Shown here: one piece after another, positions 1 to 48,754 of the stretch
Layout of the letters: every line of letters starts with the position of its first letter
Position numbering within the stretch: position 1 is the first letter of the stretch
Assembly: GCA_023265025.1 (NCBI GenBank)
Contig: JAHFUP010000034.1
Location: 1-48,754 of the forward strand
DNA length: 48,754 nt
Source: Acidimicrobiia bacterium
GTDB taxonomy: Bacteria; Actinomycetota; Acidimicrobiia; Acidimicrobiales; AC-14
Direction of reading: 5' to 3'
Made by a program: the position numbers and the translations under genes
The notes under the pieces: generated by a model
What the model was told of the DNA's origin: nothing
The model's input: only the letters and a program-made list of their open reading frames with translations
The model's database searches: none

Positions 1-88
1 CACCCTCCAGGACCGCGGCACTCGACATCATCTATTATCGTCGTTGGACGGTCGGAGATGGTGGATGGGCCCTTGCACGACAAGGGTT

Positions 89-2101
89 TCAGCGGGCTAT
101 GTCAGGAGTCCTGGAGTCGGCGTGACTCGCAACAAGCTCGCAGGTGTACCCGTCGTCGGTATCCCAGATGCGCACGGTGCGGTCCATCGAACCAGACGCC
201 AGCAATCCGCGTGTCGGTGACCAGTCCAGGGCGAGGACAGGGCCTTCGTGGCCACTTATTGTCTGGCGGCGAGCTCCTGCGGCGAGGTCCCAGACTGCGA
301 TTGTTGCGTCGTTCGACCCCGAGGCGAGCGACCGTCCGTCGGGCGACCATGTCAGGCACGTCACGGGAGCACCTTGGGCTCCGACGTCGGAAACCTGCGC
401 CGCCGAGTCGCCATCCCATATCGATATGTGAAAAGACAGGTCGGACAGGGCCAGCTTCGCATTATCCGGCGACCACGCCATGCCAAACGTCGAGTCCCAG
501 CTGGACCCATGGACGCTGTCCGTCGGCTGCCAGTCGATCGTGTGCCGATGGGCGAGGCCGCTGGCGTGCACCGGCGAGACGAGGCCAACCGTCTGCGGCG
601 AGTCCGACGCGGGCCCTATCGAAAATGCCTGGCAACCGAAGCCCGGAAGATCGAGGAAGAGCCCACTCCGGCGAAGCTTTCGCGCCGATCGCCGGAACGA
701 CGTACTCCCGAGGCGGTCCGATAGCAGCAGCGTGTCGCCGTCCGATACAGAGAAGTCGGCTCGGAGGTAACACTGGGAACGGTCAACCGAGAGGTTGACG
801 GCCACGAGGAGAGAGTCCGCTCCGTCACCCCACTGTGACGCCAGAATATTCCGGTAGCTAGAGTTTCCGCCCCAGGCGCTTGCGCTCTCGACGAGGTGCC
901 AGGAACCGTGGCGAAGCACCGGTTGTGCAAGGACGTCGAGCAGCCGGCGGTACATTGCCGCAAGCTCAACCTCGATGGGTTCGGCGGGCTGGCGCCCGAG
1001 TTGAACCGGCACCCTCGTCCTATATCCCTCGGCCTGGCCGTCATGAACCAGGCGCATGCCAGGGAGAGTCAAAACGAGAGTTGCCAGGGCGAAACTTGCG
1101 TCCCTGCCGAAGCGTTCCACTGCCCGCGGCTCATCGTGGTTCTCGATGAACCGGACGAGCCGGCGCTGGTAATGCAGCCCGGCTTGCAGGTGATCGGCCA
1201 CTAGGCCGGGGTCGCCGTTCAGGCGCTTGTAGAGCCTCTCGTCATACGTGAAGTCAAACCCCTGTGCTTGCAGCGCGAATCCCCGGTCGTCGTCGTCGAT
1301 CCAGTAAGCCTCTGCGATGAAGGCAAAGTCCGGGTTCTGCCCTCGCACCCGTTCGATCGCACTAGGCCAGAACTCGGCATCGGAATCATCAAAGAGTCCT
1401 CCCCAGACCCGGATGAAGTCCTTGCGAGTAAGCAGCATGGCCATGTCGCAGCGAAGCCCGTCGCAACGCTGCGAGACCATCTCGAGCTGCTCGGTCATCG
1501 CGACGCGAGTGTCGCCACGGCGGTAGTCGAGCTGCACCGTGTCCTGCCATGGAGGGAAGAACCCGTCCCGCCCGCATGCCAAGGCGACGTCTCCCCGTTG
1601 ACTACGTACGCCGATGTAGCCAGCCGGATCACGCGCAAGGTCGGCTTCAGAACCCTGGACGAAGCGCTCCGGGTGCGAGTCGACCCACGGATGGTCGGGC
1701 GCCAGATGGTTCGGGACGAAGTCCAGCACGAGGCCGATGCCCAGCCGCTGCAGGCGACCTCTCAGGACCTCCAGCGCATGGTCCCCCCCGAGATGAGCGT
1801 CGACGACATAGCGCCGGATTGAGTACGGCGATCCGACGAGGTCGTCCTCAACGAACCCAGGAAGCGCCTCACGGCACTCGGCGACCACCCGGGTATCCCG
1901 GAGCGCGATGGCCCGGGCATGCGGACTGCGCTCCCAGACACCCATGAGCCAGACGGCGTCGGGGTGGTACCCGGCTAATCGCTCGAGTTCCTCTTGGGGA
2001 ATCGTGGCAAGCGTGATTCCCTCATCGCTTTCGCGCCGGAGGCGATCAAGCCAGGTCCACGTGTTCATCTCCAGGACCACCGGGTGAGTCGGCCAGGGCA
2101 C
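89..2101 (-). CDS. GH13-like alpha-amylase family glycosidase fused to a C-terminal WD40 segment
   Basis: About 670 aa. The N-terminal part is an alpha-amylase-type (beta/alpha)8 barrel. The four conserved regions are visible: DFVPNH near residue 127, GLRCD with the nucleophile Asp near 219, FIAEAYW with the acid/base Glu near 264, and FIENHDEP near 320. It should therefore be catalytically competent on an alpha-glucan or related glucoside. From about residue 510 it carries WD40 blades, seen as repeated WSPDGRSLASGS and VRIWD motifs. Only three clear blades and part of a fourth are present, about half of a normal seven-blade propeller. No signal peptide is seen, so it is probably cytoplasmic. 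I chose the GTG start because homology-like sequence (VVLEMNTW) begins before the first ATG, which lies at 2068. Fold and active site are confident; the substrate is unknown. Confidence 0.85.
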   Translation of the reverse strand: MPWPTHPVVLEMNTWTWLDRLRRESDEGITLATIPQEELERLAGYHPDAVWLMGVWERSPHARAIALRDTRVVAECREALPGFVEDDLVGSPYSIRRYVVDAHLGGDHALEVLRGRLQRLGIGLVLDFVPNHLAPDHPWVDSHPERFVQGSEADLARDPAGYIGVRSQRGDVALACGRDGFFPPWQDTVQLDYRRGDTRVAMTEQLEMVSQRCDGLRCDMAMLLTRKDFIRVWGGLFDDSDAEFWPSAIERVRGQNPDFAFIAEAYWIDDDDRGFALQAQGFDFTYDERLYKRLNGDPGLVADHLQAGLHYQRRLVRFIENHDEPRAVERFGRDASFALATLVLTLPGMRLVHDGQAEGYRTRVPVQLGRQPAEPIEVELAAMYRRLLDVLAQPVLRHGSWHLVESASAWGGNSSYRNILASQWGDGADSLLVAVNLSVDRSQCYLRADFSVSDGDTLLLSDRLGSTSFRRSARKLRRSGLFLDLPGFGCQAFSIGPASDSPQTVGLVSPVHASGLAHRHTIDWQPTDSVHGSSWDSTFGMAWSPDNAKLALSDLSFHISIWDGDSAAQVSDVGAQGAPVTCLTWSPDGRSLASGSNDATIAVWDLAAGARRQTISGHEGPVLALDWSPTRGLLASGSMDRTVRIWDTDDGYTCELVASHADSRTPDIAR

Positions 2102-2231
2102 CGTTCGCCCGACCTAGACGCTTAGCGGCAGGAGATCCTCAAGCCTCCCGGCCGTCGTGTCCGCGCTCCGCCGCACGGTCCCAACAGTACCGGAAATGGC
2201 GTCTCGAGAGATGGCCGCCTCGCAGGTGGCA

Positions 2232-2930
2232 CTAGAAGTCGCAAAGAGGAACGACGACCGGGGGGTTCCCCAGGTCGACCGCTCGCCGGACGAGGTCGAG
2301 GTGGACGACCAGGTCGGCCCCGCACGGGGGCTCGCCGCTGTGGTCTTCATAGGCCACCTCGCCCGTCGTCGGTCGAAAGGCGAGCCGGATGGCGCGACGG
2401 AAGTGAACCGCCCGCTGCTCGGCTTCCTCGATCGCATCGAGCAGTCCCGCCTCGACCAACCACTCCTCTGCGCTCCACACGTCGGATCGGATCGTCCACA
2501 GGTGTGAACCCCTCGAGAGCGTGGCTACCCGTCTGGCAATCCACGGCGGTCCCCCGGGATCGGCCGCCATGGAGAGGCGGTAGTTCAGCACCGTTCCCGT
2601 GTTGGGGCCGGGCATGTAGGCGTTGGCCATGGCTTCGAACGGCCGGCCCTTCAACGTGCCCCTCAGCCCAATGCCTTCATGGCTGTGCTCCCCGTCGAGG
2701 GCATGACAGATGCTCTTCCAGGCCGACTCGTATGCCCGGTCCCGAGACCGCTTCTCCCACAGGGTCAACAGCACAAGCAGGACAAGCAGAGCGAACAAGA
2801 CAATGAATCGACCGAAGAACTCGCCGAAGTCGCAGCCCGACTTGAAGACGCACCAAGCGGCGATGATGGGGGTTCCCGCCGCCATCACCTGCACGACCTG
2901 CCGGTGAGAACGCCGCTCGGAACGCGTCAT
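2232..2930 (-). CDS. Hypothetical membrane protein
   Basis: About 232 aa from the ATG at 2930; the frame stays open further upstream but that part is Pro-rich and unlikely to be coding. Two hydrophobic stretches lie near the N terminus: AAGTPIIAAWCVF, then FIVLFALLVLLVLLTLW. A soluble domain of about 150 aa follows. I recognise no family. It runs in the same direction as the amylase gene downstream, 130 bp away, and no good ribosome-binding site is visible. Function is unknown; a membrane-anchored cytoplasmic domain is the simplest reading. Confidence 0.55.
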   Translation of the reverse strand: MTRSERRSHRQVVQVMAAGTPIIAAWCVFKSGCDFGEFFGRFIVLFALLVLLVLLTLWEKRSRDRAYESAWKSICHALDGEHSHEGIGLRGTLKGRPFEAMANAYMPGPNTGTVLNYRLSMAADPGGPPWIARRVATLSRGSHLWTIRSDVWSAEEWLVEAGLLDAIEEAEQRAVHFRRAIRLAFRPTTGEVAYEDHSGEPPCGADLVVHLDLVRRAVDLGNPPVVVPLCDF

Positions 2931-3068
2931 AGGACAACTATCGTCCGGGGCGACAGCGAGTTCCAGAGGTTTCGGACGGGTCGGCGGTGTCAGATTGGGC
3001 GGGAACGGATGGCGAACGGCGACCGGGTCCGCGGGAGGAACGAGGACCGGGTCCCGCAGGAGGAACAC

Positions 3069-3624
3069 CGGGTACGGGGCGTTGGCGACCCGGACTCAAG
3101 TCGCGGCTCCTGCAGGCTTCGGTCCCGCAAGGGGACCGGCTTGCGGAACGGGTCAGCGGCTTGACCCCTTTGCCGGGCGACGGCTGTGAGAGTCGGTGTG
3201 AAACACTCTCGGCCAGCACGAGATGGGCACCGTGCAACTTCTCATGCCGGCATCGATTACGGCGTGGGCCGGGGCCTCGACCCAGTGTCTCTTGCCCGTG
3301 CCGCTCGGCCAGCGAGGGCCAGGTTCTTGACCCGTCCCACCCACTCCAGGGGGTGCGCAAGGGCGACTGGGGTCGCGCCGGACGAGTCCTGCTCCCGCGA
3401 GCTGTCGAACGTCTCGCAGGCGGAGACCGGCGGCCTTGCTCCGCATGCCCCGGCTGACGGCGTCGCGGCCGGTAACTCAATGACTGGAAACTCGAGCGCA
3501 AGCAGCTCCGTCTCACTGGGGGCGCCTGGGTCGCCGTCATGCGCCACAGTCGCCTAACGCCTCGACCGGCGGCCAACGACCGGATGGCTGCGGTTGTCCC
3601 GTGTACCGTTATCAAGAGGCGACG
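3069..3624. other. Intergenic stretch without a convincing gene
   Basis: This stretch of about 550 bp separates the divergent membrane-protein and cyclase genes. Several open frames of 80-150 codons exist on both strands, but they are Arg/Pro/Ser-rich and lack recognisable motifs, as expected of chance frames in GC-rich DNA. I see no RNA gene or repeat. Promoters for the two flanking genes should lie here, but I could not place them confidently. Confidence 0.4.
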
Positions 3625-4572
3625 ATGGGGTCGGTCAACTCGGAGTTCTTCACGGTCCTGTTCACCGACGTCGTCGAGTCGGCGGCGTACTGGGAGCATG
3701 AGGCCCAGATGATGGCCGAGGCTGTCGTGGAGTACGACGCTCTGATCGAGGAAGCCCTAGCCGCCCACGGTGACGGCACCGCGGTGCGGCCCCGGGGCGA
3801 GGGCGATGGCCGCTTCCTGGTGTTCCACCACGCCAGCTCCGCCGTCGCCATGGCCCTGGCCACCGCCCGCCGGCTGGCGGTCACCCGGTGGCCCACCATC
3901 CGGCCCTTCGCGGTGCGCATGGCCCTCCTTACGGGCACGGCGGCGCGGCGCCAGGGCGACTACTACGGGCCCGACGTGAACCGCGCCGCTCGCCTGCGGG
4001 GTGTCGCCCACGGCGGCCAGGTGCTCCTGTCCCGGTCGACGGTCCAGGCCACCGAGGGGTCGTTGCCCGCACTGACCAGCGTCCGCGACCTCGGGCTTCA
4101 CCGGCTGAAAGACCTGTCCGCGGCGGAGCGCATTTTCCAGTTGGTCCACCCGGACCTGCCGCACGACTTCCCCCGGCTCGACACTCTCGACATGCGCCGC
4201 CACAACCTGCCGGTGGCCGTGTCCCAGCTCGTCGGCCGCGTCGAGGAGCTGGCCGAGGTGACAGGGCTCCTGGCGCAGGCTCGCTGCCTCGCCCTCGTCG
4301 GCCCGGCGGGCTGCGGCAAGACGCGTCTCGCCTTCCAGGCTGCGGCCGACGCGATCGAACGGTATCCGGACGGCGTCTGGCAGCTCGACGCCGACCCGAC
4401 CGTCGACGCCGAGGCGATCGCCCGGGTCGCCGGACTCCAGACGGTCGAGGACCTCGTCAAACAGAAGGTGCTGATCGTGCTGGACGGCTGCGAGCGGGCC
4501 CAACGCGCCGCCGCAGAGCTCTGCGACCGGCTGCTCCAGGTCGGCCCGCACCTGACGAGCGTCATCGGGTGA
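3625..4572 (+). CDS. Class III nucleotide cyclase domain plus truncated P-loop ATPase (regulator remnant)
   Basis: About 315 aa from the ATG at 3625, preceded by AAGAGG at good spacing. Residues about 5-175 form a class III adenylate/guanylate cyclase domain: FTDVVES supplies the first metal Asp, GEGDGRFLVF the second region, and YYGPDVNRAARL the catalytic Asn/Arg helix. A P-loop ATPase follows, with Walker A GPAGCGKTR and Walker B VLIVLDGCE. Family members usually continue for hundreds of residues through the rest of the ATPase, TPR repeats and often a LuxR HTH. Here the frame stops about 30 residues after Walker B. I infer a truncated signalling regulator. The cyclase half may still fold; the ATPase half is unlikely to work. 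Confidence 0.8.
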   Translation: MGSVNSEFFTVLFTDVVESAAYWEHEAQMMAEAVVEYDALIEEALAAHGDGTAVRPRGEGDGRFLVFHHASSAVAMALATARRLAVTRWPTIRPFAVRMALLTGTAARRQGDYYGPDVNRAARLRGVAHGGQVLLSRSTVQATEGSLPALTSVRDLGLHRLKDLSAAERIFQLVHPDLPHDFPRLDTLDMRRHNLPVAVSQLVGRVEELAEVTGLLAQARCLALVGPAGCGKTRLAFQAAADAIERYPDGVWQLDADPTVDAEAIARVAGLQTVEDLVKQKVLIVLDGCERAQRAAAELCDRLLQVGPHLTSVIG

Positions 4573-4697
4573 TCAACGACGGAGTCGTCACCGACCTCGA
4601 TCAGCTGGCGCCGGAGTTCTTGGCGCGGGTCCGAGAGAAAGGGAGGGCTTTGCTCGAGGAGCGCGGGATGGTCGCTCCACGCAGTGATGGCGGCTGA
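4569..4697 (+). CDS. Small hypothetical protein, possible antitoxin-like partner
   Basis: A 42-codon frame starting with GTG inside the last codons of the cyclase gene (GTGA overlap) and ending inside the start of the next frame. It contains DLDQLAPEFLARVREKG, a charged helical-looking segment. Size and double overlap resemble the first gene of a toxin-antitoxin pair, but no family is recognised. It could also be leftover sequence from whatever truncated the upstream gene. Confidence 0.35.
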   Translation: MINDGVVTDLDQLAPEFLARVREKGRALLEERGMVAPRSDGG

Positions 4698-5029
4698 CCG
4701 GCGGGTCGTACGCGTCTCCCAGGCGCTCTTCGAGGACCTTGACCGGCAACTCGGTCCCGATCGAGGGGAGGACGGTGAACCATCGGCCACCGACTTCCTC
4801 GTCATCGACCTGCCAGTCTTCGTCGAGCGCTTCGCCACCGGCTTCGAGGCCTTGCCCGAGATCATCACCGGGGTTCCGACGGCTCGGGTGCTTGTCGCCA
4901 CTGGTCGACTCACCGATGGGAACCCGGAGGAGGAACGGCAGCGAGCTGTCCGTCCGTGCCGTCTCCGTGTACGGGCTTCTCGCGTCCGACGGGGCGATCG
5001 ATCTCATCGGACTCGAACTCGACCCGTGA
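4687..5029 (+). pseudogene. Hypothetical gene interrupted by a frameshift (possible toxin remnant)
   Basis: The first 75 or so codons (from ATG 4687) read as a plausible small protein with FLVIDLPVFVERFATG and ARVLVATGRL. The frame then turns Arg-rich. The +1 frame takes over with ELSVRAVSVYGLLASDG, ending in LIGLELDP at 5029. Joining the frames near 4915-4935 gives a continuous protein of about 113 aa with a beta-rich C terminus. It directly overlaps the preceding 42-aa frame, a TA-like layout. A sequencing error, a true pseudogene or programmed frameshifting could each explain this. Confidence 0.45.
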
Positions 5030-5086
5030 ACTGCGACCTGCTCGCCCGCGGTTCGAACGTCTATCATCAGGGTCCTTCGGAGTGAG

Positions 5087-5159
5087 TGGAGGTGAGCGGA
5101 TTCGAACCGCCGACTTCCACGTTGCGAACGTGGCGCTCTGCCAGCTGAGCTACACCCCC
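5087..5159 (-). tRNA. tRNA-Ala(CGC)
   Basis: Complete cloverleaf of 73 nt. The acceptor GGGGGTG pairs with CACCTCC and contains the alanine identity pair G3:U70. The anticodon loop TTCGCAA gives CGC, the T-loop is TTCGAAT and the discriminator is A. CCA is not encoded, in contrast to several tRNAs in the array at 43-47 kb. Confidence 0.95.
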
Positions 5160-5173
5160 GGGGTCGACCCAGG

Positions 5174-5785
5174 TTAGTCGAGTGAGCCGGCGGCCTGGTC
5201 GAGCGCAGCCTGGAGGCGGGACTGGAGGAGCGTGGTTGTGAGATCGCCCCTCGTGCGCTCCAGCACGGCGCGCAGGGCGTCGGTGGTGCGGCGGAGGCCG
5301 CCACTGACGGCGTCGGGGTAGTCCATGGTGACGAGGAGGCCGTAGGCGTCGTCCATGGTGGCCAGCAGGGTCTCGCTGCGGGCGAGCTCGCCCTGGCGCA
5401 GGCGGTCGAGCAGGTGACGCCGGAGCTCGCTGGCCGCCTCGGCCAGGCCGTTCAGCCAGGCCGCCGCCGGCACGTCGAGCGCCTCGGGGGATGGGAGCGG
5501 GTCGTCGGCGACCATGGCTGCCGTCAGGCGGGCCTCGGCGTACTCCTTGGCCGCGTCGTGCAAGGGGCCGCTGCCGACAAGCGATGGGAACGGCGCCAGC
5601 GCCTCCTGGGCCTCCCGCAGGGCGGCGCCGGCCTCGTCCGCCAGCCGTAGGGCCTCGTCGGGACGCAGCTGGTGCACCGCCCGGATGGATGAGCCGCAGG
5701 CCCGGATGGTGCGCCGGCAGGCGGCGAGGGCGATCTCACGGGCGGCATTCGCCGCATCGAGATCCCGTCGGATGCCCGCCGCCAG
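5174..5785 (-). CDS. Translin-like protein, start codon uncertain
   Basis: Resembles the translin superfamily (helical nucleic-acid-binding proteins of eukaryotes, archaea and some bacteria). The C-terminal half has the typical KEYAEARLTAAMV, AAAWLNGLAEAASELRR and YPDAVSGGLRRTTDALR segments. The first GTG is at 5677, but translin-like helix 1 sequence (LDAANAAREIALAACRR) continues upstream to about 5775. That extension contains no ATG, GTG or TTG before the TAG at 5834, which is also the stop of the upstream gene in the same frame. I give the CTG at 5785 as a possible start. Starting at 5677 would remove the first helix. Family assignment is fairly confident, the start is not. Confidence 0.7.
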   Translation of the reverse strand: MAAGIRRDLDAANAAREIALAACRRTIRACGSSIRAVHQLRPDEALRLADEAGAALREAQEALAPFPSLVGSGPLHDAAKEYAEARLTAAMVADDPLPSPEALDVPAAAWLNGLAEAASELRRHLLDRLRQGELARSETLLATMDDAYGLLVTMDYPDAVSGGLRRTTDALRAVLERTRGDLTTTLLQSRLQAALDQAAGSLD

Positions 5786-5833
5786 CGCAGCGAGTTCACT
5801 GCCCCTGTCGGGTGGGCCGGAGGAGGAAACCGG

Positions 5834-6439
5834 CTAGTTGGCCGACCGGCGCAGCAGCGCCGGCTCGGCGCGCAGCAGGGCGGGGTCGAGCCGGTGGGTC
5901 TGGGGCAGGAAGCGGACCTTCATGTCCCGCTCGGCGGCCACATTGCGCTGGTGGACCAGGAGGGCCACGTAGGCGACGAGGAGGACGTCGGCCACCACGT
6001 GGGCGACCATCATGATCCCCATCGAGAAGAGCAGCCCCAGGGCCAGGGTGGCGACGGACGCCACCAGCAGGGCGGTCAGCACGTCACGCCGGCGGCGGAT
6101 CGTGCGGCTGCGGGCGGCGGAGGCCGGCGCCGGCATGCGGACGCCACGGGCCGGCATCCGGTTGACCGCCGGCGAGACGATACGGGTGCTGCGCATCGGG
6201 CCGTGGACGGGCGTCAGCGCGCCCGGGGCGACGTGCGACCGGTACCAGTGGTCGCCGCCGGCGTGGCGGGTGCTGCCGTTGAGAGAAGCACGGTGGGGCC
6301 CGGTGCGGCGCAGGACCGTCAACTGCCGCCGGAAGTTGCTGATCGAGTCGCCCGGTCGACCCTCGGCCCGAGCACGGACAGCGGGGGGAATAAGTACTGC
6401 AGCCCAGATCCCGGCGAGGACCAGAAGAACCAACGTCAC
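5834..6439 (-). CDS. Membrane protein, candidate GlpR-type partner of a MoeA/gephyrin-like protein
   Basis: About 201 aa. One transmembrane segment lies at the extreme N terminus (LVLLVLAGIWAAVLIPPAV). A basic, low-complexity cytoplasmic linker follows, then two hydrophobic helices around residues 120-165. Single-TM, linker, two-TM proteins of this kind sit next to moeA/galU in actinobacteria. In Corynebacterium the homologue GlpR is the membrane receptor of the MoeA-like protein Glp, which links to FtsZ. Here the gene is 122 bp downstream of moaC, in a run with moaA, a moeA-like gene and galU. Family membership is inferred from topology and context, not from a residue motif. Confidence 0.55.
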   Translation of the reverse strand: MTLVLLVLAGIWAAVLIPPAVRARAEGRPGDSISNFRRQLTVLRRTGPHRASLNGSTRHAGGDHWYRSHVAPGALTPVHGPMRSTRIVSPAVNRMPARGVRMPAPASAARSRTIRRRRDVLTALLVASVATLALGLLFSMGIMMVAHVVADVLLVAYVALLVHQRNVAAERDMKVRFLPQTHRLDPALLRAEPALLRRSAN

Positions 6440-6561
6440 GCTCCTCAGACCTTCCTTTACCTCGACGGACGGTACTGCGCCACGACCCGCAAACCGCGGA
6501 TGGGGGGGAGCCGGCGCCCCAACTTCCTACCAGCCACCGCAGGAGGAGGCAAGCGGTACGG

Positions 6562-7047
6562 TCAGTCTTCGACCGCTCGCCGGTAGATCCCGCTACGCCC
6601 GCCGGTCTTCTCCCACAGCACCAGTTCGGTGATCATGATCGACCGGTCGACCGACTTGCACATGTCGTAGATGGTCAGCGCGGCGACGGCGCAGGCCGTC
6701 ATGGCCTCCATCTCGACGCCGGTGCGGTCGATGGTTTCGACCTGGGCCTCGACCTCGACGTTGTCGTCGCCGATCGTGAAGTTTACGAAGATCGACCCGA
6801 CGAGGAGGGGGTGGCACAGAGGGATCAGGTTCGGCGTCTGCTTGGCCGCCTGGATGCCGGCGACCCGGGCAACGGCCAGGACGTCGCCCTTGGTGAGGGA
6901 GTTGCTGGCCACCATCGAGGTGGTCTCCGGCTTCATCATCACCTTGCAACGGGCCAGCGCCCGCCGGTGGGTGGCCTCCTTGGGGGTGACGTCGACCATG
7001 CGGGCCCGGCCCAGCGGGTCGATATGGGTCAGGCCACGGTCACTCAT
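6562..7047 (-). CDS. moaC: Cyclic pyranopterin monophosphate synthase MoaC
   Basis: 161 aa, normal family length. MoaC converts the MoaA product (3',8-cyclo-GTP) to cyclic pyranopterin monophosphate in molybdenum cofactor synthesis. Diagnostic segments are present: THIDPLGRARMVDV at the N terminus, TPNLIPLCHPL, and EMEAMTACAVAALTIYDMCK with the active-site region. The C terminus LWEKTGGRSG is also typical. It is co-directional with moaA immediately upstream, separated by 25 bp, consistent with an operon. Confidence 0.97.
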   Translation of the reverse strand: MSDRGLTHIDPLGRARMVDVTPKEATHRRALARCKVMMKPETTSMVASNSLTKGDVLAVARVAGIQAAKQTPNLIPLCHPLLVGSIFVNFTIGDDNVEVEAQVETIDRTGVEMEAMTACAVAALTIYDMCKSVDRSIMITELVLWEKTGGRSGIYRRAVED

Positions 7048-7072
7048 GCTCTGAGTCTAGAGGGAGCGCCTC

Positions 7073-8056
7073 TCAACCACCGATCTGACTCATGGAGCGG
7101 TCGGGGCGGATGAAGTTGACCTTGCCGATGGAGTGCCCGGCCCACTTGCCCCCGACGTCGGCGGCCACCGCGGCAGCCAGGTCGTCGTCGGAGCCCCCGG
7201 ACCGGAGGATCGAGCGCAGGTCGGTCTCCTTGACTGCGAACAGGCAGTTCCGGAACATGCCGTCGGCGGTGAGGCGGACCCGGTCGCAGCTCCCGCAGAA
7301 CGACTGGGTGACGCTGGCGATGACGCCGATCTCGCCGGCGCCGTCGCGGTAACGGAAGCGCTCCGCCGGCGCCGATCCCCGGACCTCGAACGGCTCGAGC
7401 GGGTAGACGGCGTCGATGGCGGCGACCACCTCCGCCCCTGGGACGACCGTCGCCGGCGCCCAGCCGTCGTCGGCGTCGAGGGGCATGAACTCGATGAAGC
7501 GCATCGTCACGCCCCGTTCACGGCCGAAGGCGGCGAAATCGACGATCTCGCCGTCGTTCACGCCCCGGATCAGCACGCAGTTGATCTTGACGGGCGAGAA
7601 GCCGGCGTCGACGGCCGCGTCAATCCCGTCGAGCACCTGCTCGAGGGCGTGGCGGCGGGTGATGGCGAAGAACGCCTCGGGGCGGAGCGAGTCGAGGGAG
7701 ATGTTGATGCGGCGTAGGCCGGCGGCCCGCAGGTCGCCCGCCAGGAGGCGGAGGGTGGCGCCGTTGGTCGTGAGGGACAGGTCGGTGCCCAGCGCGGCCA
7801 GCTTCTCGACCAGAACGGGCAGGTGGGCCCGGACAGTCGGCTCGCCGCCGGTTATCCGGATGCCGGTGAACCCGAAGCGCTCGACGCATACCCGGGCGAC
7901 CCGCTCGATCTCCTCGTAGGTGAGCAGGTCGGAGCGGGCCAGCCAGTCCATGCCCTCGGCCGGCATGCAGTAGCGGCAGCGCAGGTTGCAGCGGTCGGTG
8001 ACGGAGATCCGCAGGTCGCGGACGGTGCGCCCGTGGGGATCGACCAGGTCCATCAC
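7073..8056 (-). CDS. moaA: GTP 3',8-cyclase MoaA (radical SAM)
   Basis: 327 aa. Radical SAM enzyme catalysing the first step of molybdenum cofactor synthesis from GTP. The N-terminal cluster motif CNLRCRYC is followed by MPAEG. The C-terminal cluster cysteines lie in SFCGSCDRVRLT and FRNCLF. The protein ends in Gly-Gly, the conserved MoaA tail inserted into the active site. Six bases separate it from the MoeA-like gene upstream. Confidence 0.97.
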   Translation of the reverse strand: MMDLVDPHGRTVRDLRISVTDRCNLRCRYCMPAEGMDWLARSDLLTYEEIERVARVCVERFGFTGIRITGGEPTVRAHLPVLVEKLAALGTDLSLTTNGATLRLLAGDLRAAGLRRINISLDSLRPEAFFAITRRHALEQVLDGIDAAVDAGFSPVKINCVLIRGVNDGEIVDFAAFGRERGVTMRFIEFMPLDADDGWAPATVVPGAEVVAAIDAVYPLEPFEVRGSAPAERFRYRDGAGEIGVIASVTQSFCGSCDRVRLTADGMFRNCLFAVKETDLRSILRSGGSDDDLAAAVAADVGGKWAGHSIGKVNFIRPDRSMSQIGG

Positions 8057-8062
8057 TCCAAA

Positions 8063-9262
8063 CTACGTGAGCAGGACCACTTTCACGGTCCCACCCGCGT
8101 CCACCCCGTCGCCGTCGGGGAGCAGGGCGAGGGCGTTGGCCAGGGCCATGGCCCGCAGGAGGTGGGAACCCTGGCCGCCCGAGGAGCGGATGTGCAGCCG
8201 GCCGTCGGCGTCGGGCGTGGCCACCACCCGCACCAGGTGCAGCTTCCCGTCGGGGTGCCGGCGCAGGGGCTCGTCGGCCACCGCCGGCACCTCGGGGCGA
8301 AACAACGTCCCGTGGCCGGTCATCTGCCGCAGCGCCGGCCGGGCGAACAGCTCGAAGGACACCATGGACGACACCGGGTTGCCGGGCAGGCCGAACACCG
8401 GGGTGCAGCCGACCGTGCCGAAGGCCAACGGCTTGGCCGGGCGCACCGCCACCTGCCACCAGTGCATGTCCCCGATGCGGTCGAGGACAGTCTTCACGAA
8501 GTCGAAGTCGCCCACGCTGACGCCACCGGAGGTGATGATGGCGTCGCAATCGGCCACGCCCCGCTCGATGGCGGCGGTGATGGCACTCTCGTCGTCGGGC
8601 GCCGTCCCCAGGTCGACGGGGAGCCAGCCCGCCTGGGCGACCAGGGCCAGCAGCATCGGCCGGTTGCTGTCGCGGATCTGCCCGGGCCGGAGCGCACCCA
8701 CGCCGGCCACCAGCTCGTCTCCGGTGGACAGCACGCCCACCCGGGCCGGCGGGATCACCTCCACCGTCTCGGCACCAACACTGGCCAGCACGCCAAGGTG
8801 GCCCGGGCCCAGCTCAGTGCCGGGCTCGAACAGCACCTGCCCGGCCTGGAGGTCCTCGCCAGGGCGGCGGATGTGGTCGCCAGGGCCGGCGGCCACCTCG
8901 ATCGTCACCTCGTCATTCCCGGCGGCCGACGTCCGCTCGACCATCACCACCGCGTCGGCGCCGGCCGGCAGGACCCCGCCGGTCATGATGCGCACCGCCT
9001 CGCCGGGGCCGACCTCGACGCCCGGCGGGGCGCCGGCCGCCGCGGTGCCGACCACGCGGAGCGTCACCGGCGCGCCGGCGGTGTCGGCGGCCCGCACTGC
9101 GAAGCCGTCCATGGCCGAGTTGGCGAACGACGGGACGTCGTGGCCGGCGACGACCGGGCCGGCGGTGACGCAGCCCAGGGCGGCGCCCAGGGGCAGCCAG
9201 CGGGGGCGCAGGGTCGGGCAGGCGGCCAGGATGACCTGGCGGGCCTGTTCGACAGAGATCAA
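8063..9262 (-). CDS. moeA: Molybdopterin molybdenumtransferase MoeA / gephyrin-like protein
   Basis: About 399 aa starting at a TTG that overlaps the galU stop (TTGA). MoeA inserts molybdate into adenylylated molybdopterin. Family motifs visible: SFANSAMDGFAVRA, GGVLPAGADAVVMVERT, STGDEL, TSGGVSVGDFDFVK and GLPGNPVSSMVSFE. The C-terminal beta domain is present. Context with moaA and moaC supports cofactor synthesis. A GlpR-like membrane gene in the same run leaves open that this copy is, or doubles as, the cell-division gephyrin-like protein Glp known in Corynebacterium. Nothing in the residues I can read separates the two. Confidence 0.92.
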   Translation of the reverse strand: MISVEQARQVILAACPTLRPRWLPLGAALGCVTAGPVVAGHDVPSFANSAMDGFAVRAADTAGAPVTLRVVGTAAAGAPPGVEVGPGEAVRIMTGGVLPAGADAVVMVERTSAAGNDEVTIEVAAGPGDHIRRPGEDLQAGQVLFEPGTELGPGHLGVLASVGAETVEVIPPARVGVLSTGDELVAGVGALRPGQIRDSNRPMLLALVAQAGWLPVDLGTAPDDESAITAAIERGVADCDAIITSGGVSVGDFDFVKTVLDRIGDMHWWQVAVRPAKPLAFGTVGCTPVFGLPGNPVSSMVSFELFARPALRQMTGHGTLFRPEVPAVADEPLRRHPDGKLHLVRVVATPDADGRLHIRSSGGQGSHLLRAMALANALALLPDGDGVDAGGTVKVVLLT

Positions 9263-10140
9263 ATCAGCTTCTTGCGCTGCACCAGGTCGGCGAGGAAAGT
9301 CCGGAACTTCGGCCCCAGGTCCTCCCGCTCGATGGCCAGCTCCACCGTCGCCCGGAGGTAGTCGAGCTTGTCGCCGATGTCGTAGCGGCCCTCTTCGAAG
9401 ACGTAGCCGTAGATGGTCTGCTGCTGGAGGAGCAGGGCGATGGCGTCGGTCAGCTGGATCTCGCCGCCGGCGCCGGGCTGGACCTGCTCCAGGCAGTCGA
9501 AGATCTCGGGGGTGAAGATGTAGCGGCCCATCACGGCCAGGTTCGACGGCGCGTCCTCCGGCTTGGGCTTCTCGACCACATCGAGGACACGAACCAGGGA
9601 GTCGTCGACCGCCTCCACGAGCGCGCAGCCATAGGAGCTGATCTCGTTGCGCGGAAACTCCTTCAGGGCCAGGACGGAGCGCCCGTAGCGCTCGTGGAGC
9701 GTCACCATGTCGGAGAGGACGGTCGACCGGCCGGTCATGATGTCGTCGCCGAGCATGACCGCGAACGGCTCGTCGCCGACGTGCTGGCGGGCGACCGCCA
9801 CCGCGTGCCCGAGACCCCGGGGCTCGCCCTGGCGGACGTAGTGGATGTTGGCCATCTCGGCGATGGCCTGCATCTCCTTCAGCATCTCGAACTTCCCGGC
9901 CTTCTCCAGGTAGTGCTCTAGCTCGAACGACCGGTCGAAGTGATCCTCGATGGCCCGCTTGCCGCGGCCGGTGATGATCAAGATGTCGCGGAGGCCGGCG
10001 TGGACCGCCTCTTCGACGACGTGCTGGATGGCCGGCTTGTCGACGAGGGGCAGCATCTCCTTGGGCTGCGCCTTGGTCGCCGGCAGGAACCGGGTGCCGA
10101 GCCCGGCCGCCGGAATCACCGCGGTGTTGATCCTCTTCAC
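9259..10140 (-). CDS. galU: UTP--glucose-1-phosphate uridylyltransferase GalU
   Basis: 293 aa from a GTG with GGAGGAG eight bases or so upstream. It makes UDP-glucose for cell-envelope glycans. The nucleotide-binding signature AAGLGTRFLPATKA and PKEMLPLVDKP lie near the N terminus, with FAVMLGDDI for metal binding and ALVEAVDDS and VVEKPKPEDAPS further on. The start overlaps the stop of the GGDEF gene (GTGA), and the stop overlaps the moeA start, so the three are translationally coupled. Confidence 0.97.
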   Translation of the reverse strand: MKRINTAVIPAAGLGTRFLPATKAQPKEMLPLVDKPAIQHVVEEAVHAGLRDILIITGRGKRAIEDHFDRSFELEHYLEKAGKFEMLKEMQAIAEMANIHYVRQGEPRGLGHAVAVARQHVGDEPFAVMLGDDIMTGRSTVLSDMVTLHERYGRSVLALKEFPRNEISSYGCALVEAVDDSLVRVLDVVEKPKPEDAPSNLAVMGRYIFTPEIFDCLEQVQPGAGGEIQLTDAIALLLQQQTIYGYVFEEGRYDIGDKLDYLRATVELAIEREDLGPKFRTFLADLVQRKKLI

Positions 10141-11192
10141 GGCGCTCCTCCCGGTTCCTGTTCGGCCGAATCGTCCTCGCCCGCCTGGCCTGTATCCCCA
10201 ACGACGGCGTGCTCCACACGGTTCCGGCCGCCGGCCTTGGCCCGGTACATCGCCCCGTCGGCCGCGGCCACCAGCTCCTTGGCCGACGTCCCGTGCTCGG
10301 GATAGGCGGCCACGCCGACGGAAATCGTGATGTCGAGCGACCCGGCCTCGGTGCGGAAGGGGGCGGTCCCGACCGCCGAGCGGATCTTCTCGGCCAGGAG
10401 GAGCGCGCCGGGGAGCCCGGTCTTGGGGAGCAGCAGGGTGAATTCGTCGCCGCCCCACCGGGCGACCACGTCGACCTCCCTGACCGCCTCCGTGAGCCGG
10501 CGGGCCAGCTCGATGAGGACGGTGTCGCCGGCCTGGTGGCCGTGACGGTCGTTCACACCCTTCATCTGGTCGAGCTCGACGAAGACGACCGCGAACGGCT
10601 CGATGAAGCGGACGGCCCGCGACAGCTCGGACTCGAGGCGCAGGTCGAAGTTGCGGCGGTTCCACAGGCCGGTCATGCCGTCGGTGAGCGACAGCCGGAC
10701 GGCTTCCTCGTACAGGAAGCTGTTCTCGATCGCCGTCTCGGCCTGGCGCACCAGGATGGCGACAGCGTGGACGTCGTCCTCGTCGAAGGGGACCGCCCGC
10801 CCGTAGTAGGCGAGGACGCCGAAGGGGTGGCCGCCGGACCGCAGGGGGATGGCCATCGCCGCACCGCCGGGGTCGGGCTCCTGGGACGTCGGCTCGGCCT
10901 GCTCGCCGTCGGGCCACAGGACGGCGGTGCCCAGGTGCGACGCGGCGCCGGCCAGCCCGCCCGTCACCTCGCCGGCGATCTCGGCCGGCGTCCCGACCTG
11001 TTCCATCGGCCGCAGCCGCTCGCTCCCGGCCACGACCACGTAGAAGACGCCCGTCGTGGCGAGCAGGTAGGTGGTGCTCGTCTGCAGGAGCGCGGAGACC
11101 ATGACCTGGCGGTCCCGGGTGGACGCCAGGACGTCGCCCAACTGGGCCAGCGCCTGGCGGAAGTCGCGCAGCCGAGCCCGGGGATCGTCCAC
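10137..11192 (-). CDS. GAF-GGDEF diguanylate cyclase
   Basis: 351 aa, no signal peptide or membrane segment, so cytoplasmic. Residues about 20-165 form a GAF-like sensor. A GGDEF domain follows: VELDQMKGVNDRHGH supplies metal and base contacts, and RWGGDEF is the intact active site. An RxxD sequence (REVD) sits five residues before it, the product-inhibition I-site. An active, feedback-controlled c-di-GMP synthase is expected. The Asp/Glu-rich tail is short and variable. It is the first gene of the coupled run into galU. Confidence 0.93.
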   Translation of the reverse strand: MDDPRARLRDFRQALAQLGDVLASTRDRQVMVSALLQTSTTYLLATTGVFYVVVAGSERLRPMEQVGTPAEIAGEVTGGLAGAASHLGTAVLWPDGEQAEPTSQEPDPGGAAMAIPLRSGGHPFGVLAYYGRAVPFDEDDVHAVAILVRQAETAIENSFLYEEAVRLSLTDGMTGLWNRRNFDLRLESELSRAVRFIEPFAVVFVELDQMKGVNDRHGHQAGDTVLIELARRLTEAVREVDVVARWGGDEFTLLLPKTGLPGALLLAEKIRSAVGTAPFRTEAGSLDITISVGVAAYPEHGTSAKELVAAADGAMYRAKAGGRNRVEHAVVGDTGQAGEDDSAEQEPGGAP

Positions 11193-11278
11193 CGGGACAA
11201 TGGTACGGCCTGCGGTACTCTGGGAGTCGACCGGTCCCTGTGCGATCCGCGCCGGACTGCGCCCTCCCGGGAGTGTTG

Positions 11279-11632
11279 ATGCCGAAGTACGAGTACGCCT
11301 GCAAATCCTGTGGTGAGCGCCTTGAGGTCACGCAGTCGTTCGCGGACCCTCCGCTGACCGAGTGCCCGGCGTGCGGCGGCGTGCTGCGCAAGGTCTTCAG
11401 CGCGCCCTCGATCGCGTTCAAGGGCAGCGGCTTCTACCGGACGGACAACCGCAAGCGCCGCCAGGAGCCGAAAGAGCCGAAGGTGGACGCGACGTCGGAC
11501 TCCACGGCGACGAAGGCCGACGCGACCTCCTCATCTGACGCCTCGGACGGGAAAAAGGCGGAACCGGCCAAGAAGGAGGCCGTGGCGTCCACCGACACCA
11601 AGCCGAAGGCCGCCGAGGCGAAGACCGCCTGA
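11279..11632 (+). CDS. FmdB family zinc ribbon protein
   Basis: 117 aa from an ATG preceded by GGGAG. The N terminus is a single zinc ribbon with two CxxC pairs (YACKSCGERLEV and CPACGGVLRKVF), followed by the family's typical SAPSIAFKGSGFY. The last 60 residues are Lys/Ala/Asp/Thr-rich and probably disordered. Exact role is unknown; the family is linked by name to formamidase regulation and is common in actinobacteria. Confidence 0.93.
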   Translation: MPKYEYACKSCGERLEVTQSFADPPLTECPACGGVLRKVFSAPSIAFKGSGFYRTDNRKRRQEPKEPKVDATSDSTATKADATSSSDASDGKKAEPAKKEAVASTDTKPKAAEAKTA

Positions 11633-11642
11633 GGCGAGGTCG

Positions 11643-12446
11643 GTGATGCTGCCGTCCGCCGAGATCGGCGTCTTCGGTGGGACGGCCTTCTACTCCTTCC
11701 TCGACGACGTCGAGGAGGTGGCGGTCCAGACGCCGTTCGGGTCACCATCGGCGCCGGCGGCCGTCGGGTCGGTCGGCGGCCGGCGGGTGGCGTTCCTGCC
11801 CCGCCACGGAGCGGGGCACGGCATTCCCGCCCACCGGGTGAACTACCGGGCCAACCTCTGGGCCCTGCGCCGGCTGGGCGTCCGCCGGGTGCTGGCGCCG
11901 TGCTCGGTGGGCTCGCTGCAGCCCCATGTGCGACCGGGGGACATCGTGGTGTGCGACCAGCTCGTCGATCGCACCTCCGGGCGGGCCGACACGTTCTTCG
12001 AGGGGCCGCTGCCGGCGCACGTCTCCTTCGCCGACCCGTACTGCCCGGAGCTGGCGGCGGTAGCCGTCGACGCAGCACGGGCCGAGAGCGCCACGGTGCA
12101 CGATCGCGGCACGGTCGTGGTCATCCAGGGGCCGCGATTCTCGACGCGGGCCGAGTCGAGGTGGTTCTCCTCGGCGGGCTGGGAGGTCGTCAACATGACC
12201 CAGTACCCCGAGGCGGTCCTGGCCCGGGAGCTCGGCCTCTGCTACTCCGGTTTAGCCCTGGTCACCGACTACGACGCGGGGGTGGAGCGCGCTGAGGCGG
12301 TGACGATGGAGACGGTGTTCCGGGTGCTGGCCGAGAACATCGAGCGGGTGAAGGCGGTCCTGCTGCGGGCCATCCCGGCCATCCCGGCGGACGCCGGCTG
12401 CGGCTGTGCCGACGGGGCTATGGATCCGGGGTCGTTGCCCACCTAG
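11643..12446 (+). CDS. S-methyl-5'-thioadenosine phosphorylase (or related 6-oxopurine phosphorylase)
   Basis: 267 aa. It cleaves methylthioadenosine with phosphate, in polyamine and methionine salvage. Visible family features: IGVFGGTAFYSF near the N terminus with the phosphate-binding GGT, PRHGAGHGIPAHRVNYRAN, and VIQGPRFSTRAESRWF with NMTQYPEAVLARE for base and ribose contacts. MTA-specific and inosine-type members share these motifs, so the exact nucleoside is not certain. GTG 11643 and ATG 11646 are both possible starts. Only 10 bp follow the FmdB gene, so co-transcription is likely. Confidence 0.9.
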   Translation: MMLPSAEIGVFGGTAFYSFLDDVEEVAVQTPFGSPSAPAAVGSVGGRRVAFLPRHGAGHGIPAHRVNYRANLWALRRLGVRRVLAPCSVGSLQPHVRPGDIVVCDQLVDRTSGRADTFFEGPLPAHVSFADPYCPELAAVAVDAARAESATVHDRGTVVVIQGPRFSTRAESRWFSSAGWEVVNMTQYPEAVLARELGLCYSGLALVTDYDAGVERAEAVTMETVFRVLAENIERVKAVLLRAIPAIPADAGCGCADGAMDPGSLPT

Positions 12447-12509
12447 TCTTACCGTCGGTACGGCGCTTCCCCCTCCGTGATGTTCGATTTCTCCGGAGGA
12501 GCAACGTCA

Positions 12510-13238
12510 GTGCGCCTGCGCCGCCTCGCCCGATCCCCGTTCGCCTACTGGGCGGCCGTCGTCGCCCTCGCCGCCTTCACCGCCTTCACCGTCGCCGGCC
12601 AGGTGGGCCGGGCCGGCGCCCAGGCCGATCGCTACGGCGGGCTGCGGCCCGTGGTGGTCGCCGCCCGGCCGGTGGAGGCCGGGGCGGTGGTGCGCTCGTC
12701 CGACGTGGTGGTGCGGTCCATGCCGGCGTCGTTCCTGCCCGAGGGGGCGGTGAGGGCGGCCGGCGACGTCGTGGGCCGCACGGTCGTCGTGCCGCTGTTC
12801 AGGGGCTCGGCTGTCGTCGCCGCCAACCTGGCGCCGGACGGGCTGGAGGGTCTGGCCGCCCTCCTGCCCGCCGGCGCCCGGGCCGTGGCCGTGCCCACCG
12901 GGTCGGCGTCGGTCGCAGTGCGGCGGGGCGACCGGGTCGACGTCCTGGCCACCTTCGACCCTCCGCCGGCCGGCGAGGACCCGACGTTCCCGGTGGCCGA
13001 GGCTGCCCTGGTGGTCGACGTGGGCCCCGAGGCGGTGGCGGTGGCCGTCGCCCCCGAGGAGGCGGTGCGGGTGGCCTACGCGATCGCCGCCGGCGTGGTG
13101 ACGCTCGCCCTCACCGCAGAGGTGAGGCCAGCACCGCCAGCACGGCCAGCCCCGCCGCCACCCGGTACACCACGAACGGCAGGAACGTCCGGGTCCGCAC
13201 CACCTTCAGGATCAGCGATACCGCAACAAGCCCGGTGA
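12510..13238 (+). CDS. SAF domain protein, CpaB/RcpC-like
   Basis: About 242 aa from a GTG with GGAGGA nine bases upstream. One N-terminal membrane segment (YWAAVVALAAFTAFTVAG) precedes a SAF domain around residues 45-115, with VVVAARPVEAGAVVRSSDV and the turn typical of CpaB/FlgA-type proteins. CpaB members act in Flp pilus secretion, but no pilus genes are nearby, so a periplasmic SAF protein of unknown partner is the safer call. The last 42 codons are Pro/Ser-rich and overlap the uppP 3' end on the other strand. Confidence 0.72.
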   Translation: MRLRRLARSPFAYWAAVVALAAFTAFTVAGQVGRAGAQADRYGGLRPVVVAARPVEAGAVVRSSDVVVRSMPASFLPEGAVRAAGDVVGRTVVVPLFRGSAVVAANLAPDGLEGLAALLPAGARAVAVPTGSASVAVRRGDRVDVLATFDPPPAGEDPTFPVAEAALVVDVGPEAVAVAVAPEEAVRVAYAIAAGVVTLALTAEVRPAPPARPAPPPPGTPRTAGTSGSAPPSGSAIPQQAR

Positions 13239-13977
13239 CCGCCGACGCGATAATCCCCCAGCCGAAGGCGGCGGCCGTGCCGGGGGGCAGGCCGTCCTTC
13301 ACCAGACCGAGCCCCTTGTACAAGGCGGCCCCGCCGGTGATCGGCATGCTCATCAGGAAGGACAGCCGGGCCGCCGAGTTGCGGTCGAACCCGAGGAAGC
13401 GGCCGGCGGTGATGGTGATGCCCGACCGGGACACGCCGGGGGAGAGGGCGGCGGCCTGGGCCAGGCCCATGGTCAGCGCCTGGCGGGGCCCGTAGTCCTC
13501 CTCGCGCCGGTTGCTCGGCAGACGGTCGGCCACGGCCAGGAGCAGGCCGAACACGATGAGCATGACGGCGATGAGCCAGATCTGCCCGAGGTGCTCGTTG
13601 ATCGTGCTCTCCAGGCCGGCGCCGACGACGGCCCCGGGAAGGGCCGAGAGCAGCAGCAGCCACGCCAGCCGCTCGTCGGCGGTGCGGACCGCCCGCTGGC
13701 GCATCGACGTCAGGCCGGCGACGGCCAAGCGGGCCAGGTCCTTCCGGAAGTACAGCAATGTGGCCAGGATCGTGCCGACGTGCAGGGCGACGTCGAACGT
13801 CTTGTTGAGGTCGGCGTTGGCCTTGCCGGTCAGCTCCGTCCAGCCCAACAGCCAGGGCACGAGGATGAGGTGGCCGCTGGAGGAGATGGGCAGGAACTCC
13901 GACAGCCCTTGGGTGATCCCCAGCACGATGGCGTGGACGACGGGGATGTGGCCGGCGGCGGCCTGGGCGAGGAGCAC
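13111..13977 (-). CDS. uppP: Undecaprenyl-diphosphatase UppP (BacA)
   Basis: 288 aa, multi-pass membrane enzyme recycling undecaprenyl pyrophosphate for peptidoglycan and other envelope glycans. Both active-site signatures are present: GITQGLSEFLPISSSGHL near the N terminus and SPGVSRSGITITAGR in the second half. Length and hydrophobic profile fit the family. The 3' end overlaps the CpaB-like gene tail-to-tail. Confidence 0.96.
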   Translation of the reverse strand: MLLAQAAAGHIPVVHAIVLGITQGLSEFLPISSSGHLILVPWLLGWTELTGKANADLNKTFDVALHVGTILATLLYFRKDLARLAVAGLTSMRQRAVRTADERLAWLLLLSALPGAVVGAGLESTINEHLGQIWLIAVMLIVFGLLLAVADRLPSNRREEDYGPRQALTMGLAQAAALSPGVSRSGITITAGRFLGFDRNSAARLSFLMSMPITGGAALYKGLGLVKDGLPPGTAAAFGWGIIASAVTGLVAVSLILKVVRTRTFLPFVVYRVAAGLAVLAVLASPLR

Positions 13978-14009
13978 CGCCGGAGGTTACGGGCTGGGAT
14001 ACTGGTGCC

Positions 14010-14552
14010 ATGCGCGCCGTGCTGGTCAACGCCGAATCCTTCCTCGAACAGCGCCGCCGGCAGGGCATGGACAAGTTCGACGAGATGTGGGAAGGGGAGT
14101 GGCACTTCGTGAACCCGCCGAAGTCGTGGCACTCCTTTCTCAACGGCGACATGCTCGTCGTCCTGCGGCCGCACGCCGAGCGTGCCGGCCTGCGTTCAAC
14201 GGGAGACGCCCTGGGTGTCTTCGCCTCGGGGAGTGACTGGCGGATCCCCGACCAGGCGTATGTCCGTCCGGACCAGATCGTCGAGGAGGGCGTCACTGGT
14301 GCCGAGTTCGTCGTGGAGTTCCGCTCGCCGGGCGACGAGAGTTACGCGAAGCTGCCGTTCTACGCCGGCCGGGGCGTCACCGAGGCGATGATCGTGCACC
14401 GGGACCGGCGGTTCGAGCTGTTCGGCCTGGACGGCGCCGGCGCCTACCAACCCGTCGAGGACGGCCGCTGCGAGACCCTGGGCGTGACGTTCTCGACCGT
14501 CGCCGGCCCCAAGCTGCGGATCGAGTGGGACGGCGGCTCGGCGGAGGTCTAG
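14010..14552 (+). CDS. Uma2 family (DUF820, PD-(D/E)XK-fold) protein
   Basis: 180 aa. The segment WRIPDQAYVRPDQIV, then FVVEFRSPGDESYAKLPFYAG, corresponds to the Uma2 core in which Asp, Glu and Lys of a restriction-like nuclease fold lie in PDxxV and E-x-SPxD-x-K arrangements. Uma2 proteins are abundant in cyanobacteria and actinobacteria and are of uncertain function. A second Uma2 gene is at 25.0 kb. The gene ends four bases inside the tldE 3' end, convergent. Confidence 0.8.
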   Translation: MRAVLVNAESFLEQRRRQGMDKFDEMWEGEWHFVNPPKSWHSFLNGDMLVVLRPHAERAGLRSTGDALGVFASGSDWRIPDQAYVRPDQIVEEGVTGAEFVVEFRSPGDESYAKLPFYAGRGVTEAMIVHRDRRFELFGLDGAGAYQPVEDGRCETLGVTFSTVAGPKLRIEWDGGSAEV

Positions 14553-15892
14553 GAGCCGCTGAGCTGGACGTCGCCGATGACCAGCGTCATCCCGGCCGCG
14601 CCGCCTGGTAGCCACTCCCGGTCACCGCCGACGGCGACGAGGTCGAGCAACATGCGCTGGAGGGTGGAGGCGATGGTGGCCTCCCGCACCGGCTCGGCCG
14701 GCGCCCCGTCCCGGAAGAGCAGGCCCTCGACGCCGACCGAGAAGTCGCCGCTGATCGGGTTGGCGCCCGAGTGGAGGCCGGTGACCGACTGCACCAGCAG
14801 CCCGTCGCCGACGTCGGCCATCAGCTGCTCCTGGGTGCGGTCGCCGGGCGTGAGGCTCAGGGCCCGGCTGCCGACGCCGGGCGTCGAGCGGTAGCCGCCC
14901 CGAACCGCCGACGCGTTCGAGGGCTGGTCGCACCGCCGGCCGGTGTAGGAGTTGTGCAGGAAGCCCTGCAGGACGCCGCCGGAGATGAGGACGTTGCGCC
15001 GGCTGGCCAGGCCCTCGGCGTCGTAGCGGCCGGCGCCCCAGGCCAGGGGCTCGGTGGGGTCGTCGACGAGGGTAAGGAACGGCACGGCGACCGCCTCCCC
15101 GACTCGGCCGGCGAACAGCGAGCGCCCCTTGATCACCGAGGAGGCGGACAGTCCCGAGGACAGCAGGCCGAGGAAGGACGACGACACCGACGGGTCGAGG
15201 AGGACGGTGACCCGGCGCGACGCCGGCTTGCGGGCGCCGAGGAGCCGGGTGGACTTCTCGGCCGCGTCCTTGACGGCCTTGGCCATGTCGAGGTCCTCCG
15301 GCGTGCGGGCCACCGAGTACCCCGTGCCGGTCATCGTGCCGGTGCCCTCGCCGGCGAGCGCCGAGGCCACGATCGAGCACCCCGAACGGCGGGTGGTCGC
15401 CCGGATGCCCTGCGTCGTGGCGATGGCCGACTCCGACGTCGAGTCGCCGTACTCGGCCGATTCGAGGCCGCGGATGCGGGAGTCGGCGGCCCGGACGGCC
15501 CGCTCCAGCTCGAGGGCCATCTCGACCTTGCGGTCGGTCGGGAAGCTGGCCAGCTCGGGCCGGTACAGGTCCAGGTCGACCGGCTCGACGCCATCGGGGG
15601 CCACCAGGCCGAGGTACTCGTCGACCGTGCCGAAGGCGGCGTTGTCGCGGGCCTCCTCCAGCGTCTCGGCGACGATCGTCTCGTCGAGGGACGCGGCGTA
15701 GGCGAAGCCCTGGCGCCCGTCGACGATCACCCGCACGCCCACGCCCTGGGTGTCCGCCGACGAGAGCGACTCGACCCCCCCGTCGAACACCTTGACCTCG
15801 GTGTGGTGGCTCCGCCCGAGGTAGGCCTCGACCTGCTCGCCCGGCCGGGCGCGCTCGACGATGCCGTCAGCCAGCTTCAGCAGCTCGCTCAC
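14549..15892 (-). CDS. tldE: TldE/PmbA family subunit of the TldD-TldE metalloprotease
   Basis: 447 aa from a GTG overlapping the tldD stop (GTGA). TldE is the non-catalytic partner of TldD in a heterodimeric peptidase that trims modified peptides and leader sequences. Family segments include GVGVRVIVDGRQGFAYA, GLHSGANPISGDFSVGVEG and the C-terminal GDREWLPGG region. No HExxxH is present, as expected for TldE. Translational coupling to tldD fits equal subunit supply. Confidence 0.93.
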   Translation of the reverse strand: MSELLKLADGIVERARPGEQVEAYLGRSHHTEVKVFDGGVESLSSADTQGVGVRVIVDGRQGFAYAASLDETIVAETLEEARDNAAFGTVDEYLGLVAPDGVEPVDLDLYRPELASFPTDRKVEMALELERAVRAADSRIRGLESAEYGDSTSESAIATTQGIRATTRRSGCSIVASALAGEGTGTMTGTGYSVARTPEDLDMAKAVKDAAEKSTRLLGARKPASRRVTVLLDPSVSSSFLGLLSSGLSASSVIKGRSLFAGRVGEAVAVPFLTLVDDPTEPLAWGAGRYDAEGLASRRNVLISGGVLQGFLHNSYTGRRCDQPSNASAVRGGYRSTPGVGSRALSLTPGDRTQEQLMADVGDGLLVQSVTGLHSGANPISGDFSVGVEGLLFRDGAPAEPVREATIASTLQRMLLDLVAVGGDREWLPGGAAGMTLVIGDVQLSGS

Positions 15893-17277
15893 GCTGCGGT
15901 TCCGCCGACGGTCATGGCCGACACCCGCAGGGTGGGCTGGCCGGAGGAGACCGGCACGCCCTGGCCGTCCTTGCCGCAGGTGCCGGTCCAGGTGTCGAAG
16001 TCGTTGCCCACCGCGTCGATGGCCCGCAGGACCTCGGGGCCGTTCCCGATCAGGTTGGCCGAGCGGATCGGGTGGGTGATCTCCCCGTTCTCGATCATGT
16101 ACGCCTCGGTGATCCCGAACACGAAGTCGCCAGTGGCGGTGTTGACCTGGCCGCCGCCGAGCTGCACGCAGTAGATGCCGTGCGGGGTCTGGCGGATGAT
16201 CTCCTCGGGGTCCTCCTCGCCGGCCAGGACGTAGGTGTTGGTCATGCGCACCATCGGGAGGTGGTGGTAGCTCTGCCGGCGGCCGTTGCCCGAGGACTGG
16301 CGGCCGGCCTTGCGGGCCCGCAGGTGGTCCCACATGTAGTCGGTGAGCTCGCCGTTCTCGATGAGGGAGTTGCGCTGGGCCGGGTGGCCCTCGTCGTCGA
16401 TGGCGTAGGTGCCCCACTCGCGGGCGTAGGTGCCGTCGTCGACCAGGTTGACGAGCGGGCTGGCCACCTGGGTGCCCACCTTGTCCCGGAAGACCGAGGC
16501 GTCGCGGCCGACCAGGTCGGCCTCCAGCCCGTGCCCGCACGCCTCGTGGAACAGGACGCCGCCGGCGCCGCGCTTGAGGACGACCGGCAACGTCCCGCTC
16601 GGCGCCGGCCGGGCCTTGAGCATCACCAAGGCCCGGCGGGCGGCCTCCCGGGCGATGTCGGCCGGGTCGACCTCGTCGAACAGCTCGAAGCCGATGGTGC
16701 GGCCGGGCGCCTCGTAGCCGGTCTGCATGCCGGTGTCGCCCGAGGCCACGCAGCTGACCATCAGCCGGGTGCGGACCTGGTCGTCGGTGGTGAGCAGCCC
16801 GTCGGAGTTGGCCACCAGGATCTTGCGGTGGCTGTCGCCGTAGGTGGCCCCCACCTGGCGGACGGCCCCGCCGGCGGCCCGGGCCGCGTCGTTGGCCTTG
16901 AGCAGGAGGTCGGCCTTGCGGGACTTGGCCACGTCCTCCGGGAGGATCTGCACCTCGTGAGGCGACGTGTTGTTCCGGCGGGTGAGGGCGACCTCGCGGA
17001 CCCCGCCCCCGCCACCCCGGGCCGCGGCGCCGGCGGCTTCGGCCGCGGCGCGCAGGCCTTCTTCGGTGAGGTCGGAGGTGTGGGCGAAACCCGTCGTGTC
17101 GTCCCGTACGACCCGGATGCCGGCGCCCCGGTCGCGGCCGGAAGTGAGCTCCTCGATCTTGCCGTCGTCCAGGCGGGCGGAGGACGAGAGCTTGTCCTCG
17201 GCGAAGACCTCGGCGAAATCGCCGCCGGTGCGGAGAGCGGCGGCCAGGACCCGTGCGACGACGGCTTCATCGATCAT
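15889..17277 (-). CDS. tldD: TldD family metalloprotease
   Basis: 462 aa. Catalytic subunit of the TldD-TldE protease. The zinc motif is LFHEACGHGLEADLV (HExxxH), within the usual VLKRGAGGVLFHEACGH context. Further family features are GIRVVRDDTTGFAHTSDL near the N terminus and MVRMTNTYVLAG later. I take the ATG at 17277 because the family begins just before MIDEAVVARVLA. It precedes and overlaps tldE. Confidence 0.95.
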   Translation of the reverse strand: MIDEAVVARVLAAALRTGGDFAEVFAEDKLSSSARLDDGKIEELTSGRDRGAGIRVVRDDTTGFAHTSDLTEEGLRAAAEAAGAAARGGGGGVREVALTRRNNTSPHEVQILPEDVAKSRKADLLLKANDAARAAGGAVRQVGATYGDSHRKILVANSDGLLTTDDQVRTRLMVSCVASGDTGMQTGYEAPGRTIGFELFDEVDPADIAREAARRALVMLKARPAPSGTLPVVLKRGAGGVLFHEACGHGLEADLVGRDASVFRDKVGTQVASPLVNLVDDGTYAREWGTYAIDDEGHPAQRNSLIENGELTDYMWDHLRARKAGRQSSGNGRRQSYHHLPMVRMTNTYVLAGEEDPEEIIRQTPHGIYCVQLGGGQVNTATGDFVFGITEAYMIENGEITHPIRSANLIGNGPEVLRAIDAVGNDFDTWTGTCGKDGQGVPVSSGQPTLRVSAMTVGGTAA

Positions 17278-17387
17278 CCGGCGATCGTACCGGCGGCGCG
17301 GCAGATACCGGGGTGGGGCCCCTGTCGACGGACCCCTGCCGGCGCGATACTTGGACCGCCAATCGGGACATTGTCAGAGGGGGGACG

Positions 17388-17804
17388 ATGGAGCGCTCGG
17401 AAGAGGCAGAGCAGGCCGTGCGTGAGTTCGCCAGCGTGTTCAGCACCGGTGATGCCGACGGAGTCGACGGCCTGTTTTCGACGCAGGCGGTCCGCGTCAT
17501 CGGCACCGATCCCGCCGAGTGGTGGGGCCCGGACCGTGACGATGTCGTACGGCGCCTCCGGGCCCAGGTCGAAGTGCTCGGCGGCCAGGTCAAGGTCGAG
17601 GTGAACGACCCGGAGAGCGGGCGGGTCGGCGACATGGCCTGGGTGGCCGACCAGCCGACGCTCCGCTTGCCCGACGGGACCGATGTGCCGACCCGGTTCA
17701 CCGCCGTCCTCAGGGAGGAGGACGGGAAGTGGCGGTTCGTCCAGGTCCATTTCTCGATGGGCGTCGCGAACGAGGAGGCGATCGGTGAGGAGCTGCCGAT
17801 CTAA
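17388..17804 (+). CDS. SnoaL-like / NTF2-fold protein
   Basis: 138 aa from ATG preceded by GAGGGGGG. The layout is an N-terminal helix (EEAEQAVREFASVFSTGDADGV), Trp-containing loop EWWGPDRDDV, then strands ending in KWRFVQVHFSMG. This is typical of NTF2-fold proteins of the SnoaL-like or DUF4440-like type. Many are small enzymes or binding domains, and no specific substrate can be read. Its last four bases overlap the end of the hydrolase gene on the other strand. Confidence 0.75.
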   Translation: MERSEEAEQAVREFASVFSTGDADGVDGLFSTQAVRVIGTDPAEWWGPDRDDVVRRLRAQVEVLGGQVKVEVNDPESGRVGDMAWVADQPTLRLPDGTDVPTRFTAVLREEDGKWRFVQVHFSMGVANEEAIGEELPI

Positions 17805-18637
17805 CCACTGAGGCGGTCGAGGAACCCGGCCAACGCCTCCCACCAGGCGTCGGGCGTCTCGACCTGGGGCACATGGCCGGCCCCCGGCAGGACTGTGAGG
17901 TGTGATCCTGGGATGGTGGCGGCCAGGCGCAGGCAGTCGTCGATCATCGTCGTGTCCAGCTCGCCGACGACCACCGCGGTGGGCACGGCGAGCGTCGCCA
18001 GCTGCTCCAGGCGGTCGGCCTGGTCGACGAACCGGGGCGCCATCGCCATCCACATGTCCGGCGACGTGGCCTCGAGCCGGGCCCGGGACTGCTCGGCCCA
18101 GCCCGGGCGGGCCTCTTGCAGGCGTTCGAAGGCGGCGATCGAGTCCGGGTTCTCGGCCCGCCGGGCGGCCATGGCATCGGCCAGCCCGCTCATGCCCGCC
18201 TCGCGGACGACCCACCGGCCGAGCTCGACCAGCTCCATGGTGATGCCCGGGACGGGGCCGTGGAACGTACTGGCCAGCACCAGCCCCGTCAGCCGCTCCG
18301 GGTGGTCGAGGGCGACGAGCTGGGCGACGGCGCCGCCCATGGAGTGCCCGACGAGGGCGAAGCGGTCCCAGCCCAGCTCGTCGGCCAGCGCCAGCACGTC
18401 GCCGGCCATGAGCTCGAGGCTGTAGGCGCCGGCGTCGGTGGGGCGGTCGCTGGCCCCGTGACCCCGCAGATCCGGGGCGACGGCGTGCCAGCCGCGGTCG
18501 GCGAGCAGGCCCAGGACGCCGTCGACCTCGCCCCGGTCGGCGGTGAAGCCGTGGACCAGCATGACCGGCCGGCCGCCATCGCCGACGCTGCCGACCTGAA
18601 GGGAGACGTCGCCGAGATCGACGGTGCGGACGGTCAT
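17801..18637 (-). CDS. Alpha/beta hydrolase
   Basis: 278 aa, cytoplasmic. Classic alpha/beta hydrolase: oxyanion loop VMLVHGFTADRG, DLRGHGASDRP, nucleophile elbow VGHSMGGAVAQ, the acid Asp region VVVGELDTTMIDD, and the catalytic His in GAGHVPQVETP. Substrate is unknown; such genes are often esterases or C-C hydrolases. Confidence 0.93.
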   Translation of the reverse strand: MTVRTVDLGDVSLQVGSVGDGGRPVMLVHGFTADRGEVDGVLGLLADRGWHAVAPDLRGHGASDRPTDAGAYSLELMAGDVLALADELGWDRFALVGHSMGGAVAQLVALDHPERLTGLVLASTFHGPVPGITMELVELGRWVVREAGMSGLADAMAARRAENPDSIAAFERLQEARPGWAEQSRARLEATSPDMWMAMAPRFVDQADRLEQLATLAVPTAVVVGELDTTMIDDCLRLAATIPGSHLTVLPGAGHVPQVETPDAWWEALAGFLDRLSG

Positions 18638-18705
18638 CGGGCGCGCAGGTTACCCACCGCCGAACATGGAATGAACAACCGGGCCAGGACGCGTACTCTG
18701 GTGGG

Positions 18706-19662
18706 GTGGAGGGGAGGCGTAAGGCAAGGCTCTTGCTCGGGCTCAGAGTTCTGGCCAGCGGGCTCATGCTCGCCCTGCTGGTGCCCCGCATCCACGTGGC
18801 GTCGCTCTTCCCGAAGCACCAGCTGTCGACCATCGGCTGGCTCGCCGGAAGCCTGGTCATCTACACCCTGGCCGTCTTCCTCTCGACCCTGCGCTGGGCC
18901 CAGGTCCTCCACGCCCTCGACATCCCCTCCGAGATGCCACCGCTGGTCTCGCACACGCTGGCGGGCATGTTCGTGTCGAACTTCCTCCCCAGCACCGTAG
19001 GGGGCGACGTCCTGCGGGTGACGCGCCTGTCGGCGGCCAACGGCCAGCGCCAGACCTCGGTGGCGTCGGTGGTCGTCGAGCGCCTCACCGGGTTCCTGGT
19101 GCTGCCCTTCATCACCCTGGTCGCCCTGGTCGGCAACCCCACGCTCCTCCACCTCGGCCGGGCCAGCAGCCTCAGCCTGACGCTGGCCCTCGGCACGCTC
19201 GCCGCCCTGGTCGCCATCGTGGCGCTCGTGTCCAACCCCAACGTCGGCCAGCGGTTCGCCGGCCGGGCGTGGCTCGGGTTCGTCGCCGCCGTCCACGTCG
19301 GCCTGAGTCGCCTCCGCCGGGATCCTGGGGCCGCCGTCTCGGTGTTCGTGAGCGCTCTGGCCTACCAGTTGGCCATGGTCGCCGGCGCCTGGATGGCCGG
19401 GCACGCCATGAACATCGAGGTGGGCTGGTCGGCGATGATGGCGTTCATCCCGGTCGTGGCCATCGCCCAGGTTCTTCCGATCTCGGTCAGCGGCCTCGGC
19501 CTCCGGGAGGGTGCGCTCGTCCTGCTCCTCGTCCCGCTGGGGGTCAGCAGCGGCCAGGCCGTGGCCTTCGGGCTGCTGCTCTACGGCATCAACATGGTCG
19601 TCAGCCTCCTGGGCGCGCCGGCGTTCGCCGTCGGCTCCCGGCCCGCCCGGGTTGTTGCTTGA
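18706..19662 (+). CDS. Flippase-like integral membrane protein (UPF0104/YbhN, LPG-synthase TM domain)
   Basis: 318 aa, about eight hydrophobic helices. The segment AGMFVSNFLPSTVGGDVLRV is the family signature (NxxLP...GGD). Members share the transmembrane domain of lysyl-phosphatidylglycerol synthase and are proposed lipid or polyprenyl-linked substrate flippases. The stop overlaps the TTG start of the PAP2 gene (TTGA), and GGPP synthase follows, so a role in an isoprenoid or lipid-linked pathway is plausible. Confidence 0.85.
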   Translation: MEGRRKARLLLGLRVLASGLMLALLVPRIHVASLFPKHQLSTIGWLAGSLVIYTLAVFLSTLRWAQVLHALDIPSEMPPLVSHTLAGMFVSNFLPSTVGGDVLRVTRLSAANGQRQTSVASVVVERLTGFLVLPFITLVALVGNPTLLHLGRASSLSLTLALGTLAALVAIVALVSNPNVGQRFAGRAWLGFVAAVHVGLSRLRRDPGAAVSVFVSALAYQLAMVAGAWMAGHAMNIEVGWSAMMAFIPVVAIAQVLPISVSGLGLREGALVLLLVPLGVSSGQAVAFGLLLYGINMVVSLLGAPAFAVGSRPARVVA

Positions 19663-20438
19663 CCGACCTGGAGACCGAGGACCCCGAACCAGTCCGCTCC
19701 AAGCTGCGGTGGTGGAAGGAAGTGCTCTACATCGCTGCGTTTTACGGCGTGTACAGCTTCATTCGCAACACCCAGGGCTCGGCCACGGTGTCGGCCGCCC
19801 ACGCCTTCTCCCACGCCCGAGCCGTGATCCGGGTCGAGCGCGAGCTGGGCCTGTACTTCGAGGAGGGGGTCCAGGAGGCGTTCCTGGGCACCCGCTGGTT
19901 CATCCAGTTCTGGAACCTCTTCTACGGGACGTTCCACTTCATCGTCACCATCGCCGCTCTCGTCCTGCTCTTCAAGCGGTTCCCGGAGCGGTACCCCCGT
20001 TGGCGCAACACCCTCGCGTTCACCACCGGCCTGGCCCTGATCGGCTTCGCCACCTACCCGCTCATGCCCCCCCGCCTGCTGCCGGCGTCCTACGGCTTCG
20101 TCGACACCCTGAAGGTCTACGGCGGCCTCTGGAACTTCGACTCCGGGCCCGTCGCCCAGGTGTCGAACCAGTACGCGGCCATGCCGAGCCTGCACTTCGC
20201 CTGGTCGACATGGAGCACGCTGGTGCTCTATCCGATGCTGCGCCGGCGGTGGTCCAAGGTGCTCGTCGTCATGTACCCGGCGGCCACGCTGTTCGCCATC
20301 GTCGTGACCGCCAACCACTACTGGCTCGACGCCGCCGGCGGAGCGCTGCTCCTCTTCGTGGGCGCCACGGCCGGCTTTGCCCTGGCGCTGGCCACCGCAC
20401 GTCATCCGGTTCGTGAGGTCGTTCCGAACCGCGCCTAA
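19659..20438 (+). CDS. PAP2 superfamily membrane phosphatase / inositolphosphotransferase-like
   Basis: 259 aa from a TTG overlapping the previous stop. Multi-pass membrane protein with the PAP2 core AAMPSLHFAWSTW (C2 motif with SxxH) and TANHYWLDAAGGA (C3 motif with H and D). FIRNTQGSATVSAAHAF near the N terminus is common in the inositol-phosphotransferase-type branch. It may dephosphorylate a lipid phosphate or pyrophosphate. Coupled to the flippase-like gene and 30 bp before GGPP synthase. Confidence 0.85.
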   Translation: MTDLETEDPEPVRSKLRWWKEVLYIAAFYGVYSFIRNTQGSATVSAAHAFSHARAVIRVERELGLYFEEGVQEAFLGTRWFIQFWNLFYGTFHFIVTIAALVLLFKRFPERYPRWRNTLAFTTGLALIGFATYPLMPPRLLPASYGFVDTLKVYGGLWNFDSGPVAQVSNQYAAMPSLHFAWSTWSTLVLYPMLRRRWSKVLVVMYPAATLFAIVVTANHYWLDAAGGALLLFVGATAGFALALATARHPVREVVPNRA

Positions 20439-20468
20439 CCTGAGCGGTCCGGCAGAAGAGGAGAGTTG

Positions 20469-21539
20469 GTGCGAGTCGTACCGGGAATCGCGGTAGCGCC
20501 CCCCAGCCTGTCCGGCATCGCCACGCGGGTCGAGGGGCGCATCGCCGGCCTGCTGGACTGCGAGCTGGACCGGTGGGCGGCGGTCGACGCCGACTTGGGC
20601 GAGCCCCTGGCCGCCCTGCGTGACCTGGTCCTGGCCGGCGGCAAGCGGCTGCGGCCGGCGTTCTGCCACTGGGCCTACGTCGGCGCCGGCGGCGACCCCG
20701 AGGACCCCCAGGTCGTCGACGCCGGCGCCGCCCTGGAGCTCCTGCACACCTTCGCCCTGGTGCACGACGACATCATGGACGGCTCGGCCACCAGGCGGGG
20801 CACCGACACCATCCACGTCCAGTTCGAGGCCGGCCACGCCCTCGACGGGTGGCGGGGCGAGGCCCGGCGGTTCGGCGAGGGCGTCGCCATCCTCGTCGGC
20901 GACCTCGCCTTCGTCTACGCCGATCGGCTCCTGGCCGGCGCCCCCCCGGCCGCCCACCAGGTATTCACCGAGCTGCGCATCGAGGTCAACGTCGGCCAGT
21001 ACCTCGATCTGCTGGGCACCGCCCGGGGTGAGGTGAACGAAGGGACGGCCCGGCGCATCTCCCGGTTCAAGTCGGGCAAGTACACCGTCGAGCGCCCCTT
21101 GCACCTCGGCGCCGCCCTCGCCGGCCGCCTCGACGACCTGGCCGCCCCGCTCTCGGCCTACGGCCTGCCCCTCGGCGAGGCCTTCCAGCTCCGCGACGAC
21201 CTGCTCGGCGTCTTCGGCGACTCTGCCATCACCGGCAAGCCCGTCGGCGAGGACCTCCGCGAGGGCAAGCCGACCCTGCTCTTCGCCATCGCCGTGCAGC
21301 AGGCGTCGGATGCCGACGCCGCCGTCCTGGCCCGCTACGGGGCGCCGGACCTCGACGAGGACGGCGTCGCCGCCCTGCAGGACGTCCTGATGACATCGGG
21401 CGCGGTCGAGACCGTCGAGGGCGACATCGACCGTCTGGTGGCCGAGGCGGTACAGGCCCTCGACGGCGTCGCGCTGGCCGACGACGCCCGCCAGGCCCTG
21501 GTCGAGCTGGCCTTCTACGTCGCCGGCCGGGACCGTTGA
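20469..21539 (+). CDS. Polyprenyl (geranylgeranyl) diphosphate synthase
   Basis: About 356 aa; GTG 20469 is preferred over TTG 20466 because GAGGAG then has five-base spacing. Trans-prenyltransferase adding isopentenyl diphosphate to allylic primers. GGKRLRPAF, the first Asp-rich motif LVHDDIMDGSATRRG, GKYTVERPLHLG, and the second Asp-rich motif QLRDDLLGVFGD are all intact. Position before crtI and crtB argues for GGPP as product. The chain-length residues before the first motif (LELLHTFAL) lack a bulky block, also consistent with C20. Confidence 0.93.
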   Translation: MRVVPGIAVAPPSLSGIATRVEGRIAGLLDCELDRWAAVDADLGEPLAALRDLVLAGGKRLRPAFCHWAYVGAGGDPEDPQVVDAGAALELLHTFALVHDDIMDGSATRRGTDTIHVQFEAGHALDGWRGEARRFGEGVAILVGDLAFVYADRLLAGAPPAAHQVFTELRIEVNVGQYLDLLGTARGEVNEGTARRISRFKSGKYTVERPLHLGAALAGRLDDLAAPLSAYGLPLGEAFQLRDDLLGVFGDSAITGKPVGEDLREGKPTLLFAIAVQQASDADAAVLARYGAPDLDEDGVAALQDVLMTSGAVETVEGDIDRLVAEAVQALDGVALADDARQALVELAFYVAGRDR

Positions 21540-21554
21540 CGCCCGCCCCCCTAC

Positions 21555-21602
21555 GATCTGGCTGCAGTTAGCCGTGCATACGCGGCCAACTGCAGCCAAA
21601 TC
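21555..21602. promoter_or_regulatory. 48-bp imperfect palindrome upstream of crtI
   Basis: Arms begin GATCTGGCTGCAGTTAGCC and close as GGCCAACTGCAGCCAAATC around a central GCATACG-like core, with only three mismatches. It sits between the GGPP synthase stop and the crtI start. No T-run follows, so an operator for a dimeric regulator of crtIB, or an attenuating hairpin, is likelier than a simple terminator. Confidence 0.6.
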
Positions 21603-21620
21603 GACAGGTGGGGGACAGTC

Positions 21621-23093
21621 ATGAAGGTCATCGTCGTGGGCGCCGGCTTGGGGGGGCTGTCGGCCGCCTGCCACCTGGTCGGGCGAGGGCACGACGTCGA
21701 GGTCCTGGAGCGGGCCGACGTCCCCGGCGGGCGGGCCGGGCTCTGGGACACCCACGGCTACCGGTTCGACACCGGGCCCAGCGTGCTGACCATGAAGGGC
21801 ATCCTGGCCGACGCCTTCAACGCCGCCGGCGCCGAGATGGACAGCCACCTGAAGCTCATGCCGGTCGACCCGATGTACCGGGCCTGCTTCGCCGACGGCT
21901 CGGCCATCCACGTCCGCCATGGGCGCGAGGCCATGGTCGAGGAGATCCGCGAGACGGCCGGCGCCGCCGAGGCCGACGGCTTCGTCCGGTTCTGCGACTA
22001 CCTCACCGACCTCTACAAGCTCGAGCTGCCGAACTTCATCGACCGCAACTTCGACACCATCCTCGACATCGCCAAGCCGCCGTGGCCACTGTTCACCCTG
22101 GTGAAGATGGGCGGCCTGCGCCGGATGTCGAACGTCGTGGGCAGGTACTTCTCCGACCCCCGCCTGCAGAAGCTGTTCTCGTTCCAAGCCATGTACGCCG
22201 GCCTCTCGCCGTTCGAGGCGCTCGCCATCTACTGCGTGATCACCTACATGGACACCGTCGAAGGCGTGTACTTCCCCGAGGGGGGCATGCACGCCATCCC
22301 CCGGGCGATGGCCGAGGTGGCCGAGAAGGCCGGCGCCTCGTTCCGCTACAACACGACGGTCGACGGGGTGGTGCGTACCACCGACCACAAGGTGAGCGGC
22401 GTGCGGCTGGAGGGCGGCGACGTGATCTCCGCGGACGCGGTCGTCCTCAACCCCGACCTGCCCGTGGCGTACCGCGAGCTGCTACCGGGCGTGCCGATGC
22501 CGCGGGTGGCCCGCAAGGGCAACTACTCGCCGTCGTGCGCGGTGTGGCTGGCCGGTGTGAAGGGCGAACTGCCCGCCGGCGCCACCCACCACAACATTCA
22601 CTTCGGCGCCGAGTGGGAAGGCGCGTTCGACGCCCTCCTCAAGCAGGGCGTGGTGATGCCCGACCCGTCGATGCTCGTCACCAGCCCCACCGCCACGGAT
22701 CCTTCGCTGGCCCCTGACGGCCGCACGTCCCTGTACGTCCTGGAGCCGACTCCCAACCTGGACGGCCGCGTCGACTGGACCAGTGAGCGCGACCGGCTGC
22801 GGGAGCGGCTCATCGCCCGCGTCGGCGCCCTCGGCTACCCGACCGCCGAAGTCGACGTGGAACGCTTCGTCGACCCCACCGACTGGGAACGCCAGGGCAT
22901 GGAGCGGGGCACGCCGTTCGCCCTAGCCCACAACTTCTTCCAAACCGGCCCGTTCCGGCCCAACAACGTCACCAAGAACGCCCCCGGCGTGGTGTTCGTC
23001 GGCTCCGGCACGGTGCCCGGCGTCGGCGTGCCCATGGTGCTGCTCTCCGGCCGCCTGGCCGCCGACCGGGTGGACGAGCTGGCCCACAAGTAG
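21621..23093 (+). CDS. crtI: Phytoene desaturase CrtI
   Basis: 490 aa FAD enzyme converting phytoene to lycopene through successive desaturations. The N-terminal dinucleotide motif VIVVGAGLGGLSAACHL is followed by EVLERADVPGGRAG and FDTGPSVLTM. The C-terminal bacterial-type carotenoid dehydrogenase signature is present: NNVTKNAPGVVFVGSGTVPG with GVGVPMVLLSG. It starts 19 bp after the palindrome and its TAG abuts the crtB ATG. Confidence 0.97.
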   Translation: MKVIVVGAGLGGLSAACHLVGRGHDVEVLERADVPGGRAGLWDTHGYRFDTGPSVLTMKGILADAFNAAGAEMDSHLKLMPVDPMYRACFADGSAIHVRHGREAMVEEIRETAGAAEADGFVRFCDYLTDLYKLELPNFIDRNFDTILDIAKPPWPLFTLVKMGGLRRMSNVVGRYFSDPRLQKLFSFQAMYAGLSPFEALAIYCVITYMDTVEGVYFPEGGMHAIPRAMAEVAEKAGASFRYNTTVDGVVRTTDHKVSGVRLEGGDVISADAVVLNPDLPVAYRELLPGVPMPRVARKGNYSPSCAVWLAGVKGELPAGATHHNIHFGAEWEGAFDALLKQGVVMPDPSMLVTSPTATDPSLAPDGRTSLYVLEPTPNLDGRVDWTSERDRLRERLIARVGALGYPTAEVDVERFVDPTDWERQGMERGTPFALAHNFFQTGPFRPNNVTKNAPGVVFVGSGTVPGVGVPMVLLSGRLAADRVDELAHK

Positions 23094-23939
23094 ATGGTCA
23101 CGCTCGAGCAGTCCTACGCCCGCTGCAAGCAGCTCAACCGCCGCTACGGCACGACGTACTACTGGTCGACCCACCTGCTGCCGGTAGTCAAGCGCCACCA
23201 CGTCCACGCGCTCTACGGGTTCTGCCGGTACGCCGACGACATCGTCGACGACCTGGGATCCACGGCCACGCCGGCGCAGCGCCAGGCCGCCTTGACCGAC
23301 TTCGGCGACCGGTTCTTCATCGACCTGGCCCGGGGCACCTCCGACGACGACGTGCTCAAGGCCGTCGTCCACACCGTCAAGGCGTTCGACATCGACCCCG
23401 ACTGCTTCCGCCGCTTCCTGCGCTCGATGGCGATGGACTTCACCTGCGAGACCTACGAGACGTTCGAGGACCTACTCGACTACATGGACGGCTCCGCCGC
23501 GGTCATCGGCGAGATGATGCTGCCCATCCTGGAGCCGACGTCGCCCGCCGCCTACGGCCGCGCCCGCGACCTCGGCATCGCGTTCCAGTTGTCCAACTTC
23601 TGGCGCGACGTCGCCGAGGACCTCGACCGCGGCCGGGTCTACGTGCCCCAGGAGGACTTGCGGAAGTTCGGCGCCGACCCGTGGTTGCGGACGGCGACGC
23701 CGGAGTGGTGCGAGCTGATGGCCTTCGAGATCGCCCGCACCCGGCGCTACTACGAGTCCGCCGACCTCGGCATCCCGATGCTGCCGCCGGCGTCGGCCCG
23801 GTGCATCAAAGGCGCCCGGGCGCTGTATTCGGGCATCCTCACCGAGATCGAGAAGGCGGAGTACGACGTGTTCGCTTCGCGGGTCCGCGTCCCGACGTGG
23901 AGGAAGCTGGCCGTCGCCTTCCGGATGCTGCGTCCTTGA
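23094..23939 (+). CDS. crtB: Phytoene synthase CrtB
   Basis: 281 aa. Condenses two GGPP to phytoene. Both Asp-rich motifs are intact: GFCRYADDIVDDL and NFWRDVAEDLDRGRVYVP. The start codon follows the crtI stop with no gap, indicating co-translation. Together with GGPP synthase and CrtI it completes the route to lycopene. Confidence 0.96.
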   Translation: MVTLEQSYARCKQLNRRYGTTYYWSTHLLPVVKRHHVHALYGFCRYADDIVDDLGSTATPAQRQAALTDFGDRFFIDLARGTSDDDVLKAVVHTVKAFDIDPDCFRRFLRSMAMDFTCETYETFEDLLDYMDGSAAVIGEMMLPILEPTSPAAYGRARDLGIAFQLSNFWRDVAEDLDRGRVYVPQEDLRKFGADPWLRTATPEWCELMAFEIARTRRYYESADLGIPMLPPASARCIKGARALYSGILTEIEKAEYDVFASRVRVPTWRKLAVAFRMLRP

Positions 23940-23952
23940 AAAGCCAGCGCCC

Positions 23953-24711
23953 CTGAAACGTCGCCTCGTCGTCCTGCTGGTCGTCGACCTGCTCGTCCTC
24001 GCCGGCGGGCTGTTCCTGGTGGGCGGCCGGTACTGGTCGGGCGACGTCGACCTCGACGAGGCGCTGGCCCGCTTCCGGTCCGCCGGCGCCGAGGCCACGA
24101 ACGCCCCGCCGGTCGCCGGCCTGCCGGCGCCGGGCGTCTATCGCTACACGACGACCGGCGGCGAGTGGGTGTCGCTCTTCGACACCTACCGGGCCTACAG
24201 CCCGACGACCATGCGCATCGTCACCCGGCGGGGGTGCGGCGTGCGCGAGGAGCAGTTCTTCGTCACCCAGCACCTGGAGTACTACGACCGCTGCGGGCCG
24301 GCGCTGATCACCTACGGCACCGACATCGCCTACTGGTGGACCCACGGCACCCAGGCGTTCGACTGCCAGGCGGGCAGCTTCGACATGGCCGGCATGCGCG
24401 CCGGCGCCCGGGTGGAGTGGGACTGCTCGGACGAGGACACCCGGGCCCACCAGATCACCGAGTACGTCGGCGACGAGACGGTGGTGGTGGAGGGTGTGCC
24501 GCTACCCGCCCGCCACACCCGGTGGACGACGCTGTTCTCCGGGGCGACCATCGGCGGCGCGCTCGTCGACGACTGGTTCGACCCGTCCACCGGCCTCCTG
24601 CTGAAGGAGACCCGGGACATCGCGCTCCAGGTCGGCTCCCAGTTCGTCGGCCGCCTGCACTACACCGACAGGTCCGCGTACACCCTGGCGTCGGTGACGC
24701 CCGAGCGATAG
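23953..24711 (+). CDS. Hypothetical membrane-anchored protein, start uncertain
   Basis: About 252 aa if started at CTG 23953, 13 bases after crtB. From there the frame encodes a basic N terminus and one membrane anchor (RRLVVLLVVDLLVLAGG). The first conventional start, GTG 24019, falls inside the end of this helix. The extracytoplasmic part has paired beta strands, repeated YxxY/W motifs and four cysteines (RRGCGVREEQ, YDRCGPA, FDCQAG, WDCSDE). No family recognised. Position suggests co-transcription with crtIB, but its role is unknown. Confidence 0.65.
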   Translation: MKRRLVVLLVVDLLVLAGGLFLVGGRYWSGDVDLDEALARFRSAGAEATNAPPVAGLPAPGVYRYTTTGGEWVSLFDTYRAYSPTTMRIVTRRGCGVREEQFFVTQHLEYYDRCGPALITYGTDIAYWWTHGTQAFDCQAGSFDMAGMRAGARVEWDCSDEDTRAHQITEYVGDETVVVEGVPLPARHTRWTTLFSGATIGGALVDDWFDPSTGLLLKETRDIALQVGSQFVGRLHYTDRSAYTLASVTPER

Positions 24712-24721
24712 AGGAAGCGTG

Positions 24722-24925
24722 TCAGGCGGCGATGGAGGTGGACGGCCAGGCGTCGATCACGTTGGCGACAGGCACGAAGACGTCCTCGCCGCCGTGGAAG
24801 ATCCACAGCTTCACGCCCCGGGCGGAGATCAGGCTGACGTCGTCGAGGCGGGAGCCGTCGACGAGAGCCAGGCTGATGCTGGACCCCTCGAACCGGTGCA
24901 GCTCACGTCGCTTCTCGACCGTCAT
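24722..24925 (-). CDS. Small conserved-looking hypothetical protein
   Basis: 67 aa from an ATG with AAAGGA seven bases upstream. All-beta pattern: LHRFEGSSISLALVDGSRLDDVSLIS, then VKLWIFHGGEDVFVPVANV. Possibly a small barrel fold. It is convergent with the preceding gene and divergent from the Uma2 gene. Function unknown. Confidence 0.6.
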   Translation of the reverse strand: MTVEKRRELHRFEGSSISLALVDGSRLDDVSLISARGVKLWIFHGGEDVFVPVANVIDAWPSTSIAA

Positions 24926-25001
24926 CTCTCATCCTTTCACGCCAGATTGCGTAGTCAAAATATCGACAGGTTCGGGCGGGGACTGGAGCCTCTTCGGACG
25001 G

Positions 25002-25571
25002 ATGAGTCGGAAGTACCATGAGGCGATGGCGCTGCGTGAGCCGGCAGTGGACGAGCCAGTGGTCGTGCCTATGTCGTGGGCGGAGTACCAGGCCCTCCCC
25101 GAGAGTGTCCGCCACGAGTACATCGGAGGGTGCCTGGTCGTGAACCCGCAACCGATCTTCCGCCACCAGCGGATGTTGCACGCTCTGGTCCGGCTGCTCG
25201 ATGACGCCTGCCCGCCGGGCTTCTGGGCCCTGGGGGAGAGCGCGTGGAAGCCCGGCCCCGACGAGTTCGGGCCCGATGTGATGATCTGCGAGCGTGACAT
25301 TGACGCCGTCCGGTTGACCGGTACACCGCAGGTCGTCGTCGAGGTGCTGTCCTCCCGGCCGGCCTACGATCTCGTCCGCAAGTCGGCCAAGTACGCCGCC
25401 GCCGGGCTGCCGAGGTACTGGGTGGTCGACCCGGCGGCGCCATCGATCACCGCCTTCGAGCTACGTGCCGGCGACTGGGTGGAAGTAGCGACGGCCAGGG
25501 CCGATGAGCGGGTCGAGCTGGACTTCGGCGTCGGCACCGTCACCGTGTGCCCTACCGAGCTCATGGACTGA
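25002..25571 (+). CDS. Uma2 family (DUF820, PD-(D/E)XK-fold) protein
   Basis: About 189 aa from ATG 25002; ATG 25026 is also possible. Core motifs are complete: MSWAEYQALPESVRHEYIGG, FGPDVMICERD, TGTPQVVVEVLSSRPAYDL with the active-site Glu, then RKSAKYAAAGLPRYWVVDP with the Lys. This is a better match to the consensus than the other Uma2 gene in the window at 14.0 kb. The family has a restriction-endonuclease-like fold, and its biological function is poorly known. Confidence 0.88.
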   Translation: MSRKYHEAMALREPAVDEPVVVPMSWAEYQALPESVRHEYIGGCLVVNPQPIFRHQRMLHALVRLLDDACPPGFWALGESAWKPGPDEFGPDVMICERDIDAVRLTGTPQVVVEVLSSRPAYDLVRKSAKYAAAGLPRYWVVDPAAPSITAFELRAGDWVEVATARADERVELDFGVGTVTVCPTELMD

Positions 25572-26532
25572 CGGACCGGCCCTTCCACTCCACCGTCCGA
25601 CCGGAACGGGCCCGGATGCGGCTCTCGACCGCGAAGCCGGCCAGCATGAGCCGGGCCAGGGGGCACAGCAGGCCGTAGGCCGGGTTCTGGCCGGCGACGA
25701 GGCGGCCGCCGGCGCTGACGACGATCGCGGCCCACGGCCGGCGGGACGCCACCGGCGCCAGCAGCCAGAACAGGTGCGACCACGAGCGGGGGTGGAGCGA
25801 CGCCGAGTTCTTGGTGAGCCCGGCCCGGATCGCCGGCCACCCCGAGTACATCCGGGCCGTCATCAGCGCCGGCGCCAGCCTGGCGTCGTGGCCGCCGAGG
25901 GCCAGCGCCAGGTCGCGGTCGTCGACCACTGATCCCCGCACCGCGGGATGGCCGTGGCCACCGATGGCCTCGTAATGGTCCCGGCGGACGAGGAAGCACT
26001 GGCCGCTGGCGAAGCCGGGCGGGAAGCCTTCCTGGGTCAGCGCCAGCCCCAGTTCCGGCAGGAGCAACCGCTCCCAGAACGACCGGCAGTCGAGGCCGCC
26101 GACGATGCTGGTCGACGTCGACCGGGTGGCGGCGGCCATGGATGCGAGCGCCGCCGGCGCCAGCACCACGTCGGCATCGACGAAGGCCAGCCACTCCGTG
26201 ACCGCCCCCTCGGCGCCGGCCAGGCAGGAGCGGGGCTTGCCCAGCCAGCCCGCCGGCGGATCGCCGTCGAGGCGCACCACACGGGCGCCGGCGGCCGCGG
26301 CGACCGAACCGGTCCCGTCCGACGACGAGTCGTCGACGACGACCACTTCGGTCGCCTGCGGCAGGATGGCAGCGACGCACGCGGCGACAACAGAGCCCTC
26401 GTCGCGGGCCGGGATGACGACCCGGACGTCGATCGCCGGCGCCCCCGGGTGGGGGCCCAGGAAGCGCCGGCCGGCCCAGCCCATACGGGCCAGCCCCCCG
26501 AGCGACACCGCGGTGGCGGGCGAGACCCTCAC
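25561..26532 (-). CDS. Family 2 glycosyltransferase, carotenoid/hopanoid-associated type
   Basis: 323 aa. GT-A core: VRVVIPARDEGSVV, EVVVVDDSSSDGT, GDPPAGWLGKPRSC, AFVDADVVL (DxD-like), and DDRDLALALGGH. The PPAGWLGK segment is characteristic of the CrtQ/HpnB-like group acting on carotenoid acids or hopanoids. The C terminus has hydrophobic segments (HLFWLLAPVA). Context among carotenoid genes suggests glycosylation of a carotenoid. Its start is 22 bp from the divergent CDP-alcohol phosphatidyltransferase start. Confidence 0.83.
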   Translation of the reverse strand: MRVSPATAVSLGGLARMGWAGRRFLGPHPGAPAIDVRVVIPARDEGSVVAACVAAILPQATEVVVVDDSSSDGTGSVAAAAGARVVRLDGDPPAGWLGKPRSCLAGAEGAVTEWLAFVDADVVLAPAALASMAAATRSTSTSIVGGLDCRSFWERLLLPELGLALTQEGFPPGFASGQCFLVRRDHYEAIGGHGHPAVRGSVVDDRDLALALGGHDARLAPALMTARMYSGWPAIRAGLTKNSASLHPRSWSHLFWLLAPVASRRPWAAIVVSAGGRLVAGQNPAYGLLCPLARLMLAGFAVESRIRARSGRTVEWKGRSVSP

Positions 26533-26554
26533 CTATGGGGTGTACTTGCGGCGG

Positions 26555-27214
26555 ATGGATGGCGACGACCACGTTCGCGACTGGGCCGCGCTGCACAGCA
26601 CCGAGCCGCCGGCGGGCCTGGTGGCGGCGTGGTTGCGGGCCGCGGCCGCCGTCGCCCGGCCCCTCGCACGGGCCGGGATCTCGCCGAACATGGTCACCGT
26701 CGCCGCTCTCGTCATGGCCGTCGCCGCCGTCCCGCTCGCCGCGATCGACGGGTGGCCCGGACCGGCCGCCGCCTGCGGCGCCGTCACCCTCTCCGGGCTG
26801 CTCGACTCCCTCGACGGAGCCGTCGCCGTCCAGGCCGGGCGCACCACCAGGGTCGGCTTCCTCCTCGACTCGGCGCTGGACCGGCTCGCGGACGCCGCGT
26901 TCCCGGCCGCCCTGGCGATCGCCGCCGCCGCCGGCGCCTGGCTGGCGGTGGCGGCGACGGCGGCTGCGTGGTGGCTGGAGTACGTGCGGGCCCGGGGCTC
27001 GCTGGCCGGCGTCACCGGGAAGCCGCTCATCACGCCGGGGGAGCGCCCCACCCGCATCATCCTCACCGCCGTCGGCCTGGGCCTGCCCATGCTAGCGACG
27101 GCCGCCCTCTGGGCCCACGTCGTCATCGTCGGCGGATCAGCGGTCCTGTTGTTCGTCGACTCGCTGCGTCGCCTGGGTGGCGCTGCGCCCAGCGCTCCCA
27201 CAGGAGCATCGTGA
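26555..27214 (+). CDS. CDP-alcohol phosphatidyltransferase family membrane protein
   Basis: 219 aa. Membrane enzyme transferring a substituted phosphate from a CDP-alcohol. The catalytic motif is LDSLDGAVAVQAGR, then GFLLDSALDRLAD: the four Asp are present, but the usual Ala-Arg after DGxx is Ala-Val here. About six hydrophobic helices. The 3' end overlaps crtYd by 92 bp, convergent. Substrate unknown; a phospholipid head group or polyprenyl-linked sugar phosphate is possible. Confidence 0.82.
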   Translation: MDGDDHVRDWAALHSTEPPAGLVAAWLRAAAAVARPLARAGISPNMVTVAALVMAVAAVPLAAIDGWPGPAAACGAVTLSGLLDSLDGAVAVQAGRTTRVGFLLDSALDRLADAAFPAALAIAAAAGAWLAVAATAAAWWLEYVRARGSLAGVTGKPLITPGERPTRIILTAVGLGLPMLATAALWAHVVIVGGSAVLLFVDSLRRLGGAAPSAPTGAS

Positions 27215-27476
27215 GGACGATGAGGGCGAAGCCGAACAGGTAATCCTCAACCGGGATGTCCCAGGGGAAGCGGAACCCACTGTTCTCGTCGGCGTTGTAG
27301 ATCACGATCGGGGCCGACAGCTTGGTCAGCCAGCCGTCGACCAGCACCTGGAAGAACAGGATGATGGCGAAGGAGACGTAGAACGTCACCCGGCGGAACA
27401 ACCCTGTCTTTAGCCAACACAGCTCCAGGGCGACCACCGCGAGGACGGCCAGGATCGACGCCCACGTGTACTCCAT
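27123..27476 (-). CDS. crtYd: Lycopene cyclase subunit, CrtYd-like
   Basis: 117 aa, three membrane helices. It belongs to the heterodimeric lycopene beta/epsilon cyclase domain family; DIPVEDYLFGF carries the conserved PxE(E/D) motif. Its ATG overlaps the stop of the upstream cyclase gene (ATGA), the usual CrtYc-CrtYd pairing of actinobacteria. It cyclises lycopene ends together with its partner. Confidence 0.9.
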   Translation of the reverse strand: MEYTWASILAVLAVVALELCWLKTGLFRRVTFYVSFAIILFFQVLVDGWLTKLSAPIVIYNADENSGFRFPWDIPVEDYLFGFALIVLTMLLWERWAQRHPGDAASRRTTGPLIRRR

Positions 27477-27796
27477 CAGTCGCGACCGAGCACCCGACGG
27501 ACGGCTTCCAAGGTCAGCAGGCTGCAGATCGGGATGACGACGAAGAACGCCAGCTCCTCGACCGGCAGGTCCAGGGGCAGGTCCCACCCGGTCACATACT
27601 TCGGGTTGTAGGTCCAGTGGTCGCGGGCGATGGCGATCACGTCCCAGACGACGAAGATCGCCAGCGGGATCCCCATGGCCGCGAGCAGCCGGCGGGGCCG
27701 GCGCCAGACCCGGGCCCCGAAGAGGAACTCCAGGGGGAGGGTGATGACCAGGCACAGCCCCATCAGGATCAGGTACTGGAACCGGTCGGCGCCCAT
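27476..27796 (-). CDS. crtYc: Lycopene cyclase subunit, CrtYc-like
   Basis: 106 aa, three membrane helices. DLPLDLPVEELAFFVVIP contains the PxEE motif of the family, and WTYNPKYVTGWDLP is typical. First gene of the two-gene cyclase, reading away from dxs. No Shine-Dalgarno is apparent. The beta, epsilon or gamma ring type cannot be decided from these residues. Confidence 0.9.
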   Translation of the reverse strand: MGADRFQYLILMGLCLVITLPLEFLFGARVWRRPRRLLAAMGIPLAIFVVWDVIAIARDHWTYNPKYVTGWDLPLDLPVEELAFFVVIPICSLLTLEAVRRVLGRD

Positions 27797-27864
27797 CGGG
27801 GGGACACCGTAGCGGCGGGCCGATTACTTGACCGGGCGGCGCGGGGGTAGGTTGGAACATCGCC

Positions 27865-29754
27865 ATGCTTCTGGAGACGATCACCAATCCGGGCGACCTC
27901 CGGGAGCTGGACGAAGCCGAGCTGGAGCAGCTCGCGGGCGAGATCCGGGCGTTCATCGTGCAGTCCGTCTCGGTCACCGGCGGGCACTTGGGGTCGAACC
28001 TGGGCGTCGTCGAGCTGACCCTGGCCCTGCACCGGGTCTTCGAGTCCCCCAAGGACCTGCTGCTGTGGGACACGGGCCACCAGGCCTACGTCCACAAGAT
28101 CCTGACGGGCCGCCGCGACCGCTTCGCCAGCCTGCGCCAGGCCAACGGGCTGTCCGGCTACCCGTCGCGGGCCGAGTCGCCCCACGACTGGGTGGAGAAC
28201 AGCCACGCGTCGACGATCCTGGGGTACGCCCACGGTCTGGCCATGGCCCTCGACCTCCAGCACGAGGACCAGCGCCGGGTGGTCGCCGTCATCGGCGACG
28301 GCTCCATGACCGGTGGCATGGCCTACGAGGCGCTCAACAACCTGGGCCACAGCGGCCGGCGGGTGCTGATCGTGCTCAACGACAACGGCCGCTCCTATGC
28401 CCCCACGGTGTCGCGGCTGGCCGCCGGCCTGACCCGCCTGCGCCTCAACCCGTCCTACGTCAAGAGCCGCGACCGCATCCAGCGCATCCTCCGGGGCGTC
28501 CCCGGCATCGGTGAGCACCTTGAGCTGGGCCTGGAGGGCATGCGGGCCGCGTCCCGTGAGGTCCTCGGCTCCGGCGGCTTCTTCGAGGCGCTGGGCGTGC
28601 GCTACATCGGCCCCATCGACGGGCACGACATCGGCATGCTCGAGGCCACCCTGCGCCGGGCCGCCGAGCTGGAGGGGCCGATCCTCGTCCACGTGCTGAC
28701 CCAGAAGGGCCGGGGCTACAAGCCTGCCGAGGACGACGACGAGAAGTGCCTCCACGACACGCCCGTCTTCGACCCGGTCACCGGGCCCCCGCCGTCGATG
28801 CCCGCCGGCTACACCCAGGCCTTCGCCGACGCCATCGTGGCCGCCGCCGGCGCCGACGACCGCATCGTGGCCATCACCGCAGCCATGGCGGGTCCCACCG
28901 GACTGCTGCCGTTCGAGAGACGACACCCCGACCGGTTCCTCGACGTCGGCATCGCCGAGCAGCACGCGGTCACCGCCGCCGCCGGCATGGCCCTCGCCGG
29001 CCTGCGCCCGGTCGTTGCCATCTACTCCACGTTCCTGACCCGGGCCTTCGACCAGGTCAACCTCGACGTCGGCCTGCACAAGCTTCCGGTGGTCTTCGCC
29101 CTCGACCGGGCCGGCATCACCGGCGACGACGGCCCCTCCCACCACGGCATCCTCGACATGGCCCTGCTGAGCAAGGTCCCGGGCATGACGCTGTTCGCCC
29201 CCTCCTCGGCCCAGGAGGTCGAGGTCATGCTGGCCGAGGCGCTGTCGATCACCGACGGGCCGTCGGCCATCCGCTACCCCAAGGGACCGGCCCGCCAGGT
29301 CCCGCCCGACGAGGTCGGCTCCGGCCTGTCGGCCCGGCTCCTCCAGCGCGGCGACGACGTCTGCATCCTGGCCGTCGGCAAGATGGTCGAGGCGGCGGAG
29401 GAGGCGGCCCGGGTGCTGGCCAACCAGGGCGTGTCGGCGACGCTCTGGGACGTCCGGGTGGTCAAGCCGCTCGACCCGCTGATGGTCGCCGACGCCGCCG
29501 GCCACCCGCTGGTGGTGAGCGTCGAGGACGGCGTGCGCGAGGGCGGCGCCGGCACCGCCATCGCCGACGCGGTGGGGGCCACTGCCGAGGGGCGGCTCTC
29601 GCCGGCGGTCGTCGTCCTCGGGGTTCCTGACCGCTACATCGCCCAGGCCGCACCCGCCGCCATCCTCGCCACCCTCGGCCTCGACGGCCCGGGAATTGCC
29701 GCGTCGGTCATCCGCGCCCTGGAAGCGGCCGAGGCCGTCATCGAACGCAACTGA
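27865..29754 (+). CDS. dxs: 1-deoxy-D-xylulose-5-phosphate synthase Dxs
   Basis: 629 aa, full family length. Thiamine-diphosphate enzyme for the first step of the MEP isoprenoid pathway. TPP-binding GDGSMTGGMAYEALNNLG, ALDRAGITGDDGPSHHG, and the catalytic His in LGSNLGVVELTLALH are present, and the C-terminal transketolase domain is complete. It lies at the end of the carotenoid region and would raise precursor supply. Its stop overlaps the next start (TGATG). Confidence 0.97.
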   Translation: MLLETITNPGDLRELDEAELEQLAGEIRAFIVQSVSVTGGHLGSNLGVVELTLALHRVFESPKDLLLWDTGHQAYVHKILTGRRDRFASLRQANGLSGYPSRAESPHDWVENSHASTILGYAHGLAMALDLQHEDQRRVVAVIGDGSMTGGMAYEALNNLGHSGRRVLIVLNDNGRSYAPTVSRLAAGLTRLRLNPSYVKSRDRIQRILRGVPGIGEHLELGLEGMRAASREVLGSGGFFEALGVRYIGPIDGHDIGMLEATLRRAAELEGPILVHVLTQKGRGYKPAEDDDEKCLHDTPVFDPVTGPPPSMPAGYTQAFADAIVAAAGADDRIVAITAAMAGPTGLLPFERRHPDRFLDVGIAEQHAVTAAAGMALAGLRPVVAIYSTFLTRAFDQVNLDVGLHKLPVVFALDRAGITGDDGPSHHGILDMALLSKVPGMTLFAPSSAQEVEVMLAEALSITDGPSAIRYPKGPARQVPPDEVGSGLSARLLQRGDDVCILAVGKMVEAAEEAARVLANQGVSATLWDVRVVKPLDPLMVADAAGHPLVVSVEDGVREGGAGTAIADAVGATAEGRLSPAVVVLGVPDRYIAQAAPAAILATLGLDGPGIAASVIRALEAAEAVIERN

Positions 29755-30605
29755 TGAGGGGCGGGGCGGCGGCCGCCTTGGGGCTGGCCCTGCTGGTGGC
29801 GTGTGGGAACGGTGACGGGTCCACCGACGCCGTCCGCGAGTCCGCCGGCCAGGAGTCCACGACGACCACGACGACGGCGCCGGCGACCACCACCACGACC
29901 GGCGGTCGCACCACGACCACCACCGCCGGCGGCCGTACGACAACCACCATCCGGGCCGCCGCCGGCGTCACGACCACCACGGCGGCGGGTGCCGCCGCCC
30001 TGACGCCCGCCACCCCCGGCACGTACCGGTTCGACACGACGGGCAACACCACTGTCGCCGGCGTCACCACCCCGTTCCCCGCCGTCACCACCCTCGTGGT
30101 CGACGCCCCGTCCGGGGTCCGCCAGCACGCCACCCGCAACCTCCGCGACGCCGCCGGCAACGGCCTCGTCACCGAGTTCACCCTCGACTACCGGCCCGAC
30201 GGCGTGCACCTCGTGGCGTTGCGGGTCACCACCCGGTTCAACGGGATCACCGACGTGAGGGACCTGCGGCCGGCGGCGCCGGTGCTGCTCCTGGCCACCG
30301 GTGCCCGGCCCGGCGCCCACCTCGACGTCGACCTCATGGGCACGTCGACGGCCAAGCTCGCCGTCGACGTCCTCCGGGAGGAGCGGCTCACGATCGGCGG
30401 CCAGGCCGTCGACACGCTCGTCATGCGGGCGGTCGTCACGCTGGCGCCGGGTGACGTCACCGGCCGCCAGGAGCTGACGGTCAACGTCGACCGGGGCTCG
30501 CGGCTCTGGGTGAAGGAGCGCTCCGTCCTCGACGCGACGGCCCTCGGGGGCCTGGTGACGGCCCACAGCGAGTACACGGCCACGCTCCAGCGCCTCACAC
30601 CCTGA
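29754..30605 (+). CDS. Putative lipoprotein with Thr-rich linker
   Basis: 283 aa. Signal sequence ends in a lipobox (LLVAC), so membrane-anchored outside the cell is expected. A Thr/Gly/Ala low-complexity linker spans about residues 35-80. A beta-rich domain of about 200 aa follows (GTYRFDTTGNTTV, TEFTLDYRPDGVHLV, RQELTVNVDRGSRLW). No family recognised. One-base overlap with dxs suggests co-transcription. Confidence 0.7.
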   Translation: MRGGAAAALGLALLVACGNGDGSTDAVRESAGQESTTTTTTAPATTTTTGGRTTTTTAGGRTTTTIRAAAGVTTTTAAGAAALTPATPGTYRFDTTGNTTVAGVTTPFPAVTTLVVDAPSGVRQHATRNLRDAAGNGLVTEFTLDYRPDGVHLVALRVTTRFNGITDVRDLRPAAPVLLLATGARPGAHLDVDLMGTSTAKLAVDVLREERLTIGGQAVDTLVMRAVVTLAPGDVTGRQELTVNVDRGSRLWVKERSVLDATALGGLVTAHSEYTATLQRLTP

Positions 30606-30687
30606 GAGCCGTTCAGTAGGTGGCCCACAGCTAGCTGACAGGTCCCGGGCTGATCCTCAAGGCGTCCCCTACCAAGGAGAAGCGCCT

Positions 30688-30984
30688 ATGCCCAATCCCA
30701 AGAAGCTGCTCGCCTCGGCCGCCATCGCCGCCGGACTGCTCGGGGGAGGTGTGGTCGGCGTGGTCCTCGGCGTCCCCGGCGTGTCCGGGGCGCAGACCAC
30801 GACCGTCCCCGACGCACCGAGCACCACGGCGCCGGACCAGGGGACCAACCCCGACCGTCCGCCCCGTGGCGACGGCGAGAACTGCCCCGACAAGGCCGGC
30901 GCCGGCAGCGGCACCGCCCCCGCCGCCGGCGCCACCGGCACCAACCTCGGCTTCCGCCGGGGCGGTGGCGGCGGGCGGATCTAA
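30688..30984 (+). CDS. Small secreted hypothetical protein
   Basis: 98 aa with a strong AAGGAG six bases or so before ATG. Sec-type signal peptide (KKLLASAAIAAGLLGGG, cleavage near VSGAQ). The mature part is Pro/Thr/Gly-rich and ends in a Gly/Arg cluster. Function unknown. A strong hairpin follows 9 bp after the stop. Confidence 0.6.
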   Translation: MPNPKKLLASAAIAAGLLGGGVVGVVLGVPGVSGAQTTTVPDAPSTTAPDQGTNPDRPPRGDGENCPDKAGAGSGTAPAAGATGTNLGFRRGGGGGRI

Positions 30985-30992
30985 CCCGAACT

Positions 30993-31032
30993 GGTGACGG
31001 TTCGACAGGCTCTGGCCTGTCGGATCGTCACC
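30993..31032. terminator. Bidirectional hairpin terminator between convergent genes
   Basis: An 18-bp stem, 16 of 18 paired, beginning GGTGACGGTTCGACAGGC with loop TCTG. It lies directly after the small secreted gene and includes the stop codon of the minus-strand ATP-grasp gene. No strong T-run, as is common in GC-rich actinobacteria. Confidence 0.75.
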
Positions 31033-32383
31033 GGTCGGCCAGGGCAGCCAGGGCGGCCACCAGTCGGGCGTAGACCTCGTCGGCGTCCTCGGGCGTGCCG
31101 GCGATGCAGGTGGCTCCCAGCTTCCCGTGCCCCGGCACCGCGCCCAGCAGGTGCAGGGTGACGCCGGCGCCGGCCGCCCGGTCGAAGGCGAGGCCGGCGT
31201 CGTCGACCAGGGCGATGACGTCCGCCGGTTTCCAGCCGACGAGGTGGGCCAGCTTGAGGTTGTCGGTGGCCGTGTAGCAGAGCCGGCGGCCGGCGGGCGT
31301 CACCAGCTCGCCATCGACGGGGTCGTAGGACGCCCCGCCGGCCAGCCGGGCCATCCAGTAGGGGTGGGTCGTGCCGCCCATGCGCAGGTTGATCTCGCTC
31401 AGGTAGACGTCGCCCGCCGGCGTGACCAGGAAGTCGATGCCGAACGAGCCGATCACCCCCTCGCCGGCCAGGACGTCGCCGACCCGCCGGGCCTCGGCCA
31501 CGATCGCCGACCGGTACGGGCGGGCGGCCGGGAAGCGGCAGCCGATGTAGACCTGGTTTTCGGGCCCACCCAGGATCTGGTCGTGGCTCGACAGGATCTC
31601 GACCGCTCCGGCCGGGTCGAGACGCAGCTGCACGCTGGGCGACATCAGGCCGGGAACCCGCAGCAGCTCCTCGACGATGGCCCCTTCGGCCGCCAGCTTC
31701 GGCTCGTAGGAGGCCCACGACTCGTCGGCCGCGCAGAACGTGGTCTTCGACGCCGGCAGCGGGTCAGCCAGCCCGTCCAGCTCCAGGATGGCGTTGCCGA
31801 TGCCCGAGAACCCGTTGTCGAGCTTGACGACCACGGCCTCGGCGTCGGGCCGGCGCCGGCGGATGGCCGAGACGGCGGCGGCCACCGCGGCCAGCGAGAA
31901 CAGGTTCTCCGCCCCCTCCGGCCGGGGCACGCCGGCGCGCAGCGCCACCTTCCGGGCCCCCGACTTCGAGCCGAGCCGGGCCAGGTGGGCCGGTGGCCCG
32001 TAGAGCCGCAGCCCGAGGGTGTCGGCCAGCCGGACCTCGGCCGGCGTCACGTTGAAGGGCAGCATCGTCGAGCCCTCCGGGACGAGCGACCGCAGGTCCG
32101 CCACCACGTCCGGCCGGGCCAGGACCTTCTCCGAGAGGCTGCCGATTGACGGGTCGTCGAGGTCGACCAGCCGCAGCCGGTCCCGGGCCGAGGCCGGATC
32201 GGGCAAGAAGCGCAGGTAGTAGTCGACCGTGGCCGGGTCGACGGCGGAAGAGGTGACGAAGACGATCGATCGCCGCGGGTCGTCGAGCAGCAGAAGCAGG
32301 AAGAGCATCCGCTCCTCGTAGAACCGGACGGCCGTGATCTTGGCCAGCTCGGCCGCCGGGAAGGAGATGGACGGCACCACCAC
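31028..32383 (-). CDS. ATP-grasp ligase, PGM1-related peptide ligase family
   Basis: 451 aa. FVTSSAVDPATVDYYLRFLP, VKLDNGFSGIGNA, GCRFPAARPYRSAI and FGIDFLVTPAGDVYLSEIN fit an ATP-grasp carboxylate-amine ligase. The long N-terminal region and C-terminal cap resemble the PGM1 ligase of pheganomycin synthesis. Family-like sequence begins slightly upstream (LDDTGTLVVVPS), so the true start may be a few codons earlier than GTG 32383. No precursor peptide, NRPS or other natural-product gene is adjacent. Substrate unknown; amide or peptide bond formation is expected. Confidence 0.8.
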   Translation of the reverse strand: MVVPSISFPAAELAKITAVRFYEERMLFLLLLLDDPRRSIVFVTSSAVDPATVDYYLRFLPDPASARDRLRLVDLDDPSIGSLSEKVLARPDVVADLRSLVPEGSTMLPFNVTPAEVRLADTLGLRLYGPPAHLARLGSKSGARKVALRAGVPRPEGAENLFSLAAVAAAVSAIRRRRPDAEAVVVKLDNGFSGIGNAILELDGLADPLPASKTTFCAADESWASYEPKLAAEGAIVEELLRVPGLMSPSVQLRLDPAGAVEILSSHDQILGGPENQVYIGCRFPAARPYRSAIVAEARRVGDVLAGEGVIGSFGIDFLVTPAGDVYLSEINLRMGGTTHPYWMARLAGGASYDPVDGELVTPAGRRLCYTATDNLKLAHLVGWKPADVIALVDDAGLAFDRAAGAGVTLHLLGAVPGHGKLGATCIAGTPEDADEVYARLVAALAALADR

Positions 32384-32414
32384 GAGGGTGCCGGTGTCGT
32401 CGAGTCCGATCAGC

Positions 32415-33359
32415 TCAGGGACCTACCGCGTCGCCGAGGGCCTCGTCGATCATGGCCAGCACGCCGTCATCGAGCGCAACCCCCGAGGCGGCCACGTTGT
32501 CGTCGATCTGGTCGGGGCGGCTGGCGCCGGTGATCGCCGAGGCCACGTTCTCCTCCTGGAGCACCCACGCCAGCGCCAGCTGCGCCATCGTGAGGCCGAG
32601 GTCATCCGCGATGGGACGGAGCCGCTGGACGGCGGCCAGCACGTCGTCGTCGCGGAAGCGGCCCATCGTCGAGCCCATCGTCTTGCTGGCCGCCCGGGAG
32701 TCCGCCGGCGGCGGCGAGCCGGGCTTGTACTTGCCGGTGAGCGCCCCCTGGGCCAGGGGCGACCACACCACCTGGCTGATGCCCTCCTTGGCGCACAGCT
32801 CGATCACCTGCTCGGCCTTGCGCCAGAGCATCGAGTATTCGGGCTGGCTCGAGACGAAGCGCTCGACGCCCGGGATGGCGAGGGCGGCGGCGATCTGGTC
32901 GGCCGTCCACTCGCTGAAGCCCAGGTAGCGGGCCTTGCCCGACCGCACCAGCTCGCTCAGCGCCTCCATCGTCTCCTCGAGCGGCGTGTTCTTGTCGTAG
33001 CGGTGGCACTGGTAGAGGTCGACGTAGTCCGTGCGGAGCCGGCGCAGCGACGCCTCGGATTGCTTGCGGATCTGGGCCGGCGACAGGCCGCGGTCGGCGT
33101 CCGACATGGGGTAATACGCCTTGGTGGCCAGCACGTAGGACGACCGGTCGACGCCGCCGAGCACCTCGCCGAGAAATGACTCGGCCGCCCCCCGCCCGTA
33201 GACGTTGGCGGTGTCGAAGAAGTTGATGCCGACCTCGAACGCCCGGCGCACGCACGCCGTCGCCCGCTCCGCCTCGACGCCCGACCCGTAGGTCAGCCAG
33301 GAGCCCAAGCCGATCTCGGAGACCATCAGGTCGCTACGGCCCAACTGGCGGTACTGCAT
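32415..33359 (-). CDS. Aldo/keto reductase
   Basis: 314 aa, NADPH-dependent TIM-barrel oxidoreductase. The tetrad is visible: Asp in NFFDTANVYGRG with its Tyr, Lys in LATKAYYPM, His in YQCHRYDKNT. The GFSEWTADQI and SPLAQGALTGKY segments point to the Kv-beta/YghZ-like branch. It is directly upstream of the ATP-grasp gene on the same strand (32 bp). Confidence 0.94.
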   Translation of the reverse strand: MQYRQLGRSDLMVSEIGLGSWLTYGSGVEAERATACVRRAFEVGINFFDTANVYGRGAAESFLGEVLGGVDRSSYVLATKAYYPMSDADRGLSPAQIRKQSEASLRRLRTDYVDLYQCHRYDKNTPLEETMEALSELVRSGKARYLGFSEWTADQIAAALAIPGVERFVSSQPEYSMLWRKAEQVIELCAKEGISQVVWSPLAQGALTGKYKPGSPPPADSRAASKTMGSTMGRFRDDDVLAAVQRLRPIADDLGLTMAQLALAWVLQEENVASAITGASRPDQIDDNVAASGVALDDGVLAMIDEALGDAVGP

Positions 33360-33416
33360 CCCCCGTGCCTACCACGAGTGGGCGGCCGGGGAACCACCGG
33401 GCGAGAATGGCCGTCC

Positions 33417-34361
33417 ATGCGCCGTACGGTCCTCCTGCTCGTCACGGCGCTGCTCCTGGCCGCATGCAGCGGGTCGACGGATCCGTCGCCGGCGCCCGAT
33501 GCCCAGGCCTTGTCGACCAGCACCAGCCTCCGGCCGGCGACGACCACCACGACCACCCTGCCGGTGGCGACGCTGCTCGCTGCCGGCGACATCGCATCCT
33601 GCGCCTCCACCGGCGACGAGGCCACCGCCGCCCTCCTCGACGCCCGGCCGAACGCGGTGATCGCCACGTTGGGCGACAACGTCTACGAGAGCGGGACCGC
33701 CGCGGAGTTCGCCAACTGCTACGACCCGACGTGGGGCCGCCACAAGGGTCGGACCCACCCGGCGCTCGGGAACACTGAGTACGGGGTGTTCCGGGCCGGC
33801 GGGTACTACACCGCCTTCGGAGCGGCGGCCGGCGAGCCGCCGCTGGGCTGGTACAGCTACGACCTCGCCACCTGGCACATCATCGTCCTGAACTCCAACT
33901 GCGAGGTCGTCGGCTGCGCCTTCGGCGGCACCCAGGAACGGTGGCTGCGGGAGGACATGGGCATGCACCCGGCGCAGTGCACCCTGGCCGTCTGGCACCA
34001 CCCCCGGTGGACGTCGGGCACCACCCACGGGCCGAATGCCACCGTGGCCCCGCTGTACACCGCCCTCCACGACGCCGGCGTCGAGATCCTCCTGACCGGC
34101 CACGAGCGCAACTACGAGCGCTTCCAACCACTCGACCCAGCCGGCCAGTTCGACCCCGCGCGGGGCGTCCGGGAGTTCGTCGTCGGCACGGGAGGCCGCA
34201 GCCACTTCCCCTTCGGTCCGCCGGCGGCGGGCAGCGAGGTCCGCAACGACAACACCTACGGCGTCCTCGCGCTCACCCTGCGTCCCAACAGCTATCAGTG
34301 GCAGTTCGTACCCGAGGCCGGGAAGACGTTCACTGATTCGGGCTCGTACAACTGCCACTAG
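33417..34361 (+). CDS. Secreted lipoprotein metallophosphoesterase
   Basis: 314 aa from ATG 33417. Lipobox LLLAACSG, then a Thr-rich linker (TTTTTTLP), then a calcineurin-like domain: AAGDIASC, TLGDNVYESG, ALGNTEYG, WHHPRWTSG, and LTGHERNYERF, which supply the metal-binding Asp, Asn and His residues. Purple-acid-phosphatase-like, exported and membrane-anchored. Confidence 0.92.
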   Translation: MRRTVLLLVTALLLAACSGSTDPSPAPDAQALSTSTSLRPATTTTTTLPVATLLAAGDIASCASTGDEATAALLDARPNAVIATLGDNVYESGTAAEFANCYDPTWGRHKGRTHPALGNTEYGVFRAGGYYTAFGAAAGEPPLGWYSYDLATWHIIVLNSNCEVVGCAFGGTQERWLREDMGMHPAQCTLAVWHHPRWTSGTTHGPNATVAPLYTALHDAGVEILLTGHERNYERFQPLDPAGQFDPARGVREFVVGTGGRSHFPFGPPAAGSEVRNDNTYGVLALTLRPNSYQWQFVPEAGKTFTDSGSYNCH

Positions 34362-34526
34362 CGAGTACCGGCCGGAATTGGGCCAAAGTTGGGGCGTGGT
34401 CGACGGTGCGTTGAGGCTCGGTCGCGATTGTGCGGGCATGGCCCGGGTCGAGAGCTGCCCCCTCAAGTCACACGCCCGAGATGCCGATAGTTCTACCAAC
34501 AACCATGTCGGGCGCGGGGGGCAGGA

Positions 34527-36497
34527 ATGAATCGACGGGCCAGGCTGGCGGCAGCCGTGGGCGTGCTGGCGGCGCTGTTGCTGGTCATCGGCGGCTGGCT
34601 TCCGGCGTCGGGCACCGACTTCGAGGGACCCGCCGACGGGGCGCAGCTCAATGTCACGCCGAGTGACGACCTGCCGGCGAGCTCCACCGTGACCGTCGCC
34701 GGCAGGGGATTCTTCGTCGACGTCTCCATCCCCGGGTCGGTGGCGGTCGCACAGTGCGTCAGCTCGCTGGAGGACTGCGGGCCGGTGACATCGTTCCCAC
34801 TGGCGGGGGACGGCACCTTCAGCGGCTCATTCACCGCCACCCGGATGGTGACCATGAGCCGGGGCACAGTTGTCGACTGCGCGGTGCTCGACGCCGGCAT
34901 TCCGCCGGTCTCGATCTGCGAGATGCATGGCAGCGGTGTTGGGATCGCGACCCACCACCTGACGTTCCTGACCGTCGAGCCGACCACCACCACAAAGCCG
35001 CCGGCCACCACCACGACCAAGGCGCCGGCCACGACCACCACAACGGCGCCGGCCACCACGACGACCCGACCGGCGCCGACGACCACGACCACCCGGCGGG
35101 CCCAGCCTGGGGTCACCATCCCGCCCACGACGAGGCTGACGACCACGACCGTCCGGCCGACGACCACCACGTCGACGACGGCGCCCCCCACGACAACGAC
35201 CAGCACGACCGTCGCCCCGCCGGCCGACGACAACCACCCCACGCTCATCGCCGTCACCCCGAAGAACCAGCCCTCCGGGCCTCCGGGGGGCGGGCTGAAC
35301 GTCAAGGGCGGGGGCTACACCTGCCCGACCGTGTACTTCTTCTTCGACGGCACGAGGGTCGGCTCCGACGACCCCGACGCCGCCGGCAACGTCGCCAAAT
35401 CCGGCCTGTCCGTGCCCGGCAACACCGGCAAGGGTCGCCACGAGGTGACCAGCTCCTGCGAGCCCTCCGGGCGCGCCATCGTGCAGGCGTCGGTGTTCGA
35501 GGTCCTGCCTGTGTCGGTCCACCGGCCGGCGTTCGTCACGTCGCTGCCCCTGCCCAGCCAGGTGAGCCTCGACCCCGGCACGCTCATCGTGAGCATGGCC
35601 TTCGCCGCCGGCGCCATCGCCCTCATCGCGTTTCCCTACGAGCTGTTCAACTCGACCATGGAGGAGAACTACGACGAGATCCGGGGCTGGTTCGGCATGG
35701 GCCCGAGGAAGGTGCCCGAGCCCAAGACCCGTAGCCACATCCCGACGTTCCTGGCCTGCACGGCGGTGGCCGCAGTGGCGTGCGGCTTCCTCAACCCCGA
35801 GTTCGGGCTGAACAAGACGAGCCTGGTGCTCTTCCTCGGGATTTATGTCGCCCTGATCGTGATGGCGGTGGTGTTCAGCCTGCCCGCCGACATCGGCATC
35901 CGCCGGCAGTTCGGGGAGTGGGGCAAGCTCAACTTCCTGCCCGGCAGCGTGCTCGTCGCCATCGCCCTTGTCGCCGCCTCCCGGATCTTCGACTTCCAGC
36001 CGGGCATGTTCTACGGTGCGCTGGCCGGGCTGGCGTTCCGCAGCGCCCTGTCGGAGGGGGTGCAGGGCAAGTTCACCGCGGCCAACTGGATCTTCAGCCT
36101 GGTCATCAGCCTGGGGGCGTTCTTCCTGCGGGTACCCGTCTCGGCGGCGGCGGCCGAGCCGGGTCGGAGCATCTGGTGGATCGGCCTGGAGATCTGCCTG
36201 GCCCTCATCTTCCTGTGGGGGGTCGAGGGGCTGGCGGTGGCCATGCTGCCCATGAAGTTCCTCGACGGGCGCAAGGTCTACCGCTGGAGCCGGACGGCGT
36301 GGGCGGTGCTCTTCTTCCTCGGCATCTTCGCCACCGTCCACATCCTGCTGCGGCCGGGGAGCGGCTACGTGGGCTCGACGACGGGTGACGTCGGCATCGG
36401 CGTCATGACCTTGTTCGCCGCCTTCGGGCTCGGCTCGATCGCCTTCTGGGCCTACTTCCGGTTCCGCCCGGCGCGCTGGGTCCCAGCGAAGGCCTGA
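34527..36497 (+). CDS. FGLLP-type multi-domain membrane protein with Thr-rich linker
   Basis: 656 aa. Signal or anchor segment (VLAALLLVIGGWLPASG), then an immunoglobulin-like domain (DLPASSTVTVAGRGF) resembling the neocarzinostatin-like fold of actinobacterial surface proteins. A long Thr/Pro linker covers about residues 150-235. An IPT/TIG-like domain follows (KNQPSGPPGGGLNVKGGG). The C-terminal half has about eight to nine membrane helices. FNSTMEENYDEIRGWFG just after the first helix matches the FGLLP-motif membrane proteins of actinobacteria. Function unknown; surface display or envelope transport is plausible. Confidence 0.72.
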   Translation: MNRRARLAAAVGVLAALLLVIGGWLPASGTDFEGPADGAQLNVTPSDDLPASSTVTVAGRGFFVDVSIPGSVAVAQCVSSLEDCGPVTSFPLAGDGTFSGSFTATRMVTMSRGTVVDCAVLDAGIPPVSICEMHGSGVGIATHHLTFLTVEPTTTTKPPATTTTKAPATTTTTAPATTTTRPAPTTTTTRRAQPGVTIPPTTRLTTTTVRPTTTTSTTAPPTTTTSTTVAPPADDNHPTLIAVTPKNQPSGPPGGGLNVKGGGYTCPTVYFFFDGTRVGSDDPDAAGNVAKSGLSVPGNTGKGRHEVTSSCEPSGRAIVQASVFEVLPVSVHRPAFVTSLPLPSQVSLDPGTLIVSMAFAAGAIALIAFPYELFNSTMEENYDEIRGWFGMGPRKVPEPKTRSHIPTFLACTAVAAVACGFLNPEFGLNKTSLVLFLGIYVALIVMAVVFSLPADIGIRRQFGEWGKLNFLPGSVLVAIALVAASRIFDFQPGMFYGALAGLAFRSALSEGVQGKFTAANWIFSLVISLGAFFLRVPVSAAAAEPGRSIWWIGLEICLALIFLWGVEGLAVAMLPMKFLDGRKVYRWSRTAWAVLFFLGIFATVHILLRPGSGYVGSTTGDVGIGVMTLFAAFGLGSIAFWAYFRFRPARWVPAKA

Positions 36498-36505
36498 GGA
36501 ATACC

Positions 36506-36820
36506 ATGGCCACCGTGGGGGACGCGAGAGCGCAGCTCACCGACCTGATCCGAGACCAGCTCGCGGCCCGTGATGTCTGCGACGTGGCGGGTACCTGGCT
36601 GCTCGAAGTCGAGCTGCGGGAGCGCCTGGCTCTCCTCGGCGTCGAAGCGACCGCGGACGTCAGTGTGGCCTTCATGGCCATCGCGATGCTTCTGGCCGAG
36701 AAGTCGCCGGAGTGGGGCGGCGACTGTCGGGATGCACTCGGCGAGATCGCGCAGCTCGGCTTGAGTCTGCTCGTCGGGTCTGAACCAGGGCCGGAGGGCA
36801 CCGAAGGCAACAGCGCGTAG
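36506..36820 (+). CDS. Hypothetical protein
   Basis: 104 aa, soluble and mostly helical (ARAQLTDLIRDQLAARD, LLEVELRERLALLG). It starts 8 bp after the FGLLP gene, so the two are probably co-transcribed. No family recognised. Confidence 0.55.
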   Translation: MATVGDARAQLTDLIRDQLAARDVCDVAGTWLLEVELRERLALLGVEATADVSVAFMAIAMLLAEKSPEWGGDCRDALGEIAQLGLSLLVGSEPGPEGTEGNSA

Positions 36821-36850
36821 CAGGCAGTTCACAATCAGGAGGTGGCTCCC

Positions 36851-38089
36851 ATGCCATGCAAGGCCCGTGTCCTCGTCCCGTTGGCTCTGGCCGTGGCGGT
36901 GAGCCTCTCCGCCTTGGGCGCAGGAGCCGCGCTGGGCGCTCCTCCGATCGAACCCGGGATGGACTTCGGGCTGAACCACCGTCCCGTCTGCCCGCCGGTC
37001 CCCCAGGCGCTTCGCTGCCATTCCGAGGTCGTGACCGACGCCTCCGGCAAGCCGCTGGCCACCACCAGCTACACCAGCGGGTACGGCCCGGCTGACCTCG
37101 CCGGCGCCTACAAGTACACCGAGCCGGCGGGAGCAACGTGGGCCTGGAACGGCCAGACGATCGCCATCGTCGACGCCTACGACAACCCCAACGCCGAAGC
37201 GGACCTGGCCGTCTACCGGACCAGGTTCGGGTTGCCGCCCTGCACCTCGGCCAACGTGTGCTTCCGCAAGGCCGACCAGCGGGGTGGTACCGCCTACCCG
37301 GCCGGCAACGTGGGCTGGGGCCGGGAGATCGCGCTCGACCTCGACATGGCTTCAGCCGTGTGCCCCCTCTGCAAGATCCTGCTCGTGGAGGCCGACACCA
37401 ACTCCTTCGCCAACCTCGCCGCCGCCGTCGACCGGGCGGTCGTCCTGGGGGCCACCGTGGTCTCCAACAGCTACGGCGCCCCGGAGTTCAACGGCGAGGC
37501 GTCGCTGGAGAGCCACTACAACCACCCGGGGACTGCGATCACCGTCAGCTCGGGCGACAGCGGCTACGGCGTTCAGTATCCGGCGGCGTCGCAGTACGTC
37601 ACCGCCGTGGGCGGCACCAAACTCACCAAAGCCACGGCAACGGCCCGCGGCTGGAGCGAAACGGCATGGAGCGGCGCGGGCAGTGGCTGCTCCGGCTACA
37701 TCCCCAAGCCGTTGTGGCAGATCGACACGGCCACCTGCGGCCGGCGGACGGTGGCCGACGTCGCCGCCGTCGCCGATCCGGCCACCGGCGTGGCCGTCTA
37801 CGACAGCTACGGCTCGACCGGCGGGGCCAACTGGTACGTGTTCGGCGGGACCAGCGTGGCCGCGCCCATCGTCGCCGGGATCTACGGCCTGGCCGCCAAC
37901 GCCGCCTCGGTCACCTACGGCGCCTACCCATACGCCCACGCCAGCTCGCTGTTCGACGTGACCTCCGGAAGCAACGGCCGCTGCACCACCAGCCCGAAGA
38001 CCGCCGTCAAGGCCTACCTGTGCACCGCGGGCGCGGGGTACGACGGCCCGACCGGGCTTGGCACACCGAACGGCGTTCTCGGGTTCTAG
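36851..38089 (+). CDS. Secreted S53 (sedolisin)-like serine peptidase
   Basis: 412 aa from ATG 36851, eight bases after AGGAGG. A signal peptide covers the first 30 or so residues. Sedolisin features: Glu and Asp in WGREIALDLDMASAVC, the oxyanion Asp in TVSSGDSGYG, and the nucleophile in FGGTSVAAPIVAG. The long N-terminal prodomain usual in sedolisins is absent or reduced to about 50 residues. Cysteines suggest disulfides in the mature protein. Confidence 0.85.
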   Translation: MPCKARVLVPLALAVAVSLSALGAGAALGAPPIEPGMDFGLNHRPVCPPVPQALRCHSEVVTDASGKPLATTSYTSGYGPADLAGAYKYTEPAGATWAWNGQTIAIVDAYDNPNAEADLAVYRTRFGLPPCTSANVCFRKADQRGGTAYPAGNVGWGREIALDLDMASAVCPLCKILLVEADTNSFANLAAAVDRAVVLGATVVSNSYGAPEFNGEASLESHYNHPGTAITVSSGDSGYGVQYPAASQYVTAVGGTKLTKATATARGWSETAWSGAGSGCSGYIPKPLWQIDTATCGRRTVADVAAVADPATGVAVYDSYGSTGGANWYVFGGTSVAAPIVAGIYGLAANAASVTYGAYPYAHASSLFDVTSGSNGRCTTSPKTAVKAYLCTAGAGYDGPTGLGTPNGVLGF

Positions 38090-38229
38090 CCGCACGCCGG
38101 GCCGTCCGCCCGTCGACAACCAGATTCGCGATCTCTCCTCAAGCGGCCGCGGCAACCACCACGGTCGGGCTGTTCATCCTGGGGGCGCCGCTGACGACCA
38201 CGGTGACCGCCTACGGGTCGGGTAGGAGG

Positions 38230-38838
38230 TCAGCCGCCCGTCGAGAGCCAGATGGTCATGAGGGAGCGGAGGCGGTCGATGCCGGTGCCCTTGGCGGCGC
38301 TGACCCACACGATGTCGTGCGGTTCCAGCCGGCACCCGGCGGCCAGCTCCTTGACCCGCTTGGATCGCTGCGACGACTTCACCTTGTCGTGCTTGGTGGC
38401 GACGATGGTGTGGGGCAGCTCGTTGGCCCGCAGCCAGTCGAGGAGCTGCACGTCGAGCTTGGTGGGCCCGATCTCGCCGTCCACGAGGGCGATCACCATG
38501 GACAGCGGCTCCCGCTCCAGCAGGTACCGCTCGATCATCGCCTGCCACGAGGCCCGCATGGACTTCGACGCCTCGGCGTAGCCGTACCCCGGGCAATCGA
38601 CCAGCGTGCCCATGCCGTCGACCGTGAAGAGGTTCAGCAGCCGGGTGCGGCCCGGCGTTTTGGAGACCAGCGCCAGCCCGGTGCGCCCGCTGAGGGCGTT
38701 GACCAGCGACGACTTCCCGACGTTCGAGCGGCCGACCACGGCCACCTCCGCCCCGGAGTCGGGCAGGTCCCGGGCGTCGCCGGCGGACATCACGAACTGC
38801 ATGGCGAGGGGAGGCATGTGCGCTCCATCGTCGCCCAT
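38230..38838 (-). CDS. engB: Ribosome biogenesis GTPase EngB (YsxC/YihA)
   Basis: 202 aa; the ATG at 38817 (MPPLAMQFV) is an alternative start. Motifs: G1 GRSNVGKSS, G2-region TPGRTRLLN, G3 DCPGYGYA, G4 ATKHDKV, G5 SAAKGTG. Essential GTPase acting in large-subunit assembly. It is divergent from tRNA-Arg(CCT). Confidence 0.96.
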   Translation of the reverse strand: MGDDGAHMPPLAMQFVMSAGDARDLPDSGAEVAVVGRSNVGKSSLVNALSGRTGLALVSKTPGRTRLLNLFTVDGMGTLVDCPGYGYAEASKSMRASWQAMIERYLLEREPLSMVIALVDGEIGPTKLDVQLLDWLRANELPHTIVATKHDKVKSSQRSKRVKELAAGCRLEPHDIVWVSAAKGTGIDRLRSLMTIWLSTGG

Positions 38839-38882
38839 TCCGGCGGCGTCCCCGATTGCCCGCCGGTAGAGTCGTCCTGCCC

Positions 38883-38955
38883 GCCCTCGTAGCTCAGGGG
38901 ATAGAGCATCGGTTTCCTAAACCGTGTGTCGCAGGTTCGAATCCTGCCGAGGGCG
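38883..38955 (+). tRNA. tRNA-Arg(CCT), probable integration site
   Basis: Complete 73-nt cloverleaf. The acceptor GCCCTCG pairs with CGAGGGC; the anticodon loop TTCCTAA gives CCT; the T-loop is TTCGAAT and the discriminator is G. CCA is not encoded. An integrase gene follows at 39.8 kb, so its 3' part is the likely att site. Confidence 0.95.
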
Positions 38956-39026
38956 CAGACAAAAGTGCTGGTCAGAGCGTTGCGTCATGGGAACCGCTCT
39001 CAGAAAGTGCCTTACATAACGCGTTT

Positions 39027-39049
39027 GTCCCATCTAAGTGTCCCATCTA
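39027..39049 (+). repeat. Tandem GTCCCATCTA direct repeat
   Basis: Two exact copies of GTCCCATCTA with 13-bp period, about 70 bp after tRNA-Arg and just upstream of the first element gene. Such iterons near an att site may be integrase or excisionase arm-binding sites, or an operator. Confidence 0.5.
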
Positions 39050-39068
39050 GCCGCTACAGTGCGGATCC

Positions 39069-39455
39069 GTGACTCGCTCCCTGCCCGTCCGGGCCGAGCA
39101 ACCGCCCGACGACGCTGTCGTGGTCATCCGCGGAGGGGTACTGAGTCGGGCCAGCATCGAGCAGACGGCCACACGGTCTCTCCGCCTGAGCGGCGTGCTG
39201 GGCATCTCGGTTGAAGGCGCGATCGGGGTGAGCGTCCTGGATGCGTGCCAGTCAAGTCGGCGGCTGGCGCCCTACCGTCGCATCCGCCTCTCGACGTTCG
39301 GGCGGCTCCGCGCCGCAGGATTCGCTCTCCTTGCGACCCATGAGCATCCGCACTTCACGCTCGTCCTGCCGGACCTGTCAGAGCTGACGATCGCGCGACT
39401 GGACCGGTGTTTCGACGATCCAATACCCAATCCCGCGAGTGGCCCTCGGGGGTAG
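39069..39455 (+). CDS. Hypothetical protein of the putative integrative element
   Basis: 128 aa from GTG. Mixed alpha/beta sequence (DAVVVIRGGVLSRASIEQTA, LRAAGFALLATHEHPHFTLV). No family recognised. First of two small genes between the tRNA and the integrase, 22 bp before the next one. Confidence 0.55.
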   Translation: MTRSLPVRAEQPPDDAVVVIRGGVLSRASIEQTATRSLRLSGVLGISVEGAIGVSVLDACQSSRRLAPYRRIRLSTFGRLRAAGFALLATHEHPHFTLVLPDLSELTIARLDRCFDDPIPNPASGPRG

Positions 39456-39477
39456 CCTGTGAGACGGAGGCTTCCTG

Positions 39478-39720
39478 ATGAACGACTACGACCTCGCCGT
39501 CGACTTCATGGACATGACGAACGACGGGCGCGTATGGACACTCCTGGAGGACGCCCGTCCTGGGTTCGTGCCGATCGCCGGCCGGTATGTCATCGTCGGG
39601 TGCGAGGACGCCGACCCTGCGGTGGCGCGGATCCTTTCAGTGAACGCCGAGGGCCACATCGAGTTGGAGGTACTGCCAGGCAGCGTCGACTCGCACCGGG
39701 ATCTGCTCGCGCCGACCTGA
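39478..39720 (+). CDS. Small hypothetical protein of the putative integrative element
   Basis: 80 aa, acidic, beta-rich (RVWTLLEDARPGFVPIAGRY, VIVGCEDADPAVARI). Forms a two-gene unit with the preceding frame. No family recognised. It ends 40 bp before the integrase. Confidence 0.55.
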   Translation: MNDYDLAVDFMDMTNDGRVWTLLEDARPGFVPIAGRYVIVGCEDADPAVARILSVNAEGHIELEVLPGSVDSHRDLLAPT

Positions 39721-39760
39721 CCGGTAGCGGTTCCGGGAGCGTTCGGAAGGTGCGGCGGCG

Positions 39761-40921
39761 ATGAAGGGGTCGATGCGGGAGAAGCGCCCGGGCTACTGGG
39801 AGCTGCGGGCCTTCGCCGGCGCCGACCCGCTTACCGGCCAGAAGCGGTACCGCACGAGAACGTTCCGGGGGACCAAGCGCCAGGCCTCGAGCGCTCTCGC
39901 CGTTCTCGTCACTGAGGTCGACGGCGGCGTCGTCGAGCCCAAGAAGTGCACGGTTGCCGAGCTACTCGACGCGTGGCTGGAGCATATCGAGAACGTCGGC
40001 CGCTCACCATCGACGCTCCACGGGTACCGCCGGCTCGTCCGCCAGCTCCCGCCGGGTTTCCTGGCTCAGCCGCTGGCCAAGGTCACGCCAAAGGTTGTCG
40101 ACGACCTGTACCGGTTTCTCGCCAGGCAGACGACCCGGAAGCCGGCCACGGTGCTGCGGTTCCACACGGTGCTGCGCGCCGCCTTCGCCCAGGCCGTGCG
40201 CTGGGGCTGGCTCGACCGCAACCCGATCGAGCGGGCCACGCCGCCGCGGGTGCACTCGGTCGAGACCGTGCCCCCCACTGTCGTCGACGTTCTCCGCGTG
40301 CTCGACCGCGCTGCGGCGTCAAGGAACCCCGAGAACGCCATCGTGTTCCGGATCGTCGCCGCCACCGGCTGCCGGCGGGGCCAGGTCTGCGCGCTCAAGT
40401 GGTCCGACGTCGATCTCGACGGCGACGCCGCCCGGGTGGTCATCCGGCGGGCCGTCCTCGACCTCGAAGGCCGGCGCACGGTGTACGACACGAAGACCCA
40501 CGCGCTGCGCTGGATCCGGATCGACGCCGAGACGGCGCGCATGCTTCGGGCCCAGCGGGACCTGGCCAAGCAGCTCGCCGAGACGGCAGGGGAGGAGTTC
40601 TCGGCGGACGGCTTCGTGTTCCCTCGGTCCCCGGGCAGCAGCGAGCCGCTGCCACCGAATCGGGTCGGTCAGGCCTGGCGCCGGCTGTGCCGGGAGGTCG
40701 GCGTCGAGGCCCGCCTGCACGATCTGCGCCACCTCCAGGCGTCGCTGCTGCTCGACGCCGGCGAGGCCATCACCACGGTGTCCGCCCGGCTGGGCCACCG
40801 GGACACCTCGACGACGCTGAAGATCTACAGCCACCTCATGCCCGGCGCCGATCAGCGAGCGGCAGAGATCGTCGGCAAGGCATTCTCCCGGCCACCTGCT
40901 GACGAGCCGGAGGCGTCGTAG
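39761..40921 (+). CDS. Tyrosine site-specific recombinase (integrase)
   Basis: 386 aa with an arm-binding-like N terminus (KRPGYWELRAFAGAD), core-binding SAM-like domain (TVAELLDAWLEHIENVGRS) and catalytic domain. Catalytic residues are visible: Arg in TGCRRGQVCALKW, Lys in YDTKTHALRWI, His and Arg in LHDLRHLQASLLL, His in LGHRDTSTTLK, and the nucleophile Tyr in KIYSHLM. The protein looks intact. Its position close to tRNA-Arg(CCT) is typical of an integrated element. Confidence 0.96.
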   Translation: MKGSMREKRPGYWELRAFAGADPLTGQKRYRTRTFRGTKRQASSALAVLVTEVDGGVVEPKKCTVAELLDAWLEHIENVGRSPSTLHGYRRLVRQLPPGFLAQPLAKVTPKVVDDLYRFLARQTTRKPATVLRFHTVLRAAFAQAVRWGWLDRNPIERATPPRVHSVETVPPTVVDVLRVLDRAAASRNPENAIVFRIVAATGCRRGQVCALKWSDVDLDGDAARVVIRRAVLDLEGRRTVYDTKTHALRWIRIDAETARMLRAQRDLAKQLAETAGEEFSADGFVFPRSPGSSEPLPPNRVGQAWRRLCREVGVEARLHDLRHLQASLLLDAGEAITTVSARLGHRDTSTTLKIYSHLMPGADQRAAEIVGKAFSRPPADEPEAS

Positions 40922-41634
40922 CACTCGGCGTAGCGGATGCGGAGTGGGCATTGGAGAAGAGCAGTGGTGCGGTCGCCGGCGTCAGGGAGCTTCTTGCCGT
41001 CGATCCGCCGGGCCGCTTCGTTCTCGACTGATCTCCGGTGCAGCGGTAGTAGGGGTCGGCTCGTCACGGTGTCGTGGAACGACCCCTCGCCGGACTCCAG
41101 CCACCCTGGCTCCCGGAACGTGACCTGGATCGGGCGGCCCAACTTTTCCTCCGCGGTGCGGAGCGCTGCGTACACGAGATCCCGGTCTGGGTTGCCCAGG
41201 ATCAGCACGTCAATATCGGCGACCGGCCGGGTGCCCGGCTCGCCGGCGTGACGCGCCGCCCACGATCCGTACAGGTATGCCTCGTCCACATCGTCGATGG
41301 CACCGAAGACATCGGCGATGACTGCCGGGACTCCGAACGCCCGCGTGAGCACGTCGGCGAGCCCGGGGTAGTAGGGGCTATCGACGTTCGCCCGCACGAG
41401 TCGGGTGTTGCCAACCTTGCGGCTCGTGACGATGCCGGCGGACTCGGCCCGTTCGATCTCACGATGGACGGAGGGATGCGGCACGCCGGTCCGGCGCGCG
41501 AGGTCGCTGAGGCTCAGCTCCAGCGCCGGATCGCCAAGGAGGAGCGCGAGAATCTCGCCCTGCTGCTGCGAACGCAGAATCGGGAGGAGCGAGGGCGGAG
41601 GTCGTCTGTCCACGTAATGAAGAATACTCTTCAT
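40852..41634 (-). CDS. Winged-HTH nucleotidyltransferase (MNT-type) protein
   Basis: 260 aa. Residues about 15-85 form a winged helix (LSLSDLARRTGVPHPSVHREIERAE, cut here to its core helix pair). A minimal nucleotidyltransferase domain follows, with LYGSWAARHAGE and PVADIDVLILGNPD (GS...R...DxD), so AMP or NMP transfer is possible. The last 70 bp overlap the integrase 3' end, convergent. Same strand as and 67 bp after the Ro60 gene. It may be a self-regulating factor of the cassette; related nucleotidyltransferases include tRNA-modifying toxins, but this is only a family-level analogy. Confidence 0.8.
   Translation of the reverse strand: MKSILHYVDRRPPPSLLPILRSQQQGEILALLLGDPALELSLSDLARRTGVPHPSVHREIERAESAGIVTSRKVGNTRLVRANVDSPYYPGLADVLTRAFGVPAVIADVFGAIDDVDEAYLYGSWAARHAGEPGTRPVADIDVLILGNPDRDLVYAALRTAEEKLGRPIQVTFREPGWLESGEGSFHDTVTSRPLLPLHRRSVENEAARRIDGKKLPDAGDRTTALLQCPLRIRYAECYDASGSSAGGRENALPTISAAR
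41617..41634 (-). promoter_or_regulatory. Inverted repeat on the nucleotidyltransferase start codon
   Basis: ATGAAGA-GTAT-TCTTCAT, perfect 7-bp arms covering codons 1-6, in a locally AT-rich stretch. The encoded winged helix makes autorepression at this site plausible. Confidence 0.5.
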
Positions 41635-41701
41635 ATTGTGGACAATCGCCCCTTCCGTCCCGGTTGCCGGCTCCGGCGGCTCGGAGTCGCCGGTCGCCAG
41701 C

Positions 41702-43267
41702 TCATGCCATGAAGGGCCAGGCGGCGTCCCGGCCGTCCTCCAGCACCTTCATCACCGTGAAGGTGGCGTCGGTGAAGCCGCCCAGCGTGTAGCGGCCACG
41801 CTGGCCCGCCGGCAGCGCGGCCGGGCGGTAGCCGGCCAGATCGAACGTGTAGATCAGGGGCACGTGGTCGAGTCGGACTCGGCCCGAGTCGTGCTGCTGG
41901 TCGTCGGTGAAGATGACGACCCGATGGTGACGGCTCGGGTCGAAGTGGCGGGCGATGGCGGTATGGCCGTAGGTGGAGTGGCCGACCGAGCCGACCAGGG
42001 CGACCACCTTGGCCACACCGCCGAGCAGCGAGACGCCGGCCAGCTCGCGCAGGCGGCGGTTCCGGTCGCCGAAGATGACGACGTCGACATCGGTCGACCG
42101 CTTGGCCGTGGCGACGGCCATGACCGCGGCCACCTCCACCCGCGACAGCTTCGAGCGGCCCGAGACCGGCGCCGTCATGGACGACGAGGTGTCGATCACC
42201 ACCAGGGTGCGGTCGAGCGTTGGGATGTTGGCGACCGTGAGGTCGAGGGTGCGGCCGAGGGCTCGCTTCCAGTTGTCCGACGGCGCGTGCTTGTACGCCG
42301 CCCACACCTGGCAGGGGAAGAGCCGGGCCTTGGCCACCTGGCCGGGGTCAGTGATCTTGGCGATGACGGCGTCGACGGTGGACTCGTCGATGCCGGCCTC
42401 GTCGAAGTTGCGCAGGTTGCGGATCAGCGCCATCACGCCCATCGACGGGATGACCGAGGCCCACGCCTCGGCGTCCATGCCGCCGGGCAGCCAGCCCGAC
42501 AGGCGCTCCCACGAGAATCCGGCCTCAGCCAGCGCGGCCGGGCCCCGGTCGCGCAGGACCGATCGACGGTCGTCTGCCGGGACGGCGTCGAGTGCGGCCG
42601 CTGCGGCGAGCACCGGCAGGCGGTCCGTGGCGGCCACCGCGTCGTCGTGGTGGCGACGGTCGAGCAGCCAGCGGAACAGGGCCGACTGGCGGTCGTCACG
42701 CGGCTGAGGATGGGTTAGCTCGACCACGTCGGCCATGCGGACCTGGCGCGACAGGCCGTCGTAGCGCAGGGCGGCGCGCTCGTTGTAGAGGCGTCGGGCC
42801 GCGTCGGCCACGCCGCGCTTGACGGCCATCGGCAGGTTGCGACCATGGGTCGTGAGCCAGTAGCCGAGCAGCTCGGCCGGCTCGTCGGCGCGCTGGAGCA
42901 CGCCATTGACGACGGCGCGACCGTGCGGGCCGCCGGCGGCCACGTACTCGGCCGCCATCACGACCGCGGCCGAACGCATCAGCAGCGTCGTCCGTAGGTA
43001 CGGAGCGAGGCCGGCGACGAACGCCGGGTTGGCCACCGTGACCTGGTGGACGAGGGCGACGAAGCGGGCGTCGCGGGCAGGGGCGCGCTCGTAGAAGGTG
43101 TCCTCGCCGACCATGTTGGTGGCGGCGAGCAGGAACAGCTCCGACTCGGCGTCGCGCACGAAGGCCAGGCCACCCTCGTGGGTGAGGCCGCGCCGGCCCG
43201 TGGTGCGCACGGGCGCGGTGAGGTTGGCCCGCAGCGGTCGGCGGCGGGTGCCCGAGAACTTGGTCAT
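41702..43267 (-). CDS. Ro60/TROVE domain RNA-binding protein (bacterial Rsr)
   Basis: 521 aa with AAAGGAG nine bases or so before ATG. The N-terminal two thirds is the ring-shaped HEAT-repeat TROVE module (THEGGLAFVRDAESELFLLA, TMVGEDTFYE-like segment NMVGEDTFYERAPARD). The C-terminal third is a von Willebrand A domain with an intact MIDAS (VVIDTSSSMTAP, then TYGHTAI and FTDDQQHD). Ro60 proteins bind Y RNAs on the outer ring surface and ends of misfolded RNAs in the cavity. In bacteria they work with exonucleases in RNA decay and are often near rtc genes. It is preceded by a tRNA-like RNA and the tRNA/rtcB array on the same strand. Confidence 0.95.
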   Translation of the reverse strand: MTKFSGTRRRPLRANLTAPVRTTGRRGLTHEGGLAFVRDAESELFLLAATNMVGEDTFYERAPARDARFVALVHQVTVANPAFVAGLAPYLRTTLLMRSAAVVMAAEYVAAGGPHGRAVVNGVLQRADEPAELLGYWLTTHGRNLPMAVKRGVADAARRLYNERAALRYDGLSRQVRMADVVELTHPQPRDDRQSALFRWLLDRRHHDDAVAATDRLPVLAAAAALDAVPADDRRSVLRDRGPAALAEAGFSWERLSGWLPGGMDAEAWASVIPSMGVMALIRNLRNFDEAGIDESTVDAVIAKITDPGQVAKARLFPCQVWAAYKHAPSDNWKRALGRTLDLTVANIPTLDRTLVVIDTSSSMTAPVSGRSKLSRVEVAAVMAVATAKRSTDVDVVIFGDRNRRLRELAGVSLLGGVAKVVALVGSVGHSTYGHTAIARHFDPSRHHRVVIFTDDQQHDSGRVRLDHVPLIYTFDLAGYRPAALPAGQRGRYTLGGFTDATFTVMKVLEDGRDAAWPFMA

Positions 43268-43321
43268 GGCGTGCTCCTTTGGGGTTGTCGATGAGAGATG
43301 GTCCGGTCAGGGAACAGGGCG

Positions 43322-43478
43322 GACGAGCGGTGCCGAGTCGAACGGCGGGCGCACGGTTGCCCGTGACGCCCCTCACCAAGGAAGGAAGCCCGTCCTTCGC
43401 AGCTGACCGGTGATGGAGTCGGCCTGGGCACCAGACGGCGGAGGACACAAGGTGCTCTACCGTTGAGCTACGCCCGGC
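43322..43478 (-). ncRNA. Candidate bacterial Y RNA (YrlA-like) upstream of Ro60
   Basis: Read on the minus strand, it opens with GCCGGGCGTA and a perfect D-arm (GCTC, loop AACGGTA, GAGC). It closes with a T-arm (GCCG, TTCGACT, CGGC). In between lies about 100 nt that is not an anticodon arm: hairpin GAAGGA/TCCTTC, and an 11-bp hairpin GGGCG-T-CACGG capped by GCAA. A GGGCG/CGCCC pairing can close the ends if the RNA extends to 43317. A tRNA-mimicking module with inserted hairpins, directly upstream of a Ro60 gene, is what YrlA RNAs look like. Ends are estimates. Confidence 0.6.
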
Positions 43479-43482
43479 ATGG

Positions 43483-43566
43483 TGGTGCCGGGCGGCGGGA
43501 TTCGAACCCGCAACCACCCGCTTAAGAGGCGAAGGAACCCCCGCCTGCGCATCAGGCCGACTCGGC
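43483..43566 (-). tRNA. tRNA-Lys(CTT)-like, degenerate 5' half
   Basis: The 3' half is canonical: loop CTCTTAA (anticodon CTT), T-arm GCGGG-TTCGAAT-CCCGC, ending ACCA. The 5' half is odd: acceptor GCCGAGT pairs only partly, a GCCT/AGGC D-arm is followed by eight or so extra bases, and the anticodon stem has two G-U pairs. Its 3' acceptor pairs better (8 bp) with the 5' end of the neighbouring Y-like RNA. Confidence 0.5.
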
Positions 43567-43582
43567 TGCGAGCATCGTCGTC

Positions 43583-43657
43583 TGGCTGCGAGGCCAGGAT
43601 TCGAACCCGGATTTCCTGGTTCAGAGCCAGGCGTGGTGCCGGTTGCACTACCTCGCA
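43583..43657 (-). tRNA. tRNA-Gln(CTG)
   Basis: Acceptor TGCGAGG/CCTCGCA, anticodon arm CCTGG-CTCTGAA-CCAGG, T-loop TTCGAAT, discriminator G, CCA encoded. U1-A72 and G73 fit glutamine identity. Confidence 0.92.
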
Positions 43658-43661
43658 TCGG

Positions 43662-43733
43662 TCTGGATGGAGAGACTCGAACTCCCAACCCCCGGCTCCC
43701 GGGGCCGGTGCGCTCCCATTGCGCCACATCCAG
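43662..43733 (-). tRNA. tRNA-Pro(CGG) with C33
   Basis: Acceptor CTGGATG/CATCCAG, D-stem GCGC/GCGC, anticodon arm CCGGC-CCCGGGA-GCCGG, T-loop TTCGAGT. C1-G72 and A73 fit proline. Position 33 is C instead of U. The next bases are CCG, not CCA. Confidence 0.85.
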
Positions 43734-43738
43734 TTGGC

Positions 43739-43806
43739 TGGCTCGTCCCGGAAGCACGCACTTCGGGCCTGCGGCCCGGACGCCTCTTCGAGGCGGGCGT
43801 GTTCCG
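43739..43806 (+). repeat. 68-bp structured repeat, copy 1
   Basis: Fills the gap between tRNA-Pro and tRNA-Leu. It folds into an 11-bp outer stem (CCGGAA-G-CACGC with GCGTG-TTCCGG) enclosing hairpins CGGGCC-TGC-GGCCCG and CGCCTC-TTC-GAGGCG. An inverted copy with 63/68 identity is at 45932-45999. All five differences fall in the same reading phase and are synonymous in the plus-strand frame at 43741. Confidence 0.8.
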
Positions 43807-43815
43807 GAACTCGGG

Positions 43816-43889
43816 TACTGACGGTCGGATTCGAACCGACACTGGCGGCGGTCTGAGCGCCGTGCCTCTCCCGGTTGGGCTACGTCAGC
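43816..43889 (-). tRNA. tRNA-Leu(CAG) with class I body
   Basis: Acceptor GCTGACG/CGTCAGT, anticodon arm CGGCG-CTCAGAC-CGCCG, T-arm GTCGG-TTCGAAT-CCGAC, A73. The variable region is only five bases, whereas bacterial Leu tRNAs have a long variable arm. Charging identity is therefore uncertain. Confidence 0.8.
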
Positions 43890-43891
43890 AT

Positions 43892-43967
43892 TGGTGGACC
43901 GAGCGGGAGTCGAACCCGCACCCTTCTCCTTGCAGGGGAGCTGCGCATCCGGTTGCGCTACCGGCCC
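43892..43967 (-). tRNA. tRNA-Ala(TGC) with C33
   Basis: Acceptor GGGCCGG/TCGGTCC contains G3:U70, the alanine identity pair. Anticodon arm GCTCC-CCTGCAA-GGAGA (G-A mismatch at 27-43), C at position 33. T-loop TTCGACT, A73, CCA encoded. Confidence 0.85.
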
Positions 43968-43968
43968 G

Positions 43969-44039
43969 TGGTGGCGGGGGCGGGGATCGAACCCGCGCGC
44001 AGGGCGTATGAGACCCCGCTGATCGCCAGATCCCCCGCA
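43969..44039 (-). tRNA. tRNA-Met(CAT)-like, short D-arm
   Basis: Anticodon arm GGGGT-CTCATAC-GCCCT, T-arm GCGGG-TTCGATC-CCCGC, A73, CCA encoded. The D region is only 15 bases (GATC-TGGC-GATC) and acceptor pair 1-72 is mismatched. An isoleucine tRNA read after lysidine modification is an alternative. Confidence 0.7.
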
Positions 44040-44049
44040 GTGATGGTGA

Positions 44050-44127
44050 TGGGGTGACCGGCCGGACTCGAACCGGCTTCTTCCGGGGCCACGTCCCGGC
44101 GTCTCGACCACTTCAGACCTCGGCCAC
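44050..44127 (-). tRNA. tRNA-His(GTG) with A32 C33
   Basis: Acceptor GTGGCCG/CGGTCAC, anticodon arm CCGGG-ACGTGGC-CCCGG, T-arm GCCGG-TTCGAGT-CCGGC, discriminator C73 as required for His, CCA encoded. Position 33 is C. Confidence 0.87.
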
Positions 44128-44129
44128 AG

Positions 44130-44201
44130 TCGACGAGGGAGGAGTCGAACCCCCGGCATCCTCTTTGTAAGAGAGGCGGTCTACCGCTGACCTACTCGTC
44201 G
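44130..44201 (-). tRNA. tRNA-Val(TAC)
   Basis: Acceptor CGACGAG/CTCGTCG, D-stem GGTC/GACC, anticodon arm CCTCT-CTTACAA-AGAGG, T-loop TTCGACT, A73. No CCA. Confidence 0.93.
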
Positions 44202-44206
44202 GCACG

Positions 44207-44279
44207 TCGGGCACCGTGGAGTCGAACCACGTCATGCCGCGGTATCAGCGCGGTGCCGTCTCCGTCTGGCTCGTGCCCG
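44207..44279 (-). tRNA. tRNA-Ile(GAT)
   Basis: Acceptor CGGGCAC/GTGCCCG, anticodon arm CCGCG-CTGATAC-CGCGG, T-arm CGTGG-TTCGACT-CCACG, A73. Canonical U33. Confidence 0.92.
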
Positions 44280-44282
44280 TTG

Positions 44283-44354
44283 TGGTCCCGGCAGTGCTCG
44301 AACCTGCTCCTGCCGGGCTTCAACCGGCCGCTCCACCATCAGAGCTTCAGGACC
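44283..44354 (-). tRNA. tRNA-Phe(GAA)
   Basis: Acceptor GGTCCTG/CGGGACC, D-stem GCTC/GAGC, anticodon arm GCCGG-TTGAAGC-CCGGC, T-loop TTCGAGC with one T-stem mismatch, A73. Confidence 0.9.
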
Positions 44355-44357
44355 ATG

Positions 44358-44448
44358 CCTCGCCCGGGAACAGGACGACCGGAGGGTGCGCCCTTGGCGG
44401 GCATTCATTTGCAGATGAAGTAGCCCCCGGTCTGCGCATCGGGCGAGG
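44358..44448 (-). ncRNA. tRNA-like structured RNA in array slot (Cys-like loop)
   Basis: 91-nt slot between tRNA-Phe and tRNA-Thr. A 9-bp outer stem CCTCGCCCG/CGGGCGAGG, an arm TTCAT-CTGCAA-ATGAA containing U33-GCA in a six-base loop, and a variable-arm-like hairpin GCCC-GCCAA-GGGC. There is no TTC T-loop. It shares GATGCGCAG and a GGGGG-to-CTTC segment with the degenerate Lys-like slot at 43483. Confidence 0.5.
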
Positions 44449-44456
44449 TGAAGCGG

Positions 44457-44530
44457 GGCCGGCGGCGGGGATCGAACCCGCTCTTTCTCGGTTACGACGC
44501 GAGCGTCCTTACCCTCAGGACCTCACCGGC
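44457..44530 (-). tRNA. tRNA-Thr(CGT)
   Basis: Acceptor GCCGGTG/CGCCGGC, D-stem GTCC/GGAC, loop GTCGTAA (anticodon CGT) on a stem with a 31-39 mismatch, T-arm GCGGG-TTCGATC-CCCGC. Discriminator C is unusual. Confidence 0.82.
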
Positions 44531-44585
44531 AGATGGTCTCGCCCGAGGTGGGCACGTCGGGCGGGACCGGGTACTGCAGGCTGCC

Positions 44586-45746
44586 TCAGGTCCCCTTGTA
44601 GTTGAGGACCTGATGCAGGGTGTGCAGGACGGTGACCAGGTCGGCCTGGTCGGCCATGACCTGGTCGATGTCCTTGTAGGCGGCGGGGATCTCGTCGAGG
44701 AGGGCGCCGGCCCGGTCCGCCAGCCACACCTTGCCGGCCATGGCCGTGGCCAGGTCGGCGTTGGTGAACAGCTTGCGGGCCTTGGTCCGGCTGTGGCGCC
44801 GGCCGGCGCCGTGGCTACACGACGTCCAGCTCGCCTCGTTGCCCTTGCCCTCGACGATGTAGCTGCGGGTGCCCATCGAGCCCGGGATGACGCCGAAGTC
44901 GCCGACGTCGGCCCGGATGGCGCCCTTGCGGGTGACCCACAGCTCGCGGCCCTGGTGGACCTCCTGCTGCGTGAAGTTGTGATGGCAGTCGATCCGGCGG
45001 GTCTGCTTGCCGGTGCCGATGAAGCGCAGCACCTCGGCCAGAGCCCGGTCCATCATCGAGTTGCGGTTGGCCTTGGCGTAGTCCTGGGCCCACAGCATGT
45101 CGGTGACGTAGGCCTCGAACTCCGAGGTGCCCTGGACGAACCAGGCCAGGTCGGGGTCTTCGAGGCTGAGGGCGGCCACCTTGGCCAGGCGCCGGGCCTT
45201 GGCGATGTGCATCTGGGCCAGCTGGTTGCCGATGCCCCGGCTGCCCGAGTGCAGGACGACCCACACCCGGGCCCGCTCGTCCACGCACAGCTCGACGAAG
45301 TGGTTGCCCGACCCGAGCGCGCCGAACTGCTTGGCCGCCTTGTCGGCCTGGGCCGCCGACAGCGACGTGGCCGGACGGTGGTTCGAGAGCCAGCGGCCGG
45401 CGGCGTTGCCGGCCTTGTCGTGGCCCTTGCCCACGCCAGCGGGCACGGCCCGCTCGATCGTGGCGAGGAGCGGCTCGAGGTCGTCGGGAAGCTGGTCCTC
45501 GGTGATGTCCAGCTCGGCCGCGATCATGCCGCAGCCGATGTCGACGCCTACGGCCGACGGGATCACGGCGCCCAGCGTCGGGATCACCGAGCCCACCGTG
45601 GCACCGATGCCCACGTGAGCGTCGGGCATGAGGGCCACGTGGCCCTCGACGATGGGCAGGCGGGCCGTCTTCTCGGCCTGGCGGATGGTGTCGGGCTCGA
45701 TGTCGCTCGCCCAGGAGACGAGCTTCGGGTTGATGGTCGTGGGCAT
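44586..45746 (-). CDS. rtcB: RNA ligase RtcB
   Basis: 386 aa from ATG with AGGAGG nine bases or so upstream. RtcB joins 2',3'-cyclic phosphate (or 3'-phosphate) to 5'-OH RNA ends using GTP and Mn2+, repairing or splicing tRNA. Metal and GTP motifs: VGVDIGCGMIAAEL, GSGNHFVELCVD, LHSGSRGIGNQ, HHNFTQQEVH, GSMGTRSYIVEGKG and SCSHGAGRRHSR, where the HGAGR His is the guanylylated residue. It lies in the middle of the tRNA array, 55 bp from tRNA-Thr and 35 bp from tRNA-Gly, all on one strand. The obvious substrates are the flanking tRNAs or their precursors. Confidence 0.96.
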   Translation of the reverse strand: MPTTINPKLVSWASDIEPDTIRQAEKTARLPIVEGHVALMPDAHVGIGATVGSVIPTLGAVIPSAVGVDIGCGMIAAELDITEDQLPDDLEPLLATIERAVPAGVGKGHDKAGNAAGRWLSNHRPATSLSAAQADKAAKQFGALGSGNHFVELCVDERARVWVVLHSGSRGIGNQLAQMHIAKARRLAKVAALSLEDPDLAWFVQGTSEFEAYVTDMLWAQDYAKANRNSMMDRALAEVLRFIGTGKQTRRIDCHHNFTQQEVHQGRELWVTRKGAIRADVGDFGVIPGSMGTRSYIVEGKGNEASWTSCSHGAGRRHSRTKARKLFTNADLATAMAGKVWLADRAGALLDEIPAAYKDIDQVMADQADLVTVLHTLHQVLNYKGT

Positions 45747-45781
45747 GACGGACACCTCCTCTCGGTGTAGTTGTGCCTCGG

Positions 45782-45854
45782 TGTGGTCGGAGGGAATCGA
45801 ACCCTCGTCGCCGGCGTGGCGTGCCGGGATCCTTGTCCGTTGAACGACGACCAC
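45782..45854 (-). tRNA. tRNA-Gly(GCC) with A32 C33
   Basis: Acceptor GTGGTCG/CGACCAC, anticodon arm CCGGC-ACGCCAC-GCCGG, T-arm GAGGG-TTCGATT-CCCTC, A73. Position 33 is C, as in the His tRNA of the array. Confidence 0.88.
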
Positions 45855-45858
45855 GAGA

Positions 45859-45930
45859 TGGACGCCCGAGCAGGACTCTCACCTGCGTGACGCGGTTTGC
45901 AGCCGCGTGCCTGAATCCTCGGCCCGAGCC
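45859..45930 (-). tRNA. tRNA-Cys(GCA)-like, degenerate
   Basis: Anticodon arm CGCGG-CTGCAAA-CCGCG and discriminator U73 with encoded CCA fit cysteine. The T-loop reads TGAGAGT rather than TTC-type, and I find no matching 5' acceptor strand. The 5' boundary is an estimate. Confidence 0.5.
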
Positions 45931-45931
45931 T

Positions 45932-45999
45932 CGGAACACGCCCGCCTCGTAGAGGCGTTCGGGCCGCTGGCCCGAAATGCGTGCTTCCGGGGCGAGCCA
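45932..45999 (-). repeat. 68-bp structured repeat, copy 2 (inverted)
   Basis: Reverse-complement copy of 43739-43806 with five differences. All hairpins are retained; differences are in loops, unpaired positions, or change a G-U to an A-U pair. It fills the gap between the Cys-like and Asn tRNAs. Confidence 0.8.
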
Positions 46000-46011
46000 C
46001 CGGGCGTGGCG

Positions 46012-46083
46012 CTGCCAGGGAAGGGGTCGAACCTTCGTCCTCCGGGTAACAGCCGGCTGTCCATGCCACTGGACCACCTGGCA
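46012..46083 (-). tRNA. tRNA-Asn(GTT)
   Basis: Acceptor TGCCAGG/CCTGGCA, D-stem GTCC/GGAC, anticodon arm GCCGG-CTGTTAC-CCGGA, T-arm GAAGG-TTCGACC-CCTTC, G73. U1-A72 with G73 fits asparagine. Confidence 0.9.
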
Positions 46084-46093
46084 ATCGATTGGG

Positions 46094-46165
46094 TACCGCG
46101 ACGGGGAGTCGAACCCCGGCTTCCGGGATGAGAACCCGGCGTCATGACCACTTGACGATCGCGGC
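46094..46165 (-). tRNA. tRNA-Glu(CTC)
   Basis: Acceptor GCCGCGA/TCGCGGT, D-stem GTCA/TGAC, anticodon arm CCGGG-TTCTCAT-CCCGG, T-arm CGGGG-TTCGACT-CCCCG, A73. Confidence 0.92.
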
Positions 46166-46170
46166 GAGAG

Positions 46171-46256
46171 CGGAAGCGGGGCGACTCGAACGCCCACGGG
46201 CCGTGAGACCCGTACCTGTTTTCGAGACAGGCTCCTCATCCAGCCGGGTCGCTTCC
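46171..46256 (-). tRNA. tRNA-Ser(CGA)
   Basis: Class II. Acceptor GGAAGCG/CGCTTCC, anticodon arm CCTGT-CTCGAAA-ACAGG, long variable arm ACGGG/CCCGT, T-arm GGGCG-TTCGAGT-CGCCC, G73. Confidence 0.94.
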
Positions 46257-46263
46257 TCGTCAG

Positions 46264-46350
46264 CAGCGGAAGGGGCGAGACTCGAACTCGCACGGGCGTG
46301 ACCCCGTACCCGGTTAGCAACCGGGCTCCTGATCCGGCCGGATCCCTTCC
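46264..46350 (-). tRNA. tRNA-Ser(GCT)
   Basis: Class II. Acceptor GGAAGGG/CCCTTCC, anticodon arm CCCGG-TTGCTAA-CCGGG, variable arm ACGGG/CCCGT, T-arm GCGAG-TTCGAGT-CTCGC, G73. Very similar to the neighbouring Ser(CGA), suggesting duplication. Confidence 0.94.
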
Positions 46351-46381
46351 GTGGGCTGCACCTAGGGCCGGGTCGGCTCGG

Positions 46382-46454
46382 CCTCGCCGGCACGATTCGA
46401 ACGTGCGACGCCCGCCTTCGGAGGGCGGTGCTCTCTCCACTGAGCTACAGCGAG
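46382..46454 (-). tRNA. tRNA-Arg(CCG)
   Basis: Acceptor CTCGCTG/CGGCGAG, D-stem GCTC/GAGC, anticodon arm CCGCC-CTCCGAA-GGCGG, T-arm GCACG-TTCGAAT-CGTGC, G73. Confidence 0.93.
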
Positions 46455-46455
46455 G

Positions 46456-46531
46456 TGGTGTCGACGGCAGGGGTCGAACCTGCACCCTCCGGCTTCGTAG
46501 GCCGGTGCCCTCTCCATTGGACTACGTCGAC
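46456..46531 (-). tRNA. tRNA-Arg(ACG)
   Basis: Acceptor GTCGACG/CGTCGAC, anticodon arm CCGGC-CTACGAA-GCCGG, T-arm GCAGG-TTCGACC-CCTGC, A73, CCA encoded. A34 would need deamination to inosine for full CGN reading. Confidence 0.93.
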
Positions 46532-46534
46532 GAG

Positions 46535-46611
46535 TGGCGCCACCGACGGGACTCGAACCCGTGGCCCTCTGCTCGACAGGCAGTTGCTCTGACCGGCTGA
46601 GCTACGGCGGC
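46535..46611 (-). tRNA. tRNA-Asp(GTC)
   Basis: Acceptor GCCGCCG/CGGTGGC, D-stem GCTC/GAGC, loop CTGTCGA on a CTGC/GCAG stem, T-arm ACGGG-TTCGAGT-CCCGT, G73, CCA encoded. Confidence 0.92.
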
Positions 46612-46620
46612 GTGTACGCG

Positions 46621-46694
46621 TGCGCGCCCTGGGCCTCGAACCCAGTCTTCTCCGGGGTAAGAGCCCGGTGCCCTACCTGTCAGGCGTGACGCGC
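46621..46694 (-). tRNA. tRNA-Lys(CTT)
   Basis: Acceptor GCGCGTC/GGCGCGC, anticodon arm CCGGG-CTCTTAC-CCCGG, T-arm CTGGG-TTCGAGG-CCCAG, A73. Confidence 0.9.
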
Positions 46695-46705
46695 ATTGTT
46701 GGTCG

Positions 46706-46787
46706 TGGGTCGGAGAGGAATCGAACCCCCTGTGTCGGAAAGACGGCTGGATTACCGCCAGCTGCGCCCCCATGGCGCGACCGACCC
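46706..46787 (-). tRNA. tRNA-Tyr(GTA) with G33
   Basis: Class II, as expected for bacterial Tyr. Acceptor GGGTCGG/CCGACCC, D-stem GCGC/GCGC, anticodon arm GCTGG-CGGTAAT-CCAGC, short variable hairpin GTC/GAC, T-loop TTCGATT, A73. Position 33 is G. Confidence 0.83.
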
Positions 46788-46791
46788 ACGC

Positions 46792-46813
46792 GGGGCCATA
46801 GGGAAATGGCCCC
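46792..46813. other. Perfect 8-bp hairpin between tRNA-Tyr and tRNA-Trp
   Basis: GGGGCCAT-AGGGAA-ATGGCCCC. It sits in the largest gap (89 bp) inside the upstream half of the array. It may be a processing or pausing signal. A second small hairpin CCGGA-CTGGTGA-TCCGG follows at about 46850. Confidence 0.5.
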
Positions 46814-46876
46814 GACGACGATGCTCTGCAGTTGTCAAGATGCTCGCGTCCGGACTGGTGATCCGGCGCGTATGAG

Positions 46877-46946
46877 CAGACTCGGAAGGTGTCGAACCCC
46901 CGGCCATCGGTGTTGGAGACCGCGGCGCCACCACTGGCTCGAGCCC
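46877..46946 (-). tRNA. tRNA-Trp(CCA)
   Basis: First tRNA of the array. Acceptor GGGCTCG/CGAGTCT with two G-U pairs, loop CTCCAAC (anticodon CCA) on a stem with one mismatch, T-loop TTCGACA, G73 as expected for Trp. The D-arm is irregular. Confidence 0.78.
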
Positions 46947-47013
46947 AAGTGAACACGCGCATGACGGGGTGCGCGTCAATGATAAGGATGCGGAGCGAAC
47001 GAAGGAGCGTCAG

Positions 47014-47166
47014 CTACCAGCGAACGTCGGTACTGCCGGTATTCCCGGCTTCCCGACCAGCCGCCTGTCGCTCATCGAGTGACAGACCGGGCAGGCACGG
47101 GTACGCGCCGACGCTCAACGGGGCTGTTCCCCGGAGCTTCGTTTCGACGATGTGTGTGCGTGCCAT
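47014..47166 (-). CDS. Possible leaderless 50-aa protein at the head of the array transcript
   Basis: The ATG lies eight bases after the -10 box, where transcription should start, so translation would be leaderless, common in actinobacteria. It encodes a short soluble peptide with TKLRGTAPLSVGAYPCLPG and an Arg/Gly-rich tail. No family recognised. It ends 67 bp before tRNA-Trp. Confidence 0.4.
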   Translation of the reverse strand: MARTHIVETKLRGTAPLSVGAYPCLPGLSLDERQAAGREAGNTGSTDVRW

Positions 47167-47174
47167 GGGCATCG

Positions 47175-47214
47175 ATAGTAGGCATTCTGCGGGCGATGTC
47201 AACCGATTATCGGT
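47175..47214 (-). promoter_or_regulatory. Array promoter with overlapping operator-like palindrome
   Basis: -35 TTGACA (47202-47197) and -10 TACTAT (47180-47175) with a 16-bp spacer, near the vegetative consensus. A perfect palindrome ACCGATTATCGGT at 47202-47214 abuts the -35 box. It would drive the minus-strand tRNA/rtcB/Ro60 unit. A repressor binding the palindrome could also affect the divergent methyltransferase gene. Confidence 0.7.
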
Positions 47215-47285
47215 AAACTTCGAAACATCCGGTATCGCTTGTCACGAGGCCGACACGCGCCCAGCGGCGTAGCCTGTCCTTCCAG

Positions 47286-47885
47286 TTGCCCCTGTGGGCC
47301 TGTCCATGGCCCGACGCCGCCGCCAAGAGCGTCCCGAATGAGCATGACGAGGAGTTCCCGCTGCCGCCGGTGACGCCGGGGGACAAGACCAGCCGGACGG
47401 ACCTGCGTGAGCAGCGCCGACGGCGCCAACACGGCTGCTGGGACCATCTGATCGTCGCCCCGCTATGGGTGGCCTACGAGGCGAATCTCGGGACGCTGCT
47501 TCGAACCTGCGAGGCCGTCGGCGCCTGCATGGCCGTGCCCAGTACGGACCACTATCACCGGGCGCTGGACAGGGGAGACACCCTGCCTCGCCGGCCTCAC
47601 GTCCACTGGGTGCGGAGGTCGAAGCTGAGCTGGATCAGGGAGCAGCGTGGGACGAGTCGGATCGTCGCCGTCGAGCTGGCTGAGGACGCCACGCCGCTCA
47701 CCAGGCTGGAGGCGGCTCGGACGCGCACCGTCGTCCTCCTGGGGCATGAGCACCACGTCGTGCCGGCGGAGGCATGGGACCTGATCGACGACGTCGTCGA
47801 GATCCCGATGGTCGGGCAGGGGTCGAGCCTCAACGTGGCCGTCGCCGGGTCCCTCGTGCTCTACCGGCTCGCCGGTTTGATGTAG
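47286..47885 (+). CDS. TrmH/SpoU family RNA 2'-O-methyltransferase
   Basis: 199 aa if TTG 47286 is used; the GTG at 47370 is another candidate. SPOUT-class knotted fold: motif 1 NLGTLLRTCEAVG, motif 2 VVLLGHEHHVVPAEAWD (family usually GSExxG), motif 3 VEIPMVGQGSSLNVAVAGSL. Members methylate ribose in rRNA or tRNA, including tRNA G18. The altered motif 2 is noteworthy. Divergent from the tRNA array promoter, which makes tRNA a reasonable substrate guess. Confidence 0.88.
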   Translation: MPLWACPWPDAAAKSVPNEHDEEFPLPPVTPGDKTSRTDLREQRRRRQHGCWDHLIVAPLWVAYEANLGTLLRTCEAVGACMAVPSTDHYHRALDRGDTLPRRPHVHWVRRSKLSWIREQRGTSRIVAVELAEDATPLTRLEAARTRTVVLLGHEHHVVPAEAWDLIDDVVEIPMVGQGSSLNVAVAGSLVLYRLAGLM

Positions 47886-47893
47886 GCGCATTC

Positions 47894-47910
47894 GGTATCA
47901 TACTGATACC
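47894..47910 (+). promoter_or_regulatory. Inverted repeat upstream of the toxin-antitoxin pair
   Basis: GGTATCA-TAC-TGATACC, perfect 7-bp arms ending 9 bp before the antitoxin ATG. Probably the autoregulatory operator bound by the ribbon-helix-helix antitoxin. Confidence 0.65.
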
Positions 47911-47919
47911 ATCGCGGGC

Positions 47920-48123
47920 ATGGCCATGACCCTGCGCCTAACTGAGGACGAGCAGGCTGCGCTCCGCGAGCGGGCCGAGGCCGACGGCATCTCAATGCAG
48001 GAAGCGGCGCGCCGAGCAGTGCGTGACTACGTCGCCCTTGGCCGCCACCGCGACCGCGTGTCGGGCGCGGCGAGACGGGTCATGGACGTGCATGCCGAGG
48101 CACTCCGACGACTCGGTGAGTGA
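47920..48123 (+). CDS. Ribbon-helix-helix antitoxin
   Basis: 67 aa. MTLRLTEDEQAALRERAEAD is a typical RHH strand-helix, followed by SMQEAARRAVRDYVAL. The C-terminal part should wrap the toxin. Its stop overlaps the toxin start (GTGAGTGA). Confidence 0.88.
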   Translation: MAMTLRLTEDEQAALRERAEADGISMQEAARRAVRDYVALGRHRDRVSGAARRVMDVHAEALRRLGE

Positions 48124-48502
48124 CGCCGGCGTCGAGTATCTCGACGTCGAAGACCTCGTCGATCTGGCCCGGATGCTCCTCGGCGACCCACCCCCGATCC
48201 GCGACATGGGCCTGCTTGGTTCTGCGGCGGCCCGGCCACAGACGACGGCGTTCGGCGAGGACGCCTACCCCGACATTTGGACCAAGGCGGCCGCGCTGCT
48301 GCAGTCCGTCGTCAAGAACCATCCGCTCATCGACGGGAACAAACGCCTCGGCTGGCTCTCCACCGCCGTGTTTCTGGAGCTCAACGACGTCGCTATCCAT
48401 CGGGCGCCCAACGATGACGTCTACGAGTTCGTGATGGGGATCGCCGCCGGCTCGCGCACGATCGAGCAGATCGCCGAGGGCCTTCGAGCTCTGGCGCGCT
48501 GA
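48116..48502 (+). CDS. Fic/Doc family toxin
   Basis: 128 aa from GTG overlapping the antitoxin. The Fic core is HPLIDGNKRLGW (HPxxDGNKR), the Doc-type variant with Lys where AMPylating Fic proteins have Gly. Doc phosphorylates EF-Tu and blocks translation. YLDVEDLVDLARMLLG at the N terminus and the C-terminal helix fit Doc. The pair probably stabilises the element. Confidence 0.93.
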   Translation: MSDAGVEYLDVEDLVDLARMLLGDPPPIRDMGLLGSAAARPQTTAFGEDAYPDIWTKAAALLQSVVKNHPLIDGNKRLGWLSTAVFLELNDVAIHRAPNDDVYEFVMGIAAGSRTIEQIAEGLRALAR

Positions 48503-48754
48503 TCTACGACGTGGCCGAATCGAGCCATGTCCTGACGCGGTACCGTCCCGCCGAATCAACGTGAGCCCACTCGAAACGCGGTGCGGCGATCGGGACGATC
48601 TCGCTGGTAGCAGCTGGACGATCTCGCTGTTAGCCTCGATCCTCGGCAGGGTTGGTTGCGATATTCCCCTTGAGGTTTTCAGCGGGGCGGGAATCCGAAG
48701 CGGAGCTTCCTGCCACCCCACCAGGGGATCGCGACATCGAGCTCGGGGAAGCCG
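48503..48754. other. Right-edge intergenic sequence with short direct repeats
   Basis: No convincing gene. Two 19-bp copies of GGACGATCTCGCTGGTAGC (one mismatch) at 48593-48611 and 48616-48634. A small palindrome GAAGC-GGA-GCTTC lies near 48700. Possibly remnants of another mobile sequence. Confidence 0.45.

Follow-up and report, generated by a model that had tools for sequence, protein, structure and literature searches.

Organization of the locus

The window, by which we mean the whole stretch of 48,754 nucleotides that was analysed, is one entire contig, C146; the draft genome to which it belongs comprises 185 contigs and 5.45 Mb. Near its start lies a gene in which an alpha-amylase-family (GH13) domain continues in frame into WD40 blades; the frame is open throughout, as the first-pass annotation had described. 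The features needed for the analysis are the following.

1..114, no strand: end of a multi-copy insertion element with its outer tip at 114, recognized by its recurrence at four other contigs
89..112, minus strand: amino acids 664-670 and the stop codon, encoded by the element and not by the host gene, as judged from their position relative to the boundary at 114
89..2101, minus strand: open reading frame of 670 amino acids, uninterrupted
115..118, no strand: AGTC adjoining the element; all 11 exact tips in this genome are followed by ANTC
125..238, minus strand: WD40 blade 3, amino acids 622-659, four strands (PF00400 match 161-268, 48.6 bits; tail model)
254..364, minus strand: WD40 blade 2, amino acids 580-616, four strands (PF00400 match 287-370; tail model)
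377..490, minus strand: WD40 blade 1, amino acids 538-575, four strands (tail-model strands 19-24, 30-35, 39-44 and 50-56; alignment)
491..601, minus strand: linker between GH13 domain and propeller, amino acids 501-537 (no Pfam best stretch; low confidence in both models)
602..2101, minus strand: complete GH13 alpha-amylase-family domain, amino acids 1-500, with a GTG start at 2101 (PF00128, homologues, model)
1133..1135, minus strand: Asp323 of GH13 region IV (NHD), invariant in 31 sequences
1310..1312, minus strand: Glu264 of GH13 region III, invariant in 31 sequences
1445..1447, minus strand: Asp219 of GH13 region II, invariant in 31 sequences
1706..1723, minus strand: GH13 region I, DFVPNH, amino acids 127-132, in which 31 sequences all share D127, V129, P130, N131 and H132

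Elsewhere in the window, 19 of its 22 tRNA genes form a dense array at 43583-46787, all on the minus strand and serving many different amino acids. A frame with guanylate-cyclase and AAA_16 domains (3601-4572) stops at 323 amino acids, which seems short for proteins of this composition; it is perhaps broken or a small variant.

The GH13 domain

The Pfam Alpha-amylase family PF00128 matches the N-terminal part with an E-value of 2.1e-11 (44.2 bits against a cut-off of 22), and the domain shares 42-49% identity with 34 aligned standalone bacterial homologues. An alignment of 31 sequences, among them that of the window, shows no variation at D127, N131, H132, R217, D219, E264, N321, H322 and D323, which together with the Pfam match bears out the first-pass statement that all four alpha-amylase regions are intact. 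We take Asp219 to be the nucleophile and Glu264 the acid/base catalyst, while Asp323 is presumably the transition-state residue. In a model of the whole protein the pLDDT is mostly above 90 up to about residue 500, and the GH13 fold, consisting of a barrel and a C-terminal beta domain, is present: residues 3-496 were aligned to 3dhu_A with a Z-score of 34.2 and an rmsd of 3.2 over 399 residues. The enzyme itself is of an ordinary and widespread type. It most likely hydrolyses or transfers alpha-glucans, and the substrate could be, for example, pieces of maltodextrin or glycogen.

The WD40 blades

The C-terminal part matches the Pfam WD40 family PF00400 with an E-value of 6.6e-21. Because the pLDDT of the whole-protein model falls below 50 from residue 502 onward, the tail (residues 520-662) was folded separately together with 13 WD40 rows. 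The resulting model has a mean pLDDT of 88.3 and contains 12 strands that make up three four-stranded blades, spanning residues 538-659. Of the three to four blades proposed originally, three are therefore present and a fourth is not. The last strand ends at residue 659, three residues before the break that is described below. The main text of PMC5587647, in which the words 'amylase', 'hydrolase' and 'glycosid' do not occur, gives seven repeats for most WD40 proteins; here three blades precede the element boundary and the closed ring of a propeller is not reached. The tail has no close relative that could be regarded as its donor: among 148 relatives the best identity is 38%, and within its own genome it is 37%.

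A repeated element end at the contig start

Contigs C162, C66 and C8 of the same genome carry at an end a 99% identical copy of window bases 1-118, and C71 carries one of bases 3-118, each match coming within 3 bases of a contig end. Sampled in blocks of 14 bases, the five copies have an identity of 1.00 up to base 114 and of 0.21-0.42 beyond it, the outermost block being comparable in four of the five. The 14-base tip followed by ANTC occurs exactly at 11 places in the genome, none of them more than about 125 bases from a contig end. An exact tip lacking ANTC would have appeared in this search of the genome, which tolerated 3 mismatches, and none was present. Behind the 11 exact tips two kinds of interior are found, five like that of the window and six of another kind. 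The same tip is carried by both, and no contig spans a whole copy. We infer that the two kinds are opposite ends of a single repeated element, which the assembler failed to cross, and that the repeat arrived here by transposition.

The bases next to these tips bear on a possible target duplication. The other left ends continue with AATC (two) or ATTC (two), and possible complementary opposite ends read ATTC (three) and AATC (two). For the AGTC of the window, the complementary ACTC that would be expected if ANT is duplicated as three bases is absent from all six opposite ends. A genome of the same family (G006) carries an 84% identical element end at two places, both at contig ends; read outward, one is followed by AATC and the other by CTTC, which does not conform to ANTC. 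Plasmid records gave weak and short matches only to the element end.

At the six opposite ends a reading frame terminates whose last part looks, by eye, like the C-terminus of a complete 624-amino-acid protein encoded on contig C115. The latter belongs to the Transposase_29 family (PF21804, E 5.4e-53) and matched one plasmid record. As the element's own transposase was not found in the assembly, the family is assigned through this related copy, and the element of the window is probably of this kind as well. Variant tips (GTCAGGAGGTCTGG and GTAAGGAGGTCTGG) mark a second group of element ends, which likewise lies near contig ends at L031, L032, L039 and L042 (C163, C184, C77 and C115), and a third group occurs in C107 and C115. 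Several related elements thus seem to break this assembly.

Since the repeated element takes up bases 1-114, it is element DNA that provides the final seven codons of the reading frame together with its stop. The gene's own DNA extends to base 115, and codon 663 (113-115) is mixed, being part gene and part element. The native C-terminus of the GH13-WD40 protein is absent from the window. The suggestion that the protein might be truncated is thereby supported, with the end of a repeated element interrupting the gene after blade three. For dimerisation, the other possibility raised in the first-pass annotation, the results gave no support.

Search for the remainder of the gene

If the gene was interrupted, its remaining blades might be expected beside another element end. 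A WD40 model was made from 13 blades of contig C155 and used to scan 15 element-related contig ends over their first 1500 bases. This model is only modestly sensitive (17.5 bits for the window's own blades); with it the window's own end was significant (6.8e-5) and the 14 other ends gave no significant WD40 match. The ends of C89 (0.38) and C184 (0.63) were among those not significant in the scan, and the flank in C89, which looks like a TolB propeller by eye, reads toward the element, the wrong direction for the missing half. Other WD40 matches above the family cut-off exist in the genome, none of them at contig ends. The genome-wide WD40 search, the tip search and the scan of contig ends thus did not locate the rest of the gene in the assembly. 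Either the assembly lacks the missing blades or they have been lost by deletion. The gene would once have encoded more blades, and the usual blade number points to a seven-bladed original.

Occurrence of the fusion

For comparison, 86 homologous loci were collected, comprising the best 80 of 573 loci confirmed in a profile search with the GH13 alignment and six loci from other searches; a distant relative (L015, 27% identity) was left out. In this set of the best 80 plus six, a WD40 tail is found in none, and all proteins end at most 37 amino acids past the GH13 domain, fewer than 600 downstream bases being available at four of the loci. The fusion had been called uncommon at the outset, and this count agrees. 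The same set answers the proposal that seven-bladed homologues might exist and be interrupted here by a frameshift: it holds no bladed homologue, and the break in the window is the boundary of an insertion element. Two apparent exceptions were discarded. An extension of 456 amino acids at L104 arose from an alignment that had passed through the stop at the end of the GH13 domain, and the one WD40-tail match among the 86 loci, at L083, lies about 4 kb downstream of the GH13 gene. Six further matches read by eye showed no WD40 repeats in the frames shown; among them, the frame of L141 is disrupted close to its end and L146 begins at the edge of a contig.

A search of contigs with the full-length protein found no relative. 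The GH13 domain was present in eight other genomes in searches of 60, 397, 395 and 396 genomes at E-value limits of 1e-30 to 1e-60; these sets overlap and include the genome studied here, and in the three larger ones at most 3 candidates were scored per genome. The two genomes of the same genus gave no match at 1e-30. No paper on a GH13-WD40 fusion could be recognized by title among the literature matches. The join is unusual and is seen in one genome only. A glucosidase of MGH1/GH63-like type is encoded in the DNA around 48 of the 86 homologue loci (the best 80 of 573 plus six), so a glucan-processing gene pair is a common setting of these enzymes.

Base composition and the possibility of a chimera

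The GH13 part has a GC content at third codon positions (GC3) of 0.750, the WD40 part 0.722 and the next gene 0.796; four other measured genes of the window range from 0.906 to 0.942. The similar composition of the GH13 and WD40 parts suggests that they are one piece of DNA, which was perhaps acquired from elsewhere. The 36 codons of the linker (amino acids 501-536) have a GC3 of 0.917, unlike both domains. On a larger scale, GC is about 0.62-0.67 over positions 1-3068, where two genes have GC3 values of 0.75 and 0.80 against 0.906-0.942 in the four genes beyond the tRNA-Ala gene (5086-5159), and this part is possibly an acquired segment. A tRNA-linked island was considered and rejected: no exact repeat of the tRNA-Ala gene of at least 14 bases occurs in the window.

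These data bear on whether the gene is real in the form assembled. The junction of GH13 and WD40 could be an assembly chimera of two unrelated genes near the contig end, the break by the element being a separate matter. The lack of any fused protein among the 86 homologues (again the best 80 of 573 plus six), the restriction to one assembly and the position of the junction, on a single contig and within about 600 bases of its end, would be consistent with this, as would the deviating linker. However, the frame stays open across the junction and the two domains are alike in GC3. A misjoin is also opposed by the genome itself, in which a second GH13 copy was not found and the other WD40 matches above the cut-off do not lie at contig ends. 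On balance we consider a chimera unlikely. The composition of the linker and the proximity of the contig end nevertheless keep it in consideration, and they lower our confidence in the explanation given below.

Interpretation

In view of these results, we think it likely that the locus holds a GH13-WD40 gene, joined in frame, that was cut after blade three by a multi-copy insertion element. According to this explanation, a GH13 alpha-amylase-family gene would first have been joined in frame to WD40 repeats. An insertion element, probably of the Transposase_29 kind, would then have inserted at a GANTC-like site just past the third blade and would supply a stop after seven codons. The expected product would retain the whole GH13 domain and carry behind it three blades unable to close into a ring; the remaining blades would sit beyond the element. 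The open blades would probably be a disordered or degraded remnant. Before the insertion, the encoded GH13 enzyme may have carried a full WD40 propeller at its C-terminus, which would have tethered it to a glucan particle or a partner protein, a proposal that we make tentatively and to which we give slightly less than even weight.

Alternatively, the three blades could form a half propeller that is complete and under selection, the ring being closed by pairing with a second copy or with a different protein. Three blades cannot close alone, and the break comes just past a complete blade, both of which would fit such a design. Yet the C-terminus is encoded by a repeat end that is found also at four other contigs, and none of the 86 homologues compared (best 80 of 573 plus six) has blades, which makes a half propeller very improbable. 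Because the break lies at the element boundary, the three-blade tail is better regarded as the visible remainder of an interrupted gene than as an architecture. That the frame was broken by a frameshift or sequencing error instead of an insertion is scarcely credible: the contig does end soon after the stop, but a scan of its first 1500 bases in all six frames detected WD40 in a single frame piece, and copies of bases 1-114 stand beside unrelated neighbours elsewhere.

Interruption by an element has a wider implication for draft genomes. At the end of a contig, an insertion element can mimic a new protein architecture, with an intact frame, a plausible stop and last residues that are element-encoded. 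Such cases are settled fast by checking if the outermost bases of the contig are found again at the ends of others.

Comparison with known systems

Among solved structures the best match by fold is the alpha-amylase of Lactobacillus plantarum (3dhu, Z 34.2); GlgE (4u33, Z 33.2) and AmyB of Thermotoga neapolitana (4gkl, Z 32.8) share the fold as well, the last being the best match by sequence profile (E 2.6e-27). All three share only 20-23% identity with the GH13 domain, and the substrate cannot be inferred from them. Closer relatives are standalone bacterial GH13 proteins such as those of Rhizobium (WP_260111333.1) and Caballeronia (WP_213234348.1), which are 43% identical over the GH13 domain and have all four regions. 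Unlike the protein of the window, they stop at the end of this domain. The genomic setting differs as well: whereas a glucosidase is encoded in the DNA around the GH13 gene at many homologue loci, none is present in the window, and the MGH1/GH63-like glucosidase of this genome is on contig C70.

The element resembles Transposase_29 (PF21804) elements in that a related copy in the same genome combines this transposase with a similar tip followed by ANTC. It belongs to a different subgroup from the copy in C115, and its interior was not found in the assembly.

With bacterial WD40 beta-propeller proteins the tail shares the PF00400 repeats and the four-stranded blades, although three blades only are present here. 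Other frames with WD40 repeats occur in the same genome. L054 on contig C128 is a BTAD-nSTAND1-WD40 frame of 1751 amino acids, L055 on C107 a TIR-WD40 frame of 546, and L053 on C155 a frame of 1279 in which similar repeats, at least 13 in number, follow one another at a period of 126 bases and the front part is TIR/NB-ARC-like by eye. WD40 repeats that follow signalling domains elsewhere in the genome offer a parallel for the tethering propeller proposed for the original GH13 enzyme.
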